Shown: piece after piece, positions 1 to 64,000 of the stretch
Layout of the letters: each line of letters begins with the position of its first letter
Numbering within the stretch: position 1 is the stretch's first letter
Assembly: GCF_907164845.1 (NCBI RefSeq)
Contig: NZ_OU015430.1
Span: 1,106,001-1,170,000 of the forward strand
DNA: 64,000 nucleotides
Reading direction: 5' to 3'
Source of the DNA: Lysobacter luteus
GTDB taxonomy: Bacteria > Pseudomonadota > Gammaproteobacteria > Xanthomonadales > Xanthomonadaceae
The notes under the pieces: model-generated
The model's database searches: none
The model's input: the letters and a program-made list of their open reading frames with translations, nothing else
What the model was told of the DNA's origin: nothing
Made by a program: the position numbers and the translations under genes

Positions 1-1305
1 GGTATCGACGTTGATGGTGGCGGTGACAGCGATGGTGCGGTCGCGCAGTTCCGGGCCGCACTCGAGCTCAGGCCAGGGGACGCCCGTGCGCAGCAAGGGC
101 TGGCAGCGACCGAAAGCGCGATCATCCGGCAGGCCGAATTGGCGGCCGAGCGGGATGACTACGACGCGGCGACCCGGTGGCTGGATCGCGCCGCACAGGT
201 CCGGCCCGGGCTGGAGACCGTCGACCAGGCGCGCCTGCGTTTGGCCAGGCATCGCGGCGCCCGCGTGCGTGAGCTGCGTGACCTCGGCGTGGCGGCACTA
301 GCCAACGGCGCCGACATCGGCACCGCGCGCGAACACCTGGCAGAACTGTTGCGCATCGCGCCACCGGGCGATTCGGCGGCGGTCGACCTGCGTGAGCGGA
401 TCGAGATGGCCACGCACTACGGTCTGTTCCGGCCCGGCCAGGCATTCACCGAAGCGCTCGACCGGGCGGGTCGCGGACCGGAGATGGTGGTGATTCCCCA
501 CGGCGCATTCCGCATGGGCGCCGCCGACGGCGAACGCGATGCCAGCGACGCCGAACAGCCGACCCGCACGATCCGGTTCGAGCGGGGCCTTGCGGTGTCG
601 CGCAACGAGGTCACGGTGGGCGAGTTCCGCCAGTTCATCACCGCCACCGGCTACGAGCCGCGCGCGACCCGGCGCGGCTATTCGACCGCTTACGACGAGC
701 GCAGCGGCAACCTGGTCCGGCGCAGCGGCGTGGACTGGCGCTCGGACTACGCCGGCAAGCCGGCCGCCGACCACCTGCCGGTGGTGCACGTCAGTGCTCA
801 CGACGCCGACGCCTACGCGCGATGGCTTTCGGAACAGACCGGCCACACCTACCGGCTGCCGACCGAGGCCGAGTTCGAGTACATGCTCCGCGCCGGCAGC
901 CAGGGCCGCTTTCCCTGGGGTGATGGCGCGCCGCCGGAGGGGGCTGGCAACTTCACTGGTGGCGGCGACACCTCGCCCAGTGGCCGGCAGTGGCGCAACG
1001 CGTTCAAGGGACTCGACGATGGCGCGTGGGGTCCTGCGCCGGTGCGCTCGTACCGGGCCAATGCATTCGGCCTTCACGATGTGCCGGGCAATGTCAGCGA
1101 GTGGGTGGCCGACTGCTGGCATGACAGCTACCGGCGCGCACCCGCCGACGGCAGGGCCTGGTTCAATCCGGGCTGCAGGACGCGGGTGGTGCGGGGTGGT
1201 TCGTGGGCCAGTTCGCCGGCGCAGACCCGCTCGGCATGGCGGCTGGGCAGCGATGCCAACACCACGAATGCGCGCGTCGGCTTCCGCGTCGTACGCGAAA
1301 TCTGA
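1..1305 (+). CDS. TPR + SUMF1-fold protein, 5' end outside window
   Basis: The frame is open from the first base, so the true start lies left of the window; 434 residues are visible. The first ~60 residues look like TPR helices (AVAQFRAALELRPGDARAQ). From about residue 162 to the end is a SUMF1/formylglycine-generating-enzyme fold domain (MVVIPHGAFRMG, GNVSEWVADCW, and RGGSW near 398). The two cysteines that follow this motif in true formylglycine-generating enzymes are absent; the sequence continues ASSPAQTRSAW. A sulfatase-activating role is therefore unlikely. The fold is often reused in fused proteins of unknown substrate. The peptidase gene starts 46 bases downstream on the same strand. 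The domain call is firm, the function is not. Confidence 0.82.
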   Translation, partial: GIDVDGGGDSDGAVAQFRAALELRPGDARAQQGLAATESAIIRQAELAAERDDYDAATRWLDRAAQVRPGLETVDQARLRLARHRGARVRELRDLGVAALANGADIGTAREHLAELLRIAPPGDSAAVDLRERIEMATHYGLFRPGQAFTEALDRAGRGPEMVVIPHGAFRMGAADGERDASDAEQPTRTIRFERGLAVSRNEVTVGEFRQFITATGYEPRATRRGYSTAYDERSGNLVRRSGVDWRSDYAGKPAADHLPVVHVSAHDADAYARWLSEQTGHTYRLPTEAEFEYMLRAGSQGRFPWGDGAPPEGAGNFTGGGDTSPSGRQWRNAFKGLDDGAWGPAPVRSYRANAFGLHDVPGNVSEWVADCWHDSYRRAPADGRAWFNPGCRTRVVRGGSWASSPAQTRSAWRLGSDANTTNARVGFRVVREI

Positions 1306-1351
1306 AGGACAGTCGTCCGCCCGCACCGGGCTGGCATGGGAGGAGCGGTAG

Positions 1352-2284
1352 ATGGCGATCGGTTCCCTGGGCGGCCTGCGTCGCCGTCAACCTGCCACCG
1401 GCCGTCGGCGCGGTGGCGGCATCCGCTGGTGGATCCTGCTGCTGTTTGCCGGCTACGCCGCCTGGCAATGGTTCGGCAGCGCCAAGGTCGATCCGTACAC
1501 GGGCGAGACCGCGCACTACGGCGCCACCCCGGAGGAGGAGGTGCAACTGGGTGCGCAGGCGTTCCAGCAGGTGCTGGGCGATGCCCAGGCGCAGGGTGCG
1601 CTGATGTCGCCCGAGGCGCAGGTGAGCCAGCAGATCAGGGCCATCGCTCAACGCCTGATCACGAAAGTGCCACAGGTCACTGCAGACTTGGCCGCGATGC
1701 ACCAGCAGGAAGCGCCGACCATCCATCAGGACTTCCGATGGGACGTGGCGGTGATCCAGTCCGACCAGGCCAATGCGTTCGTCCTGCCCGGCGGCAAGAT
1801 AGCGGTCTATACCGGCCTGCTGCCGGTGGCGCAGACCGAGGATGCGATGGCGGTGGTGATGGGGCACGAGATCGCCCACGCACTGCTGCGCCACGGTTCG
1901 CAGCGAATTGCCCAGCAGGAGCTCGTGCAGATGGGGCAAATGGCGGCCGGCATGGCGATCGGCGGGATGGATCCCCAGCAGCAACAGGCGGTCATGGCCG
2001 CGCTGGGCGCTGGCGCGCAGTACGGTTTCATCCTGCCGTATGGGCGCAGCCACGAAACCCAGGCCGACCAGGTCGGGCTGATGCTGGCGGCGGCGGCGTG
2101 CTACGACCCGCGGCAGGCGATCCCGTTGTGGGAGCGGATGTCGGCTTCCAGTGGCGGCCAGCAGCCGCCCGAGTTCGCGTCGACCCACCCCGATCCGGCC
2201 AACCGCATCCAAACCCTTCAGTCACTGATGCCGCAGGCGCTCGAGTTCCATCAGCGCAATTGCGCGGGACAGACGCTGCAGTAG
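1352..2284 (+). CDS. M48 family zinc metallopeptidase, membrane anchored
   Basis: The 310-residue protein has an arginine-rich N terminus, one membrane segment (about residues 25-41, WWILLLFAGYAAW) and then a periplasmic M48 domain. The zinc motif HEIAH is at residues 172-176, and the third ligand is probably the Glu of SHETQADQVG. This matches the small LoiP/YcaL type of envelope quality-control protease rather than the polytopic HtpX type, which is also present in this window. A strong ribosome site (GGAGGAGCGG) precedes the ATG. The gene ends three bases from the convergent phaR stop with no visible terminator. The substrate is unknown. Confidence 0.9.
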   Translation: MAIGSLGGLRRRQPATGRRRGGGIRWWILLLFAGYAAWQWFGSAKVDPYTGETAHYGATPEEEVQLGAQAFQQVLGDAQAQGALMSPEAQVSQQIRAIAQRLITKVPQVTADLAAMHQQEAPTIHQDFRWDVAVIQSDQANAFVLPGGKIAVYTGLLPVAQTEDAMAVVMGHEIAHALLRHGSQRIAQQELVQMGQMAAGMAIGGMDPQQQQAVMAALGAGAQYGFILPYGRSHETQADQVGLMLAAAACYDPRQAIPLWERMSASSGGQQPPEFASTHPDPANRIQTLQSLMPQALEFHQRNCAGQTLQ

Positions 2285-2287
2285 GGC

Positions 2288-2770
2288 CTAGCGCTTGCCT
2301 TCGGGCTTCTTGCCGGTGGCGGCGTTCTGGCCGACGCCGCCGGTCAGGTTCTGCTGGAACTCCTTCCACATCGACAGGTTGCGCTCGGTCAGCTGGTTCA
2401 TCATCGTCCAGGGCGTCTGGCCGATCATGCCGCCCATCTGCTGGCGGAACTGCTGCTGCTGGTCGAGGAACACCTGCATCGAGCGCTCCAGGTAGGTCCC
2501 CATGAAGCCCTGCAGCGAGTCGCCGTAGAAGCGGATGATCTGGCTGAGCAACTGGGTGGAGAGCATCGGCTCGCCGTCCTGTTCGTGCTCGGCGATGATC
2601 TGCAGCAACACCTGGCGCGTCAGGTCCTCGCCCGATCGCGCATCACGCACCTCGAACTCCTCGCCATCGACGATCAGCTGGCGTACGTCCTCGATGGTGA
2701 TGTAGCTGGAGATCTCCGTGTCGTAGAGACGGCGGTTGGGGTATTTCTTGATGACGCGCGTCTGGCCCAT
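2288..2770 (-). CDS. phaR: Polyhydroxyalkanoate synthesis regulator PhaR
   Basis: The start chosen gives 160 residues beginning MGQTRVIKKYPNRRLYDTE, the hallmark N-terminal DNA-binding motif of PhaR. This regulator represses PHA-granule genes and is released when it binds nascent polymer. The domain that follows (ITIEDVRQLIVDGEEFEVRD) and a glutamine-rich C-terminal half (DQQQQFRQQMGG) also fit. An in-frame ATG at 2791 and a longer frame from 2869 exist, but the extra residues are unlike the family and the longest version would overlap phaB. phaB lies 73 bases upstream on the same strand, so the two are probably cotranscribed. No PHA synthase gene is in the window. Confidence 0.9.
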   Translation of the reverse strand: MGQTRVIKKYPNRRLYDTEISSYITIEDVRQLIVDGEEFEVRDARSGEDLTRQVLLQIIAEHEQDGEPMLSTQLLSQIIRFYGDSLQGFMGTYLERSMQVFLDQQQQFRQQMGGMIGQTPWTMMNQLTERNLSMWKEFQQNLTGGVGQNAATGKKPEGKR

Positions 2771-2843
2771 GGAGCGGGTGCCCTGTCTCATGATGCTCTG
2801 CAGCATGGCCCACGCCGCCGCCGCTTTGCAACTTGTGGCGACA

Positions 2844-3584
2844 CTACCAGCCCATGTACTGGCCGCCATTGGCCGACAGGTTGGCGCCGGTGATCCATCC
2901 AGCCTCGTCGGGCACGAAGAACGCCACGGCGTAGGCGATTTCGTCGGGCGTGCCGAGGCGGCCGGTGGGGATCTGCGCGACGATCTTGTTGCGCACCTCC
3001 TCGGGTACCGCCATCACCATGTCGGTGCCGATGTAGCCCGGCGATACCGTGTTGACGGTCACGCCGAACTTCGCGTTTTCCTGCGCCAGCGAGATCGTGA
3101 ACCCGTGCATGCCGGCTTTCGCCGCGGCGTAGTTCGCCTGCCCGTACTGGCCCTTCTGGCCGTTGATCGAGCTGATCTGGACGATCCGGCCCCATTTGCG
3201 CGCGCGCATCCCTTCGATCACCGGACGGGTGACGTTGAAGCAGGAATTGAGGTTGGTGCAGATGACGTCGTTCCACTGCTGGGGCGTCATCTTGTGGAAG
3301 GTCGAGTCGCGGGTGATGCCGGCGTTGTTGACGAGGATCTCGACCGTGCCGAGTTGCTGTTCGATGTCGCGGACGAGCCGCTCGGCGTCCTCCGGCGACG
3401 ACACGTCACCGTGCGCCATCGCGACGTCGACGCCGGCGTCCTTCATCCGCGCCTGCCACTCGCGCCCACGGGATTCGTCGCGGTAATTGGTCGCGACGCG
3501 GTGGCCCATCGCGGCCAGCCGCTTCACGATCGAGGTGCCAATGCCACCGGTGCCACCGGTGACCAGTGCAACGCGAGACTGCAT
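2844..3584 (-). CDS. phaB: Acetoacetyl-CoA reductase PhaB (SDR family)
   Basis: This 246-residue short-chain dehydrogenase would reduce acetoacetyl-CoA to (R)-3-hydroxybutyryl-CoA with NADPH, the step that feeds PHA synthesis. It has the N-terminal nucleotide motif TGGTGGIG, the NNAG motif, a catalytic Ser-Tyr-Lys set (ISSINGQKGQYGQANYAAAK) and the PhaB-like end LSANGGQYMGW. A strong ribosome site (GGGAGGGAG) precedes the ATG. Its position directly upstream of phaR supports the PHA assignment over FabG. gluQ lies 72 bases upstream on the same strand. Confidence 0.92.
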   Translation of the reverse strand: MQSRVALVTGGTGGIGTSIVKRLAAMGHRVATNYRDESRGREWQARMKDAGVDVAMAHGDVSSPEDAERLVRDIEQQLGTVEILVNNAGITRDSTFHKMTPQQWNDVICTNLNSCFNVTRPVIEGMRARKWGRIVQISSINGQKGQYGQANYAAAKAGMHGFTISLAQENAKFGVTVNTVSPGYIGTDMVMAVPEEVRNKIVAQIPTGRLGTPDEIAYAVAFFVPDEAGWITGANLSANGGQYMGW

Positions 3585-3656
3585 GTCGTTCTCCCTCCCC
3601 GTGCCCGAAGGCAGTCTAGCCCCGCTTTGTGAATTGTCCGTTGCGCGCTGCGGAGG

Positions 3657-4586
3657 TCAGGACGGGAGAGCACCTCGGCCAATGTCGACGACAGGGCCCA
3701 CCGGCCTTGTGCCGATCGATTGGGGGCGGAACCCGGCCCGTGCGCAGGCCAGCAACCCCGCGACCGAGGTCGCCTCCGCCAGCACGGCCGGGTCCTGGCC
3801 CAGGCTCGCCCAGGCATGCCGCAGTGCCGGCAGCGGGTCGGCCGGGTCGACGGGCCACGCCTCCTCGGACTTGGACAGCTTCTGTCCGTCCGCACCGGTC
3901 ACCAGTGGCAGGTGCGCATGGCGGGGCACGGTTACCCCGAGCGCGCGCTGGAGGAGGATCTGCCGGCCGGTGGAATCGAGCAGGTCCGCGCCGCGGACCA
4001 CCTCGGTGATGCCCTGGTCGGCATCGTCCACCACCACGGCGAGCTGGTAGGCCCAGTAGCCGTCAGCGCGGCGAAGTACGAAGTCGCCCACCGTGGCCCA
4101 CACGTCCTGCGCCTGCCGGCCGCGGACCAGGTCGTCGAAGGCCACGCGGGAGCCGGCCGGCACACGGAAGCGCACAGCCGGGCGCGCGCGACGACGGGTC
4201 GCGACGCACTGGTGGTGGATGCCGCCGTTCGCGGCCAGGTCCGTGCGGCTGCAGTGGCATTCGAACGCGTGGCCGGATGACATCAGCCGCTCCAGCGCGT
4301 CCTGGTACAGCGCTCCGCGGGCGCTCTGACGGACCACCGGTCCGTCCGGTTCGAGCCCGAACGCCTGCAGCGCGGCGAGTTGCCGGTCGGCCGCGCCGGC
4401 GACCTCGCGCGGCGGGTCCAGGTCTTCGATCCGGACCAGCCATTCGCCTCCGGCGCGGCGCGCGAACAGCCAGCTGCCGAGCGCGGCCAGTAGGGAGCCC
4501 GCATGGAGGTCGCCAGTGGGCGACGGGGCGAACCGGCCGCGATGAACGATGCCGGCGGGGTGGTCGTTGGGGTCGGACGAGGGCAC
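3657..4586 (-). CDS. gluQ: Glutamyl-Q tRNA(Asp) synthetase
   Basis: This truncated glutamyl-tRNA synthetase paralogue attaches glutamate to the queuosine base of tRNA(Asp) and lacks the anticodon-binding domain. At 309 residues it has the family's usual length. Visible motifs are [20 protein letters not shown] (the HIGH-region signature), a cysteine/histidine zinc site ([12 protein letters not shown]) and a KMSKS-type loop ([11 protein letters not shown]). The only plausible start is a GTG with no clear ribosome site. In many proteobacteria this gene follows dksA; here it lies upstream of phaB and is divergent from htpX. Confidence 0.93.
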
Positions 4587-4714
4587 GTGGGCGGTGTGGC
4601 GGTCGCGACGCGGGTGCGGTTTGCCGATTCCGGCAGCCGCCGGTCATCTTGAATTCCCGCCGAGCCTGCCACACTTTCACTCCAATCGCGCATGGTGCGC
4701 GCAAGGGTAACGAC

Positions 4715-5614
4715 ATGTTCAAGCGCGTCGCGCTTTTCCTCGCAACCAACCTGGCCGTGATGGTGCTGCTGGGCATCGTCCTGAGCGTGCTGCAGGGCGT
4801 GTTCGGCGTGAGCCTGGGCAACAACGGCGCGTTGATCGTGATGGCTGCCCTGTTCGGTTTTGGCGGCTCCATGATCTCGCTGATGCTGTCCAAGTGGATG
4901 GCCAAGCGGTCCACCGGTGCCCACGTGATCGAGCAGCCGCGCAACGAGGCCGAGCAGTGGCTGGTCGACACCGTCCGCCGCCAGGCCGAGAACTCGGGGA
5001 TCCGCATGCCCGAGGTCGCCATCTACGATGCGCCGGAGATCAACGCGTTCGCCACCGGCCCGAGCCGCAACAACTCGCTGGTGGCGGTCTCGACCGGGCT
5101 GTTGCGGGCGATGGACCGCGACGAGGCGGAGGCGGTGCTCGCCCATGAGGTGAGCCACGTCGCCAATGGCGACATGGTCACCATGGCGCTGATCCAGGGC
5201 GTGCTCAACACGTTCGTGATCGTGCTGGCGCGGGTGGTCGGCCGCGTGATCGACAGCTACATCAGTGGCAACCGCGAAGGCGGGCCGGGCTTCGGCTACT
5301 ACATCATCGTGTTCGTGCTGGACATGGTGTTCGGCCTGTTCGCCAGCATGATCGCGATGTGGTTCTCGCGGCACCGGGAGTTCCGCGCCGACGCGGGCGG
5401 GGCCAGCCTGGCCGGTCGCGACAAGATGATCGCGGCGTTGCAGCGGCTGTCGAAGACCTACGGTGAGAGCACGCTGCCCAAGCAGGTCGCCGCGTTTGGC
5501 ATCAGCGGTGCGGTCGGCCACGGCCTGCGCCGGCTGATGATGAGCCACCCGCCGCTGGAGGAGCGCATCTCCGCGCTGGGCCGGATGTCGGACTCGGTAC
5601 GCACCGCGGCCTGA
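4715..5614 (+). CDS. htpX: Membrane zinc protease HtpX
   Basis: This 299-residue inner-membrane M48 protease belongs to envelope stress quality control. Two N-terminal membrane segments (about 5-25 and 35-55) are followed by the zinc motif HEVSH at 144-148, a further hydrophobic pair ([14 protein letters not shown] and the [15 protein letters not shown] region) and the [12 protein letters not shown] segment carrying the third zinc ligand. The ATG was chosen because the family begins MFKR and a GGG-type ribosome site precedes it; a longer in-frame extension lacks family similarity. A weak sigma32-like pair, CTTGAA at 4648 and CCACACT at 4669, lies upstream. This suggests heat or stress control but is only suggestive. 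Confidence 0.95.
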
Positions 5615-5632
5615 CCGTCGCGGCGTCAACAG

Positions 5633-5659
5633 AAAGCCCGCCATCCGGCGGGCTTTTTT
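5633..5659. terminator. Bidirectional rho-independent terminator
   Basis: AAGCCCGCC (5634-5642) pairs with GGCGGGCTT (5647-5655) around an ATCC loop, followed by T6 on the plus strand. The A-rich 5' flank gives a shorter U-tract on the minus strand. It separates htpX from the convergent fimX-like gene and probably serves both. Confidence 0.9.
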
Positions 5660-5677
5660 CTTGCCGGGCGTACTGCC

Positions 5678-7756
5678 TCAGCTGAAGTCGTAATCCATCT
5701 GCGGACCCGCCTGGGCGAGGAAGTGGCCCTGGGCGTAGTCGATCCCGGCGCCGAACAGGATCGTCATGCTGCTGGCATCCTGGACGAAGTTGGCGATCGT
5801 CTGCTTGCCCAGCTCGCGGGCCTTGCTGGCGATCTCGCGGATGCGCTCCTGGTGCTCGGGGGTGGTGGCCAGCTCTTCGGTAAAGGCGCGGTCGAGCTTG
5901 AGCATGTCCGCATTGAAGTGGCTCAGCAGCTGGAACGAGTTCAGGCCGCTGCCAAACTGCTCCAGGCCGACCCGGACGCCCAGCGCGGCGGCACGTTCCT
6001 GGAACGCCTGCGCCGCCTTGAGGTGGGTGAACACTTTCGACTCGGGCAGTTGCAGCACCAGCAGGTGGCCTTCGGCGCCGTGCTTGGCCAGCTGCTCGCG
6101 GATGTGCTGGAGCAGGCTGTCGTCCTGCAGCGACACCTCGTTGATGCGCACCAGCAGGGTGGTCCGGTGGCCGCCGCGCAGCCGCTCGCCGATGTCGGCG
6201 ATGGCGCGACTCACCACCCAGCGATCGATCTCCCACAGGAGGCCGTGTTCCTCGGCAATCTGCAGGAAGGTCAGCGGCTGGACCAGTTCGCCGCCTTCGC
6301 CCTGCATGCGCAGGTAGGCGTCGTACATCTCGTCGGGCGCGCCGTGCAGGCCGATCAGCGGCTGGTAATGCATGACGAAGCCGTCGCCGTCGATGGCATC
6401 GCGGATACGGTTGACCCACGCCTCGACGCGTTCTTCCTCGGCGCGGTCGACCGCGCCCGGGTCGAAGATTTCGACCCGATTGCCGCCTACGCCTCCGGCC
6501 GACTGCACGCCATCGTGGGCCTTGGCCAGCACCGCCGTGACGCTGGCGATCTTCTGGCCGATCTGGACACCGCCGACGCTGGCGGTGGCATTGAGCGATC
6601 GGTCGTCGACTTCGAGCACCGCGGCGGCGAATGCCGCGCGCACGGCTTCGGCGAGGGCGACGGTGCCGTGGTAGTCGCTGCCGCGGCGCAGTACCGCGAA
6701 CTGGTGCTCGGCGAAGCGCGCGGCGACGTCGTCCGGCCCCAGCGCACCCTGCAGGCGTCGCGCACAGGCGGCGATCAGATCGTCGGCTGCGTGCAGCCCC
6801 AAGTCCTGCAAAAGCTTGGCGTAGTGGTCGGGCTCGACCAGCAACAGGGCGTGGTGGCCGGCGTCGCGGGCGGCGTCGCTGACCGCATCCTCGAGCTGGC
6901 GCAGGAACGTCGAGCGGTTGAGTAGTCCGGTGACCTGGTCACGCTGGCGCAGCTCCTCCACCTCGCGGGCGAGCTCGGGGTCGAACTCCTGCCGGCGCAG
7001 GATCACCTGCTGGCAGGCCTCGCCTTCGTAACTGGCCGCCGCGAACTCCATCACCGCCGGGAAGCTCTCGCCATCCAGCGTACGCGCCTCCATCTCCAGT
7101 CGCGGCGGTGGGGCCTCGCCCTTGCTCAGCCGCTTGAGCAGCTGCTTGAAATCGTCGACGTGCTGCGGCGCGACCATGTCGAGCAGCGACATGCCTTCGA
7201 TGTCCTCGAACGAGTCGAACCCGAACTGCTCCAGGTACGCGCTGTTGGCGCGGATGTGCATGCCCTCGTGGACATAGGCGATCGGGTCGCGCGAGGAGTC
7301 GATCAGGGCATCGCAGCGGCGCTCGGTCTCGCGCACCTGCGACTCGAGCTTGCGTAGTGCGCGGCGTGCTTCGAGCGCGGTCCATTCCTTGCGCACGACC
7401 GCCTCGACCTGGTCGATCCTGCGACGCAGGGCGATGCCGGCCACGCCGGCGGCGGTGGCGTTGAGCAGCAGGGTGTCGTCGACCGCGTCGGCCAGCAGGA
7501 TCACCGGCAGGTCCTTGCCGGTGGCATCGATGCGCTGCATGACTGCGGCCAGCGGCAGGGTGCGGCAATCTTCGGCGGCAAGGACCAGCTCGACGGGCGG
7601 ACCGGCCAGCAGGTCGTCCAGCGCCTGTTCGCTTTCGGGGCGGTTGGGCCGGACCGCGATGCCGGCATTGCGCAGTCCACTGACGATGGCTTCGGCCGCC
7701 TCCACGCTGTCGTCCACGATCAGCAGCCGCAACACCATGTCTTTCGCAGATTGCAT
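5678..7756 (-). CDS. fimX: FimX-like c-di-GMP receptor with degenerate GGDEF and EAL
   Basis: The chosen ATG, behind ACGGAGA, gives 692 residues, close to the length I recall for Pseudomonas FimX. The order is a receiver-like domain (about 8-125, MVLRLLIVDDS), PAS (about 150-255), GGDEF-like (about 270-425) and EAL-like (about 440-690). The GGDEF site reads AEHQF (near 349) and the EAL site reads YDAYLRM (near 480), so neither synthesis nor hydrolysis of c-di-GMP is expected. FimX proteins bind c-di-GMP through the dead EAL domain and control type IV pilus assembly with PilZ and PilB. The C-terminal MDYDFS resembles the family ending. In-frame starts up to 7873 exist but are less likely. It would act at the cell pole. 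Confidence 0.88.
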   Translation of the reverse strand: MQSAKDMVLRLLIVDDSVEAAEAIVSGLRNAGIAVRPNRPESEQALDDLLAGPPVELVLAAEDCRTLPLAAVMQRIDATGKDLPVILLADAVDDTLLLNATAAGVAGIALRRRIDQVEAVVRKEWTALEARRALRKLESQVRETERRCDALIDSSRDPIAYVHEGMHIRANSAYLEQFGFDSFEDIEGMSLLDMVAPQHVDDFKQLLKRLSKGEAPPPRLEMEARTLDGESFPAVMEFAAASYEGEACQQVILRRQEFDPELAREVEELRQRDQVTGLLNRSTFLRQLEDAVSDAARDAGHHALLLVEPDHYAKLLQDLGLHAADDLIAACARRLQGALGPDDVAARFAEHQFAVLRRGSDYHGTVALAEAVRAAFAAAVLEVDDRSLNATASVGGVQIGQKIASVTAVLAKAHDGVQSAGGVGGNRVEIFDPGAVDRAEEERVEAWVNRIRDAIDGDGFVMHYQPLIGLHGAPDEMYDAYLRMQGEGGELVQPLTFLQIAEEHGLLWEIDRWVVSRAIADIGERLRGGHRTTLLVRINEVSLQDDSLLQHIREQLAKHGAEGHLLVLQLPESKVFTHLKAAQAFQERAAALGVRVGLEQFGSGLNSFQLLSHFNADMLKLDRAFTEELATTPEHQERIREIASKARELGKQTIANFVQDASSMTILFGAGIDYAQGHFLAQAGPQMDYDFS

Positions 7757-8055
7757 AAGGTCTCCGTCCGGATTCGCGGGTGGGGCGGACGGCACAGGGC
7801 GGATGGCGGTCCGCGACGGAGCCGCCATGAACGTGTCCGCGACGGCAGCGTCGCCACGTGCATATGTAAGCATGTTCTCCCCCTTGCGTGCCGCCGGGTC
7901 GCGGTGGCACGCCTCGATTGCCGTGGCGTGTCCCCACCACCGGCTGCGCCGGAATGCGCTCCCACCCTACTGCTTATGACAGATTGCCGGGGCAGCGGTC
8001 CGTGACGCCCTTCAAGGGTTGCTACGTCAAGTGGGGCGGGAAACGGCCAGGCCCG
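7757..8055. other. Intergenic region upstream of fimX-like gene
   Basis: This 299-base stretch lies between two minus-strand genes. It must carry the fimX promoter, but I see no convincing -35/-10 pair. An ATG-started N-terminal extension of the fimX frame runs to 7873 and cannot be excluded. No RNA gene, repeat or terminator was recognised. Confidence 0.5.
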
Positions 8056-9078
8056 TCACCTGAGCGGTCGTTTGCCGCTGTCACCGGCCACTTCACGGAC
8101 CAGGCGCGGCACCAGGTAGCCGGACAGCCTGGCCGCCAGCCCGGCGTGGAGGGCGCGGGCGCGATCGTCGTCGACTTCGAAATGGGCGGCGCCCTGGACC
8201 CTGTCCAACTGGTGCAGGTAGTACGGCAGCACGCCGGCCTCGTAGCCACGCGTGGACAGGTCCGACAGGGCGTCGACCGAATCGTTGACCCCGCGCAGCA
8301 GGACCGCCTGGTTCAGCAGGGTCGCACCGGTGCCGCGCAGGCGCGCCATCGCGGCGTCCACGGCCGGGTCGAACTCGTTGGCGTGGTTGGCGTGCAGCAC
8401 CACCGTCACCGGCCACGGCAGGTCGCCGATCCACGCCAGCAGCGCATCGTCAACCCGCTCGGGCAGCACCACCGGCAGCCGGGTGTGGATGCGGAACCGG
8501 CGCAGGTGGGTGGCGTCGGCCAGCGCGTCGGTCAGCTCGGCAAGCTTGGTGGTCGCCAGCGACAACGGGTCGCCGCCCGACAGGATGACCTCGTCAATGC
8601 TGGTGTCGGCGCGGATCAGACGGATCGCTTGCTGCCAATGGCCGGCCGCGGCGGTTTCCTCGGCGTACGGGAAGTGGCGCCGGAAGCAGTAGCGGCAATT
8701 GATCGCACAACTGCCGGTGGCGACCAGCAGGGCGCGGCCGCGGTACTTCTGGATCACCCCGTGGCCCGAACGTGCGGCGCCATCGCCGACCGCGTCCAGG
8801 CTGAAACCCGGCATCGGCCGCATCTCCGCGTCCAGTGGCAGGACCTGGCGCAACAGCGGATCGCCCGGGTCTCCGACGTGCATCCGGCCGACGAAGCCGC
8901 GCGGCACCCGCAATGGAAACTGGGCCAGCGCGGCGTCGGAAACCCCCAGACCAGCCGGGTCCAGCCGGAGGATGGCGAGCAGCTCCGCCGGGTCGCGCAC
9001 CGCCTCGCGCCAGAGCTGTTGCCAGCGTGGCGAGGGCAGGGGGACTGGCTGCGGGCGGGCCGGGGCTGCGGGTATCAT
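8056..9078 (-). CDS. epmB: EF-P beta-lysylation protein EpmB (radical SAM lysine 2,3-aminomutase family)
   Basis: This 340-residue radical SAM enzyme converts (S)-alpha-lysine to (R)-beta-lysine, which EpmA attaches to elongation factor P. The iron-sulfur motif CxxxCxxC is formed by C124, C128 and C131 (CAINCRYCFRRHFPY). SGGDPLSL and the PLP-lysine region near the C terminus also fit. The gene is divergent from efp across 124 bases, the classic arrangement, which separates it from catabolic lysine aminomutases. EpmA is not in the window. Confidence 0.95.
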   Translation of the reverse strand: MIPAAPARPQPVPLPSPRWQQLWREAVRDPAELLAILRLDPAGLGVSDAALAQFPLRVPRGFVGRMHVGDPGDPLLRQVLPLDAEMRPMPGFSLDAVGDGAARSGHGVIQKYRGRALLVATGSCAINCRYCFRRHFPYAEETAAAGHWQQAIRLIRADTSIDEVILSGGDPLSLATTKLAELTDALADATHLRRFRIHTRLPVVLPERVDDALLAWIGDLPWPVTVVLHANHANEFDPAVDAAMARLRGTGATLLNQAVLLRGVNDSVDALSDLSTRGYEAGVLPYYLHQLDRVQGAAHFEVDDDRARALHAGLAARLSGYLVPRLVREVAGDSGKRPLR

Positions 9079-9202
9079 TCGGGTCCTGTGCTGCTTGCGC
9101 TCCGGTCGGAGCGGAGGCAGCCCGTCATTCTAGCCGCCCGCGACAGGCACCGGGCGGCACGGCACCGTCTCCACACATTCATCTACACCCAGGAGCTCCA
9201 GC

Positions 9203-9769
9203 ATGGCCACTTACGGCATGAACGACGTCAAGAACGGGATGAAGATCCTGGTCAACAACGACCCGTGCATCATCACCGACACCGAGTACGTCAAGCCGGG
9301 CAAGGGTCAGGCGTTCACGCGCATGAAGTACCGCAGCATCAAGAGCGGCCGGGTGCAGGAAATCACCATGAAGGCGACCGACTCGGTCGAGGCCGCCGAC
9401 GTCATCGATACCGACATGCAGTTCCTGTACGCCGACGGCGAGCACTGGCACTTCATGGACCCGACCAGCTTCGAGCAGGTCCAGGCAGACCGGAACGGCG
9501 TGGGCGACGCGGCCAAGTGGCTCAAGGGAGAGGAAGAGTGCGTAGTGACGCTGTGGAACGGCGTGCCGATCTTCGTCAATCCGCCGAACTTCGTCGAACT
9601 CAAGATCACCGAAACGGACCCGGGCGTGCGTGGTGACACCTCCGGTGGCGGCGGCAAGCCGGCGACGCTGGAGACCGGCGCGGTCGTGCGCGTGCCGCTG
9701 TTCGTCGGCCAGGACGAGGTGATCAAGGTCGACACGCGGTCCGGCGAGTACGTCAGCCGGGTCAAGTGA
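9203..9769 (+). CDS. efp: Elongation factor P
   Basis: EF-P, 188 residues, relieves ribosomes stalled on consecutive prolines. The domain I loop KPGKGQAF places lysine at position 34, the residue modified by beta-lysylation, matching the divergent epmB. The family C terminus (EYVSRVK) is intact and an AGGAG ribosome site precedes the ATG. The stop overlaps the next start (TGATG), so the methylthioadenosine deaminase gene is probably cotranscribed. A second, arginine-type paralogue lies at 53.3 kb. Confidence 0.98.
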
Positions 9770-11106
9770 TGGCGCCCTCCAACCCCCAGCCCTGCGACCT
9801 GCTGATCGAGGCGGGCTGGGTGGTGCCGGTCGAGCCGCACGGCGCGGTCCTCGACGACCACGCCGTGGCGGTGACCGACGGGGTCATCGTCGCGGTCCTG
9901 CCGACCGCCGAGGCGCGGGCGCGGTTCCAGCCGGCCCGCACGGTGTCGCGCCCGCAGTCGGCGCTGATCCCCGGTCTGGTCAACGCGCACACCCACAACC
10001 CGATGTCGCTGCTGCGCGGCGTGGCCGACGACCTGCCGCTGATGGAGTGGCTGCAGGGGCACATCTGGCCGGTGGAAGCGGCCGTGATCGGGCCTGAGTT
10101 CGTCAGCGACGGCGTGACCCTGGCGATCGCCGAGATGCTGCGCGGTGGCACCACCTGCGCCAACGAGAACTACTTCTTCCCCGACGCGCAGGCGGCGACC
10201 TACAAGCGCCACGGCTTCCGCGCCGTTGTCGGACTTCCGGTCATCGACTTCCCGACCGCGTGGGCCAGTACCGACGACGAGTACTTCGACCGTGCCTGCG
10301 AAGTCCACGACCAGTGGCGCAACGACCCGCTGGTGACGATGGCCTTCGTGCCGCATGCGCCGTACACGGTGTCGGATGCGAGCTTCGAACGCATCCGCAT
10401 GCTCGCCGACCAGCTGGACCTGCCGGTCCACCTGCATACCCACGAGACCGCCCACGAGGTCGAGGAATCGCGCGAAAAGTACGGCCAGCGTCCGCTTGCG
10501 CGCCTGGACCGGCTCGGACTCGTGAACGACCGCCTGATGGCGGTGCACATGACCGCGTTGACCGACGCCGAGATCGATCTGTGCGCCCGGCGCGGCGTCA
10601 GCGTCGTGCACTGTCCAGAGTCCAACCTCAAGCTGGCGTCGGGGTTCTGCCCGGTCGGCCGGCTTGAGCAGGCCGGCGTCAATATCGCGATCGGGACCGA
10701 CGGCGCCGCCAGTAACAACGACCTCGACATGTTCGGCGAGATGCGCACCGCCGCCCAGCTGGCCAAGGCCGTTGCGGGCGACGCGGCGGCCTTCAGCGCC
10801 GCCAGCGCCTTGCGCGCGGCGACCCTGGGCGGTGCCCGGGCGATGGGCCTGGAGCGGTCGATCGGTTCGATCGAGCCGGGCAAGCAGGCGGACCTGGCCT
10901 GTGTCGACCTCGGACAGCTCGAGAGCCAGCCGCTGTTCCACGTGGTCTCGCAACTGGTGTATGCCACCGGCCGCCACCAGGTGACCGACGTCTGGATTGG
11001 CGGGCGGGCGAAGCTGAGTGACCGCCAGCTGGTCGACCTGGACATCGAACAGCTGATCGCCAACGCGCGGCAGTGGCGCGACCGTATCGCCGCGGTCCGC
11101 GCCTGA
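9769..11106 (+). CDS. mtaD: 5'-methylthioadenosine (or S-adenosylhomocysteine) deaminase, amidohydrolase family
   Basis: This 445-residue TRZ/ATZ-type amidohydrolase has the metal motif HTH at H74/H76 (GLVNAHTHNPMSLLRG), a second set in LPVHLHTHETAHEVEE, HCPESNLKLASG, and the catalytic Asp region IAIGTDGAASNN. The order deaminase-ubiG-phosphatase matches the Pseudomonas aeruginosa neighbourhood whose first gene deaminates methylthioadenosine to methylthioinosine. That would feed the methionine salvage genes mtnBDC at 46-48 kb. The ATG overlaps the efp stop (TGATG); a GTG lies one codon upstream. Other purine or guanine analogues remain possible substrates. Confidence 0.85.
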   Translation: MAPSNPQPCDLLIEAGWVVPVEPHGAVLDDHAVAVTDGVIVAVLPTAEARARFQPARTVSRPQSALIPGLVNAHTHNPMSLLRGVADDLPLMEWLQGHIWPVEAAVIGPEFVSDGVTLAIAEMLRGGTTCANENYFFPDAQAATYKRHGFRAVVGLPVIDFPTAWASTDDEYFDRACEVHDQWRNDPLVTMAFVPHAPYTVSDASFERIRMLADQLDLPVHLHTHETAHEVEESREKYGQRPLARLDRLGLVNDRLMAVHMTALTDAEIDLCARRGVSVVHCPESNLKLASGFCPVGRLEQAGVNIAIGTDGAASNNDLDMFGEMRTAAQLAKAVAGDAAAFSAASALRAATLGGARAMGLERSIGSIEPGKQADLACVDLGQLESQPLFHVVSQLVYATGRHQVTDVWIGGRAKLSDRQLVDLDIEQLIANARQWRDRIAAVRA

Positions 11107-11151
11107 CGCCACGCTTCCTCCCGTACCGCATCCCGAAGCAGGGGAATCAGC

Positions 11152-11871
11152 ATGACCGCAGCACCGTTCGCCAACCAGAACTTCAGCCAGGCCGAGCTCG
11201 ACAAGTTCGGTGCGCTGGCGCAGCGGTGGTGGGACCCGGAGGGGCCGCAGAAGGCGCTCCACGCGATGAATCCGGTCCGATTGGCCTACGTTACCGGTCG
11301 GACCACGCTGCGCGACGCACGCGTGCTTGACGTCGGCTGCGGCGGCGGGCTGCTGAGCGAGGCGCTTGCAGGCGAGGGCGCCGTGGTGACCGCGATCGAC
11401 CTGTCGCCGGAGCTGCTGAAGGTCGCGCGGCTGCACGGGCTCGAAACCGGGGTGTCGGTGGATTACCGCCAGCAGCCGGTCGAAGCGCTGGCCACGGAAG
11501 CCCCGGGATCGTTCGACGCGGTCACCTGCATGGAAATGCTCGAGCACGTGCCCGACCCGGCGGCGATCATCCGCGCCTGCGCCGAACTGCTCCGGCCGGG
11601 CGGTCGGTTGTACCTGTCGACGCTCAACCGCACCCCGGCGGCGTTCGCGCTGGCGATCGTCGGCGCCGAGTACATCGCCCGCCTGCTGCCGAAGGGCACG
11701 CATCGCTATCGCGATTTCATCCGCCCGTCGGAGTTGGCCGGCTGGCTGCGTGACGCCGGGCTGCAGCTCGAGGACGTCAGCGGCCTGATGTACGAGCCCT
11801 GGCGCAACAGCGCGCGGCTGATCCCGCGCGCCGACGTGAACTACCTGGCCTGCGCCCGCAAGCCCGAGTGA
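11152..11871 (+). CDS. ubiG: Ubiquinone biosynthesis O-methyltransferase UbiG
   Basis: This 239-residue class I methyltransferase performs both O-methylations of ubiquinone synthesis. SAM-binding motif I is [13 protein letters not shown]; later motifs are [13 protein letters not shown] and [13 protein letters not shown]. The N terminus ([20 protein letters not shown]) and the C-terminal [10 protein letters not shown] are typical of UbiG. A strong ribosome site (GCAGGGGAATC) precedes the ATG. It lies 45 bases after the deaminase and 9 bases before the phosphatase gene, in one likely operon. Confidence 0.96.
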
Positions 11872-11880
11872 TCCCCCTCC

Positions 11881-12558
11881 ATGACCGACCGATTCCCCGG
11901 CGCGGTGCTGTTCGACCTCGACGGCACCCTGCTCGACAGCGCCCCCGACATGCTCGCGGCCGTGAACACGATGCGCGCGGCGCGCGGAATTGCGCCGATG
12001 CTCCTGTCCGAACTGCGCCCCCATGTGTCCAAGGGGTCGCGGGCGATGGTGCAGGCCGCGTTCCCGGACCTCGACCCCGCGGCGTGGGAAGGCTGGATCC
12101 CCGAGTTCCTCGATGTCTACCAGAGTGAGCTGGGGCGGCACTGCGGCCCGTTCGATGGCATCGAAACCATGCTCGGCCGGCTGGAACAGGCCGGCTGCGT
12201 GTGGGGCATCGTGACCAACAAACCCGAGTACCTGGCCGCGCCCCTGCTGCCCATGCTGGGATGGCAGGACCGCTGCAGGGTGCTGATCGGCGGCGACAGC
12301 CTGCCGGCGCGCAAGCCCGACCCGCTGCCGCTGCGCGTCGCGGCCGAGCGGATCGGATTCGCCCCCGCGCAGTGCATCTATGTCGGCGACGACGAGCGCG
12401 ACATCGTCGCCGCGCGCGCCGCCGGGATGCCGTCGGTGGTCGCACTATGGGGCTACCGCCTGTCGGAGGACGATCCGTTCGCCTGGCAGGGCGATGTCCT
12501 CGTCGACCGCCCGCACGATCTATGCAACGCCATGGCCTGGCCTCGCTGCCATGTCTGA
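11881..12558 (+). CDS. mupP: HAD phosphatase, MupP/Gph type
   Basis: This 225-residue HAD hydrolase has motif I FDLDGTLLDS with the nucleophilic Asp, motif II GIVTNKPEY, the motif III Lys in ARKPDPLPL and motif IV YVGDDERD. Annotation pipelines often call it phosphoglycolate phosphatase. Its place directly after ubiG matches Pseudomonas mupP, the N-acetylmuramate-6-phosphate phosphatase of peptidoglycan recycling, so I favour that role. Sequence alone cannot separate the two. The last 8 bases overlap the next gene's start (ATGTCTGA). Confidence 0.75.
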   Translation: MTDRFPGAVLFDLDGTLLDSAPDMLAAVNTMRAARGIAPMLLSELRPHVSKGSRAMVQAAFPDLDPAAWEGWIPEFLDVYQSELGRHCGPFDGIETMLGRLEQAGCVWGIVTNKPEYLAAPLLPMLGWQDRCRVLIGGDSLPARKPDPLPLRVAAERIGFAPAQCIYVGDDERDIVAARAAGMPSVVALWGYRLSEDDPFAWQGDVLVDRPHDLCNAMAWPRCHV

Positions 12559-13336
12559 GTCCGGGGCCGTGCCGATCGATGTGCGCGAGGAACCCGGCGC
12601 CGCGCTGGCGGGTTTCATCGACAAATGGCGCGCACGCTGGCCGGAGTGGGCGGTCGTGGAAGTGTTCGTCCCCGCCGGGCAGCGCGAGCTCGCTTCGGCC
12701 TGGGCGGCGCTGCTGCAGGAGCTCACCGACGCGGCCTGGGGCGGGACCGATCCCATCCCCGGGGAAGCGAAGCTGGGCTGGTGGCAGGAAGAGCTGGTCG
12801 GTTGGACCCGCGGTGCGCGGCGGCATCCACTCGGCACCGCGTTGCAGCGCCAACCCGCGCCGTGGACGACGCTGGCGGCCGCGCTGCCGTCGCTCGGCAA
12901 CAGCCGTGAGCGTCCGGGCGACCCGGCGGAAGCATTCGCCGCGCTGGCCCCGTTCGCCCGGGCGGTCGCGGACATCGAGCAGGTGCTGTTTGCTGGTACG
13001 TCCGACGCCGCCGCTCCACTGGCCCCCGCGGCCCCAGTCGATGGCGCGGCACGGCGCTCCGGCACCGATGTCGTCGCGGCGACGCTGCTACAGGCGCGCC
13101 TGCTGATCGCCGGCGATGCCGGGGTACCGCTGGATGTCATCGCCCGCGCCGGCGAGGCGGACTCCCGACCGCTGTGGATGGCGCGCCTGCGGCAGCAGTG
13201 GCCGGGCGCGGACGGTACGCGTCCGCGCCGACTGTGGGCTGCACTGGCGCGTGGGCGGCTCGCGGGTGGGGACGCCACCACCCCGCTGCCCGGTTGGCGG
13301 GCGCTGTTTGCGGGCTGGCGCGCGGCCCGTGGCTGA
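12551..13336 (+). CDS. Squalene/phytoene-synthase-like protein, probably non-canonical
   Basis: The chosen ATG overlaps the phosphatase stop by 8 bases and gives 261 residues; a longer in-frame reading would sit inside the phosphatase gene. The segment KLGWWQEELVGWTRGARRHP resembles the squalene/phytoene synthase family pattern (K-x-x-WW-x-x-E followed by RHP). I see no aspartate-rich DxxxD substrate motifs, so prenyl transfer activity is doubtful; related eukaryotic proteins act as assembly factors. Alanine and arginine are very frequent. The gene belongs to the efp-ubiG strand cluster. Function unknown. Confidence 0.7.
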   Translation: MSESGAVPIDVREEPGAALAGFIDKWRARWPEWAVVEVFVPAGQRELASAWAALLQELTDAAWGGTDPIPGEAKLGWWQEELVGWTRGARRHPLGTALQRQPAPWTTLAAALPSLGNSRERPGDPAEAFAALAPFARAVADIEQVLFAGTSDAAAPLAPAAPVDGAARRSGTDVVAATLLQARLLIAGDAGVPLDVIARAGEADSRPLWMARLRQQWPGADGTRPRRLWAALARGRLAGGDATTPLPGWRALFAGWRAARG

Positions 13337-13438
13337 CGCCCTGCGACGCAGCGTTCCAGCGGCCAGGGCAGGGTGCAGGGACGCGGCCGGTAGAATGTAC
13401 GCGTTGCAAACCCGCTTTCGCGCCCCCACCCCGGTCCA

Positions 13439-14368
13439 GTGAACACTCCCACCATCACGCCCCGCCGCCTGCCCGACGTCGCCCACGACGCCGCCGCGCT
13501 GGCCCGTCCGCTGGACTGGGTCGGTATGTCCAACATCGCGCTGCCGCTGCGTGTCGCTGGCCACGCCGGCGAGGCGATCCAGGTCGCCGCGTCGGTGGAC
13601 GTGTCGGTCGACCTGCTCGACCCCGACGCACGCGGCATCCACATGTCGCGGCTCTACCTGGAGCTGCAGCACGCCTTCGCCACCGAGGTGGTCACACCGG
13701 CCGGCCTTCGCCGCGTCCTGCAGACCCTGGTCGACACCCAGTCGGGGCTGTCCGGCGCGGCACGGCTGGTGCTGCGCTATGACCAGATGCTGCTGCGTCC
13801 CGCCCTGGCCAGTGGCAACGCCGGCTGGAAGCGCTACCCGGTCGAGATCGATGCGAGCCTCATCGACGGCCACCTGAAGCTGGCGCTGCGTTTTGCGGTC
13901 GAATACTCGAGCACCTGTCCGGCGTCGGCGGCGCTGTCGCGCCAACTCAATGCCGACCGTTTCGCCGAAGATTTCGCCGATGCCCGTCCGCTGGCGGGCG
14001 CCATCCATGACTGGCTGGCGTCGGAGCGTGGCCTGGCGGCGACGCCGCATGCCCAGCGCAGCCGCGCCGATGTGCGGGTCGAGCTGCGCCCTGCGTTCGA
14101 CGAGTTGCCGCTGACCGCGCTCATCGATGCACTGGAACAGGCGCTCGCGACCCCTGTGCAGACCGCGGTCAAGCGCGAGGACGAGCAGGCTTTCGCGCGG
14201 CTCAACGCCGCCAACCTGATGTTCTGCGAGGACGCCGCACGCCGCGTCGCCGCGGTGCTGTCCGGCGACCGCCGCATCGAGCGCTTCGATGCCGACGTCG
14301 CCCATTTTGAAAGCCTGCATGCGCACGATGCCGTCGCGCGCGTGAGCGGAGCCGGCGCCCCAGCCTGA
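13439..14368 (+). CDS. folE2: GTP cyclohydrolase FolE2 (type IB)
   Basis: This 309-residue GCYH-IB enzyme converts GTP to dihydroneopterin triphosphate, the first step of folate synthesis. Family signatures are DWVGMSNIALPL, RGIHMSRLY near 65-73, and a metal/catalytic cysteine at C160 (YSSTCPASAALSRQ). The C-terminal half contains the conserved VKREDEQAFARLNAANLMFCED region. The start is GTG. FolE2 uses several metals and is often induced by zinc shortage; no clear Zur operator was seen in the 102-base upstream gap. No folE type IA gene is visible in the window. Confidence 0.93.
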   Translation: MNTPTITPRRLPDVAHDAAALARPLDWVGMSNIALPLRVAGHAGEAIQVAASVDVSVDLLDPDARGIHMSRLYLELQHAFATEVVTPAGLRRVLQTLVDTQSGLSGAARLVLRYDQMLLRPALASGNAGWKRYPVEIDASLIDGHLKLALRFAVEYSSTCPASAALSRQLNADRFAEDFADARPLAGAIHDWLASERGLAATPHAQRSRADVRVELRPAFDELPLTALIDALEQALATPVQTAVKREDEQAFARLNAANLMFCEDAARRVAAVLSGDRRIERFDADVAHFESLHAHDAVARVSGAGAPA

Positions 14369-14497
14369 TGTTTGTCGCCCGCCTGGGCGGCGCTTCCCGC
14401 CGGCGTAGGTGTGGCCCGATGGCCGGAATCGCGTGCCGATTGCGTAGCGCTTGCGCGCCGGTTGTTCGGGGTATGCTCGTTCGATCGTGCGGCCGGG

Positions 14498-16240
14498 ATG
14501 GGTATGGGGACGCCCCTGCAACGGTGGATCTTGTTGATTTGTGGCTGCCTGGCGTTCGCCTCGTTGGCCGCGGCCGTGTGGCCGTCGCATGCCCGCAGCG
14601 CGGCGCCGCTGGCCACGTCCGGCCTGGAGCTGTCGCGGCTGGATGCGGACCCGGTTCCGCTCGAGGTGCTCGGGGGCGCGCTCGACCATCGGTTCGCCGT
14701 TGTCCCCGGCGGCGTCATCCGCGAAACCGGCCCGCGCGCAGGCTGGTGGCGACTCGTGTCCACGCATGCCGTCCCCGCGCAGCACCAGCCCTACATCGTG
14801 CTGGGGACGCCCGAATCGGCGCGCATTGAAGCCTGGTTGCCCGGCGCGTCGATGCCGGTAGTAGCCAAGACCGGTGGCGTCGATATCCCGTCCGGTTTCT
14901 CGTCGCGTGCCTCGGTGGTGCCACTCCGGGACGGCCTGCGTGCCGGGCATGCGGTGTACCTGCGCGTCGGCACGCTGGCCCCGGTCGCCATGGCTGTCGG
15001 CATCGAACCGTTGGCGCAACTGCACCACCGCGACCTCACCTACGTCGCGTGGCGCGCTGCCAGCCTGGTCGGATTCGTGCTGCTGATGATGCTTGCGCTG
15101 GGGTTCTGGCTGGGCATCGGTGAGCGGGGCTATGCGTATCTGTTGCTGACGCTTGCCGCCCAGCTCGCATTCTTCGCGACGCAGGGCGGCGAGATCCGGT
15201 TGCTCCCCGGCCTGTCGGGACTGCTCGGCGAGGATCCGCGCAGCCCGATTCTCACCGGCCTGCTGGCGAGCGGCGCGACGCTGGCCTTCCTGGCCCACGG
15301 GCTGCGGTTGCGAGACCGCAACCCGATGCTGTGGCGCATCGTGGCCGGATGCCTCGGGGTACTGCTGCTGCTGGTCGTCGCGACGGTCGCGGGCGTCACC
15401 CGCGGCGTGCTGTCGTTCGGCCACGCGGCGACGCTGGCTGCCACCGCGGCACTGCTCGTCGCCTGTGTCCGCGGCACGATTCGCCGCGAGCGTGCCGCCG
15501 GGTTCCTGCTGATGGCCTGGTTGCCGGTGCTCGCGCTATTGGTGGCCGGCCGTGTGGCGGAACTCGGACTGTGGGTGGCACCGGCGTGGCTGGGCTATGC
15601 GCTGCCCGCCGCACTCGTACTCGCCGGGACGGTGACCATGATCGGATTGACCGACGCATTGCAGAAAGTGCGCCGTGACCGCGACCGCGTGAGCCGCCTG
15701 GCGACGTTCGACACACTCACCGGCGCACTTTCCCGCCCGGCGATGCAGGAGCGCCTGTCGGCCGCGGTGACCGAAGCGCATCGCAATGGCACGCCGCTGT
15801 CGGTGGTGTTCTTCGATGTCGACCGTTTCAAACGGGTCAACGACGACCACGGCCACCGGGTCGGCGACAACTTCCTGAAGTTCATCGCGTTGCGGACCCG
15901 CAACCGCCTGCGGACCTACGACCTGATGGGGCGCTGGGGTGGCGACGAAATGGTGGTGATGTTGCCCGACACCCGGCTCAACGAGGCCCTCGGTGTCGCC
16001 GAGAACCTGCGCTCGGCAGTGAACTGCCGCCCGCTGTCGATCGATGACCGGCTTTTCGAGGCGAGCCTGAGCCTGGGCGTGGCCGAGCTCGCTGCAGGCG
16101 AATCGGTCGAGCACCTGATCGAGCGTGCGGATTCGGCCCTGTACGCCAGCAAGACCGCGGGCCGGGACCGGGTGACCGGCCACGACCCGCGTATCACCGG
16201 CAGCCACCCGCGGTTCGTCGCGACTTCCGGCCAGACCTGA
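14498..16240 (+). CDS. Membrane-bound diguanylate cyclase with 7TM-DISM-like sensor
   Basis: The 580-residue protein starts with a signal/anchor (LLICGCLAFASLAAAVW). A periplasmic beta-rich domain runs to about 185, then about seven membrane helices (about 185-400), then a GGDEF domain (about 405-565). The catalytic loop reads GGDEM (near 481), an accepted variant of GGDEF, so c-di-GMP synthesis is likely. The RxxD inhibitory site normally just upstream is not obvious. The topology resembles 7TMR-DISM sensors, which bind small extracellular ligands. The two ATGs at 14498 and 14504 are equally plausible. The ligand is unknown. Confidence 0.88.
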   Translation: MGMGTPLQRWILLICGCLAFASLAAAVWPSHARSAAPLATSGLELSRLDADPVPLEVLGGALDHRFAVVPGGVIRETGPRAGWWRLVSTHAVPAQHQPYIVLGTPESARIEAWLPGASMPVVAKTGGVDIPSGFSSRASVVPLRDGLRAGHAVYLRVGTLAPVAMAVGIEPLAQLHHRDLTYVAWRAASLVGFVLLMMLALGFWLGIGERGYAYLLLTLAAQLAFFATQGGEIRLLPGLSGLLGEDPRSPILTGLLASGATLAFLAHGLRLRDRNPMLWRIVAGCLGVLLLLVVATVAGVTRGVLSFGHAATLAATAALLVACVRGTIRRERAAGFLLMAWLPVLALLVAGRVAELGLWVAPAWLGYALPAALVLAGTVTMIGLTDALQKVRRDRDRVSRLATFDTLTGALSRPAMQERLSAAVTEAHRNGTPLSVVFFDVDRFKRVNDDHGHRVGDNFLKFIALRTRNRLRTYDLMGRWGGDEMVVMLPDTRLNEALGVAENLRSAVNCRPLSIDDRLFEASLSLGVAELAAGESVEHLIERADSALYASKTAGRDRVTGHDPRITGSHPRFVATSGQT

Positions 16241-16243
16241 TCG

Positions 16244-17125
16244 CTACTGTCGTTCGAGCACCAGCAGTGGATCGACGCGCACGTCGAACCAGTTCATGCC
16301 CCAGTGCAGGTGCGGCCCTGTAGCGCGCCCGGTGGCACCGACGGCGCCGATGACCTGGCCCTGTTCAACCACGTCGCCCACGCGGACGTCCATGCGCGAC
16401 AGATGCAGGAAGTTGGAGCTCACCCCGTGGCCATGGTCGAGCAGGATCGTCCCGCCCGTGAGGTACAGGTCATCGGCAAAGGTGACCACGCCCGAGGCCG
16501 GCGCCTTCACCGGGGTGCCGTTCGGCGCGGCGATGTCCATGCCCGAGTGGGCCGCGCCGGGGGTGCCGTTGTAGATGCGCTGATTGCCGAAGCGGCCGCT
16601 GATGCGACCCTCGACCGGGCGGACGAAATGCTGGGCGAACCCGGTGCGGGCATCGTCGCGGGTGCGCGCGGCGCTGACCGCCGCCTGCTCGCGTGCGATG
16701 CGTGCGGCGATCGCCGGTGGTGGCTTCACGGTCTTGCCGGGAACACCGTTGACGCGTTCGATCGGCCAGTCGCGTGGAGTGACCTCGATTTCAATGGTGC
16801 GCGCCCGTCCGTCACGGCTGGTTACCTCCACGTGCACCGGCCCCGACTGGTCGCGCGCCACGCCGAAGGCGACGCTGCCGTAGCCGGTCACGCGCAGGTC
16901 GCGCCCGGCATGGCGGACCCGGCTGGCCGCGGGGACCTTGCCGATCACCAGCGCACCCTGCTGCACGGACGCCGGGAACACCACCCGGGCGTCGTCCACG
17001 ACCGGCGTTGCCGGTGTCGCCACCTGCGCCTCCTGCGGTGCGGGCCCGGCGCTCGCCGCGGTGGTCACTGAGCCCGCGCAGGCCGCAAGCACGCCGGCCG
17101 CCGCCGCGAGGATCACCGCCCTCAA
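16244..17125 (-). CDS. M23 family (LytM) peptidoglycan peptidase, lipoprotein
   Basis: The start is taken as TTG, whose last bases overlap the pyrC stop (TTGA), behind a GGAG site eight bases upstream; this gives 293 residues. The N terminus is a lipoprotein signal (VILAAAAGVLAAC, lipobox LAAC). The C-terminal LytM domain has HSGMDIAAPNGTPV and the HxH motif PHLHWG; with a complete zinc set it is likely an active endopeptidase. A GTG three codons later is an alternative. It is the last gene of the yidD-pyrC-peptidase cluster. Confidence 0.88.
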   Translation of the reverse strand: MRAVILAAAAGVLAACAGSVTTAASAGPAPQEAQVATPATPVVDDARVVFPASVQQGALVIGKVPAASRVRHAGRDLRVTGYGSVAFGVARDQSGPVHVEVTSRDGRARTIEIEVTPRDWPIERVNGVPGKTVKPPPAIAARIAREQAAVSAARTRDDARTGFAQHFVRPVEGRISGRFGNQRIYNGTPGAAHSGMDIAAPNGTPVKAPASGVVTFADDLYLTGGTILLDHGHGVSSNFLHLSRMDVRVGDVVEQGQVIGAVGATGRATGPHLHWGMNWFDVRVDPLLVLERQ

Positions 17126-18474
17126 CGGTCGAACTCCAGCCGCTGCCCGTTCGGCGCGCCGACCAGTCGGGTGCCGTCCCAGGCCAGCGCGCCGTTGACC
17201 CAGGTCGAAGCGATCCGCGAATGGAACGTGCGGCCCTCGAACGGCGACCAGCCGCACTTGGACAGCACGTCCTGGCGACGCACGGTCAGCGGGGTGTCGT
17301 CGATCAGCACCAGGTCGGCGGCGTAGCCCTCGCGCAGGAAGCCGCGCTGCTTGACGTCGAACAGCTGCGCGGGGGCGTGGGCGAACTTCTGCACCACCTG
17401 CGCCGTGGTCAGGTGGCCTTCGTGCACCAGCTCCAGCGCGGCGTTAAGCGCGTACTGGACCAGCGGCAGGCCGCTCGGCGCCCGGGTGTAGGGGTTCTGC
17501 TTTTCCTCCAGCAGGTGCGGCGCGTGGTCGGTCGCCAGCACGTCGATCACGTCACCGGCCACCGCGCGTATCAGCGCCTCGCGATCGGACGCGTCCTTTA
17601 TCGCCGGGTTGCACTTGATCAGGTGGCCGAGCTCGGCATAGTCGCTGCGGTCGAAGCGTAGGAAGTGGATGCAGGTTTCGGCGGTGATCTGCTTGCGGCT
17701 GCCGTCGGCGCGGACCAGCGGGCCGGCTTCGAACAACGCCAGCTCGTCGGCGGTCGAGATGTGCAGCACGTGCAGGCGGGTGCCGTGCCGGCGCGCCAGC
17801 GAGATCGCCAGCTGCGTCGACTTCATGCAGGCCTCGCGCGAGCGGATGTCGGGGTGGCACGCGGCCGGGATGTCGTCGCCGTACTGCGCCTTGTAGCGCG
17901 CGGTGGCGGCCTCGATCATCGGGGTGTCTTCGCAGTGCGTGATGATTGGCGTGGGCACATCGCGGAACACTGCATCAAGCACCTCGGGATCATCGACCAG
18001 CATGTTGCCGGTCGACGCGCCCATGAACACCTTGACGCCCGGGGCGGTCAGCGGGTCGAGCCGCTGGATGTGCTCCAGGTTGGTCGTGCTGGTGCCCATG
18101 TAGAAGCCGTAGTTGCCGCGGACCCGGCCGGCCGCGCGGCGGTACTTGTCCTCCAGCGCCCCGGCGTCGAGCGTGGGCGGGCTGGTGTTGGGCATGTCCA
18201 TGAAGCTGGTCAGGCCGCCGGCCACCGCGGCGCCGGACTCGACCGCCATGTCGGCTTTGTACTCCATGCCTGGTTCGCGGAAGTGCACCTGGTCGTCGAT
18301 CATGCCCGGCAGCAGGCGGCGGCCCGCTGCGTCGACGACGGTCTCGCCGGCGCGGGCCTGCAGGCCGGTGCCGATCTCGGCGATGCGGCCGTCGGCGATG
18401 CGCAGGTCGCCGTCGTACTCGCGGCCTTCATTGACCAGTCGGGCGTTGACGATGAGGGTCGCGTTGGCGGTCAT
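17122..18474 (-). CDS. pyrC: Dihydroorotase, IDDQVHFREP subfamily
   Basis: This 450-residue amidohydrolase of pyrimidine synthesis would cyclise carbamoyl aspartate to dihydroorotate. Motifs are IDDQVHFREPG (60-69), the candidate carboxylated lysine in PGVKVFMGASTGNM, ITHCEDT, LHVLHIST and ATDHAPH. The first His of the usual HxH metal motif is Gln; this variant recurs in a dihydroorotase subfamily, so it is not a mutation peculiar to this strain. The ATG at 18474 has an AAGGA site; a longer frame to 18516 is less likely. yidD ends 38 bases upstream. Confidence 0.92.
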   Translation of the reverse strand: MTANATLIVNARLVNEGREYDGDLRIADGRIAEIGTGLQARAGETVVDAAGRRLLPGMIDDQVHFREPGMEYKADMAVESGAAVAGGLTSFMDMPNTSPPTLDAGALEDKYRRAAGRVRGNYGFYMGTSTTNLEHIQRLDPLTAPGVKVFMGASTGNMLVDDPEVLDAVFRDVPTPIITHCEDTPMIEAATARYKAQYGDDIPAACHPDIRSREACMKSTQLAISLARRHGTRLHVLHISTADELALFEAGPLVRADGSRKQITAETCIHFLRFDRSDYAELGHLIKCNPAIKDASDREALIRAVAGDVIDVLATDHAPHLLEEKQNPYTRAPSGLPLVQYALNAALELVHEGHLTTAQVVQKFAHAPAQLFDVKQRGFLREGYAADLVLIDDTPLTVRRQDVLSKCGWSPFEGRTFHSRIASTWVNGALAWDGTRLVGAPNGQRLEFDR

Positions 18475-18512
18475 CTGGAGTCCTTGCAGTGGGAAGGGGT
18501 GGGCGGTGCAGG

Positions 18513-18734
18513 TCACCGGGGTGGCGGCACCGGGTCATGGCCGCCGGGATGCAGCGGATGGCAGCGCAGGATGCGCCGCAGCGCAAGCCAACTGCCCTTG
18601 ACCGCGCCGAATCGAGCGACCGCCTGCATTGCGTACTCGGAGCAGGTAGGGTGGAACCGGCAACGCGGCCCGAGCAACGGACTGATCCAGCGCTTGTAGC
18701 CGCGCAGCAGCGTGATGAGCAGGCGGTCGATCAT
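18513..18734 (-). CDS. yidD: Membrane protein insertion efficiency factor YidD
   Basis: This 73-residue protein has the full family pattern: [27 protein letters not shown] and CHPLHPGG, with three conserved cysteines. YidD assists YidC-dependent membrane protein insertion and has an amphipathic membrane-associated N terminus. It is usually found between rnpA and yidC; here it heads a cluster with pyrC and an M23 lipoprotein. The ATG at 18734 was chosen from family length, because the longer open frame upstream has no similarity. Confidence 0.93.
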
Positions 18735-18864
18735 CGTCCGGGGAGTCGGATCCGGGGTGCGGTCGTGCGGCCCATGATGGCCCAACGGGAGTCGTGCCCG
18801 GGTGCACGCGGACGGAATGTCGCGAAAACCACCTGGCGGGACGCTCGGCGCTTCCGGTGCGAGG

Positions 18865-18893
18865 TTGCCGAGGGTGTCGGGGCAGGGTATAAC
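18865..18893 (+). promoter_or_regulatory. Sigma70-type promoter of the DksA-like gene
   Basis: TTGCCG (18865-18870) and TATAAC (18888-18893) are separated by exactly 17 bases, 44 bases before the GTG start of the DksA-like gene. This is one of the clearest -35/-10 pairs in the window. Confidence 0.7.
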
Positions 18894-18937
18894 AGCGCGC
18901 TTTCCCGTCACAAGGGAAGATAAAGGACAAGCCGATC

Positions 18938-20062
18938 GTGGCACTGAAAAAATCCGCGAAGAAAGCCGTCAAATCCACCGGCAAGACGCCCGCCAGGAAG
19001 GCCGCTCCGGCCAGCCAGGCGGCGAAGAAGCCGGCGGCGAAGAAGCCCGTGGCCAAGAAGGCGCCGGCGGCGAAGAAGGCCGCTGTCAAGAAGCCGGCCG
19101 CCAAGAAGGCTGCTCCGAAGAAGGCCCCGGTCAAAAAGGTGCCGGTCAAGAAGGCCCCGGTGAAGAAGGCCGCTGCCGCCAGCAAGGTGGCAACGAAGAA
19201 GCCGGTACCGAACAAGTCCGTGCCCGCCAGGAAGGCGACCCCGTCGAAGGCGACCAAGGCCAAGGCGCCCGTCAAGCAGATGTCCGGCAAGGCACCGGCC
19301 GCGAAGAAGGCGGCCGTCGTGAAGGCGCCGGCGAAATCTGCGGCAAACAAATCCGTTGCCAAGGCGCCGGCAAAGGTCGCGAAGACTCCGGCCGCAGGCA
19401 AGGCTGCTGCGACCAGGAAGCCCGCGAGTCCCGCCAGCGTCCCGGCCCTGGCGCCCAAGTCGGCGCCTGCCAAGAAATCCCCCACCAAGGCGGCCAAGGC
19501 GCCGGCTGCGTCGAAGCCGACTCCGCCGCCTGCTCCGGCTCCGGCCAGGCGTCCGGTCGGCAAGGTCGCCGTCGCGGTCGCGGCCAAGCCGCAGCCGCCA
19601 GCACCCCGAGGTAAAGTGAAAGTCGTGCCTTACAAGACAGAAAAAGATGGTCGCGTGATCGTGCCCGATGGTTATCGGCCGAGTGCGGACGAGGAATACA
19701 TGAGCCCGCTGCAGCTGGAGTACTTCCGCCAGCGGCTGATGAAGTGGCGTGCGGACCTGGTCGAGGAATCCAAGCAGACGATCGAGAACCTGAAGGAAGA
19801 GGTTCGTGACGTTGGCGACGAGGCCGAGCGCGCCACCCGCGAGACCGAGAACTCGCTGGAACTGCGGACCCGCGACCGCTACCGCAAGCTGATCAGCAAG
19901 ATCGACAGCACGCTCAAGCGTGTCGACTCGGGTGATTACGGCTTCTGCGTCGATACCGGCGAAGAGATCGGCCTGGACCGCCTCGAGGCGCGCCTGACCG
20001 CCGAGCGCACCATTGATGCGCAGGAGCGCTGGGAGCACCTGCAGAAGCAGATGGGCGACTGA
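18938..20062 (+). CDS. DksA-type RNA polymerase-binding protein with H1-like tail, degenerate zinc finger
   Basis: This is a 374-residue protein. Residues 1 to about 225 are a histone-H1-like Lys/Ala/Pro tail with AAKK and PVKKA repeats. Residues about 250-374 form a DksA/TraR domain. The coiled-coil tip carries D291, D294 and A296 (DVGDEA), the DxxDxA arrangement needed for DksA action in the polymerase secondary channel. Of the four zinc cysteines only C337 remains: the motifs read CxxT (337-340) and TxxA (358-361), the pattern I recall from Pseudomonas DksA2, which works without zinc. The start is GTG after AAAGGA. The tail probably binds DNA or RNA. Confidence 0.92.
19127..19171 (+). repeat. 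15-bp tandem repeat, three units, within the DksA-like tail
   Basis: Units start CCGGTCAAAAAGGTG, CCGGTCAAGAAGGCC and CCGGTGAAGAAGGCC and encode [10 protein letters not shown]. They belong to a longer low-complexity AAGAAG-rich stretch (about 19000-19260), so copy-number variation among strains is plausible. Confidence 0.8.
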
Positions 20063-20086
20063 TACCGCCGTCCCACCGGTTCATCG

Positions 20087-20115
20087 AAAAGCCCCGCCTG
20101 TGCGGGGCTTTTTCG
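20087..20115. terminator. Bidirectional rho-independent terminator
   Basis: GCCCCGC (20091-20097) pairs with GCGGGGC (20102-20108) around CTGT. It is flanked by A4 on the left and T5 on the right, so it can end both the DksA-like gene (plus) and the cysS-sufE-MFS operon (minus). Confidence 0.92.
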
Positions 20116-20144
20116 TTCCCGGTCCTTCCAGACATGGAGCCGTT

Positions 20145-21401
20145 TCAGTCGAGGTCGCGCACGTCGAGTCGGCGCAGGCGCGGGGCCAGCTTCGCGGTGG
20201 CGGCGACCACCACCAGCGTCATCGAACCGCCGAAGACCACCGAGGGAACCAACCCGAGCAGCCTCGCGGCGAGGCCTGACTCGAACGCGCCGAGCTCGTT
20301 GGACGAGCCGATGAAGATGCCGTTGATCGACGCGACGCGCCCGCGCATTTCGTCCGGGGTCGCCAGTTGCACGATGGTCGAGCGGATCACCATCGATACG
20401 CTGTCGAACGCACCCGACAGTGCCAGCAGCGCCATCGAGACCCACAGCACCTGTGACAGCGCAAAGCCGATGATGCACACGCCAAACGCCGCGACCGAGC
20501 CGAGCAACAGATAACCGGCGTGCCGCTGGGGCGGGTACCTCGACAGCCACAGGCCCATCCCGACCGCGCCCGCGGCGGGCGCTGCCCGCAACACCCCGAG
20601 CGCCTCCGGCCCGGCCCGGAACACGTCCTCGACAAACGCCGGCAGCAGCGCCACCGCACCGCCGAACAGCACCGAGAACATGTCCAGCGCCAGCGCGCCG
20701 AAGACCACCTGGTTGTGGCGCACGAAGCGCAACCCCTCGCCGATGCTCGCGAACACCGGCTCGCGCGTGGTCGGCAGCGGCGGTTCGCTGACCTGAAGGC
20801 GGACCACCGCCACCGCCGCCAATGCCGCGAACCCGGTCGCGACCAGGTAGGTCGCCGCCACGCCGACCAGCGCGATCAGCAGGCCGCCCAGCGCCGGCCC
20901 CAGTACCAGGCCCGACTGCATTACCGCGCTGCCCACGCCAGCGCCGCGGGCGTACTGGTCGCGCCGCAACACGCGCGCGAACAACGACATGTACACCGGT
21001 GTGAAGAACGCCCGGACCACGCCGTTGAGCGCGACCGCGGCGTAGATCATCGCGTTGTTGCCGCCGCCGTCGCCGGGGCCGCCGAATCCGGCCGGGAGGA
21101 TGCCGTGGGCAATGCCGGCCAGCAGCAGGGTGGTGGTGCCGAGCCCGAAGCAGGCGAACATGCCGACCTTGCGTCGTGGCAGGTGGTCCACCGCATAGCC
21201 GGCAAACAGCGCGAAGCCGACGTACGGGATGACTTCCGAGAGTCCGATCAGGCCGAGCGAGAGCGCGTCGCCCGTGCGCTGGTAGACCTGCCAGCCGACG
21301 GTGACCGTCAGGATCTGGTTGGCCAACAGCGCCAGCAGCCGGTACCCGAGCAACCCCAGGAAACCGGGGTTGCGCAACGGTGACGCGGCGCCGGGCTCCA
21401 C
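20145..21401 (-). CDS. MFS transporter, EntS-like (MFS_3 type)
   Basis: This 418-residue major facilitator protein has about 12 hydrophobic segments. The N-terminal LGYRLLALLANQILTVTVGW and the cytoplasmic loop DHLPRRKVGMFAC resemble the EntS/MFS_3 group, whose members export siderophores or drugs; the substrate here cannot be told. The start is GTG, three bases after the sufE stop. It is the last gene of the cysS-sufE-MFS operon, before the bidirectional terminator. No siderophore genes are nearby. Confidence 0.85.
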   Translation of the reverse strand: MEPGAASPLRNPGFLGLLGYRLLALLANQILTVTVGWQVYQRTGDALSLGLIGLSEVIPYVGFALFAGYAVDHLPRRKVGMFACFGLGTTTLLLAGIAHGILPAGFGGPGDGGGNNAMIYAAVALNGVVRAFFTPVYMSLFARVLRRDQYARGAGVGSAVMQSGLVLGPALGGLLIALVGVAATYLVATGFAALAAVAVVRLQVSEPPLPTTREPVFASIGEGLRFVRHNQVVFGALALDMFSVLFGGAVALLPAFVEDVFRAGPEALGVLRAAPAAGAVGMGLWLSRYPPQRHAGYLLLGSVAAFGVCIIGFALSQVLWVSMALLALSGAFDSVSMVIRSTIVQLATPDEMRGRVASINGIFIGSSNELGAFESGLAARLLGLVPSVVFGGSMTLVVVAATAKLAPRLRRLDVRDLD

Positions 21402-21404
21402 CGC

Positions 21405-21860
21405 TCAGCCGGCCGGGTTGGCCAGCGAGGCCTGTGCCCGTTCGCGGATGAACCCGAGCAGGGCGGCCAGGCCGTTGCTGCGGGTCGGCGACAGGTGGCG
21501 CGCCAGGCCGATGTCGGCGATGTAGTCGGCATCGGTGGCGGCGATCTCGGCGGCGCTGCGGCCGGAGTACACCCGCAGCGCGAGGTAGACCAGGCCCGAG
21601 ACAATGGCCGAATCGCTGATCGCGTGGAAGTCGAGGCGGTCCGCGTCGCCCTGCGGCACGATCCACACCATCGACTGGCAGCCGTGCAGCCGGTGCTCCT
21701 CCGTCTTCCACTCCTCGGGGAACTCCGGGAGCTTGCGGCCCAGGTCGATCAGGTACTGGTAGCGCTCGGACCAGTCGCCGAAGAAGGCGAATTCGTCGCG
21801 TATCGCGGCCTGGGCTTCGGCTGCGGTGGTTTCGATGGGGAAGGGGCTGGAGGTGGTCAC
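21405..21860 (-). CDS. sufE: SufE-family sulfur acceptor
   Basis: This 151-residue SufE/CsdE-type protein accepts persulfide sulfur from a cysteine desulfurase and stimulates it. The sulfur-accepting cysteine is C61 in RLHGCQSMVW, and the LIDLGRKLPEFPEEWKTE and HLSPTRSNGL segments are typical. The start is GTG, 21 bases after the cysS stop. No suf operon genes (sufBCDS) are adjacent, so this may be a stand-alone partner; SufE and CsdE cannot be separated by eye. Confidence 0.9.
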   Translation of the reverse strand: MTTSSPFPIETTAAEAQAAIRDEFAFFGDWSERYQYLIDLGRKLPEFPEEWKTEEHRLHGCQSMVWIVPQGDADRLDFHAISDSAIVSGLVYLALRVYSGRSAAEIAATDADYIADIGLARHLSPTRSNGLAALLGFIRERAQASLANPAG

Positions 21861-21881
21861 ATCGGGTCCGGGTGGTAGGGG

Positions 21882-23300
21882 TCAGGCGCGGCGCCAGCGG
21901 ACGCCGGCCGGGGTGTCCTCCAGCAGGACGCCTTCATCGGCGAGTTGCTGGCGGATCGCGTCGGCGCGGGCGAAGTCACGGGCCTGCTTGGCGGCGGCGC
22001 GCTCGTCGACGAGCGCCTGGATGCGGTCGTCGTCGCCGGTGCCGGCGCCCCGGCTGAACCACGCGCCGGGTGATTGCTGGAGCAAGCCGAGTGCACGGCC
22101 GCCGGCCCGCAAGCTGGAAGCCAGCGTGGCCAGCGCAGTGGCGGGGCCGTCACCGCTGACCTCGCCACTGGCGATCGCACCGCGTAGCGTCCGGGCGGTG
22201 GTGGCTATCGCGGCCAACTCGGCCAGCGCGGCCGGCGTGTTGAGGTCGTCGTCCAGCGCGGCCTCGACGGCGAGTGGGATAGCCGCAGTCGCGACGATCC
22301 CGGCGGGCAGCAGTGCGTCGACATCGCGCAGGGTGCCGTAGAGCCGGTCGAGCGTCCGCACGCTTTGCTCGATCAGCGCGTCCGACCAGTCCAGTGGCTG
22401 GCGGTAGTGCGCCGACAGGAGCGCGTAGCGCAGCGCCTCTGGCGGGTGCGCGCGTACCAGGTCGTGCACTTTCTCGATGTTGCCAAGCGACTTGCTCATC
22501 TTGGCGCCGCCAAAGTTGAGCATGCCGTTGTGCAGCCACCAGCGCGCGAACGGGCGGCCGCCATGGGCGCACTCGCTCTGTGCGATTTCGTTCTCGTGGT
22601 GCGGGAACTGCAGGTCGACGCCGCCGGCGTGGATATCGATCGTTTCGCCCAGATGGGCGGCGGCCATCGCCGAGCACTCGATGTGCCAGCCAGGACGCCC
22701 GCGGCCCCAGGGCGAGTCCCAGCCGGGCAGGTCGTCGGTCGACGGCTTCCACAACACGAAATCGCCCGGGTCGCGCTTGTAGGGCGCCACTTCCACCCGC
22801 GCGCCGGCCAGCATGTCCTCGGGGTCGCGCCGCGAAAGCTTGCCGTAGCCATCGAAGCTGGCGACCGCGAAAAGCACGTGCCCCTCGGCCGCGTAGGCAT
22901 GGCCGGAAGCGAGCAGCCGCTCGATCATGGCGATGATCTCGACGATGTGACCGGTGGCTTCGGGCTCGAGGTCCGGCGGCGCGACGCCCAGCGCCGCCAT
23001 GTCCTCGCGGTAGGCGGCGGCGAACCGGCCGGTGATCGCGGAGATCGGCACGCCCTGCTGCTGGGCGGCGGCGTTGATCTTGTCGTCCACGTCGGTGATG
23101 TTGCGGGCGTAGGCGAGCGTGCCGTAGCGGCGCCGCAGCAGGTCGGCGAGCACGCCGAACACCACCGGCCCCCGGGCGTTGCCGATGTGGACGTAGTTGT
23201 AGACCGTTGGTCCGCACAGGTACATCGTCGGGCGGGACGGGTCGGCGGGCACGAACGGTTCGGCCCGGCGGGTCAGGCTGTTGTGGAGATGGAGGCTCAT
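21882..23300 (-). CDS. cysS: Cysteinyl-tRNA synthetase
   Basis: This 472-residue class I synthetase has family length. It shows the zinc-ligand start MYLCGPTVY (C29), the HIGH-type motif HIGNARG, the zinc and active-site segment [19 protein letters not shown] and the KMSKS loop KMSKSLGN near 267. The C-terminal tail ([20 protein letters not shown]) is also typical. It is the first gene of a minus-strand operon with sufE and an MFS transporter. The grouping of cysteine charging with sulfur transfer may reflect shared cysteine metabolism. Confidence 0.97.
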
Positions 23301-23457
23301 GGGGGCGGCGCGAGGGTTTGCGACATTCTACCGGCGTCCCGGCATCCGCCGCCGGGCGCCCGATGACAGCAGGGGTTCATGCGTGCGGCGGGGCGGACGA
23401 ATACAATTCATGAACCCGGCTGACCGGCCTTCGCCCGCTGCAGAGACCCACCGTCCG

Positions 23458-23904
23458 ATGAAGCGTCTCCCCCTGACCCTGCCGCTGTTGCTCGCCTTGA
23501 TGGTGGCGGCGCCGGCGTGGTCCCAGGAAACGGTGATCCAGAGCGAGAACGTGCGGTTCGCCTACGCGCAGGTGCTGCGGGTGACGCCGGTCTACCAGAC
23601 GCTCACCACCACCGGCGTGGAGGAGCAGTGCGACCAGTCGCCCGCGCCCGACAACGACCAGTCGCGGCTGTCGCGCGTGGTGGGAGCGGTCAAGGACGCG
23701 CTCGGCCGGCAGAGCGACGAGCAGCCCGATCCGGATTGCCGCGCGGTACCGGTCGAACGCGAGTTCCGCCGGCCGATCGCGTACGACGTCGACTACGTCT
23801 ACAAGGGCGCGAAGTACCGGTCGCGCCTGCCCGACGATCCGGGCAACCGCCTGCGCATCCGCATCGGGGTCACCCCCGTCGTGTCCGGGTCCCGCAGCCT
23901 GTGA
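23458..23904 (+). CDS. Small exported protein of unknown function (UmoD-like tail)
   Basis: The start at 23458 gives 148 residues with a Sec signal peptide (MKRLPLTLPLLLALMVAAPA, cleavage near AWSQ). The mature part has two or three cysteines and ends with IAYDVDYVYKGAKYRSRLPD, then PGNRLRIRIGVTPV. That tail is like the beta domain of UmoD/17-kDa surface antigens but lacks their glycine-zipper part. An upstream ATG at 23410 would add a charged, less signal-like N terminus. It lies just upstream of the arginine leader region. Function unknown. Confidence 0.75.
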   Translation: MKRLPLTLPLLLALMVAAPAWSQETVIQSENVRFAYAQVLRVTPVYQTLTTTGVEEQCDQSPAPDNDQSRLSRVVGAVKDALGRQSDEQPDPDCRAVPVEREFRRPIAYDVDYVYKGAKYRSRLPDDPGNRLRIRIGVTPVVSGSRSL

Positions 23905-23987
23905 ACCGCCTTTTGCAGCCGCAGCGCGGCGTACCGCGCGACGTACCGGTTGCCGACGGCCGGGCCGCGTGAGAGCATTCGCGCCCG

Positions 23988-24092
23988 ATGACCCACTTCC
24001 GCGCCGACGCCGACATCGTGACTTCCGCCTGGATGGCGGCGGGCATGACCTCGCGCGCGCGCCGACGCCTGCCTTTCCACCAGGCCGGGTAG
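23988..24092 (+). CDS. Putative arginine leader peptide of the arg cluster
   Basis: A small ORF (34 codons from ATG 23988; internal ATGs at 24033 and 24045 give 19 and 15 codons) contains CGC-GCG-CGC-CGA-CGC, so Arg-Ala-Arg-Arg-Arg. The shortest form reads MTSRARRRLPFHQAG. A strong terminator begins 36 bases after its stop, and argF' starts 44 bases after that. A short hairpin (GCCTG 24067-24071 with CAGGC 24081-24085) follows the Arg codons. This is the layout of a translation-controlled attenuator, but no clean antiterminator pairing was found and expression is not shown. Confidence 0.45.
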   Translation: MTHFRADADIVTSAWMAAGMTSRARRRLPFHQAG

Positions 24093-24127
24093 CCGCTCGC
24101 ACGCACGTCATCGTGGCGTGACACACG

Positions 24128-24156
24128 AAAGCCCAGCCTCCGCGCTGGGCTTTTTG
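24128..24156 (+). terminator. Rho-independent terminator between leader ORF and argF' (possible attenuator)
   Basis: AAAGCCCAGC (24128-24137) pairs with GCTGGGCTTT (24144-24153), followed by a T-rich tract through 24161. It lies 225 bases after the nearest upstream protein gene but only 44 bases before argF'. It is therefore better placed to control the arg cluster than to end the upstream gene. Confidence 0.88.
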
Positions 24157-24199
24157 TTTTTCCGCCCGGCGTCCCCTCTTTCCCGACGGACCCCCCGCG

Positions 24200-25216
24200 A
24201 TGACTCCGACCCCCCGGCACTTCCTCAACACCCAGGACTGGTCGCGCCCCGACCTCGACGCGCTGCTGGCGCAGGCGGCCGCGTTCAAGCGCGACAAGCT
24301 GGGCGACCAGTTGCGCGGCAGAGCGATCGCGCTGGTGTTCTTCAACCCCTCGATGCGCACCCGCACCAGCTTCGAACTTGGCGCATTCCAGCTGGGCGGG
24401 CACGCGGTGGTGCTGCAGCCGGGCAAGGACGCGTGGCCGATCGAATTCGACCTCGGGACCGTCATGGACGGGGACGCAGAGGAGCACGTCGCCGAGGTGG
24501 CGCAGGTCCTGGGCCGCTACGCCGACCTGATCGGCGTGCGCGCGTTCCCCAAGTTCGTCGACTGGTCGGTCGACCGCGAGGACCGGGTGCTCAAGGCGTT
24601 CGCGAAGTACTCGCCGGTGCCGGTGATCAACATGGAGACGATCACCCACCCCTGCCAGGAGCTCGCCCACGTGCTGGCGCTGCAGGAGCACTTCGGCACC
24701 AGCGACCTGCGCGGCAGGAAGTTCGTGCTGACCTGGACCTACCACCCCAAGCCGCTCAACACCGCGGTCGCCAATTCCGCGCTGACCATCGCCACCCGCA
24801 TGGGCATGGACGTGACCCTGCTGTGCCCGACCCCGGAGTACGTGCTCGACGAGCGCTACATGGACTGGGCCCGCACCAACGTCGCCGAGAGCGGTGGCTC
24901 GCTGGCGGTGACCCACGACATCGACAGCGCCTACGCCGGCGCCGACGTGGTGTACGCCAAGAGCTGGGGCGCGTTGCCGTACTTCGGCAACTGGGCGCCG
25001 GAGAAGCCCATCCGCGACCAGTACCGGCACTTCATCGTCGACGAGCGGAAGATGGCACTGACGAACGACGGCGTCTTCAGCCACTGCCTGCCACTGCGGC
25101 GGAACATCAAGGCCACCGACGCGGTGATGGACTCGCCGCGCTGCATCGCCATCAACGAGGCCGGGAACCGGCTGCACGTGCAGAAGGCCATCATGGCCAC
25201 GCTCGCCGGCCACTGA
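24200..25216 (+). CDS. argF': N-acetylornithine carbamoyltransferase
   Basis: This 338-residue enzyme of the xanthomonad arginine pathway carbamoylates N-acetylornithine to N-acetylcitrulline. It has the carbamoyl-phosphate motif FFNPSMRTRTSFE (47-59), HPCQELAH and HCLPLRRNIK. E94 in DAEEH and K304 in RRNIK align with residues known in the Xanthomonas campestris enzyme (E92, which selects the acetylated substrate, and K302, a carboxylated lysine). This separates it from ordinary ornithine transcarbamylase. It is the first gene of the arg cluster, behind the leader and terminator. Confidence 0.97.
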   Translation: MTPTPRHFLNTQDWSRPDLDALLAQAAAFKRDKLGDQLRGRAIALVFFNPSMRTRTSFELGAFQLGGHAVVLQPGKDAWPIEFDLGTVMDGDAEEHVAEVAQVLGRYADLIGVRAFPKFVDWSVDREDRVLKAFAKYSPVPVINMETITHPCQELAHVLALQEHFGTSDLRGRKFVLTWTYHPKPLNTAVANSALTIATRMGMDVTLLCPTPEYVLDERYMDWARTNVAESGGSLAVTHDIDSAYAGADVVYAKSWGALPYFGNWAPEKPIRDQYRHFIVDERKMALTNDGVFSHCLPLRRNIKATDAVMDSPRCIAINEAGNRLHVQKAIMATLAGH

Positions 25217-25255
25217 CCCTTCCGCCCGACATACACACTTCCAAGAATCCAGACC

Positions 25256-26449
25256 ATGAGCAAAGACATCGTCCTCGCCTTTTCCGGCGGCCTCGACACC
25301 AGCTTCTGCGTGCCCTACCTGCAGGAGCGCGGCTGGGCCGTGCATACCGTGTTCGCCGACACCGGCGGCGTCGACGCCGAGGAACGCGCCTTCATCGAGC
25401 AGCGCGCCGCCGAGCTGGGTGTGGCCAGCCACGTCACCGTCGACGGCGGCCCGGCGATCTGGTCGGGCTTCGTCAAGCCGTTCGTGTGGGCAGGCGAGGG
25501 CTACCAGGGCCAGTACCCGTTGCTGGTGTCGGACCGCTATCTGATCGTCGAGGCCGCGTTGAAGCGCGCGGGCGAGCTTGGAACCCGCGCGATTGCCCAC
25601 GGCTGCACCGGCATGGGCAACGACCAGGTCCGCTTCGACCTGGCGGTCAAGGCGCTGGGCGACTACGAGATCGTGGCGCCCATCCGCGAGATCCAGAAGG
25701 AGCACACCGAGGTACGCGCCTACGAGCAGGCCTACCTGGAGGAGCGCGGCTTCGGCGTGCGCGCCAAGCAGAAGGCCTACACGATCAACGAGAACCTGCT
25801 CGGGCTGACCATGTCCGGCGGCGAAATCGATCGCTGGCAGGCGCCCGGAGAGGGCGCCGTGGGCTGGTGCAAGCCGCGCGCCGAGTGGCCCGCCCAGCCG
25901 TTGCAGGTGCGGATCGGTTTCGAGAACGGTGAGGCGGTGACGCTGGATGGCGCGAAGGTGGCCGGCCATGAGTTGCTGGCGAAGCTCAACGCGTTGTTCG
26001 CCCGGTACGGCGTCGGCCGTGGGCTGTACACCGGCGACACCACGATCGGCCTGAAGGGACGGATCATCTTCGAGGCCCCGGGCCTGGCCGCGCTGCTGGT
26101 CGCGCACCGCGCGCTGGAAGAGGCGGTGCTGAGCAAGCAGCAGAACCGCTTCAAGCCGGACGTCGCGCGCAAGTGGGTGGAGCTGGTCTACGAGGGCTTC
26201 TTCCACGACCCCCTGAAAACCGACCTGGAGGCGTTCCTCGCATCCAGCCAGTCGACCGTCAACGGCGAGGTGGTGCTTGAGACGCACGGCGGCGTGGTCA
26301 ACGCGGTCGCGGTCGAGTCGCCGCACATCCTCAATGCCAAGGGCGCGACCTACGCGCAGGCCGCCGACTGGGGCGTGGCCGAGGCCGAGGGCTTCATCAA
26401 GCTGTTCGGGATGAGCAGCACCCTGTGGGCGGAGGTCAACCGGTCGTAG
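25256..26449 (+). CDS. argG: Argininosuccinate synthase
   Basis: This 397-residue ATP-dependent ligase joins citrulline and aspartate. The N-type ATP pyrophosphatase P-loop is [10 protein letters not shown] near residues 8-17, and the citrulline/aspartate-binding segment [14 protein letters not shown] is intact. It lies 39 bases after argF'. In this pathway citrulline is supplied by the acetylcitrulline deacetylase encoded next. A palindromic repeat separates argG from argE', which could split expression or stabilise the upstream part of the transcript. Confidence 0.97.
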
Positions 26450-26476
26450 CCCGGACCGCGACAACGCCGGCGGAGC

Positions 26477-26550
26477 TGTAGGAGCGGCATGAGTCGCGAC
26501 CCGCTGGACGCCGCAACGATGTAACGGTCGCGACTCACGTCGCTCCTACA
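26477..26550. repeat. GTAG-type palindromic repeat, copy 1
   Basis: The 74-base inverted repeat has 25-base arms that differ at two positions, beginning TGTAGGAGCG and ending CGCTCCTACA. It lies between argG and argE'. The same arms recur at 27671, 30709, 30795 and 53925. It resembles REP/BIME elements mobilised by RAYT (TnpA-REP) enzymes, which recognise GTAG-headed hairpins. Confidence 0.88.
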
Positions 26551-26578
26551 AGTGCCCGGATTTATCTTCAGGATTGCC

Positions 26579-27685
26579 ATGCTCCACGACATCCTCCAAC
26601 ACCTCGAAGCGCTGGTTTCCTTCGACACCCGCAACCCGCCGCGTCGGATCGGCACCGGCGGGATGTTCGACTACCTGCGCGCGCAGCTGCCCGGCTTCCG
26701 GATCGACGTCACCGACCACGGCGATGGCGCGGTATCGATGCTGGCGGTGCGCGGCAACCCGCGCCGGCTGTTCAACGTGCACCTGGACACGGTGCCGTCG
26801 TCGCCGGCCTGGAGCGGTGACCCGCATGTGTTGCGGGTCACCGCGGACCGCGCGATCGGGCTTGGCGCCTGCGACATCAAGGGGGCGGCGGCCGGGTTGC
26901 TGGCTGCGGCGGCACGCAGCACCGGGGATGCCGCCTTCCTCTTCAGCACCGACGAGGAGGCCAACGATGCCCGCTGCATCGCCGGCTTCCTGTCGGCCCA
27001 CCATGGCTTCAGCGAAGCGATCGTGGCCGAGCCGACCCGCTGCGAGGCGGTGCTGGCCCACCGCGGCATCAGCTCGGTGCTGATGCATTTCCGGGGGCAA
27101 GCCGGGCACGCGTCCGGCGCCGACGCGATGCACGCCAGCGCGTTGCACCACGCGATGCGCTGGGGCAGCCGTGCGCTGGACCTGGTCGAGGCCGAGTCGC
27201 ACCAGCGCTTTGGCGGATTGACCGGACTGCGCTTCAACATCGGCCGGGTCGAAGGCGGGATCAAGGCCAACATGATCGCGCCGGCGGCCGAGGTCCGGTT
27301 CGGGTTCCGGCCGCTGCCGTCGATGTCCATCGATGCGCTGCACGCCCGGTTCGGCACGCTGGTCGAGCCGGGACCGGTGACGCGCTACGAAGAGACCTTC
27401 CGCGGCCCGCCGCTGCCGGCCGGCGACGTCGCCGCCGCCGAGGAACACCGCCTGCAGGCGCGCGACCTGGCGGAGGCGCTGGGCCTGCCGATCGGCAACG
27501 CGGTCGACTTCTGGACCGAGGCGTCGCTGTTCTCGGCGGCCGGCATGACGGCGATGGTCTATGGCCCCGGCGACATCGCCCAGGCCCATACGGCCGACGA
27601 GTGGGTGTCGCTGGAGCAGTTGCAGCGTTATGGCGACTCGGTGGTCCGGATCCTTGGCGCCGGCCTTGACGTAGGAGCGACGTAA
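26579..27685 (+). CDS. argE': N-acetyl-L-citrulline deacetylase (M20 family)
   Basis: This 368-residue M20 metallohydrolase removes acetate from acetylcitrulline, giving citrulline for ArgG. Metal ligands lie in [35 protein letters not shown] and AQAHTADEW. The ATG has an AGGA site and begins MLHDILQHL; an earlier GTG at 26552 adds residues derived from repeat-flanking sequence and is rejected. The last four codons (Val-Gly-Ala-Thr) and the TAA stop lie inside the palindromic repeat at 27671, so the native C terminus has probably been replaced by repeat sequence. Confidence 0.94.
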
Positions 27686-27743
27686 GTCGCGACCCCCTGA
27701 AAGCACGACCTCCATCCGCGTTCGCGACTCACGTCGCTCCTAC
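27671..27743. repeat. GTAG-type palindromic repeat, copy 2 (supplies the argE' stop)
   Basis: This 73-base element runs from GTAGGAGCGACG to CGTCGCTCCTAC. Its left arm encodes the last four codons and the TAA stop of argE', and its right arm ends 25 bases before the argB start codon, so it occupies nearly the whole gap. Confidence 0.88.
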
Positions 27744-27768
27744 CAGTGCAGATACGACGCAATCCCCC

Positions 27769-29142
27769 ATGACCATCCCGCCCACCGTCCACGACATCCA
27801 GACGCGCCAGACCATCGTCCGGCTGCTTTCCAGCATGGCCAGCGCCAAGGAGATCAGCCAGTACCTCAAGCGCTTCTCGCAGCTCGACGCGGCGCGCTTC
27901 GCGGTCGTCAAGGTCGGCGGCGCGGTACTGCGCGACGACCTCGACGCGCTGACCTCGTCGCTGGCGTTCCTGCAGGACGTCGGCCTGACGCCCATCGTGA
28001 TCCACGGTGCCGGCCCGCAACTGGACGCGGAACTCGCGGCCGCGGGCATCGAGAAGCGCACCGTCGAGGGCCTGCGGGTGACCTCGCCGGAGGCGCTGGC
28101 CATCGTGCGCCGGGTGTTCCACGCGCAGAACCTGCGGCTGGTGGAGGCGCTGCAGCGCAACGAGGCGCGCGCGACGTCGATCGTCTCGGGCGTGTTCGAG
28201 GCCGATTACCTGGATCACGACACCTACGGCCTGGTCGGCGAAGTCCGCCGGGTCGACCTTGCCCCGATCCAGGCCAGCCTGCAGGCCGGTTCCATCCCGG
28301 TCATCGCCAGCCTGGGCGAAACCACCGGCGGGCAGATCCTCAACATCAACGCCGACTTCGCCGCCAACGAGCTGGTGCAGGTGCTGCAGCCGTACAAGAT
28401 CGTGTTCCTGACCGGCACCGGTGGCCTGCTCGACGAAGCGTGCCAGGTGATCGATTCGATCAACCTGTCGACCGAGTACGCCGACCTGCTGGCGCAGCCG
28501 TGGGTGCATGGCGGCATGCGGGTCAAGATCGAGCAGATCAAGCAGTTGCTGGACCGGTTGCCGCTTTCGTCCTCGGTGTCGATCACGCGGCCCGCCGAGT
28601 TGGCCAAGGAGCTCTTCACCCACAAGGGTTCGGGCACGCTGGTACGCAAGGGTGAGCGTGTGCTGCAGGCAGGGTCATGGGACGAGCTGGACCTGCCCCG
28701 GCTGCGCACGTTGATCGAGTCCGCCTTCGGGCGCCGGCTGGCGCCGGACTACTTCGAGCGCACTCGGCTGCGCCGCGCCTACGTCAGCGAGAACTACCGT
28801 GCCGCGGTGGTGCTGGTCGATGGCGGTGACGAGGCCGGCGGCGAGACCTACCTGGACAAGTTCGCGGTGCTCGACGACGCCCAGGGCGAGGGTCTTGGCC
28901 GCGCGGTCTGGCAGGTAATGCGCGAGCAGAACCCACGGGTGTTCTGGCGCTCGCGGCACGGCAACCCGGTCAACGCGTTCTACTACGCGGAGTCGGACGG
29001 ACATATCAGGCAGGAGGCATGGAACGTGTTCTGGTACGGGATCACCGAGTTCGAGAAGCTGGCCGGTTGCGTGGCGCACTGCCGCGAGCGCGTGCCAACT
29101 TTGCTGGGCCCTTTGCGCGGAGACGCGGCGGTTGAGGCATGA
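27769..29142 (+). CDS. argB: Bifunctional N-acetylglutamate kinase/synthase
   Basis: This 457-residue fusion combines an amino acid kinase domain (about 1-290: [36 protein letters not shown]) with a C-terminal DUF619-type GNAT domain (about 300-440: [35 protein letters not shown]). Xanthomonads use this NAGS-K fusion for the first two steps, making N-acetylglutamate and phosphorylating it; arginine inhibits it in studied species. No clear ribosome site precedes the ATG, and the palindromic repeat lies immediately upstream, which may affect translation. It overlaps the next gene by four bases (ATGA). Confidence 0.96.
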
Positions 29143-29744
29143 GTGACTGGACCCAGGCACCGGTACTCGCCGGTCGAAACGCCAGGCTTGAACCGCTGGC
29201 GGTGGCCCACGTTGACGGCCTGCGTGCGGCGACCGACGAGGTACTGGCGGGCTGCTGGTACACCAGCGTGCCGCCACCGGACCAGGTCGAGGCGTACGTC
29301 GATTCCGCCCTGCGGATGCAGGCGCAGGGCAGGGCGCTCGCGTTCGTCGTGCGGGATGCGGACGGTGAAGTGGCCGGCGCCACGCGACTGTACGACCTCG
29401 ACCCGGCGACCCCGAGGGTGCAGATCGGATACACCTGGTATGCACGGCGGGTGCAGCGCACCGGCGTCAACACCGAGGTCAAGCGGTTCTTGCTGGCACA
29501 TGCCTTCGACACCCTTGGCTGCGTGGCGGTGGGCTTCCAGACCAGCTGGTTCAACCGCGCCTCGCGCAATGCGATCGAGCGCCTCGGCGCCAAGCGCGAC
29601 GGCGTGATCCGCAACCACCAGCGCCATGCCGACGGCAGCCTGCGCGACACCGTCACGTATTCGATCATCGACAGCGAGTGGCCCGCCGTGCGTCGCAACC
29701 TCGACGATCTGCTGGCGCGCCACGCGGTGGAGGTCGGGCAATGA
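29139..29744 (+). CDS. GNAT acetyltransferase, RimJ/RimL type, inside the arg operon
   Basis: This 201-residue GNAT protein has the RimJ/RimL-like pattern [30 protein letters not shown] (acetyl-CoA pyrophosphate loop region) and [20 protein letters not shown]. It overlaps argB by ATGA and argC by ATGA, so it is translationally coupled to both, which implies a role linked to arginine synthesis or its N-acetylated intermediates. The substrate is unknown; protein N-terminal or antibiotic acetylation are other possibilities for the family. The length is normal. Confidence 0.88.
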
Positions 29745-30694
29745 CCACCACCCCGGTTGCCATCGGCATCGTTGGCGCGCGCGGCCATGTGGGCGCCGAG
29801 CTCATCCGGCTGGTCGCCGCCCATCCCGGGTTCGAGCTGGCCTTCGTATCCTCGCGTGCGCTCGACGGCCAGCCGGTCGCCGCGCACAACCCCGGCTACG
29901 CCGGCGACCTGCATTACAGCTCGCCCGGTTACGACGAGTTGCCCGGACTGGGAGCGCACGCCGTGGTGCTGGCGCTGCCCAACGGCAAGGCGGCGCGTTG
30001 CGTGGAGGCATTCGACCTCGCCGGTTCGGATGCGCTGCTGATCGACCTGTCGGCCGACTACCGCTTCGACCCGCGCTGGTATTACGGCCTGCCGGAGCTG
30101 GCGCGCGACGGCTACGTCGGCCAGCGGCGGATCAGCAACCCCGGCTGTTACGCCACGGCGATGCAACTGGCGGTCACTCCGATGCTGGATGCGGTTGAAG
30201 GCCCGGTGCAGTGCTTCGGCGTGTCCGGGCATTCGGGCGCCGGCACCACCCCGTCCGACCGCAATGATCCCGCCAAGCTGCGCGACAACCTGATGCCGTA
30301 TGCACTCACCGGGCACGTGCACGAGCGCGAGGTGTCCAGCCGACTTGGCCACCCGGTGGAGTTCATGCCGCACGTGGCACCCCATTTCCGCGGGATCACC
30401 ATCACCGCCAACCTGCACCTGGCGCGTTCGTTCACGCGCGAGGAAGTGCTTGCCCGCTACCGGGGCCGCTATTCCGGCGAGCCGCTGGTGCAGGTGCAGG
30501 ACGAAGCGCCGTGGGTCAGCGCGATCGCCGGCCGCCACCACGTCGAGATCGGTGGTTTCACGCTGTCGGACGATGGACGGCGGCTCGTCGTGGTCGCCAC
30601 CGAGGACAACCTGCTCAAGGGCGCTGCGACCCAGGCGCTGCAGAACCTCAACCTCGCCTTCGGCCTGCCCGAGCTCACCGGCATCCCGCATTGA
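29741..30694 (+). CDS. argC: N-acetyl-gamma-glutamyl-phosphate reductase
   Basis: This 317-residue NADPH-dependent dehydrogenase acts after the kinase step. The nucleotide motif is [17 protein letters not shown], the catalytic cysteine sits in [12 protein letters not shown], and the second catalytic segment is [16 protein letters not shown]. The ATG overlaps the GNAT stop (ATGA), which fixes the start and rejects a longer reading. It is followed by tandem palindromic repeats before argH. Confidence 0.96.
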
Positions 30695-30708
30695 CCCTCC
30701 GAGCACTC

Positions 30709-30780
30709 TGTAGGAGCGGCTTCAGCCGCGATCGGGTGCACCGTTGCCCGACTTCCATCGCGACTTACGTCGCTCCTACA
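30709..30780. repeat. GTAG-type palindromic repeat, copy 3
   Basis: This 72-base element runs from TGTAGGAGCGGCTTCAGCCG to ACGTCGCTCCTACA between argC and argH. Its left arm is a diverged variant (GGCTTCAGCC core) and its right arm is the standard form. Confidence 0.87.
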
Positions 30781-30794
30781 CAAGCACGACCCCC

Positions 30795-30819
30795 TGTAGG
30801 AGCGACGTAAGTCGCGACC
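30795..30819. repeat. GTAG-type repeat, single arm (copy 3b)
   Basis: One arm (TGTAGGAGCGACGTAAGTCG and five more bases) lies 14 bases after copy 3. It is a near-perfect inverted match to the right arm of copy 3 (23 of 24 bases), so two alternative hairpins can form in the argC-argH spacer. Confidence 0.85.
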
Positions 30820-30899
30820 ACGCAGCCCAACCACCATGCGAGGCACCGGGTTATCCCCACCTTCGCCCCCACGTTCCCCGACCACCACCCGAGACCAAC

Positions 30900-32189
30900 A
30901 TGACCGACCTGCTCTGGCAAAAGCCCGGCGTCCGCGTCGACGAGCGCATCCAGCAGTTCTGTGCCGGTGACGACGTCATCCTGGACCGCGAGTTCTTCGC
31001 GTTCGACATCCAGGCAAGCGCCGCGCACGCCGAAGGCCTGCAGCGCATCGGCATCCTGTCGGCGGACGAACTCGAGGCGATCCAGCGTGAACTGGGCGCA
31101 TTGGCCGCCGATTTCGATGCCGGCGACTTCGTGCTCGACGCGCGTTACGAGGACGGCCACTCGGCGATCGAGGCGCGCCTGGTGGAGCGACTTGGCGACA
31201 CCGGGCGGCGCATCCACACCGGGCGCAGCCGAAACGACCAGGTGCTGGTCGCAACGCGCCTCTGGCTGAAGGATCGGTTGGCCACGCTGCACGCACTCTG
31301 CCGCGAGGTGGCCGGTGTCGCACTTGAGCGCGCCGCGGCCGAGCGCGACGTGCCGTTGCCCGGCTACACGCACCTGCAGCGCGCCGTGGCCTCGTCGCTC
31401 GGCATGTGGTGGGCGGCGTGGGCCGAAGGATTCATCGACAACGCGACCCGCGCGCGCGACACCCTGGCGTGGGTGGACGCCAACCCGCTCGGCAGCGCGG
31501 CCGGCTATGGCGTCAACCTGCCGCTGGACCGCGACCACACCACCGCCGCGCTCGGGTTCGGGCGCATGCAGGTGGCCGCGACGTACGCACAGCTGTCGCG
31601 CGGCAAGTTCGAGCTGGCCGCGACCGAGGCCCTGGCCAGCGCCGTGCTCGACCTCCGCCGGCTGGCGTGGGACCTCAGCCTGTTCACCAGCGCCGAGTTC
31701 GGCTTCGTCGCGTTGCCGGCCCAGTACACCACCGGCAGCTCGATCATGCCGAACAAGCGCAACCCCGACGTGATCGAGCTGATGCGCGCCAGCTATGCCA
31801 GCGTCGCTGCGGGCAGGGCGGAGATCGAACACCTGCTGTCGCTGCCGTCGGGTTACCACCGCGACCTGCAGTTCTCCAAGGGCGCGATCTTCCACGCGTT
31901 CGGACGCGGGCTGGGCGCGCTGTCGCTGCTTCCGGACCTGTTGCGCAACCTGGAGTGGAACACCGACGCGATGCGCGCCGCGCTCGATCCGTCGATGTAC
32001 GCGACCGACCTTGCCGTCGACCTCGCGCGCGACGGGTTGCCATTCCGCGACGCCTATCGGCAGGCCGCCGATCCGGCGCGGTGGACGGCCGGCGACCCGG
32101 CTGCGAGCCTCGCGGCACGCGTGTCTCCGGGGGCCGCGGGGGACCTGCGGCTGGAGATCCTCCGCGGTCGACTGGACGGGCTTGCCTGA
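30900..32189 (+). CDS. argH: Argininosuccinate lyase
   Basis: This 429-residue fumarase/aspartase-superfamily enzyme splits argininosuccinate to arginine and fumarate, the last step. The signature [12 protein letters not shown], the SRNDQV segment and [11 protein letters not shown] are present. The ATG begins [10 protein letters not shown]; a longer in-frame reading would translate the upstream repeat and is rejected. The 205-base argC-argH spacer holds repeat copies 3 and 3b. It is slightly shorter than the E. coli enzyme but complete. Confidence 0.96.
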
Positions 32190-32597
32190 GGATCAAAGCA
32201 GCGCTCCCGGGTCCGCCGACATGCGCGAAAGAAGCGCGCGCGACCTCCTTCAACCAACCCTCGCCTGAACCCCGGGTTGGCCTGGGAGCCTTGAAAATGC
32301 TAGGCTTTCACGCTTTCGAGTACAGCTTCCGGCGTTGGTGCACGTAACGCCGTTGTCCCGTATGTACGTCGCCGGGGCCTGACCTGCAGGCCCGCCGATC
32401 GCTTCCGATCCGCACGTACGCCGCCGCGGCGCCATGGCCTTCGTGCCTGCAGTCCGCAACCTCCGGGGCAATCCACATCCGCATCGCCGGGCACCAGGAT
32501 CGTACCCACTTCGCCCATTGCCGGTCGGCTGTTCTCCTGATCCCTCGCCATGTCACGCACATGCGCGTTCCGCACCCACAGGAGAACCACGTTCGCG
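32190..32597 (+). other. 408-base leader/intergenic region before proBA
   Basis: No protein gene fits here on either strand. A small ORF at 32297-32347, behind GGGAG, would encode MLGFHAFEYSFRRWCT. A stable hairpin follows: GGGCCTG (32375-32381) with CAGGCCC (32387-32393), with no U-tract. A weak promoter-like pair (TTGGCC and TGCTAG) lies near 32276-32304. The region could be a long untranslated leader of proB; no known riboswitch was recognised. Confidence 0.4.
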
Positions 32598-33797
32598 ATG
32601 ACTGCCGTACCCAAGACCGCCACCACCGCCCACACGACTTTTCCCGAGCAGGCGATGCCGCGCTGGCAGCGCGCAGTGCTCAAGGTTGGCAGCAGCCTGC
32701 TCACCGACGGCAAGGGCGGGCTGGGCAAGCGCAATGCCGCCGCGCTGGCCAACCTGATCGCGCGGTTCCGCGACCAGGGCCGCGAGGTGCTGCTGGTGTC
32801 TTCCGGCGCGGTGGCCGCCGGCCGCGGGGTGATAGCGAGCAACGGCGTCGGGCTTGCGCAGCGGCAGGCGCTCGCCGCGGTCGGGCAGACCCCGATGCTG
32901 GCGCTCTGGCAGGGGCTGGTGGAGCAGCCGGTCGCGCAGGTGCTCCTGAGCCACGATGACCTGCGCAACCGCCGTCGCTACCTCAACGCCCGTGCGACGT
33001 TGCGCGAGTTGCTGCGGATCGGCGCGCTGCCCATCGTCAACGAGAACGACACCGTCGCCATCGACGAGCTCAAGCTCGGCGACAACGACAACCTGGCCGC
33101 GGTGGTCGCGACCCTGGTCGAAGCCGACGTGCTGCTGATCGCCACCGACACCGCCGGCCTGTACACCGGCCACCCGGTGCAGGATCCGGACGCGCGCCCG
33201 GTGCCCCGGATCGAGGAGATCACGCCGGAGGTCATGCTGATGGCGCAGGGCGGCGCGGGTTCGCTCGGTACCGGTGGCATGTACACGAAGCTCGAGGCTG
33301 CCACCAAGACCGCGGCGGCCGGCATCGACACCGCGCTGTTCTGTGGCCACGACGCCGACACCATCGCCGCACTTGGCGAGGACCGCCTGCGCGGCACCTT
33401 CATCCCCGCGCACGGCGACCGGCTGGTCGCGCGCAAACTTTGGCTCCGGCATACCCCGCCGAGCGGCGGCGCGATCCGCGTCGACGAAGGCGCCGCCGAG
33501 GCGTTGTCGGGGCAGGGCGCCTCGCTGCTGCCCGGCGGCATCGTCTCGGTCGAGGGCGACTTCTGCCGCGACGCGATGGTCGACGTGCTGCCCGCGCGCG
33601 GTCACCGGCGCCTGGCCCGCGGCCTGGTCCAGTACGACTCGGCCCACCTGGAACGCATCGCCGGCTGCCACAGCCGCGACATCGAATCGGTGCTCGGCTT
33701 CCACAACGGCGAATCGGTAATCCGTCGCGACGACCTCGTCCTGCTGACGCCCGCCGCCGCCGCCGCCACCCCCGAACTGTTCACGGAGACACTCTGA
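32598..33797 (+). CDS. proB: Glutamate 5-kinase
   Basis: This 399-residue first enzyme of proline synthesis has an amino acid kinase domain ([49 protein letters not shown]) and a C-terminal PUA domain (about 300-390, [19 protein letters not shown]). It is about 30 residues longer than the E. coli enzyme at the N terminus; an ATG at 32655 ([14 protein letters not shown]) would give a more usual length, and neither start has an ideal ribosome site. It overlaps proA by one base (TGATG). It follows the arg cluster on the same strand but has its own 408-base leader. Confidence 0.95.
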
Positions 33798-35089
33798 TGA
33801 CCCACCAGCACAGCGGCTACGTCCGCTCACTCGCCGAGCGCGCGCGCGCCGCGTCGCTTGCCATCGCCAGTCTTGACGACGCCGGGCGCGCCGGGCTGCT
33901 GTCGGCCATGGCCGACGCGGTCGACGCCGGCCGCGCCGGCATCCTCAAGGCCAACGAGAGCGACATGGCGCGCGTCCACGACAACGGCACCACCGGCGCC
34001 ATGCTCGACCGGTTGAAGCTCGACGACGGCCGGATCGACGGCATCGTCGCCGCGATCCGCGAAGTGGCCGCGCTGCCCGACCCCGTCGGCCAGGTCACCC
34101 GTCGCGAGACCCGGCCCAATGGGCTGGTGGTCGAGAAGGTGCGGATCCCGCTGGGCCTGATCGCGATGATCTACGAGGCCCGCCCGAACGTGACCGCCGA
34201 TGCCGCGGCGCTGTGCCTGCGCGCAGGAAACGCGGTGCTCCTGCGCGGCGGTTCGGAGGCGCGCGACAGCAACATCGCCATCGCCCGCTGCCTGCACCGC
34301 GCACTGGCCGACCACGGCCTGCCGGCTGAGGCCGTCGCGCTGGTGGAGGACACCGCGCGCGAACACGTGCTCGAGCTGCTCCAGCTGACCGACCTGGTCG
34401 ACCTGGCGATTCCGAGGGGCGGCGAGCGCCTGATCCGCTTCGTCGCCGAGAACGCGCGGGTGCCGGTGATCAAGCACTACAAGGGCGTCTGCCACCTTTA
34501 TGTCGACCGCGCGGCCGACCCCGCGCTCGCGCTGCGGCTGGCAATCGACGGCAAGCTGTCGCGGCCCGGCGTGTGCAACTCGCTTGAGACGATGCTGGTG
34601 CATGCCGACATCGCGGAAGGCTGGCTGCCCGAGGCGCTGTCGGAACTGCAGGCGCGCGGCGCCGAGATCCGCGGCTGCGACCGCACCCGCGCGCTGTTCC
34701 CCGCAGCCGCCCCCGCGAGCGAGGACGACTATGCCGCCGAGTTCCTGGCGCCGATCCTTGCAGTGCGGGTTGTCGACTCGATCGACGAGGCCATCGGCCA
34801 CATCCAGCGGCACACGTCCGACCACACCGAAGTCATCTGCAGCACCGACCCGGCGGCGATCGATCGATTCGTGCGCGAGATCCGCAGCTCGGCAGTGGTG
34901 GTCAACGCGTCGTCGCGCTTCAACGACGGTGGGGAGTTGGGGCTGGGCGCCGAGATCGGCATCTCGACCACCCGCCTGCACGCCTACGGCCCGATGGGGC
35001 TGGAGTCGCTGACCATCGAGCGCTACGTGGTGCGTGGCGACGGCCAGGCGCGACACGCCGACGTGCCGAAGCAGTCGCAGGCCGCGTAG
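33797..35089 (+). CDS. proA: Gamma-glutamyl phosphate reductase
   Basis: This 430-residue aldehyde dehydrogenase-fold enzyme takes the ProB product to glutamate semialdehyde. The catalytic cysteine is in [40 protein letters not shown] and the C-terminal [20 protein letters not shown] are family signatures. The start overlaps the proB stop (TGATG), with ACGGAGAC upstream, so the two are translationally coupled. It converges with the pga operon; no terminator was seen in the 36-base gap. Confidence 0.97.
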
Positions 35090-35125
35090 GCGGCTGCGAC
35101 AGCACGGCGGACAGGAATCAGCGGG

Positions 35126-35668
35126 TCAGGCCGGCAGCGCTTCGGCGTCGGCCACCGCCAACGGTTCGCCCGGTGCGGTGTCACCGGCCCGCATCCCATC
35201 GGGTCGGTCGGCCGGCCCCGGGCGCATCGCCAGCGGGCGACCGTCCGTCCCCATCACCAGCACCGCGCTGCCCGCCGCTGCCAACGCCGCGGCCAGCTCG
35301 GGGGGCGCATGCATCGCCGTGGCCACCTCGTCGCGGGTCACGTCGCCGCGCCCGTTGCGGCGGTCGCGGCCCGCAAACCGCCAGCGGTTGTACTCGGCCC
35401 AGCCGATCAGCACGCAAGCGCAGGCCAGCAACAGCGCCGGCAGCCAGACCAGCAGCATCGGGTCGATCTTCTGCTGTGCCAGGTACAGCTCCATGAAGCC
35501 CAGCCGCACGCCGAGCACCCACAGCAGCAGGGTCGCCAGCGGCAGCCACAGCCACGCATACACCGCCCACACCACCAGCGTCGCGAGGCCGTAGAGCGTG
35601 CGGCTGCCGGGCGCCTGCGCGCTTGGCGCGTGGATGATGGCTGGCCCGGGTGTCGTCTGTCGGCTCAT
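35126..35668 (-). CDS. pgaD: PGA biosynthesis protein PgaD
   Basis: The 180-residue protein has two membrane segments (about 25-50 and 65-95) followed by a hydrophilic tail. In E. coli, PgaD binds c-di-GMP together with PgaC and activates poly-N-acetylglucosamine polymerisation at the inner membrane. The sequence is poorly conserved; the call rests on topology (AVYAWLWLPLATLLLWVLG, ending in the helix before EYNRWRFAG) and its place as the last gene of pgaABCD. The ATG at 35668 has an AAGG site and lies 10 bases after pgaC; a GTG at 35692 would overlap pgaC. Confidence 0.85.
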   Translation of the reverse strand: MSRQTTPGPAIIHAPSAQAPGSRTLYGLATLVVWAVYAWLWLPLATLLLWVLGVRLGFMELYLAQQKIDPMLLVWLPALLLACACVLIGWAEYNRWRFAGRDRRNGRGDVTRDEVATAMHAPPELAAALAAAGSAVLVMGTDGRPLAMRPGPADRPDGMRAGDTAPGEPLAVADAEALPA

Positions 35669-35678
35669 GGTGAGTGCC

Positions 35679-36920
35679 TTATCGGTAGCCACGGTCGGGA
35701 CTGGTCCACACCGCGAGTTGCCCGCGACGCTTGAAGAGGGTCAGGGGAACCGCCGCCAGCGTCGTCATCAGGCTCAGCAGCCAGTACGCGGCGGGGTACC
35801 AGATCATCCAGTAGTAGTAGCGGCCGATCCGCGGCTCGTAGCGGCGGTCGATCAGCAGGCTGACGGCGAATTGCAGCAGGCAGACCAGTGCCAGCACCAC
35901 GCCGTGCCAGCCCGGCATCAATCCCCCCAGCTCCCAGTGCGGCGGCATCGGGGTGAACATGCCCACCACCCACGTGACGATGATCCACAGCATCGTCATC
36001 GCCCACAGCACGCTGAGCAGGTACTCGGCAAGCACGCCCCACATCCGTCGCCGGCGCCAGGTGAAGAGCCCCGCCCCATGCCGCAGCAGCACCTCGGCAC
36101 CGCCGCGTGCCCAGCGCAGGCGCTGGCGCCACAGGCCGCGCAGCGTCTCGGGCATCAGGATCCAGGCCAGCGCATTGGGCTCGTAGCGGATGTCCCAGTG
36201 CTCCATCTGCAGGCGCCAGCTGATGTCGATGTCCTCGGTCACCATGTCGTCGGCCCAGTAGCCGACGTGGTGCAGCGCGGTCTTGCGGAAGGCCGATACC
36301 ACGCCCGAGATCGTGAACAACCGGCCATAGCCGCGCTGGGCGCGCTTGATCATCCCGATGATCGAGGAGAACTCGCCAACCTGGAGCTTGCCCAGCAGGG
36401 TGGAGCGGTTGCGGATGCGCGGGTTGCCGGTGACCGCGCCGACCCGCGGGCCGCTGCACAGGTGCCAGACCAGCCAGTGGCAGGCGTACTCGTCGAGCAG
36501 TGCGTCGCCGTCGATGCACACCAGGTACTCGGCGCGCGCGGCCAGGGTGCCCATGCGCAGCGCATTGGCCTTGCCCAGGTTGCGGTCCAGGTGGATCGCC
36601 CGGACCTGCGGATGGCGCGCGGCCAGGGCATCGAGCAGGGCGCCGGTGTCGTCCTGGCTGCCGTCGTTGATCGCGACGATCTCGAAGCGCGGGTAGCGCT
36701 GCGCCAGCAGCGCGGCGATCGTCTCCTCGATGTTGTCGGCTTCGTTGTGGCAGGGCACCAGGATCGACACCAGTGGCGCGTCGGCGAATGCCGGTGGCTG
36801 GTCGCGTCGCGGCTTGCCGCGCTCGCGGCGCAGGTAGTAGTACACGCCCCCGGCCAGCCACAGGAACGACATCAGTACGGGGTACCAGAAGGCGAAGGCG
36901 AGCAGCTTGTCGATGCCCAT
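35679..36920 (-). CDS. pgaC: Poly-beta-1,6-N-acetylglucosamine synthase PgaC
   Basis: This 413-residue GT2 glycosyltransferase polymerises UDP-GlcNAc and secretes the chain. An N-terminal membrane helix (8-30) precedes the catalytic domain with VPCHNEADNIEETI (56-69), the DGD motif at 138-140, TED at 228-230 and the QRLRW motif at 266-270. C-terminal membrane helices follow (about 285-400). It starts two bases after the pgaB stop, so the operon is tightly coupled. Confidence 0.95.
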   Translation of the reverse strand: MGIDKLLAFAFWYPVLMSFLWLAGGVYYYLRRERGKPRRDQPPAFADAPLVSILVPCHNEADNIEETIAALLAQRYPRFEIVAINDGSQDDTGALLDALAARHPQVRAIHLDRNLGKANALRMGTLAARAEYLVCIDGDALLDEYACHWLVWHLCSGPRVGAVTGNPRIRNRSTLLGKLQVGEFSSIIGMIKRAQRGYGRLFTISGVVSAFRKTALHHVGYWADDMVTEDIDISWRLQMEHWDIRYEPNALAWILMPETLRGLWRQRLRWARGGAEVLLRHGAGLFTWRRRRMWGVLAEYLLSVLWAMTMLWIIVTWVVGMFTPMPPHWELGGLMPGWHGVVLALVCLLQFAVSLLIDRRYEPRIGRYYYWMIWYPAAYWLLSLMTTLAAVPLTLFKRRGQLAVWTSPDRGYR

Positions 36921-36922
36921 GG

Positions 36923-38803
36923 TCACAGCTCCGGGTACGGGAAACGGCGTGCGGAGATGGCCTCGCGCGCGTCGTCCAGCGCGGGGTGGTCGGCGACGAA
37001 GTCGTCGGGGTAGTAGGCGAGGTGCCGCACGCCCGCGGCCTGCAGCCTGCGGCTGGTCGCCGGCAGGTCGCTGTTGGGGATCCGGCCGGCGCCATCGCCG
37101 CCACGCCAGTCCACTGTCTGCAGCTGGAACACGGTCCGCCCGAACGCGCCGGGGACGGCGGCGACGGCGTCGGCCAGGCGGTCCAGCCACGCGGCGGGGG
37201 CGTCGCTGTGCTCCATCCACGGCATGGCCATCACCACGGTGTAGTCGTAGGCCTGCAGGAAGGCCGGCAGGCCCTGGGCGAACCACGCCTCGCTGGCGGG
37301 CTCCAGCACCGGCCGCGCGAACAGGTTGCGCGAGGTCGCCAGCCTGGGACGCCAGCGCTCGGCGGCGCGGTGCAGCTCGTGGGTGAACTCGATCAGGTAG
37401 GCGGTGCGCGCGGCGGGGTTGCCGGGGAACAGCGATGGAAGCTCGCGTTCGCGCAGCAGTGCGTCGTCGTGGAAATGCAGGCCTGCGACGGGCGCGGCAA
37501 TCGCCAGGTCCTCGTAGAGGTCGGTGATGAGCGCGCGCGCTTCCGGGTCGGTCGGGTCGAGGCGGAACACCTCGCCCGGCTCCGGATCGGGCAGCGCTCG
37601 CGCGAGCGCAACGGCCGGCCTGAATGCGAGCACCGGCATCCAGGCGTGCACGCGCACCCGGGCACGCGTGGACAACTGCCAGGCGACGCGGCTGAAGAGG
37701 TCGGCACGCACCGGCAGGTGGCGGTTGGGGAAGTACAGCGCGTCGGCGGCGCCGTCGCCGTCCGGGTCGGCGAACGCCTGCAGGAACACATGGCTCGGCT
37801 TGATCCGGTGCATGCGCTCGACCAGCGCATCGAGGTTGCGCTCGACCTGCGCCGGGTCGGGGTCGTACAGGTAGTCCAGGTCGACCTGCACGGCGCGCAT
37901 CGGCTCCACCGCGTCGGCGTCGTCGCGCAGCTCCGCGACCAGTTCGACCACGTCGGGGTTGCCGGTCACCAGCAGCCGGGAGAGGCCGTGCAGGTCGGCG
38001 CCGGCGAGCCGCTCCTGCCGGGTGCCTTCCAGGTCGAACGAGAAGCGCATGCCGAGCCCGTCGGCAATCGCGTTGGTGCGCTGGCTGTAGGCCGCGTAGG
38101 GCCAGACGATCGCGCGAGGCGGCTGGCCGAGCTCGCGCTCGATCGCGGCCGCGCTGGCGGTGAGGTCGGCGCGCACGCGGGCAAGGTATTGCGCCGCGGT
38201 CTCGTAGGCGTCTGCGGCGGGGTCGTAGATGCGCGTCACCGCCGCCGGGATCACGTTGCCCTGCGGGTTGGCCAAGGCGCCGTAGTGCATCGCGTCGGTG
38301 TGCGAGGCGACCTCCACCAGCCCGCTGGCCTGCATCTCGCGCAGGTGCGCCCAGGTCACGAAGTCGTCGCGGTCATGCGAGGCGGGCCCCGCGTAGTCGA
38401 CGTGACTGTCGGCCGGCAGGTCCACCCACCCCGTGACCGGCGCGATCACGGCCGGGAAGCGGTAGGCGCGCAGCAGCGGGAAGGCGTGTGTGTACACGCT
38501 GCGCAGGCCGTCGTCGAAGGTGAGCAGCACTGCGCGCTCGGGCAGTGGGCGCACACCGCGCGAGGCGGCCTCCACATCGTCCAGGTCGACCGCGGTGTAG
38601 CCGTTGCCGTGCAGCCAGTCGAGGTGGGCGGCGAAGTTCTGGGTGCTGACCGCGTGCGGATCCACGTCGCCCTGGCGCGCGACGTCGTCGCGTATGTCGT
38701 GGTAGCTCAGCACCAGCAGCGAGGCGTCGGCCGGCGGAGCGCCGAGCAGCGAGAGCAGGGCGAGTGCCGGGGCGAGGAGGACGCGGGACATGCGGGACGT
38801 CAT
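36923..38803 (-). CDS. pgaB: PGA N-deacetylase PgaB
   Basis: The 626-residue periplasmic protein has an N-terminal CE4 polysaccharide deacetylase domain (about 28-280: LSYHDI, LLTFDDGLRSVYTH, VASHTDAMHYG) and a C-terminal hydrolase-like domain (about 300-620: VQVDLDYLYDPD, GLHFHDDALL). It partly deacetylates PGA for export. Unlike the E. coli lipoprotein, the signal peptide (LALLSLLGAPPADAS) has no lipobox cysteine, so it is probably soluble or anchored otherwise. ATGs at 38803 and 38791 are both possible; the first lies one base after the pgaA stop. Confidence 0.94.
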   Translation of the reverse strand: MTSRMSRVLLAPALALLSLLGAPPADASLLVLSYHDIRDDVARQGDVDPHAVSTQNFAAHLDWLHGNGYTAVDLDDVEAASRGVRPLPERAVLLTFDDGLRSVYTHAFPLLRAYRFPAVIAPVTGWVDLPADSHVDYAGPASHDRDDFVTWAHLREMQASGLVEVASHTDAMHYGALANPQGNVIPAAVTRIYDPAADAYETAAQYLARVRADLTASAAAIERELGQPPRAIVWPYAAYSQRTNAIADGLGMRFSFDLEGTRQERLAGADLHGLSRLLVTGNPDVVELVAELRDDADAVEPMRAVQVDLDYLYDPDPAQVERNLDALVERMHRIKPSHVFLQAFADPDGDGAADALYFPNRHLPVRADLFSRVAWQLSTRARVRVHAWMPVLAFRPAVALARALPDPEPGEVFRLDPTDPEARALITDLYEDLAIAAPVAGLHFHDDALLRERELPSLFPGNPAARTAYLIEFTHELHRAAERWRPRLATSRNLFARPVLEPASEAWFAQGLPAFLQAYDYTVVMAMPWMEHSDAPAAWLDRLADAVAAVPGAFGRTVFQLQTVDWRGGDGAGRIPNSDLPATSRRLQAAGVRHLAYYPDDFVADHPALDDAREAISARRFPYPEL

Positions 38804-38804
38804 G

Positions 38805-40835
38805 TCATTGGCCCCAGTGGAGTTGGACATCAAAGGAAAGGTGGCGCTCGCGCTGGCCGTCGTAGACCGGCCGCGACCAGTTGACGCCGTAGTCGAGCGA
38901 GCGCCCGTACCCCAGCGACCAGGCGTGGCGATAGCCCAGCGAAGGCACCCACTGAGCGCTGAAACCGTCCTGCCAGGACTGCCCCAGCGCGACCCCGAAC
39001 TGTTGCGAGAAGGCGTGGTCGTAGCGCTGCCAGTGGGTGGTGCGCAGGTCGGCACCGAGCGTCCAGCCGGCGTCGCGGGTCGGGTTGAAGTACGGCGCGT
39101 CGTCACGGCTGCCGCGGCCAACGTGGACCTGGCCGCGCAGCTCGAACCGCAGCCGCGGCATCGCCAGCACCGCGTTGTAGCCGTCCACCGACAGCGACTC
39201 GCGCCGGTTGCCGTCGTCGTAGCGCCATTGGCGGAATTCGCCGCCAAGGCCGGCACGCTCGTCGCGCGTCCATTGCAGGCCAAGGGCGGCGGTGTCGGCG
39301 AGGATGCCGGCGGCCCGCGCCTGCAGCGATGCATCAGCGTCGTTGTGGCCGGCTTCCGCGCGGGCACGCCACTGGTCGTTGAAGCGCCAGCCGGCGGCGG
39401 CCCGGTACGCGGTCGCATCGTTGGCAAGTGGACCGGTGCGGCGATCGTCGCTGCGTGCGGCCTGGACCTCCCATTCCAGACGGTCATGGCGGAAATGCAA
39501 GCCAATGCCGTGGCGCAGGTCGCGCACGCGCGGCGTGGCGTCGGCGAACTCGGCCCACTGCTCCGAGCGGAAGGCGCCAAGCCGCCAGCGATCGCCCAGC
39601 AGCGGCGATCGGACGGCAAGCGCGTGCCCGCCGTCGCGGCTGCCCAGCGGCGATGCGGTCGCGGGACCATCAGCGTCGCCGCGGCCCCCGTGGAGCGATG
39701 CCTCGACCTGCCAGCCGGTGCGGTGGCGCCACTGTTCGTGCAGCCGGCGCGCGTGGACGTTGTCCGGCCAGGCCTGCATCAACGCGTCGTGGGCCCGGCG
39801 TGCGCGGCGCATCCGGCCCAGTTCGGCCAGCGCATCGACGCGGCCGATCCGGGCGTCCAGGTTGCGCGGATCCTGCGTATGGGCGACGTCGAACCGCTGC
39901 AGCGCCTCTTCCGGGCGGCCACGTTGCAGGACCACGGCGCCCAGCTTGGCGTTGAGGTCGGAACTTGCCGGCGCCATCGCGGCCATCGGCGCCAGCATCG
40001 CCTCGGCCCGGCCCGGGTGTCCGGAGTACGCAAGGACCATCGCAAGGTTGGTCTCGGCCGAATAGCGGTTCCAGTTGGCGTCCGCGGTGCGCGCGCCGGG
40101 TTCGCGCTGCCACGCCGGCTCGGCGCGCACGATCCGCGCGAGATGCCGGGTTGCATCGGCGTGCCGGCCGGACTCCAGGTACGCGTAGGCCAGCACGACC
40201 TGGGTGTCGACGTCGTCGTGGAGGGCTTCCGCTGCGCCTTCCAGCGCCTCGACGGCTTCCTCGGGATGGCGGGCCGCCAGCAGCGAATCACCGGCCGCGG
40301 CAAGCGCGTACGCCGGCACCGTGATCCCTTCCGCTCGCAACCTGCGGTAGAGGTCGGCAGCCTGCGCGTGCTGCTCCAGGCCGTTGAGGATCACCAGGCG
40401 GTCGAACGCGTGGCGGGGGGTGTCGGCAGCCTGCACGGCCAGCGCCGCGGCTTCGGCGCGTCGCATGTCCTCCAGCCGCCGCGGTTCGTCGAGCGGGCGG
40501 GCGCCGCCCCAAACGGCCAGGCGCGCCACGTGGTCGGCCTCCATCCGGGCCGCTTCGTCGGCGGTGAAGAGGCCCGGGCGCGCCTGCAGCAACGCCCACG
40601 CGCGGCTGGCGCTGCCCACGTCCGCCAAGGTGAGGGTGCGCAGGCGGTACAGCTCGGCATCGTCGGGGGAATCGGCCTGCAGGCGCTCGTAGATGGCAAG
40701 CGCCGCCAGCCACTCGCCGCGCGCACGCGCCTGCGTCGCTTGCTCGAGGGCGTCGCCCCTGGCCGTTGCGGGCGACACGCCGCACAGGCACAAGGCCATG
40801 GCGACGCAAAGCCGCGCCGGGCTCGCGTGGATCAT
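38805..40835 (-). CDS. pgaA: PGA outer-membrane exporter PgaA
   Basis: The start at 40835, with a GGGGGAAA site, gives 676 residues with a signal peptide (ending GVSPATA). The N-terminal half is a TPR superhelix that binds deacetylated PGA (about 30-370: ATRHLARIVRAEPAWQ, RPEEALQRFDVAHTQDPR). The C-terminal half is an outer-membrane barrel ending in an aromatic-rich strand (HLSFDVQLHWGQ). It is the first gene of pgaABCD. A longer reading to 40889 would begin before the signal peptide and is rejected. A Clp/CRP-type site lies 57 bases upstream. Confidence 0.93.
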   Translation of the reverse strand: MIHASPARLCVAMALCLCGVSPATARGDALEQATQARARGEWLAALAIYERLQADSPDDAELYRLRTLTLADVGSASRAWALLQARPGLFTADEAARMEADHVARLAVWGGARPLDEPRRLEDMRRAEAAALAVQAADTPRHAFDRLVILNGLEQHAQAADLYRRLRAEGITVPAYALAAAGDSLLAARHPEEAVEALEGAAEALHDDVDTQVVLAYAYLESGRHADATRHLARIVRAEPAWQREPGARTADANWNRYSAETNLAMVLAYSGHPGRAEAMLAPMAAMAPASSDLNAKLGAVVLQRGRPEEALQRFDVAHTQDPRNLDARIGRVDALAELGRMRRARRAHDALMQAWPDNVHARRLHEQWRHRTGWQVEASLHGGRGDADGPATASPLGSRDGGHALAVRSPLLGDRWRLGAFRSEQWAEFADATPRVRDLRHGIGLHFRHDRLEWEVQAARSDDRRTGPLANDATAYRAAAGWRFNDQWRARAEAGHNDADASLQARAAGILADTAALGLQWTRDERAGLGGEFRQWRYDDGNRRESLSVDGYNAVLAMPRLRFELRGQVHVGRGSRDDAPYFNPTRDAGWTLGADLRTTHWQRYDHAFSQQFGVALGQSWQDGFSAQWVPSLGYRHAWSLGYGRSLDYGVNWSRPVYDGQRERHLSFDVQLHWGQ

Positions 40836-40891
40836 CTGGTGTTTCCCCCTGTAAACCGGCGCGGCTAACCGCGACCGGTTGCCACACAATA

Positions 40892-40907
40892 CGTGAGTTG
40901 CGTCACA
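40892..40907 (-). promoter_or_regulatory. CRP/Clp-type operator upstream of pgaABCD
   Basis: CGTGAGTTGCGTCACA is a near-perfect palindrome (TGTGA-N6-TCACG on the coding strand of pgaA), one base from the ideal CRP/Clp consensus TGTGA-N6-TCACA. Its centre is 64 bases upstream of the pgaA start codon. In Xanthomonas, Clp is inhibited by c-di-GMP, so this site could link PGA expression to c-di-GMP. No convincing -10 was fixed. Confidence 0.6.
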
Positions 40908-41013
40908 AACAGGACGGGAGAGAAAAGAAATCCGGGGGCGCGATTGGCCGGCCGGTGGTCGCTCTCCAACGGACAGGGGCAGGGGCGGGTGGCCTGGGAG
41001 GAACCCGGAAACG

Positions 41014-41039
41014 AAAAAAGCCGGCGCTGGGCCGGCTTT
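41014..41039 (-). terminator. Rho-independent terminator of tRNA-Pro
   Basis: On the minus strand AAAGCCGGC (41039-41031) pairs with GCCGGCTTT (41025-41017) around CCAGC, followed by further T residues to 41014. It lies 16 bases after the tRNA 3' end. Confidence 0.92.
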
Positions 41040-41055
41040 CTTGCGTTCTGCGGAT

Positions 41056-41132
41056 TGGTCGGGGAGACAGGATTTGAACCTGCGACTTCTACGTCCCGAA
41101 CGTAGCGCTCTACCAGGCTGAGCTACACCCCG
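41056..41132 (-). tRNA. tRNA-Pro(CGG)
   Basis: A 77-base cloverleaf: acceptor CGGGG pairs with CCCCG followed by encoded CCA; D arm AGCTCAGCCTGGTAGAGC; anticodon stem CTACG/CGTAG with loop TTCGGGA (anticodon CGG); T arm GCAGGTTCAAATCCTGT. It is transcribed divergently from hisS and is followed by a strong terminator. Confidence 0.97.
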
Positions 41133-41264
41133 ACTGCAGAGCCGCGCATTTTAGACAGTGGCGCCGGTCTAGGCAAGCACAATCGTCAGCCAGGCGCCGG
41201 TGCGCCGGCCGGGCCGCTAAACTGTCGCGATTCCCTTGCGACACCGCCGTCACTGGAGCCCGCC

Positions 41265-42668
41265 TTGTCCCACGCGCCGATCAAGCCGCGCACCCCGCCC
41301 GGGGTGATGGAGCTGCTGCCACGCGACCAGATCGCCTTCCAGCGCATGCTCGACACCATCCGCCGCAACTACGAGCGCTTCGGGTTCCTGCCCGTCGAGA
41401 CGCCGGTGATGGAGCTGTCGGAGGTGTTGCTGACCAAGTCCGGTGGCGAGACCGAGCGCCAGGTGTACTTCGTCCAGTCGACCGGCGCGCTGGGCAAGGC
41501 CGCGCAGGGCGAGGGCGACGGCCTGCCGGAACTGGCACTGCGCTTCGACCTCACCGTGCCGCTGGCGCGTTACGTCGCCGAGCACGAGCACGACCTGGCG
41601 TTCCCGTTCCGCCGCTACCAGATGCAGCGGGTGTACCGCGGCGAGCGCGCGCAGCGCGGGCGGTTCCGCGAGTTCTACCAGTGCGACATCGACGTGGTCG
41701 GCAAGGACTCACTGAGCACCCGCTTCGACGCGGAGATCCCGGCGGTCATCCACGCGGTGTTTTCCGAGCTGGCGATCGGCCGCTTCACCATCCAGCTCAA
41801 CAACCGGAAGTTGATGCGCGGGTTCTTCGAAGCACAGGGCGTCGTCGACCCGGACCTGCAGGCGCGCGTGCTTCGCGAGGTCGACAAACTCGACAAGCGC
41901 GGCGCCGACTACGTGCGCGAAACGCTGACCGGCGACGGCTTCGGGCTGTCGCCGGAGTCGGTCGCGGCGATCCTCGCGTTCGTCGGCATCCGCTCGACCT
42001 CCCATGCCGACGCGCTGGCCCGGCTGGACGCGCTCGACCCGAGCAACGGGGCCCTGCAGGAAGGTGTGGCCGAGCTGCGCGAGGTGCTTGAACTGGTGCG
42101 CGCGCTGGGCGTGCCGGAGTCGGACTACGCGCTCAACTTCTCGATCGCCCGCGGCCTGGACTACTACACCGGCACCGTCTACGAGACGACGCTCGACGAC
42201 TACCCGCAGATCGGCTCGATCTGTTCGGGTGGGCGCTACGAGAACCTGGCCAGCCACTACACCAAGTCGAAGCTCCCCGGCGTCGGCATTTCGATCGGCC
42301 TGACCCGACTGTTCTGGCAGCTGCGCGAGGCCGGCCTGGTGAAGACCGCCGACAGCAGCGTGCAGGTGCTGGTGACGCAGATGGACGCCGAGTCGCTTCC
42401 GCATTGCCTGTCGCTTGCGCGCGAGTTGCGCGACGCGGGGCTCAATACCGAGGTGGTGATGGAGCCTTCCAAGCTGGCCCGGCAGTTCAAGTACGCCGAC
42501 AAGGCCGGCATCCGCTTCGTGACGGTGCTGGGCGCCGACGAGATCGGCAAGGGCACGGTCACGGTCAAGGACCTGCGACGCGCGGACCAGTTCGAGGTCG
42601 CGCGCGCCGAGCTGGCGCAGGCATTGCGGGTCGAGCTGGCGCAGCCGGACATGGAGGCGCGGGCATGA
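41265..42668 (+). CDS. hisS: Histidyl-tRNA synthetase
   Basis: This 467-residue class II synthetase shows motif 2 ([20 protein letters not shown]), the histidine motifs [10 protein letters not shown] and [11 protein letters not shown], motif 3 ([13 protein letters not shown]) and a C-terminal anticodon-binding domain (about 370-455). The TTG start is supported by a GGAG site eight bases upstream and by the conserved [12 protein letters not shown] beginning; the first ATG would cut this off. It ends in an ATGA overlap with the next gene, an ammonia-lyase, so both are likely translated from one message. Confidence 0.96.
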
Positions 42669-44557
42669 AGCCGGTGCGGCTGGACGGACGCTCGCTCACC
42701 CGCGCGGGGCTGGTCGCCGTCGCCCACGGGGCGCAGGTCGAGCTGGCCACCGAACAACTGCCCGCTGTCGCGCGTGCGGCCGAGTTCCTGGCCGAGCAGG
42801 TCCGCCGCGAGGAGCCGATCTACGGCGTGTCGACCGGCTTCGGCAGCAACGCCGACCGCCTGCTGGGCGCGCACCGCGTGCGCAGCGGGGCGGGCGCGGA
42901 TGCGGTCAACCCGCACGAGTCGCTGCACGAGGAGCTCCAGCGCAACCTGATCGTCACCCACGCGGTCTGCGTCGGCGAGCCGTTCGCGCCGGAGGTGGTG
43001 CGGGCGATGCTGTGCATCCGCATCAATACGCTGATGCGCGGGCATTCCGGCATTCGCGTGGAAACCCTGCAGGCGCTGGCGGCGATGCTCAATGCCGGCA
43101 TCGTGCCGGTGGTGCCGCAACTGGGGTCGGTCGGTGCGTCGGGTGACCTTGCGCCGCTTTCCCATCTGGCGATCGTGCTGCTGGGCGGCGGCGAGGCCTT
43201 CTACCGCGGCGACCGGCTGCCGGGTGCCGAGGCGCTTGCGCGTGCAGGCCTGCGACCGGTCACGCTGTCCTACAAGGAAGGCCTGGCGCTCAACAACGGC
43301 ACCGCGCAGATGCTGGCCTGCGGCGTGCTGGCGCTGTCGAAGCTGGAGGACCTGCTCGACACCGCCGACCTGGCCGCGGCGATGACCATCGATGCCTTCG
43401 CCGGTCGGCTCGGCGCTTTCGCCGAGGAGGTGCACGCGCTGCGTCCGCATCCCGGGCAGGTCGAGGTGGCCGCGCACCTGCGCCGACTGCTCGAGGGGTC
43501 GACCCTGGCCGACATCCCGTACCACCTGGTGCCACGGTTCCGGCCGTGGACGCCGGACGCGTGGGACGACGACGAAGCGCGTGCGCTGCGTTTCGACATC
43601 GGCTGGGACTGGGTACCGCTCAACCAGCGCCACGGCCGCGAGAAGTTCTACACGCGTTTCCGCCCGTTCCGCGGCGGCAAGAAGCACCAGCCGCAGGACA
43701 GCTACTCGCTGCGCTGCATCCCGCAGGTGCATGGCGCGGTGCGCGACGCGGTGGCGCAGGCCGCGCGCGTGCTCGAGATCGAGCTCAACGCGCTGACCGA
43801 CAACCCGATTGTGTTCCCCGATGCGGACCGCGAGCACGTCGAGCAACAGGTGATCTCGGCCGGCCATTTCCACGGCATGCCATTGGCGCTGGCGATGAGC
43901 TACGTCAAGGCGGCGATCCCGGTGCTGGCAAGCATCTCCGAGCGCCGCCTCAACAAGCTGGTCGACCCGGCCACCAACGACGGCCTCCCGGGCTTCCTGA
44001 TCGGCAACGAGGACGCGACCGAGTCGGGCTTCATGATCGTGCAGTACACGGCGGCGGCGATCGTCAACGACCTGGCCAGCCGTGCGCACCCGGCTTCGGT
44101 GTACTCGATCCCGACCAGCGCCAACGCCGAGGACCACGTGTCGATGGGCGCCAACGAGGCGCGCCACGTGCTCTCCATGGCGGACGATCTCGGCAAGGTC
44201 CTCGGGCTCGAGCTGTATACGGCGGCGCAGGCGCTGGACCTTCGGCGCGACATGATCAACGCCGCCCGCGCCCTGGCGAAGCGCGGCGATGCGGCCGCGC
44301 TGGCGGAAAAGATCTCCGGTGAACCGCGCACCGAGCAGGCGCATCACGGCGGGTTCCTGGCGGAGGTCGAGGCACTGCGCGCGGAGTTGTCTGCGTCGGA
44401 CGAGTTCCGCCCGGGCAGCGCCGTGGCCGCCGCGCATGCCGCCATCCGCGAGCGCATCCCGTTCCTGCAACGCGACCGCGCGCTGGATGGCGAAGTGGCC
44501 GCGGCGGTGCAGCTGGTGAGCGACGGCATCGTCCTCGCCGCCGCGCGCACGGCGTAG
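42665..44557 (+). CDS. Aromatic amino acid ammonia-lyase (HAL/TAL/PAL family), unusually long
   Basis: The 630-residue protein is about 120 longer than a typical histidine ammonia-lyase. The MIO-forming triad Ala-Ser-Gly is at 158-160 ([14 protein letters not shown]), with Tyr53 in YGVSTGFG and [15 protein letters not shown] later. The substrate-selecting position reads TH (98-99), leaving histidine or tyrosine as candidates. An insertion of about 60 residues (281-342, rich in W, F, R and D) precedes the YSLRC motif, and another stretch enlarges the C-terminal part. It is coupled to hisS by ATGA; no hutU, hutI or aryl-polyene genes are near, so its role is open. Confidence 0.85.
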
Positions 44558-44576
44558 CGGCGGTACCAGGCATCCC

Positions 44577-46202
44577 GTGTCGATGCGCCTGCCAGCCACC
44601 GCGTTGTTCCTCGCCCTGGCCGCGTCGCCCGATGCGCGCGCCGCGCAGGACGCGTTGATCACCGGCGAGGTGTACGCCGACGCCAACCGCAACGGCCAGC
44701 GGGACCCGGACGAAGCCGGCATCGCGGGCGTCGGCCTGTCGAACGGACGCGTGCTGGTGCGATCCGGCGTGGATGGCCGCTACGCAATCGCGGCCCGACC
44801 GGGCGACACCGTGTTTGCGATCAAGCCGGGTGCCTACGCGTTTCCCACCGGTGCTGGAGGGCTGCCGGCCTTCTGGATCCATTACCTCCCCGACGGCTCG
44901 CCACCGCTCGAATACGGCGGCATTGCCGCGCAGGGCGATACCCGGTTCGACCTGGGGCTGCTGCCGGTCGAACGCACCGCCGGGCCGCTTGACGTCGTGC
45001 TGTTTGCCGATCCGCAGACCGCTTCGCTGGTGGATGTCGATTACTACGCGCGTGACATCGTTGCCTCGGTGCGTGGCAGCGGGCATGACAATGCGCAGCT
45101 CGGCCTGACCCTGGGTGACGTGGTCAACGACGACCTGGCCCTGTACCCCGCGCTCAACCGTGCGACCGCGTCGCTTGGCGTGCCGTGGTTGCACGCGGCA
45201 GGCAACCACGACCTGGATTTCGACGCGCCCGGCGATGAGCAATCGCTGCTGACCTTCCGCCGCCACTTCGGGCCCGACACCTTCGCCTGGGAGGAGCCGG
45301 GTGCGACCTTCGTGGTGGTGGACGACGTGGTGTACCAGCCGGGCGCGGCACCGGGCTACGTCGGTGGCCTGCGCGACGGGCAGTTCGCTTTCCTGGAGGC
45401 CTACCTGCCGACGGTGCCGAAAGACCGGCTGCTGGTCGTCGCGGCGCACATTCCGTTCTTCGACACGGACCCGGCACCGGATCGCGAGACCTTCCGCCAA
45501 GCCGACCGCGAACGCCTGTTCGCACTGCTGGGGGCATTTCCACATGTGCTCCTGCTCAGTGGCCATGGCCACGTGCAGCGGCACGTGCACCACGACGCCG
45601 CCAGCGGCTGGCACGGCGCAACCGCGCTTCACGAGTACAACCTGGGTGCGGCCTGTGGCGCATTCTGGTCGGGCGTCAAGGACGCGGCCGGTCTCCCCAC
45701 CGCGACGATGGCCGACGGCACGCCCAACGGCTATGCGACCCTGCGTGTCGACGCAGGCGGCGATTACCGGCTGGCGTGGCACCCCGCGCGGCTGGGCGGC
45801 ACGGGCACGGACCCGGCCGACACTCCGGGGATCGGCCTGCATGCACCTCGCGTGCTGCGCCAGGGCGCCTACCCGGCGTGGGGGGTGTACGCCAACGTGT
45901 ACATGGGGCTGGACGACACCCGCGTGGAATTCCGTGTCGACGGTGGCGAGTGGCGGCCGATGCGGAAGGTCGACCGCCCGGACCCTCGGCTGCTGGCCGA
46001 GAACGCACGCGATGACGCCGCTACCGAGCTGCGCGGCTACGACCGTTCACCCGAAGCGATCCCGAGTACCCATCTGTGGCGTGGCGCACTACCGACCGAC
46101 CTCCCCGCCGGCGAACACCGGGTCGAGGTCAGGGCGTTCGACCGCTGGCAGGGTGAACAGCGGGCGTCGACGACCTACCGGTTGCAGCACGCGACGCCGT
46201 AG
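44577..46202 (+). CDS. Exported calcineurin-like phosphoesterase
   Basis: The 541-residue protein has a signal peptide (ATALFLALAASPDARAA). An N-terminal SdrD/MetallophosN-like beta domain (VYADANRNGQRDPDEAGIAG, with calcium-binding character) is followed by the metallophosphatase core (about 140-345: VLFADPQ, LGDVVNDD, AGNHDLDF, AAHIPFF, SGHGHVQRH) and a MetallophosC-type tail (about 390-540). The first motif has DxQ instead of DxH. The start is GTG with an AGG site six bases upstream; an ATG two codons later is possible. It probably hydrolyses a phosphoester in the periplasm; the substrate is unknown. Confidence 0.88.
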   Translation: MSMRLPATALFLALAASPDARAAQDALITGEVYADANRNGQRDPDEAGIAGVGLSNGRVLVRSGVDGRYAIAARPGDTVFAIKPGAYAFPTGAGGLPAFWIHYLPDGSPPLEYGGIAAQGDTRFDLGLLPVERTAGPLDVVLFADPQTASLVDVDYYARDIVASVRGSGHDNAQLGLTLGDVVNDDLALYPALNRATASLGVPWLHAAGNHDLDFDAPGDEQSLLTFRRHFGPDTFAWEEPGATFVVVDDVVYQPGAAPGYVGGLRDGQFAFLEAYLPTVPKDRLLVVAAHIPFFDTDPAPDRETFRQADRERLFALLGAFPHVLLLSGHGHVQRHVHHDAASGWHGATALHEYNLGAACGAFWSGVKDAAGLPTATMADGTPNGYATLRVDAGGDYRLAWHPARLGGTGTDPADTPGIGLHAPRVLRQGAYPAWGVYANVYMGLDDTRVEFRVDGGEWRPMRKVDRPDPRLLAENARDDAATELRGYDRSPEAIPSTHLWRGALPTDLPAGEHRVEVRAFDRWQGEQRASTTYRLQHATP

Positions 46203-46227
46203 CGGGCCGCGGACAGGACCGACGGGA

Positions 46228-46926
46228 TCAGGCCTGCGGGTCGATCCGGTCGAACGTTTCCACCCGGAGATGGCCGCCCGTGGCCTCACCGGTGCGTGCC
46301 TCGGGGTAGTCCTCGCGGCGATCCACCAGCACGGTGTCCATCCCGGCTTCGCGCGCCGCATCGAGCTCCTCGACGACGTCGGACAGGAACAGAATCTCGC
46401 TGGCGGGCAGTTCGATGGCCTCGGCGATGCGGCGGTAGCTGTCGGCTTCGCGCTTGCCGCCGACCTCGGTGTCGAACCACCCCGAGAACAGCCGCGTCAG
46501 GTCGCCTGCGTCGCTGTGGCCGAAGAACAGCCGTTGCGCCGGCACGCTGCCGGACGAATACACGTAGAGCGGCAGCCCTGCCGCGTGCCAACGGACCAGC
46601 CCGTCCGCCGCGTCGGGGTAGATGTGCGCGGTGAAGTCGGCGTCGCGGTAGCCCGCCGCCCAGATCATGCCCTGCAACGCCTTCAGCGCGGTGTGCTTGC
46701 GGTCCTGGTCGATCCAGCCCTGCAGCACCTCGACCACCATCTCGTCGCGGCACACCCCGCCGTTCTCGGCGGCCACCGCGTCGAGCCACTTGCGGACGCC
46801 GGGTTCGGATCCGTGCGCGCGGACAAAGCCCGGCAACGCGCGGCGGGCATACGGAAACAGCACGTCCTTGACGAAGGAAATGCCGCTGGTGGTGCCCTCG
46901 ATATCGGTCAGGATCGCCCGGGCCAT
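46228..46926 (-). CDS. mtnC: Enolase-phosphatase E1
   Basis: This 232-residue HAD enzyme acts in methionine salvage, converting the diketo phosphopentane to acireductone by enolisation and dephosphorylation. Motif I is [20 protein letters not shown], motif [19 protein letters not shown], and the motif III/IV region [14 protein letters not shown] and [13 protein letters not shown]. The start overlaps the mtnD stop by one base (TGATG). It is the last gene of mtnB-mtnD-mtnC. Confidence 0.96.
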
Positions 46927-47480
46927 CAGTTGCCGTCCGGTTCCAGGCGCGGGAAGCGCGTGGCGATGTCGCTGCCGGTGAAATGGCCGACCCAGCCGTC
47001 GGGTTCGGTGAAGAAGCGGATGGCGACGAAGCTCGGCTCCGGGCCCATGTCGAACCAGTGGGTCGTGGCGTCGGGCACCGACACCAGGTCGCCCGCCTCG
47101 CACAGCAGTTCGTACACCCGGTCGCCCACGTGCAGGGTGAACAGGCCGGAACCGGCGACGAAGAAGCGGACCTCGTCTTCCTTGTGGAAATGCTCGTCCA
47201 GGAACTTGGCCCGCATCTCTTCGCGCTTGGGGTTGTCAGGCGCGATGCTGACGACGTCCACGCTCTTGAAACCGCGCTCGGCGACCAGCCGGTCGATGTC
47301 GGCGCGGTAGGCGGCGAGGATCGTCTCGGGGCTGTCACCCGGCGCGACCGGCGCCGCGGCTTCCCATTGCTCGAAACCGACCCCGATCGGAGCCAGCTCA
47401 GCGGCGATGCGTTCGTGGTCGCCAGTCGCCAGCAACGGCGTGGCGGGCTGGTCCTCGGCAAAGATGCGCAGGCGGCTCAT
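46926..47480 (-). CDS. mtnD: Acireductone dioxygenase
   Basis: This 184-residue cupin oxidises acireductone to the keto-acid precursor of methionine with iron, or makes carbon monoxide with nickel. The four metal ligands are visible: H97, H99 and E103 in [12 protein letters not shown], and H141 in TTHWFDMG, at the spacing known from the Klebsiella enzyme. It overlaps mtnB by ATGA and mtnC by TGATG. Which metal is used cannot be read from sequence. Confidence 0.97.
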
Positions 47481-48112
47481 CGGTGCAGCTTCCTCAGTTC
47501 AAGTTCGCAGGCCAGCAGGAATTCGAACGCGTCCAGGTGCCGGCGTGCCTCGGCCATGTCGCGGCCCCACGCGTACAGGCCGTGGCCGTCGATCAGGTAG
47601 CCCCACATGGCCTGCTGGTCCAGCAGCGCGTCGACCTGGGCGGCCAGGGTCTGCATGTCCTGGCTGTTGGGCAGCACGGGCAGCGCGACCGCGGTCTCGT
47701 GGGTGCTATTGCCGGTGAACGCCTTGAGCAGTTCGTACCCCTCCAGGTGCACATGGCCCGCGCCCGCATACAGCCGCGAGGCGACCGTCTGGTTGAGCGA
47801 GTGGGTGTGAAGCACGCAGCCGACCTCGCCGAAGCGCGCGTAGAGCTGGGTGTGCAGCAGGGTCTCGGCGGACGGACGGTGTTCGGTCGCGACCGGCGCG
47901 CCGTCCATGTCCACCACCATGATGTCGTCCTCGACCAGCCGGCCCTTGTCGCGGCCGGACACCGTGATCGCCGCGTGGCGATCGTCGAGGCGCATCGAGA
48001 AGTTGCTGCTGGTCGCCGGTGTCCAGCCGGCGGACGCCAGCTCGCGGACATTGCGGATGATCTCGCCCGCGCAGTGTTTCAACCGCTGGCGATCGTAGGG
48101 GAGGGTGTCCAT
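47477..48112 (-). CDS. mtnB: Methylthioribulose-1-phosphate dehydratase
   Basis: This 211-residue class II aldolase-fold zinc enzyme acts upstream of mtnC in methionine salvage. Zinc ligands H102 and H104 lie in [11 protein letters not shown], a third in the [10 protein letters not shown] segment, and TSSNFSMRL and VSGRDKG are typical. It is the first mtn gene of the operon. NSS, NhaC and APC transporter genes precede it on the same strand, the nearest 74 bases away. mtnA and the phosphorylase or kinase steps are not in the window. Confidence 0.95.
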
Positions 48113-48186
48113 GGCGCGAGTTTATCGAAACCCGCCCGGTCCGCGGTGCCTGCCGCCCGACGCGCTTGGGCGCGCCGGGCAGGATG

Positions 48187-49536
48187 TCAGAGCAGCGCGT
48201 TCAGCAATACCGCCAGCACCAGAAGGGGGCACAGCACGCGCAGCAGCCAGCGCCAGACCGTGAATCCCCAGGCGGGCATGCCTGCGAGCTGCTCGCGCAG
48301 GATGCTGTCCTTCAGCACCCAGCCGGCGAACAACGCGATGAGCAGGCCACCCAACGGCAACATGATGTCGTTGGCGACCAGCTCGATCAGGCCCATCAGG
48401 TCACGGTCGAGCATGCGCACGTGCGACCAGATGTTGAACGAGAAAACCGTCACCAGCCCGAGCGCCCAGCACAGCCCGGCCATCATCAGCGCCGCCGACC
48501 TGCGGCTGCGGCCGCGCTCGACCATATAGGCGGTCGCCGGCTCGAGCAGCGAGATCGACGAGGTCCACGCCGCCACGAAAAGCAGCGCGAAGAAGGCGAG
48601 CCCGTAGACGATGCCGCCGGGCATCGCCTCGAAGGCCAGCGGAAGCGAGGTGAAGATCAGGCCCGGACCGCCGCCTTCGGGACTGATGCCGAAGGAGATC
48701 ACGATCGGGAAGATCGCCAGGCCGGCCAGCAGCGCGACGGTGGTATCGCACACCGCCACGATGGCGACGGTGCGCGGGATCGAGACCTTGGCGGGCAGGT
48801 ATGCGCCGTAGGTCATCATCGCGCACATGCCCAGGCTCAGCGTAAAGAATGCCTGGCCCATCGCGGCCACCAGCACGCCTGAATCCACCTTGCTCCAGTC
48901 CGGCCGGAACAGGAAGGACGCCGCCTGCCCGAGGTGGCCGGTGGTCGCGCCATAGCCAACCAGCAACAGCAGCGTGAGGAACAGCGCCGGCATCAGGAAC
49001 CGGACCGCCCGCTCCAGGCCCTTCTCCACGCCCAGCGCCACCACGCCCACGGTCACCGCCATGAACAGCGCATGCCAGAGCGCGAGCGCCGCCGGGTCGG
49101 CCAGCATCGCGCCGAACGACGCGGCCGGGTCGAGGATGGCCGGGCCGCCAAACAGCTGCGACAGGTACAGCCAGGCGTAGCGCAGGGTCCAGCCGCCGAC
49201 CACGCTGTAGAAGCTGAGGATCAGCACGCCGGCCACGATGCCGATCCAGCCGATACCGGCCCAGGCCCTTGGGGCGCCGGTTTCGCGGGTGATCTGTGCC
49301 AGTGCGGTGATGGGACTCCGGCGCCCGTGGCGGCCGATCAGGATCTCGGCGATCAGGACCGGCAGGCCGACGAAGAAGATGCAGCCCAGGTACACCAGCA
49401 CGAACGCGCCGCCGCCGTTGTCGGAGGCGAGATAGGGGAAGCGCCAGATGTTGCCCAGGCCGACCGCCGAACCGGTCGCGGCCAGGATGAAGGCCAGGCG
49501 TGACGACCACATGCCGTGGATCGGGGTCTTTTCCAT
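48187..49536 (-). CDS. Sodium-dependent transporter, NSS family
   Basis: This 449-residue neurotransmitter:sodium symporter-type protein has about 11-12 helices. The first helix carries the family motif GSAVGLGNIWRFPYLASDNGGG, which binds sodium and substrate. The bacterial family transports amino acids such as tyrosine, tryptophan, leucine or methionine (MetP type). Its place beside mtnBDC makes a methionine-related substrate attractive but unproven. It follows the NhaC gene by 35 bases. A hairpin without a U-tract lies between its stop and mtnB (about 48156-48182). Confidence 0.9.
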   Translation of the reverse strand: MEKTPIHGMWSSRLAFILAATGSAVGLGNIWRFPYLASDNGGGAFVLVYLGCIFFVGLPVLIAEILIGRHGRRSPITALAQITRETGAPRAWAGIGWIGIVAGVLILSFYSVVGGWTLRYAWLYLSQLFGGPAILDPAASFGAMLADPAALALWHALFMAVTVGVVALGVEKGLERAVRFLMPALFLTLLLLVGYGATTGHLGQAASFLFRPDWSKVDSGVLVAAMGQAFFTLSLGMCAMMTYGAYLPAKVSIPRTVAIVAVCDTTVALLAGLAIFPIVISFGISPEGGGPGLIFTSLPLAFEAMPGGIVYGLAFFALLFVAAWTSSISLLEPATAYMVERGRSRRSAALMMAGLCWALGLVTVFSFNIWSHVRMLDRDLMGLIELVANDIMLPLGGLLIALFAGWVLKDSILREQLAGMPAWGFTVWRWLLRVLCPLLVLAVLLNALL

Positions 49537-49571
49537 GGTTGAACTCCGTTGTCAGGCCGGCCCGTGCGGAC

Positions 49572-51044
49572 TCAGGCCTGTGGGGTCGTGGTGGGGTCGG
49601 CCTTCAGGCGCAGGATCTTGAATCCCGCGTAGGCGGAGATCGCGGCGACCAGCGGTCCGGCGAGGTTGAAGAACGCGTAGGGCAGGTAGTCGAGCGTGGC
49701 GACCCCGAGGGTGGCCGCCATGTAGGCGCCGCACGTGTTCCAGGGCACCAGCGGCGAGGTGATGGTGCCGGCGTCCTCGAGCGCGCGCGACAGGTTGACC
49801 GGGGCCAGGCCGCGGCGGGCGTACTCGGGCTGGAACAGCCGGCCGGTCAGCACGATCGACATGTACTGGTCGGCGGCCACGATGTTGGCGCCGATCGCGG
49901 TGCCCAGGGTGGCGATGATCAGCGAACCGGTCGACCGCGCCGCCTTGAGCACACTGCGGATCATCCGCTCCAGCAGGCCGACGCGCTCCATCACCGCGCC
50001 GAATCCCATCGCGCAGATGATCAGCCAGATCGTGTTGAGCATGCTGGTCATGCCGCCCCGGGTGAGCAGGTCGTCCACCGCGGCATTGCCCGTGCTGGCA
50101 GCGTAACCGTCGAACAAAGCCTTCCATGCACCGGCCAGCAGTGCCATGGGGCGCGACAGCGCCTCGTTGCCGGCGAGCGCGACCACCACGTCGGGCTGGA
50201 ACACCACCGCGAACACCGCGCCCAGCAACGCGCCAACCAGGATCGTCGGGTAGGCGGGGAAGCCGCGGATGGCCAGCACGAAGACCACGAGCAGCGGTAT
50301 CAGCAGGTGGATGCCGAGATCGAACTGCGTGCCCAGCAGCGTCGGCAGGTCGCCGAAGACCTGGTCGGGCGCGACTTCGCGCGATTGGCCCAGCCCGATC
50401 AGGGTGAAGAGCACCAGCGCGATGACGATGCTCGGCACGGTGGTCCACAGCATGTGGCGGATATGCGCGAACAGCTCGCTGCCGGCCGCGGCCGGGGCGA
50501 TGTTGGTGGTGTCCGACAACGGGGAGATCTTGTCACCGAAGTACCCGCCGGAGATCACCGCGCCAGCCGTGATCGCCGGTGACATGTCCAGCCCCTGGGC
50601 GACGCCGATCAGGGCCACGCCGAGCGTTCCCGCCACCGTCCACGAACTGCCGATGACCAGGCCGACGACCGCGCAGATCAGGCACGCGGCCGGGTAGAAG
50701 AACGACGGGTCGAGCAGGGCGAGCCCGTACACGATCAGGGTGGGCACGGTCCCGCTGAGGATCCAGGTACCGATCAGGGCGCCGACCGCCAGCAGGATGA
50801 AGATCGGACCGACGGCAAGCGAGATGCCGCCGACCATGCCTTCCAGGATGTCGTCCCAGCGCAGGCCGTTGCGGATACCGATGATCGCGGCCACGCCCGC
50901 GGCCAGCATCAGTGCCACCTGGTTGGCGCCGTAGGACGCGTTGTCGCCGAACAGGTAGACCGCCGTGCCCAACAGGGTGGCCAGCAACACCAACGGCACC
51001 AAGGACTGGAACAGCGACGGCTCCCGCGCCTGCAGATCGGTCAT
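49572..51044 (-). CDS. NhaC-family Na+/H+ antiporter or amino acid transporter
   Basis: This 490-residue membrane protein has about 12 helices. Family motifs are LVIGSSWTVAGTLGVALIG, ISGGYFGDKISPLSDTTNIA and the repeated second half (GANIVAADQYMSIVLTGRLF, TITSPLVPWNTCGAYMAATL). NhaC proteins exchange sodium and protons, but one branch (MetT) has been predicted to carry methionine from its co-regulation elsewhere. Here it lies four bases after an APC permease and upstream of NSS and mtn genes, so transport of a methionine-cycle compound is a fair alternative to ion homeostasis. Confidence 0.9.
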   Translation of the reverse strand: MTDLQAREPSLFQSLVPLVLLATLLGTAVYLFGDNASYGANQVALMLAAGVAAIIGIRNGLRWDDILEGMVGGISLAVGPIFILLAVGALIGTWILSGTVPTLIVYGLALLDPSFFYPAACLICAVVGLVIGSSWTVAGTLGVALIGVAQGLDMSPAITAGAVISGGYFGDKISPLSDTTNIAPAAAGSELFAHIRHMLWTTVPSIVIALVLFTLIGLGQSREVAPDQVFGDLPTLLGTQFDLGIHLLIPLLVVFVLAIRGFPAYPTILVGALLGAVFAVVFQPDVVVALAGNEALSRPMALLAGAWKALFDGYAASTGNAAVDDLLTRGGMTSMLNTIWLIICAMGFGAVMERVGLLERMIRSVLKAARSTGSLIIATLGTAIGANIVAADQYMSIVLTGRLFQPEYARRGLAPVNLSRALEDAGTITSPLVPWNTCGAYMAATLGVATLDYLPYAFFNLAGPLVAAISAYAGFKILRLKADPTTTPQA

Positions 51045-51048
51045 CGGA

Positions 51049-52518
51049 TCAGGCCCGGCGCCGGAGCTTGCTGTGGCGGTATCCGTAGAAGACGTAGATC
51101 AGCAGTCCGATTGCGATCCAGCCCAGCAGCAGCCGCCAGTGTTCGGCAAACGGTTGCGAGAACAGGTACAGGCACGACACCACCCCGAGTGGGCAGATCA
51201 GGATCGCGAACGGCACCTTGAACGGGCGGGGCAGGTCGGGGCGGGTCCGGCGCAGGATCAGCACCCCGGCGCAGACGGTGGCGAACGCCAGCAGGGTGCC
51301 CATGGACACCATCTCGCCCAGCAGCCCGATGGGCAGGAACCCCGCCAGCACCGCCGCGATGACGCCGACGATGACCGTGCCGATGTACGGCGTGTGGAAC
51401 TTCGGGTGGACCTTGCCGAACAGGCGGGGCAGCAGGCCGTCGCGCGACATGCTGTAGAAGATGCGCGGCTGCGCCATCAGCATGACCAGGATCACCGAGG
51501 ACAGACCGGCGATCGCCGCGATCTCCACCAGCGTCTGCAGCCAGCCCAGCGACGGGTAGTTGTTGAGCGCCGTCGACACCGGTTCGGGCGTGCCCAGCAG
51601 GCGGTAATCCATCATGCCGGTCAGTACCGCGCAGACCACGATGTAGAGCAGGGTGCAGACCACCAGCGAGCCGAGGATGCCGACCGGCATGTCCTTCTGC
51701 GGGTTCTTGGCCTCGCCCGCCGCGGTGGAGACCGCGTCGAAGCCGATGTAGGCGAAGAACACGATCGCCGCCGCGCGCATCACGCCGTCCACGCCGAAGC
51801 GGCCGGGACCCTCGTTGGCGGGGATGAAGGGTTCCCAGTTGCCCGGATCGACGTACTGCGCGCCGAACGCGATGAACAGCAGGATCACGGTCACCTTGAT
51901 CGCAACGATGATGCCGTTGACGAACGCCGACTGGGTGATGCCCACGTAGCCCACGCCGGTGACGAACGCGATGATCAGCACCGCCGGGAGGTTGATGAGC
52001 GTGCCGGTGCGGACGAAGTCACCGCCCTCCACCGCGAACGGCGCGCTGGCCAGCGCCGCGGGTAGTGCTAGGTCGAAGTTGGTAAGGAAGGCATTGAGGT
52101 AACCCGACCAGCCCACCGCGACCGTCGATGAAGCGAACAGGTACTCCAGCACCAGGCACCAGCCGATGAACCAGGCGACGCCTTCGCCCAGGGTGGCGTA
52201 CGAATACGAATAGGCACTGCCCGACACCGGCAGCATCGCGGCGAACTCGGCGTAGCACAGGCCCGCGAATGCACAGGCGATGCCGGCGATGACGAAGCTG
52301 AGCATGATCGCCGGGCCGGCGTGCTCGGCGGCGGCCTGGCCGGTCAGCACGAAGATGCCCGCGCCGATCACCGCGCCCACGCCCAGCAGGATCAGCTGGG
52401 TCCCGGTGAGGGTGCGCTTGAGGTCGGCTTCGCCCTCCAAGCTGCCTTCGAACGGTTCACCGGCGTCGACGTGGCCTGCCGGCTCGATCGGCTTGGTCGC
52501 TAGAACATTCTTGAACAT
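51049..52518 (-). CDS. APC-family amino acid permease
   Basis: This 489-residue cationic amino acid/polyamine-type APC permease has about 12-14 helices. The first helix motif is GVGAVIGAGIFVLTGQAAAE, and FAAMLPVSGSAYSYSYATLG and FFAYIGFDAVSTAAGEAKNP are family hallmarks. The N-terminal cytoplasmic tail (KPIEPAGHVDAGEPFEGSLE) is about 35 residues. The ATG has a GGGGAT site; the longer open frame to 52719 lacks similarity. It heads the transporter series APC-NhaC-NSS before mtnBDC. The substrate is unknown. Confidence 0.91.
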   Translation of the reverse strand: MFKNVLATKPIEPAGHVDAGEPFEGSLEGEADLKRTLTGTQLILLGVGAVIGAGIFVLTGQAAAEHAGPAIMLSFVIAGIACAFAGLCYAEFAAMLPVSGSAYSYSYATLGEGVAWFIGWCLVLEYLFASSTVAVGWSGYLNAFLTNFDLALPAALASAPFAVEGGDFVRTGTLINLPAVLIIAFVTGVGYVGITQSAFVNGIIVAIKVTVILLFIAFGAQYVDPGNWEPFIPANEGPGRFGVDGVMRAAAIVFFAYIGFDAVSTAAGEAKNPQKDMPVGILGSLVVCTLLYIVVCAVLTGMMDYRLLGTPEPVSTALNNYPSLGWLQTLVEIAAIAGLSSVILVMLMAQPRIFYSMSRDGLLPRLFGKVHPKFHTPYIGTVIVGVIAAVLAGFLPIGLLGEMVSMGTLLAFATVCAGVLILRRTRPDLPRPFKVPFAILICPLGVVSCLYLFSQPFAEHWRLLLGWIAIGLLIYVFYGYRHSKLRRRA

Positions 52519-52547
52519 CCGGATCCCCAGGTGACAGCCGCGCTGCG

Positions 52548-52580
52548 GCGTCCGCGTCGATGGTCCGCCAGCGCGGACGC
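52548..52580 (-). other. Hairpin in the APC permease 5' leader
   Basis: GCGTCCGCG (52548-52556) and CGCGGACGC (52572-52580) form a perfect 9-base inverted repeat with a 15-base loop, 30 bases upstream of the start. There is no U-tract, so it is not a typical terminator. It may affect translation or be an operator; no riboswitch class was recognised. Confidence 0.5.
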
Positions 52581-52721
52581 GCGGCGAGGTGGCGGGCCAC
52601 CTTACCCCAGCCAAGAAACGAGCGGCAAGCCACCTTCGGCACGGTCCACGGGGCGCGCGAACCACTGGATAATCAGCGACCCGGGCGCTTGCCGAAGGCG
52701 CCTCCAAACGTACCGGCACGT

Positions 52722-53294
52722 ATGCGTGACAGCGACAACCACCTCCACGTACCCATCCGCTCGGCCCTGGCCGACTACCTGCGGTCCTGGCCCGACGAGA
52801 GCGAGGTCGCGGCGCAGTTCACCGGCCTGTTGGATGAGAGTCCGAACGACACGCACGCGTTCGTGCGCGAGCGGCTCGAGGGCCACTTCACCGCGTCGAG
52901 CTGGCTGGTCGATCGCGAAGGACGCCGGGTGTTACTGACCCACCACCGGAAGCTTGGCCGGTGGCTGCAGCTGGGGGGCCACGCCGATGGCGATACCGAC
53001 CTGGCCGACGTCGCGCTACGCGAGGCCGAAGAAGAGTCGGGGCTGACGGACCTGGTGGTGGAGGGCGGCCTGTTCGACCTGGACCGCCACTGGATCCCGT
53101 CACGCGGTGACGTGCCGGGCCACTGGCATTACGACGCGCGCTACGTAGTGCGGGCGACGGGGAGCGAAGCGTTTGTTGTCGGCCACGAATCGCTCGACCT
53201 GGCCTGGCGCGACATCGCCGCGATCGAGGCAGACCCGGCTGCGGATGAATCGTTGCGGCGGATGGCGCGAAAGTGGCTTGCGCGCACCGCCTGA
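52722..53294 (+). CDS. Nudix hydrolase
   Basis: The 190-residue protein has a Nudix box GGHADGDTDLADVALREAEE followed by ESGL. The REUxEE core is intact, but the upstream conserved Glu of the box is Thr, a change also seen in some active family members. The N-terminal 50 residues (SALADYLRSWPDESEVAAQF) and the aromatic WHYDARYVVRA segment are typical of uncharacterised bacterial Nudix proteins. It is divergent from the APC permease and convergent with efpL. The substrate is unknown. Confidence 0.88.
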   Translation: MRDSDNHLHVPIRSALADYLRSWPDESEVAAQFTGLLDESPNDTHAFVRERLEGHFTASSWLVDREGRRVLLTHHRKLGRWLQLGGHADGDTDLADVALREAEEESGLTDLVVEGGLFDLDRHWIPSRGDVPGHWHYDARYVVRATGSEAFVVGHESLDLAWRDIAAIEADPAADESLRRMARKWLARTA

Positions 53295-53300
53295 GCCGCC

Positions 53301-53867
53301 TCAGTCCGCGCGGCCGGAGAACTCGCCACTGGTGGTGTTGACCAGCACGCGCTCGCCGTTGGCGATGTACTCGGGGACCATGATCTCCAGGCCGGTCGAC
53401 AGCTTGGCCGGCTTCGGGCGCTTGGTGGCCGTGCCGCCCTTGAGCTCCGGCGGGGTCTCGACGACTTCGATCGCCACGGTCTGCGGCAACTGCAGTGCGA
53501 CCGGCTGGTCGTCGATGATCTGCACGTAGCAGCCCGACAGCTCGTCGACGATGTAACCGGCGTCGTCGCCGACCACGTCCGCGTCAAGCGTGTACGGGGT
53601 GTAGTCCTCGTCGTCTAGGAACACGAAAGCGTCGCCGTCCTTGTAGGAGAACGTCGCCTGCCGGCGGCTCAGCTCGACTTCCTTGAGCTCGTCGTCGCCG
53701 CCGAGGCTGAGGTCGAGCTTGTTGCCGCCCGGCACCGAATACATGGTGAAACGGAACTTGACGTTGCCGCCACGCCCCTGCGGCGAGCTGCGCTCGATGT
53801 CGCGCACCTGGTACACGGTGTTGTTGTGTTCGACCACGTTACCTTTCTTGACGTCGTAGGCTTTCAT
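53301..53867 (-). CDS. efpL: Elongation factor P-like protein EfpL (YeiP)
   Basis: The 188-residue EF-P paralogue has the YeiP-specific ending SGEFSGRAD and the [12 protein letters not shown] and [13 protein letters not shown] segments. The domain I loop reads SSPQGRGG, with Arg32 matching Arg33 of E. coli EfpL instead of the modifiable Lys of EF-P. EfpL acts on polyproline and some other stalling motifs without lysylation. With efp and epmB at 8-10 kb the strain has both types. A palindromic repeat lies just upstream. Confidence 0.95.
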
Positions 53868-53924
53868 GCGGGTTCCGGATGGGAGTTCGGGCTCCGGGAG
53901 GAGCATCTGTTGCAGGGGATGTCT

Positions 53925-53999
53925 TGTAGGAGCGACGTAAGTCGCGACCGGTACGCGGCCCAGGGCGTTCGGCGGCTCGCGACTCACGTCGCTCCTACA
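53925..53999. repeat. GTAG-type palindromic repeat, copy 4
   Basis: This 75-base element runs from TGTAGGAGCGACGTAAGTCG to CACGTCGCTCCTACA in the 149-base gap between efpL and the SDR gene. It is the same family as the copies in the arg cluster 23-27 kb away. Confidence 0.88.
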
Positions 54000-54016
54000 G
54001 GGATGGCAGGGCGCCC

Positions 54017-54787
54017 TTACTTCGGCGCCAGGCGGGTCGCGCCGTCGAGGCGGATCGTTTCGCCGTTGAGATAGGTGTTGCCGAGGATGTAGGCGACCAG
54101 GTCGGCGAACTCCTCCGGCTGTCCCAGCCGCGACGGGAACGGGATGGTGGCGGCCAGCGACTGCTGCACGCTCTCGGGCATGCCGTCGACCATTGGGGTC
54201 CAGAACACGCCCGGGGCGATCGTCATCACCCGGATGCCGAACCGCGCCAGTTCGCGCGCCATCGGCAGGGTCATGCCGACCACGCCGCCCTTGGACGCCG
54301 AATACGCGGCCTGGCCGATCTGGCCCTCGTAGGCGGCGACCGAAGCGGTGTTGACGATCACGCCGCGCTCGCCGTCGGTGCCGGCCTCGTTGTGCTGCAT
54401 CACGTCGGCGGCGGCCTTGGCGACGTTGAAGCTGCCAACCAGGTTGACCATCACCGTGGACTGGAACTGCGACAGCGGCATCGGTGCCTCGCGACCGAGC
54501 ACGCGGCCAGCGCCGAGGATGCCGGCGCAGTTGACCGCGACATTGAGGCCGCCGAGGAAATCCTTCGCCGCCGCGACGTTGGCAACGACGCCCGCCTCGT
54601 CGGACACGTCGGTCCGGAAGAACCGTGCGTTCGCCTCGCCCAGTTCGGCGACCGCTGCCCCACCCTTGTCCTCGTTGACGTCGAACAGGGCGACCTTGCC
54701 GCCGTGCTTGACCAGGTGGCGGGCGACGGCCAGGCCAAGGCCGGAAACACCGCCGGTGACGATGGCGCGGGTATCGGAAAGCTGCAT
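54017..54787 (-). CDS. SDR 3-hydroxyacyl-CoA dehydrogenase (HSD10-like)
   Basis: This 256-residue short-chain dehydrogenase resembles type II 3-hydroxyacyl-CoA/3-hydroxy-2-methylbutyryl-CoA dehydrogenases. It has the cofactor motif [12 protein letters not shown] with Asp in LFDVNEDKG (NAD preference), [11 protein letters not shown], the Ser-Tyr-Lys set [20 protein letters not shown], and [16 protein letters not shown]. It lies downstream of the liu genes and a GGDEF-EAL gene on the same strand, so branched-chain acyl-CoA degradation is a reasonable setting. Confidence 0.9.
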
Positions 54788-54820
54788 GGGAGTCTCGCGG
54801 AACAGAATGAGACGGCGATT

Positions 54821-57379
54821 CTAAGGCAGGTAGCGCGCCTGCACTTCCGCCGGGGCCAGCCCGGGGGCAAACAGGAAACCCTGGCCGATCGCGACCCCCA
54901 GGCCCAGCAGGAACTCGCGCTGCGCGTGGCTTTCCACGCCTTCCGCCACCAGCCCAAGCTTCAGGCTGCGGGCGATGCCGGTGACCGCCTCGCACACGGC
55001 CACGTCGGAGGCGTTGTCCGGCACGCCCTGGACGAACAACTGGCTCAGCTTCAGGCCGTGGATGGGCAGCCGGCGCAGGTAGTTGAGCGCGCTGTAGCCC
55101 TCGCCGAAATCATCGATGGTCAGCATCACCCCAAGCTCGCGCAGGGCGGCGAAGGTGCGCAGTGTTTCGGGCTCGTCTTCGATCAGCACCCGCTCGGTGA
55201 ATTCCAGCTCGAGTGCGTGGCCGGGCAGGCCGGTTTCCTCCAGCGCCGCGCGCACGTTGCCGGCCAGGTCCTCCCCGAGGAACTGCCGGTACGAGACATT
55301 GACCGCGATGCGCTCGATCGCCAGTCCCGCACTGCGCCAGTCGCGCAGCTGGCGGCAGGCCTGCTTGAGCACCCACCCGCCGATGCCGACGATGTCGCCG
55401 GTGGTCTCGGCGTGGTCGATGAACCGGCTGGGCTGCATCTGCCCGAGCGCCGGATTGGTCCAGCGGATCAGCGACTCCACCGCCACCAGCCGACCCGTGG
55501 CCAGCTCGACCTGTGGCTGGTAGACGAGGTGGAACTCGTCGTTGCCGACCGCCCGGCGCAACTGGGTCTCCAGTTGCAGTCGCTCCTGCTGTTGTTCGGC
55601 CAGCTCCGCCGTGAACGCCTGCCAGCCATTGCGACCGCGGCGCTTGCTGTCGTACATCGCCACGTCCGCATCCTGGATCAGCTGTTGCGACGTGGTTCCG
55701 TCGGCCGGCGCCTGCGCGATGCCGATGCTCGCGGTGATGGCGAACTCTTCGCCGTCGAGGCTGAAGCTGTCGCCGAAGATCTCCAGGATCGCGCGCGCCA
55801 GTCGTGCCGCGCGGTCCGGGTCGTCATCCAGCGCGCAGGTCACCAGGAATTCGTCGCCGCCGAAGCGGGCGATCAGCCCCTCGCCACCGACCGCGCGCCG
55901 GATGCGGCGGGCAGCCGAAGCGAGCAGCCGGTCGCCGGCGGCGTGGCCCAGTACGTCGTTGACGATCTTGAAACGGTCCAGATCGATGTACAGCACGGCC
56001 AGGCGCTCGCACGCCGGGTTGGCCAGGCGCGCGTCGATCTCGCTGCGGACGGCGTCGCGGTTGAGCAGGCCGGTGAGCGGATCGGTGCGCGCGCGCACCC
56101 GCAGGTGCTCCTCGGCGCGCTTGCGGTCGGTAATGTCCTGCAGCGTCCCCGTCAGCCGCTTGCTGAGCGGCCCGCCGGCCTCGGCCTCGCCGATAGCGCG
56201 CACCCAGAACGGCTCGCCGTCGGGACGCATGCCCTGCAGTTCAAGGTCGAGCGTGTGGCCGGTATCCATCGCGACGTCGAGCGCCTGTCGCAGCTGCGCG
56301 CGGTCGGTGTCGACCAGGCAGTCGAGCAGGTCGTCGATGGTGCGGGGCGCCGGGTCGCGGCCGATGATCCGACGCGATTCGGTGGTGAGGTAGAGCCGGT
56401 CGCGGCCGGTATCCCATTCCCAGCCACCGATGTGGGCCATCGCCTGGGCCCGGTCGAACAGGGTGCTGTCGCGCTTTAGCGCGGTGACATCGGAGAACAG
56501 CGATAGCACCTGCTGCACGCGATCACTGCCCGGTCCGAACTGCGGCACCGCCGTGACGGAGAACCAGGTCAAGGTCCGGCGTCGGCGATGGTAGTAGCCG
56601 AGCAGCACGCTGCCCACCGGCCGGCCATGACGCAGGGCGCGGGCAGCGGGCCACTCGTCGCGCGGAAGTTCGCGTCCGCTCTCGTCGACCACGTACCACT
56701 GGTCGTGTGCCATCGCGATGTCGGCGCGCTGGCCCGGGGCGATGCCGAACAACCGCATTGCCGCGGCGTTGGCATGGGTGATCAGGCCTTCTGCGTCTCG
56801 CACCAGGATGCCGGTGTCGATGGTTTCCATCAGCTCGCGGTAGCGCAACTCGGCGTCACGGCGGCCACTGAGGTCGCGGGCCACGGCGACGATGCAGTTG
56901 CGGCCGTCGTGCTCGAACCCGGCCGAATGCACCTCGACCGGGAAGCGGCTGCCATCGGCGCGCATGTTGGACACTTCGATCACGTAGGTGCCGCCGCGGT
57001 TGAGCGTCTCCCAGACCGGTCCCAGGTGGTCGTGCGCCAGGTCGGGGTTGAGCACGTGGATCGGGCGGCCGACGATCTCCTCGCGTGCGCGCCGGTAGGC
57101 CGCCAGCCCGGCGCGATTGAGATCGAGCACGATTCCGTCCGCGTCGAGGATGCTGACCGGGTCGGGAACGGCGTCGAACAGGGCGTGGTAGCGCAGCCGG
57201 GCCGCTGCGGCTTCTTCCCGTGCCGCCAGCACGGCGTCGCGTGCCTGTTGCAGCAGTGCACGGGTCTCCGCCGGCAGGGCGGGGTCGTTGCATCCTGCGT
57301 CCAGCGCCGCCAGCGTGGCCGCCACGTCCACTCCTTCGGAGTGTGGTGGCATCCCGGTCGCTGGCGGCGTGAGGCTCAT
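54821..57379 (-). CDS. PAS-GGDEF-EAL c-di-GMP enzyme
   Basis: The 852-residue cytoplasmic protein has three PAS domains (about 60-180, 185-305, 315-430), GGDEF (about 435-600) and EAL (about 615-850). The cyclase loop is intact (RFGGDEFLV, near 506). The phosphodiesterase motif reads ESL, within the accepted ExL pattern, and [14 protein letters not shown] and AEGVES are present. However the segment usually LKIDxSF reads LKLSQLF, losing an Asp, which may weaken hydrolysis. Its ATG overlaps the HMG-CoA lyase stop (ATGA), tying it to leucine degradation. PAS ligands are unknown. Confidence 0.92.
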
Positions 57380-58277
57380 GACACCGCGAGCGCCCGTCCG
57401 ACCCGGCTGCCCGTCTCGCGGCCGAGCCGCCCGGCCAACCAGCGCCCCGTGTCCGCCAGCCGTGCCAGGTCCACCCCGGTCTCGATGCCGAGCCCGTGCA
57501 GCATGTAGACGACGTCCTCGGTGGCGACGTTGCCACTGGCGCCGGTGGCATACGGGCACCCGCCGGTGCCGGCGACGGAGGCGTCGACCACCGAGACGCC
57601 CACCTCCAGGCAAGCGAGGAGGTTGGCCAGTGCCTGTCCGTAGGTGTCGTGGAAGTGCACCGCCAAAGCATTGAGCGGCACTTCGCCCGCCACGGCCTGC
57701 AACATCGCGCGCGCCTTGCCGGGCGTGCCCACGCCTATCGTGTCGCCCAGCGATATTTCGTAGCAGCCCATTCCGTGGAGTTGACGTGCGACGCGGACGA
57801 CATCGGCCAGCGGCACCTCCCCCTGGTAGGGACAGCCCAGCACGGTCGAGACGTAGCCACGCACCCGGACCCCGTCGCCGCGTGCGCGCTCCAGCACCGG
57901 CGCGAACCGCTGCAGCGATTCGTCGATCGAGGCATTGATGTTGCGCTGGTTGAAGGCCTCCGAGGCGGCGGTGAATACCGCAATCTCCTCGACGCCGGCC
58001 TCGCGTGCGCGCTCGTATCCTTTCTCGTTGGGCACCAGCACCGGGTAATGGACGCCCGGGCGACGGGTGATCCCGGTGAACACCTCGGTGGCATCGGCCA
58101 GCTGCGGCACCCACCTGGGGCTGACGAAGCTGGTCGCCTCGATGCTCTGCAGGCCGGTGGCCGAGAGCCGGTCGATCAGTTCGATCTTGTCGGCGGTGGA
58201 GACCATCGCCTTCTCGTTCTGCAACCCGTCGCGCGGGCCGACCTCGACGATGCGCACATGGCGGGGCAGGGCGGTGC

Positions 58278-58281
<4 letters not shown>
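57376..58281 (-). CDS. liuE: Hydroxymethylglutaryl-CoA lyase
   Basis: This 301-residue TIM-barrel lyase cleaves HMG-CoA to acetoacetate and acetyl-CoA, the last step of leucine degradation. Motifs are [23 protein letters not shown] and the catalytic cysteine in [14 protein letters not shown] (near 242). The start is GTG, overlapping the liuD stop by four bases (GTGA), and its own stop overlaps the GGDEF-EAL start. Order liuC-liuD-liuE; liuA and liuB are not in the window. Confidence 0.96.
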
Positions 58282-60287
<2,006 letters not shown>

Positions 60288-60328
60288 GCGAGGGTTGCCG
60301 GATTGCGTACGGGGGGAGGGCGTGCGGT

Positions 60329-61111
60329 TCACTCGCACCAGCCCGGTCTGCGCTTGTCGAGGAAGGCGCCCAGGCCTTCCTGGCCTTCCTTCGACACACG
60401 CAGGCGCGCGATCAGTGCCGCGTTGTCGGCATCGTGCCGGGCCCCGTCGGTGTGGGCCGAGACCTGGCGCACCAGCGCCTTGGCCTGCGCCGATGCGACC
60501 GGGCCGGCCTTCAGCAGCAGTTCGACCTGGCGTTGCAGGGTCGCGTCGAGGTCTTCGGCATCGACCGCTTCATGCAGCAGGCCCATCCGGTGGGCCTGGG
60601 CGGCGTCGAAAATTTCCGCGCTGGCAAACCAGCGGCGCGCCTGGCGTGCGCCGATCGCCTCGATGACATACGGCGAAATCACCGCCGGAAGCAGGCCGAG
60701 CTTGCTCTCGGTCAGGCCGAACTTGGCTCCGAACGCACCGATGGCGATGTCGCAGCAGGCCACCAGGCCCACGCCGCCACCGAACGCCGCGCCGTGCACG
60801 CGGGCGATGGTCGGCTTGGGCAGCTCGTTGAGGGTGCGCATGAGCCGCGCCAGCGCGAGCGAGTCCTCGCGGTTCTCGTCCTCGCTGGCGCTGGCCATGC
60901 CACGCATCCAGTTGAGGTCGGCGCCGGCGGAGAACGACGCGCCTTCGCCTTCAATAATCACCACCCGGACCGTGGGGTCGGAACCGACCGCCTCCAGCGC
61001 GCCGGTCAGGGCGGCGATCAGCATCGCGTCGAACGCGTTGTGGACGTCCGGGCGGTTCAGCCGCAGGTGTGCGACCGGTCCATCGCGCAGGTGCAGCAGG
61101 GGGTGGCTCAT
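60329..61111 (-). CDS. liuC: Methylglutaconyl-CoA hydratase (enoyl-CoA hydratase family)
   Basis: This 260-residue crotonase-fold enzyme has the oxyanion-hole segments SFSAGADLNWMRGMA and HGAAFGGGVGLVACCDIAI, and the catalytic Glu region FGLTESKLGLLPAVISPYV. SKLGLLPAVISPYV is typical of the methylglutaconyl-CoA hydratase branch. It lies 41 bases upstream of liuD, completing liuC-liuD-liuE. It is divergent from the iron permease gene. The start (MSHPLLHL) was chosen over a longer frame to 61189 that would enter the divergent promoter region. Confidence 0.93.
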   Translation of the reverse strand: MSHPLLHLRDGPVAHLRLNRPDVHNAFDAMLIAALTGALEAVGSDPTVRVVIIEGEGASFSAGADLNWMRGMASASEDENREDSLALARLMRTLNELPKPTIARVHGAAFGGGVGLVACCDIAIGAFGAKFGLTESKLGLLPAVISPYVIEAIGARQARRWFASAEIFDAAQAHRMGLLHEAVDAEDLDATLQRQVELLLKAGPVASAQAKALVRQVSAHTDGARHDADNAALIARLRVSKEGQEGLGAFLDKRRPGWCE

Positions 61112-61195
61112 CTGTATGCGTCCTTGGCGGGAGTGGGGATGATAGCCGTCGTGCCCGGGCGCCGCGCCGGGACACGCCGGGGCCGACATGGGTCA

Positions 61196-61214
61196 ATGCG
61201 ATCAATTCTCATTT
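61196..61214 (+). promoter_or_regulatory. Possible Fur box upstream of the FTR1 gene
   Basis: ATCAATTCTCATTT (61201-61214) matches one half of a Fur operator well (complement AAATGAGAAT) and the other half partly. It lies 40 bases upstream of the ATG, where an iron repressor could block transcription. It is an AT-rich island in GC-rich surroundings. Confidence 0.5.
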
Positions 61215-61253
61215 AACGTAGGATGGCGGGATCACCACCGGCCCGCCGTTTCC

Positions 61254-63188
61254 ATGACCCTGACCCTTCGTTGCCTGGTTGCTTCCCTGCTGCTGATGTT
61301 CGCGATGTCGGCGAATGCCACCACCGGCGCGCAGACCGTCTGGCGCCTGCTCGACTACATCGCGGTCGATTACGCGGTGGCGGTGCAGGACGGCGAAGTC
61401 GTGAGCGAGGGCGAGTATGCCGAGATGGTCGAGTTCGCCGACTCGGTGAACGAGCGCATGGCAGCGTTGCCCGCGACCTCCGAGACGGCGGAACTCATCG
61501 ACGGCGCCGCCGCGCTGCAAGCCGCGATCGACGCCAAGGCCGACCCGTCCGCAGTGGCCGGGCTGGCGCGCGGGCTGGCCGGACAGTTGCTGCAGGCGTA
61601 CCCGATGCCCGTCGCACCGTCCTCGACGCCCGACCTTGCGGCGGCGTCGGGCCTGTACCAGCAGCAGTGCGCCAGTTGCCACGGAACCACCGGTGCGGGC
61701 GACGGCCCCGCCGGGGTCGCGCTGGATCCGGCACCAATCGCGTTCACCGATCGCGAGCGCGCCCGCGAGCGCAGCATCTTCGCGCTGTACCAGGTGATCG
61801 AGCAGGGACTAGAAGGCACCAGCATGGGCAGCTACGCGCATCTGCCCGTCGACGACCGCTGGGCGCTCTCCTTCCACATCGGCCAGTACGCCTACCCCGA
61901 AGCGCTGGTGGACGAGGGCCGCCGCTTGTGGGAAGGCGACGATTCCCTGCGCCTGCTCGTGCCGGACCTCGCCGCGCTTACCCAACTGACCCCGGCCGCG
62001 CTTGCGGAAGAGGTCGGCGAGGATCGGGCCGCGGCGCTGATGGCCTACCTGCGGCGCACGCCCGAGGCGGTCGAAGCTCGGCCCGAAGGCTCCCTGACCC
62101 TGTCGCGCCAACGCCTGGCCGAAGGCCTGGCAGCCTACGCGGCCGGCGACCGGGGCGGCGCACGCGACCTGATGCTGTCGGCCTACCTGGACGGATTCGA
62201 GCCCGTCGAACCGCTTCTCGCATCGCGCGACCCTGCATTGATGGCGCGCATCGAAACCGCGATGGGCGAGTTGCGCTCGCGCATCGCCAGCTCGGCGGAC
62301 GTGGAGGAGGTGCAGGCGCAGGTCGGGGTGGTCAATGGCCTGTTCGACGACGCCGAGGCCACGCTGTCGCCTGACCAGGCCACCGCGGTCTCCTCCTTCA
62401 TCGGTGCTTTCACCATCCTGTTGCGCGAAGGGCTGGAAGCACTGCTGCTGGTGATCGCGATGATCGCTTTCCTGCGCAAGGCCAACCGCACCGAGGTGAT
62501 GCCGTACGTGCATGCAGGCTGGGTCGGCGCGTTGCTGGCAGGCGTCCTGACCTGGGGCGCGGCGACCTACCTGGTCAGCATCAGTGGTGCCAGTCGCGAG
62601 CTGACCGAAGGCTTCGCCGCGCTGTTCGCAGCGGTGGTGCTGCTGTTCGTCGGCATCTGGATGCACGGCAAGAGCCAGGCTGGCGCATGGCAGCGCTACA
62701 TCCGCGACAAGCTCTCGCACGCGCTCTCGCGGCGGTCGGCGTGGTTCCTGTTCCTGCTCTCGTTCGTGGTCGTTTACCGCGAGGTGTTCGAGACCGTGCT
62801 GTTCTATGCGGCGCTGTGGACGCAGGGCAACCCGTCCGCGATCCTGGCCGGCGCGGCCGTCGCCGTGGTGGTGCTGGGTGTCGTGGCGTGGGCGATGCTG
62901 CGCTACTCGCGCAAGCTGCCGATCGCCCGGTTCTTCGCCATCAGCTCGGTGCTCATCGCGGTTCTCGCGGTGATGCTGGCCGGCAAGGGCATCGCCGCCC
63001 TGCAGGAAGCCGGCTGGTTGCCGATGAGCCTGATCTCGTTCCCGCGGGTCGACCTGCTGGGTGTGTATCCGACGCTGGAGGGCGTGGGCACGCAGTTGCT
63101 GGTCCTGGCGACCCTGGCCGCCGGTTTCTGGCTCAACCGCCGGGCCGCGTCGGCGGTCGCGGTGACACCGGCGCACGAGTCGAACTGA
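61254..63188 (+). CDS. Cytochrome c-FTR1 family iron permease
   Basis: The 644-residue protein has a signal peptide (LVASLLLMFAMSANA). A periplasmic part contains a c-type heme site C139-x-x-C142-H143 (CASCHG) with a probable Met ligand in EGTSMGSYAH, then a helical region. From about residue 380 follows a seven-helix FTR1 permease with both iron motifs (REGLEALLLV near 391 and REVFETVLF near 508). Such fusions may oxidise ferrous iron through the heme before uptake. It is single and divergent from liuC, with a possible Fur box. The closest comparison is the FTR1 and EfeU families. Confidence 0.92.
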   Translation: MTLTLRCLVASLLLMFAMSANATTGAQTVWRLLDYIAVDYAVAVQDGEVVSEGEYAEMVEFADSVNERMAALPATSETAELIDGAAALQAAIDAKADPSAVAGLARGLAGQLLQAYPMPVAPSSTPDLAAASGLYQQQCASCHGTTGAGDGPAGVALDPAPIAFTDRERARERSIFALYQVIEQGLEGTSMGSYAHLPVDDRWALSFHIGQYAYPEALVDEGRRLWEGDDSLRLLVPDLAALTQLTPAALAEEVGEDRAAALMAYLRRTPEAVEARPEGSLTLSRQRLAEGLAAYAAGDRGGARDLMLSAYLDGFEPVEPLLASRDPALMARIETAMGELRSRIASSADVEEVQAQVGVVNGLFDDAEATLSPDQATAVSSFIGAFTILLREGLEALLLVIAMIAFLRKANRTEVMPYVHAGWVGALLAGVLTWGAATYLVSISGASRELTEGFAALFAAVVLLFVGIWMHGKSQAGAWQRYIRDKLSHALSRRSAWFLFLLSFVVVYREVFETVLFYAALWTQGNPSAILAGAAVAVVVLGVVAWAMLRYSRKLPIARFFAISSVLIAVLAVMLAGKGIAALQEAGWLPMSLISFPRVDLLGVYPTLEGVGTQLLVLATLAAGFWLNRRAASAVAVTPAHESN

Positions 63189-63233
63189 TCGTCGGTCGCT
63201 GCACGGGCGCGGCGCCCTCCGGCGCCACGCCGG

Positions 63234-63590
63234 TCAATGGCGGCTGCGCTTCGCGGCCGACCCTTTCACCTCGCTGGCTTCCACCCGCAGGCTGAAGGTG
63301 CGCTCCTCGCCGGGGTGGATCGCGCCGACCCCGACGACCTGGCGGTTGACCTCCCGGCCGCGCCCGTCGCGGATCGACAGCACCATCGAGTACTCGCAGG
63401 CGCCCTGGGCGGGCGCCGGGATGGTGCCCTCGACCTGCAGCGGCGAAAACGTCGCCGCCTCCGCCACTTCCGCGTCGAAGCGCAGGTGCCCGCGGCATTG
63501 CGGACACACGCTGGCGCTCTCGAGGATGGTGGTCTTGCAGTGCGGGCAGGTGCGCGTCGCGCCCGCGGTCCCGGGGCGCGGGGCGCTCAT
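63234..63590 (-). CDS. Zinc-ribbon protein of unknown function
   Basis: The 118-residue protein has a zinc ribbon formed by C15, C18, C29 and C32 (TCPHCKTTILESASVCPQC), followed by a beta-rich domain (CEYSMVLSIRDGRGREVNRQ) and a basic C terminus (SAAKRSRH). There is no signal peptide or membrane segment. The start overlaps the bactofilin stop by four bases (ATGA), so it is translationally coupled and may assist the bactofilin. Function unknown. Confidence 0.82.
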   Translation of the reverse strand: MSAPRPGTAGATRTCPHCKTTILESASVCPQCRGHLRFDAEVAEAATFSPLQVEGTIPAPAQGACEYSMVLSIRDGRGREVNRQVVGVGAIHPGEERTFSLRVEASEVKGSAAKRSRH

Positions 63591-64000
63591 GCGTCGTTGT
63601 CGGAAGCGGCCTTGTCGGACTTGCCGTTGCCGCCCTTGCCGCTGGAGCCGCCGGTGGCCTTGTCGCCCCAGCCGAAGTCGACCTGGCCGCGCATCCGCGC
63701 GCCGGTGGCGACCGTCAGCGCGCCGGCCTTGACGTCACCGGTGAGGGCGCCGGACTCGAGCAGCTCGACCTTCTGCGCGGATTCGATGTTGCCTTCCAGC
63801 TCGCCGGCCACGATGACCTTGTGGGCGCGCACGCCGCCCGACAGCCGCGCGCCGGGCTCGATGGTCAGGTTGCCCTGCACGTTGACGTCGCCGTTGAACT
63901 TGCCGGCGATGCGGACGTGGCCGGTGCCTTCGATCTTGCCCTCGATGGTCAGTTCAGCGGCGATCAGGGATTCCTTCAACGGCGCCTCGTTGCGCGCCGG
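63587..64000 (-). CDS. Bactofilin, 5' end outside window
   Basis: The frame is still open at the right edge; 137 residues are visible. The bactofilin core is recognisable by its beta-helix repeats: LIAAELTIEGKIEGTGHVRI, AGKFNGDVNVQGNLTI, GGVRAHKVIVAGELEGNI and GALTGDVKAGALTV. A flexible Gly/Ser/Lys tail follows. Bactofilins form filaments at the inner membrane that guide cell-wall enzymes, stalks or chromosome position. A TTG at 63979 is an internal codon rather than the likely start, because upstream codons (PARNEAP) read on. It is coupled to the zinc-ribbon gene. Confidence 0.92.
   Translation of the reverse strand, partial: PARNEAPLKESLIAAELTIEGKIEGTGHVRIAGKFNGDVNVQGNLTIEPGARLSGGVRAHKVIVAGELEGNIESAQKVELLESGALTGDVKAGALTVATGARMRGQVDFGWGDKATGGSSGKGGNGKSDKAASDNDA

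What the first reader, a model, noticed from the sequence alone, without database searches (positions are those of the whole stretch)
23988..24161. Candidate arginine leader-peptide attenuator in front of argF'
Seen: a short ORF with Arg-Ala-Arg-Arg-Arg codons ends 36 bases before a strong terminator, which is itself only 44 bases before argF' and 225 bases after the preceding gene. Known: amino-acid-codon leaders plus a terminator control trp, his, leu and thr operons; arginine operons are usually controlled by ArgR. Inferred: charged tRNA-Arg level may control read-through into the arg cluster. I did not find a clean antiterminator pairing.
Basis: partly seen in the sequence, partly recalled or inferred. 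Interest (0 to 1): 0.75.

Follow-up and report, generated by a model that had tools for sequence, protein, structure and literature searches.

The report
Arginine attenuator before the argF' operon
In front of the arginine-synthesis genes of this bacterium, and of almost all relatives examined across its order, lies a short arginine-rich reading frame followed by a transcription terminator, and together they are predicted to let the genes be transcribed mainly when ribosomes stall for lack of charged arginine tRNA, which would make up for an arginine repressor that was not found in this family.

Summary
Leader ORF 23988-24092, terminator 24127-24161, argF' at 24200. All 128 leaders compared (80 picked by argF' alone, 47 by Rfam Xoo5, the window) encode T-S-R-A-R-R; the last Arg codon is CGA in all 128, against 14 of 1361 Arg codons in argF'. 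In 15 more distant leaders the peptide differs but Arg clusters stay, CGA-rich, with no CGG/AGA/AGG (0 of 67). The window's own pairing has a C-A mismatch and is not significant alone (p 0.12). ArgR was found in no sampled genome of the family. Rfam's 'sRNA Xoo5' is this element: 47 of 49 matches lie before argF', its 5' end two bases before the leader AUG. Best reading: ribosome-mediated attenuation sensing tRNA-Arg(ICG) charging, the trp/his mechanism with arginine as the sensed amino acid. No regulation has been measured.

The parts
23950..23978 (+). Predicted promoter: TTGCCG (23950-23955), 17-nt spacer, GAGCAT (23973-23978); predicted start of transcription about 23985-23987
   Evidence: a TTG...N16-18...NANNNT pair in 115 of 115 leaders of the family, start codon 7-10 nt after the second hexamer in 110 of the 112 that could be measured. 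Against: the consensus scan found no promoter at its threshold, and the search demanded those fixed bases.
23988..24092 (+). Leader ORF, 34 codons, stop TAG 24090-24092; predicted to be nearly leaderless
   Evidence: 5' end by analogy with Xoo5, whose model begins 2 nt before AUG
24054..24068 (+). Control codons Arg-Ala-Arg-Arg-Arg (CGC GCG CGC CGA CGC); CGA at 24063-24065
24067..24085 (+). Segment 1:2 hairpin (GCCUG 24067-24071 with CAGGC 24081-24085), predicted anti-antiterminator
   Evidence: Nascent-RNA fold; competition
24082..24090 (+). Segment 2 (AGGCCGGGU), overlaps the end of the ORF and the first base of its stop codon
24131..24139 (+). Segment 3 (GCCCAGCCU), pairs with segment 2 (antiterminator; C24086 and A24135 mismatched) or with segment 4 (terminator)
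24127..24161 (+). Intrinsic terminator (segments 3:4 plus T-rich tail)
   Evidence: fold -18.6 kcal/mol
24200..25216 (+). argF' (N-acetylornithine carbamoyltransferase), first gene of the cluster
   Evidence: NF003384 626.5 bits, cut-off 288
25256..32189 (+). argG, argE, argB, a GNAT-like ORF, argC, argH

Best explanation
The leader ORF and terminator before argF' are predicted to form a ribosome-mediated transcription attenuator that senses charged tRNA-Arg. Shown here: the Arg codons, their CGU/CGC/CGA-only choice, the terminator, and a segment at the end of the ORF that can pair with the terminator's 5' arm, all kept in front of argF' in nearly all relatives read across the order. [quoted passage not shown] with charged tRNA-Arg(ICG) scarce, it stalls on the Arg codons, above all CGA, covers segment 1, segment 2 pairs with segment 3, and RNA polymerase reads on into argF'GEBCH. 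Inferred: in this family the leader ORF is translated from a nearly leaderless transcript. Inferred: the terminated or trimmed leader is what was cloned as sRNA-Xoo5.
For: Conservation: T-S-R-A-R-R in 128 of 128 leaders, 106 of them distinct in the compared parts. Of the 175 order genomes with an argF' match I read 87 upstream regions; 85 have the leader: 36 of 36 in family f1, 24 of 24 in f12, 7 of 7 in f3, 3 of 3 in f2, and 15 of 17 in f4-f10, these 15 with a different peptide. Arg is the residue singled out: 17 of 26 distant loci hold >=4 Arg in 8 codons, next Ala 4; shuffles mean 1.8, at most 6. Codon-level bias: last Arg CGA 81 of 81 against 14 of 1361 in argF'; 15 distant leaders use CGA 30, CGC 24, CGU 13, others 0, against 17 CGA and 86 CGG/AGA/AGG of 254 in their argF'. 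The genome shows one tRNA-Arg each with anticodon ACG, CCG, TCT, CCT. CGA is read worst of CGU/CGC/CGA in a his-attenuator assay (PMC4046918, abstract and passages). Pairing: p<=0.05 against shuffles in 43 of 56; own mean -16.2 against -14.2 for swaps between families, 0 of 300 rounds as low. Modelled switch: antiterminator more likely stalled than at the stop in 55 of 56; window 0.60 stalled, 0.05 at stop, 0.14 without ribosome. No ArgR match in sampled f1 genomes.
Against: No expression, read-through or translation was measured. The window's own 2:3 pairing has a C-A mismatch and p 0.124. When RNA upstream of the ribosome may pair too, the window model shows almost no antiterminator (0.02 stalled) and stalled exceeds stop in 47 of 56. 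The 1:2 hairpin hardly matters in the model for most relatives (mean 0.69 without ribosome, 0.72 stalled; only 2 of 56 under 0.3 without ribosome), and the stalled/stop contrast follows in part from masking segment 2. On a tree, independent changes of segments 2 and 3 agree in 3.2 and disagree in 0.0 on average of 5 pairs, too few for significance; 7 of 91 rows mismatch, the window among them. The reverse strand also gives Arg clusters in 8 of 26. Xoo5's bands (~130, ~100 nt) are shorter than the 159 nt expected for the terminated leader. L164 and L169 lack a leader at that place. 88 of the 175 argF' regions were not read.
Confidence: 0.86

Rival explanations
1. Nascent-peptide arrest: the conserved peptide M-T-S-R-A-R-R-P itself stalls the ribosome, perhaps with arginine or a precursor as a ligand, and the same RNA switch follows.
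For: T-S-R-A-R-R is unchanged in residues in all 128 leaders while third positions vary (Thr ACC 93, ACG 29, ACT 6; Ala GCG 84, GCC 42, GCT 2), more than plain codon counting needs.
Against: In the 15 leaders read from f4-f10 the surrounding peptide is different and only Arg clusters remain; synonymous codon choice is strongly biased, which a peptide sensor would not require.
Confidence: 0.08
2. Trans-acting small RNA: the element is the gene of sRNA Xoo5 and works on other mRNAs; its place before argF' is incidental.
For: Rfam files it as Gene; sRNA; Northern bands in Xanthomonas oryzae (PMC3039613, passages). A trans role besides attenuation is reported for S. meliloti rnTrpL (PMC7298713, passages).
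Against: 47 of 49 matches lie directly before argF', the RNA holds a conserved ORF, and the terminator arm pairs with the ORF end. It would not explain codon choice.
Confidence: 0.03
3. Ordinary terminator of the gene upstream plus a chance ORF, with argF' expressed from another promoter.
For: The preceding gene runs the same way and ends at 23904; the consensus scan found no promoter between 23850 and 24260.
Against: The ORF is conserved over the order; a promoter-like pair at a fixed distance sits just before it in the family; only 38 nt separate the T-run from argF' in the window.
Confidence: 0.02

Closest known systems
trp/his/leu/thr ribosome-mediated attenuators of enterobacteria
   Same: Leader ORF rich in codons of the pathway's product, stop codon at segment 2, alternative antiterminator and terminator, codon choice tied to the tRNA isoacceptor (theory in PMC1183508, passages; the general scheme recalled)
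   Different: Would sense arginine; lies before argF' in an order where ArgR was matched only in family f11 of the sample; control codons restricted to those of one isoacceptor, with CGA at the last place
Sinorhizobium meliloti trpL/rnTrpL
   Same: Leader ORF at the 5' end of the RNA (rnTrpL begins with the ATG), terminated leader seen as an sRNA, operon not under transcription repression (PMC7298713, passages)
   Different: Tryptophan, another class of bacteria; trans functions are reported there, none here
Salmonella orf34 leader of speF
   Same: Two consecutive Arg codons in a leader ORF sense arginine through ribosome pausing (PMC6386406, abstract and passages)
   Different: Controls putrescine synthesis through Rho, translation and RNase G, not an intrinsic terminator before an arginine-making operon
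Rfam RF02242 (sRNA Xoo5)
   Same: Same RNA at the same place: 34 of 36 family-f1 genomes match at E<=0.001, 28 genomes over the cut-off
   Different: Filed as an sRNA gene; the 124-nt model ends 10 nt before the terminator arm and so leaves out segments 3 and 4
Pseudomonas carA leader
   Same: A leader peptide or attenuation proposed before a gene of the arginine and pyrimidine pathways (PMC4997734, passages)
   Different: Attenuation there is ascribed to pyrimidines, arginine control to transcription

Membership tests
Ribosome-mediated transcription attenuator (trp/his type) | Short leader ORF with clustered codons for the pathway's product | tested here: met
Ribosome-mediated transcription attenuator (trp/his type) | Intrinsic terminator between leader ORF and first structural gene | tested here: met
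Ribosome-mediated transcription attenuator (trp/his type) | Antiterminator that uses the terminator's 5' arm and a segment that a ribosome at the stop codon would cover | tested here: met
   For the set of relatives. For the window alone weak: p 0.124, one mismatch
Ribosome-mediated transcription attenuator (trp/his type) | 1:2 hairpin that pre-empts the antiterminator when the leader is not translated | tested here: inconclusive
   Window none 0.14 against stalled 0.60, but the mean over 56 is 0.69 against 0.72
Ribosome-mediated transcription attenuator (trp/his type) | Read-through rises when the amino acid is scarce | not testable with these tools
   Needs expression data
Rfam RF02242 Xoo5 | Score over the gathering cut-off of 50 bits | tested here: not met
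   Window: 22.5 bits, E 0.17, model positions 44-78 only. It is a counterpart by place and ORF, below Rfam's cut-off
ArgR-controlled arg operon | ArgR encoded in the genome | tested here: not met
   PF01316: no match in G000; 8 of 151 order genomes match, all in f11; it rings in 9 of 14 control genomes

The most novel reading that the evidence does not exclude
Across this order the arginine operon is run without an arginine repressor by one RNA gauge that reads the charging of a single isoacceptor, tRNA-Arg(ICG), with the poorly decoded CGA codon as a built-in fixed slow step; in one family the leader is translated from a leaderless RNA, and the RNA known as sRNA Xoo5 is its cut-off product, possibly with a second job in trans.
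Probability: 0.45. Interest if true: 0.75.

Novelty: new variant of a known kind. Interest (0 to 1): 0.64.

Why it matters
Arginine synthesis is the usual example of control by a DNA-binding repressor, ArgR. Here most of an order appears to use attenuation instead, which would answer how these bacteria, crop pathogens among them, control arginine without ArgR. The fixed CGA codon and the absence of CGG/AGA/AGG give a natural test of the theory that attenuators choose the codons whose reading is most sensitive to starvation. It also suggests moving Rfam's RF02242 from 'sRNA gene' to 'leader' and extending it over the terminator.

Tried and rejected
Rfam rnk_pseudo match at 24060-24162 (28.7 bits, cut-off 55): resemblance mainly in the terminator, rejected. 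Other Arg leaders in the same genome: before carA no Arg cluster was seen; before argD an overlapping ORF holds Arg runs but no terminator lies between; other genes were not looked at. A second copy of the core pattern in G471 has no terminator and sits in what looks like coding DNA: taken as chance. Two of 49 Xoo5 matches (L113, L124) are weak and not near argF' and were dropped. The first folding model let RNA upstream of the ribosome pair with RNA downstream; it gave almost no switching for the window and was replaced by one without upstream RNA; both are reported. The tree test of coevolution was underpowered. ArgF' beyond the order: 3 of 274 class genomes pass 1e-100, all three in the window's own family, so the leader could not be followed further. 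Literature: ten searches of CC-licensed PMC text listed no paper that by its listing describes an arginine-operon ribosome attenuator in this order or reads Xoo5 as one; the passages read in PMC3039613, PMC2965389, PMC8632094, PMC5343134, PMC6956189 and PMC6337395 do not either. No paper was read whole. Subscription papers, such as the survey of proteobacterial attenuators by Vitreschak and others (recalled), were not seen.

Full report
What is there. The window carries a 34-codon ORF (23988-24092), an intrinsic terminator (24127-24161) and then argF' (24200-25216), followed by argG, argE, argB, a GNAT-like ORF, argC and argH, all on the + strand. The ORF holds Arg-Ala-Arg-Arg-Arg at 24054-24068.

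Conservation in the family. I took 80 loci by similarity to argF' alone (the best 80 of 580) and 49 matches of the Rfam family Xoo5 in 200 genomes of the order (48 genomes with a match at E<=0.001, 28 over the cut-off; stricter filters, so weak matches can be lost). Of the 49, 47 lie directly before argF'; the other two (L113, L124) are weak and elsewhere and were dropped. All 128 leaders (80 + 47 + window; 106 distinct in the parts compared) encode T-S-R-A-R-R in frame. Codons: the first and second Arg are CGU or CGC, the third is CGA in 128 of 128; no CGG among 384. In 113 of 128 the stop codon ends 45 nt after the start of the Thr codon. The core pattern is in 38 of 40 genomes of the family: once in 37, twice in G471; absent from G475 (72% complete) and G497.

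Conservation in the order. Of 200 order genomes, 175 have an argF' match at 1e-60, those of f11 weak. I fetched 40 upstream regions that Xoo5 had not found. One is too short (L151, 71 bases); 37 of the other 39 have an Arg leader: the single f1 genome, 12 of 12 in f12, 6 of 6 in f3, 3 of 3 in f2 (these all with T-S-R-A-R-R), and 15 of 17 in f4-f10, where the peptide is different (for example NIRRPRRTK, LLRRRSRRP, NPRRRRV, VARRLRRSK). L164 (f5) and L169 (f9) have none there. With the Xoo5 loci and the window this makes 85 of 87 genomes read out of the 175; 88 were not read. Over 26 distant loci, Arg is the one residue that stands out: >=4 in 8 codons in 17, against Ala 4, Ser 3 and 0-1 for the rest; shuffles give Arg 1.8 on average and at most 6 in 200 rounds; the reverse strand gives 8, so part of the signal may come from CG-rich composition.

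Codon choice. In argF' of the 80 loci, Arg codons are CGC 1055, CGU 123, CGG 123, AGG 46, CGA 14. In the leader core of those 80 and the window, CGC 82, CGA 81, CGU 80. In 15 distant leaders, CGA 30, CGC 24, CGU 13 and no other, against 17 CGA and 86 CGG/AGA/AGG among 254 in their argF' (Fisher for CGA: odds ratio 11, p 2e-12, with codons taken as independent, which they are not). Even in f8, where AGA makes 9 of 19 argF' Arg codons, the two leaders use only CGC and CGA. CGU, CGC and CGA are read by tRNA-Arg with anticodon ACG (I34; general knowledge, and so stated for the his-attenuator system of PMC4046918, where CGA is read worst of the three; abstract and passages). The window's genome shows one Arg tRNA each with ACG, CCG, TCT and CCT (44 of 45 tRNA matches lie in typed loci, the last is a 22.6-bit match below the cut-off). 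Such codon-level bias points to decoding, not to the peptide, as the sensor.

Antiterminator. The terminator's 5' arm reads mostly ACCCAGC or ACCCGGC, in f8 ACCUGGC, and the end of the leader ORF mostly GCUGGGU or GCCGGGU, in L171 GCCAGGU. By a loose criterion (overlap with -18 to +12 of the stop), the best duplex partner of the arm lies at the stop codon in 165 of 165 leaders (128 + 37). After thinning to 56 unlike leaders the pairing is better than dinucleotide shuffles at p<=0.05 in 43, mean z -2.6; the window has p 0.124. Own pairs average -16.2 kcal/mol, arms swapped between families -14.2 (lowest of 300 rounds -15.2), arms of another sequence class -13.9 (lowest -14.6). On a tree of 91 argF' proteins the fourth base of the segment-3 core and its partner are A-U 56, G-C 23, G-U 5, and 7 without a standard pair (A with C, in L165 A with A); the window is one of the seven. 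Independent contrasts agree in 3.2 and disagree in 0.0 on average of 5, median p 0.25. In that table segment 2 was chosen as the best complement near the stop codon, which favours pairing; the shuffles and swaps repeat the choice of the best partner.

Model of the switch. With RNA upstream of the ribosome left out, the mean probability that segment 3 is paired upstream before segment 4 is made is 0.69 without a ribosome, 0.72 with one stalled at the last Arg codon and 0.25 with one at the stop codon; stalled exceeds stop in 55 of 56; means are steady for footprints of 9-14 nt. For the window the values are 0.14, 0.60 and 0.05, a three-state switch. With upstream RNA allowed to pair, the means are 0.43, 0.53 and 0.11, stalled exceeds stop in 47 of 56, and the window gives 0.00, 0.02 and 0.00. 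The models therefore support the logic but do not settle the window's own efficiency.

Promoter and leaderless start. In 115 of 115 leaders of the family a TTG...N16-18...NANNNT pair precedes the ORF, with the start codon 7-10 nt after the second hexamer in 110 of 112 that could be measured; in family f12 the gap is 24-31 nt in 20 of 23 (24 leaders, one without a pair). The search demanded TTG and two fixed bases, so the hexamers are partly built in; the spacing is not. The consensus scan found none in the window. The Rfam Xoo5 model begins CU-AUG and has the length (124) of the RNA in Table 2 of PMC3039613, whose 5' end was set by RACE (passages), so the mapped 5' end in Xanthomonas oryzae is taken to be two bases before the leader AUG.

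Xoo5. That paper places sRNA-Xoo5 between PXO_00354 and PXO_00353, and its Table 4 names PXO_00353 N-acetylornithine carbamoyltransferase. It reports two transcripts in early growth, the short one alone later, and the passages read do not call it an attenuator.

No ArgR. PF01316 is found in 8 of 151 order genomes, all in family f11, and not in G000, while it rings in 9 of 14 control genomes. f11 is also where the argF' match is weak (E about 1e-63 to 1e-73 in the 7 listed), so there the hit is likely an ordinary carbamoyltransferase; its upstream regions were not read.

Verdict. An attenuator of the trp/his kind that would sense arginine, kept with argF' across the order. The mechanism class is known; in the searches made I saw no arginine-operon example. 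A leaderless leader ORF and an attenuator-derived sRNA have a precedent in S. meliloti rnTrpL (PMC7298713, passages), and Arg codons as sensors in speF (PMC6386406, abstract and passages). The family codes f1-f12 are the tool's; names of families other than that of the named loci come from no call.

Noticed in passing
window 29139-29744: GNAT-like ORF inside the arg cluster between argB and argC; only a weak NCBIfam match (an isoleucine--tRNA ligase exception model, 44.8 bits). Function not worked out.
   Followed up: no
f1/f12 leaders, codons -7 to +6 around the Thr codon; window 24027-24068: The stretch A-x-x-A-x-G-M-T-S-R-A-R-R-P is kept more strictly than codon sensing needs; a role of the peptide itself is not excluded.
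   Followed up: partly
PMC3039613 Table 4: In the mutant of another sRNA (Xoo1), ArgG and ArgF' proteins are lower: a possible second control of this operon.
   Followed up: no
L164 (f5), L169 (f9): argF' without a leader or a strong terminator at that place; control there is open.
   Followed up: no
window 23460-23904: A small protein gene precedes the leader (no NCBIfam match); the tail of a similar gene is seen upstream of several relatives' leaders.
   Followed up: no
family f12 leaders, e.g. L111, L117: Here the start codon lies 24-25 nt after the promoter-like hexamer with a GGAA stretch before it, so the nearly leaderless state seems to be a trait of family f1.
   Followed up: partly
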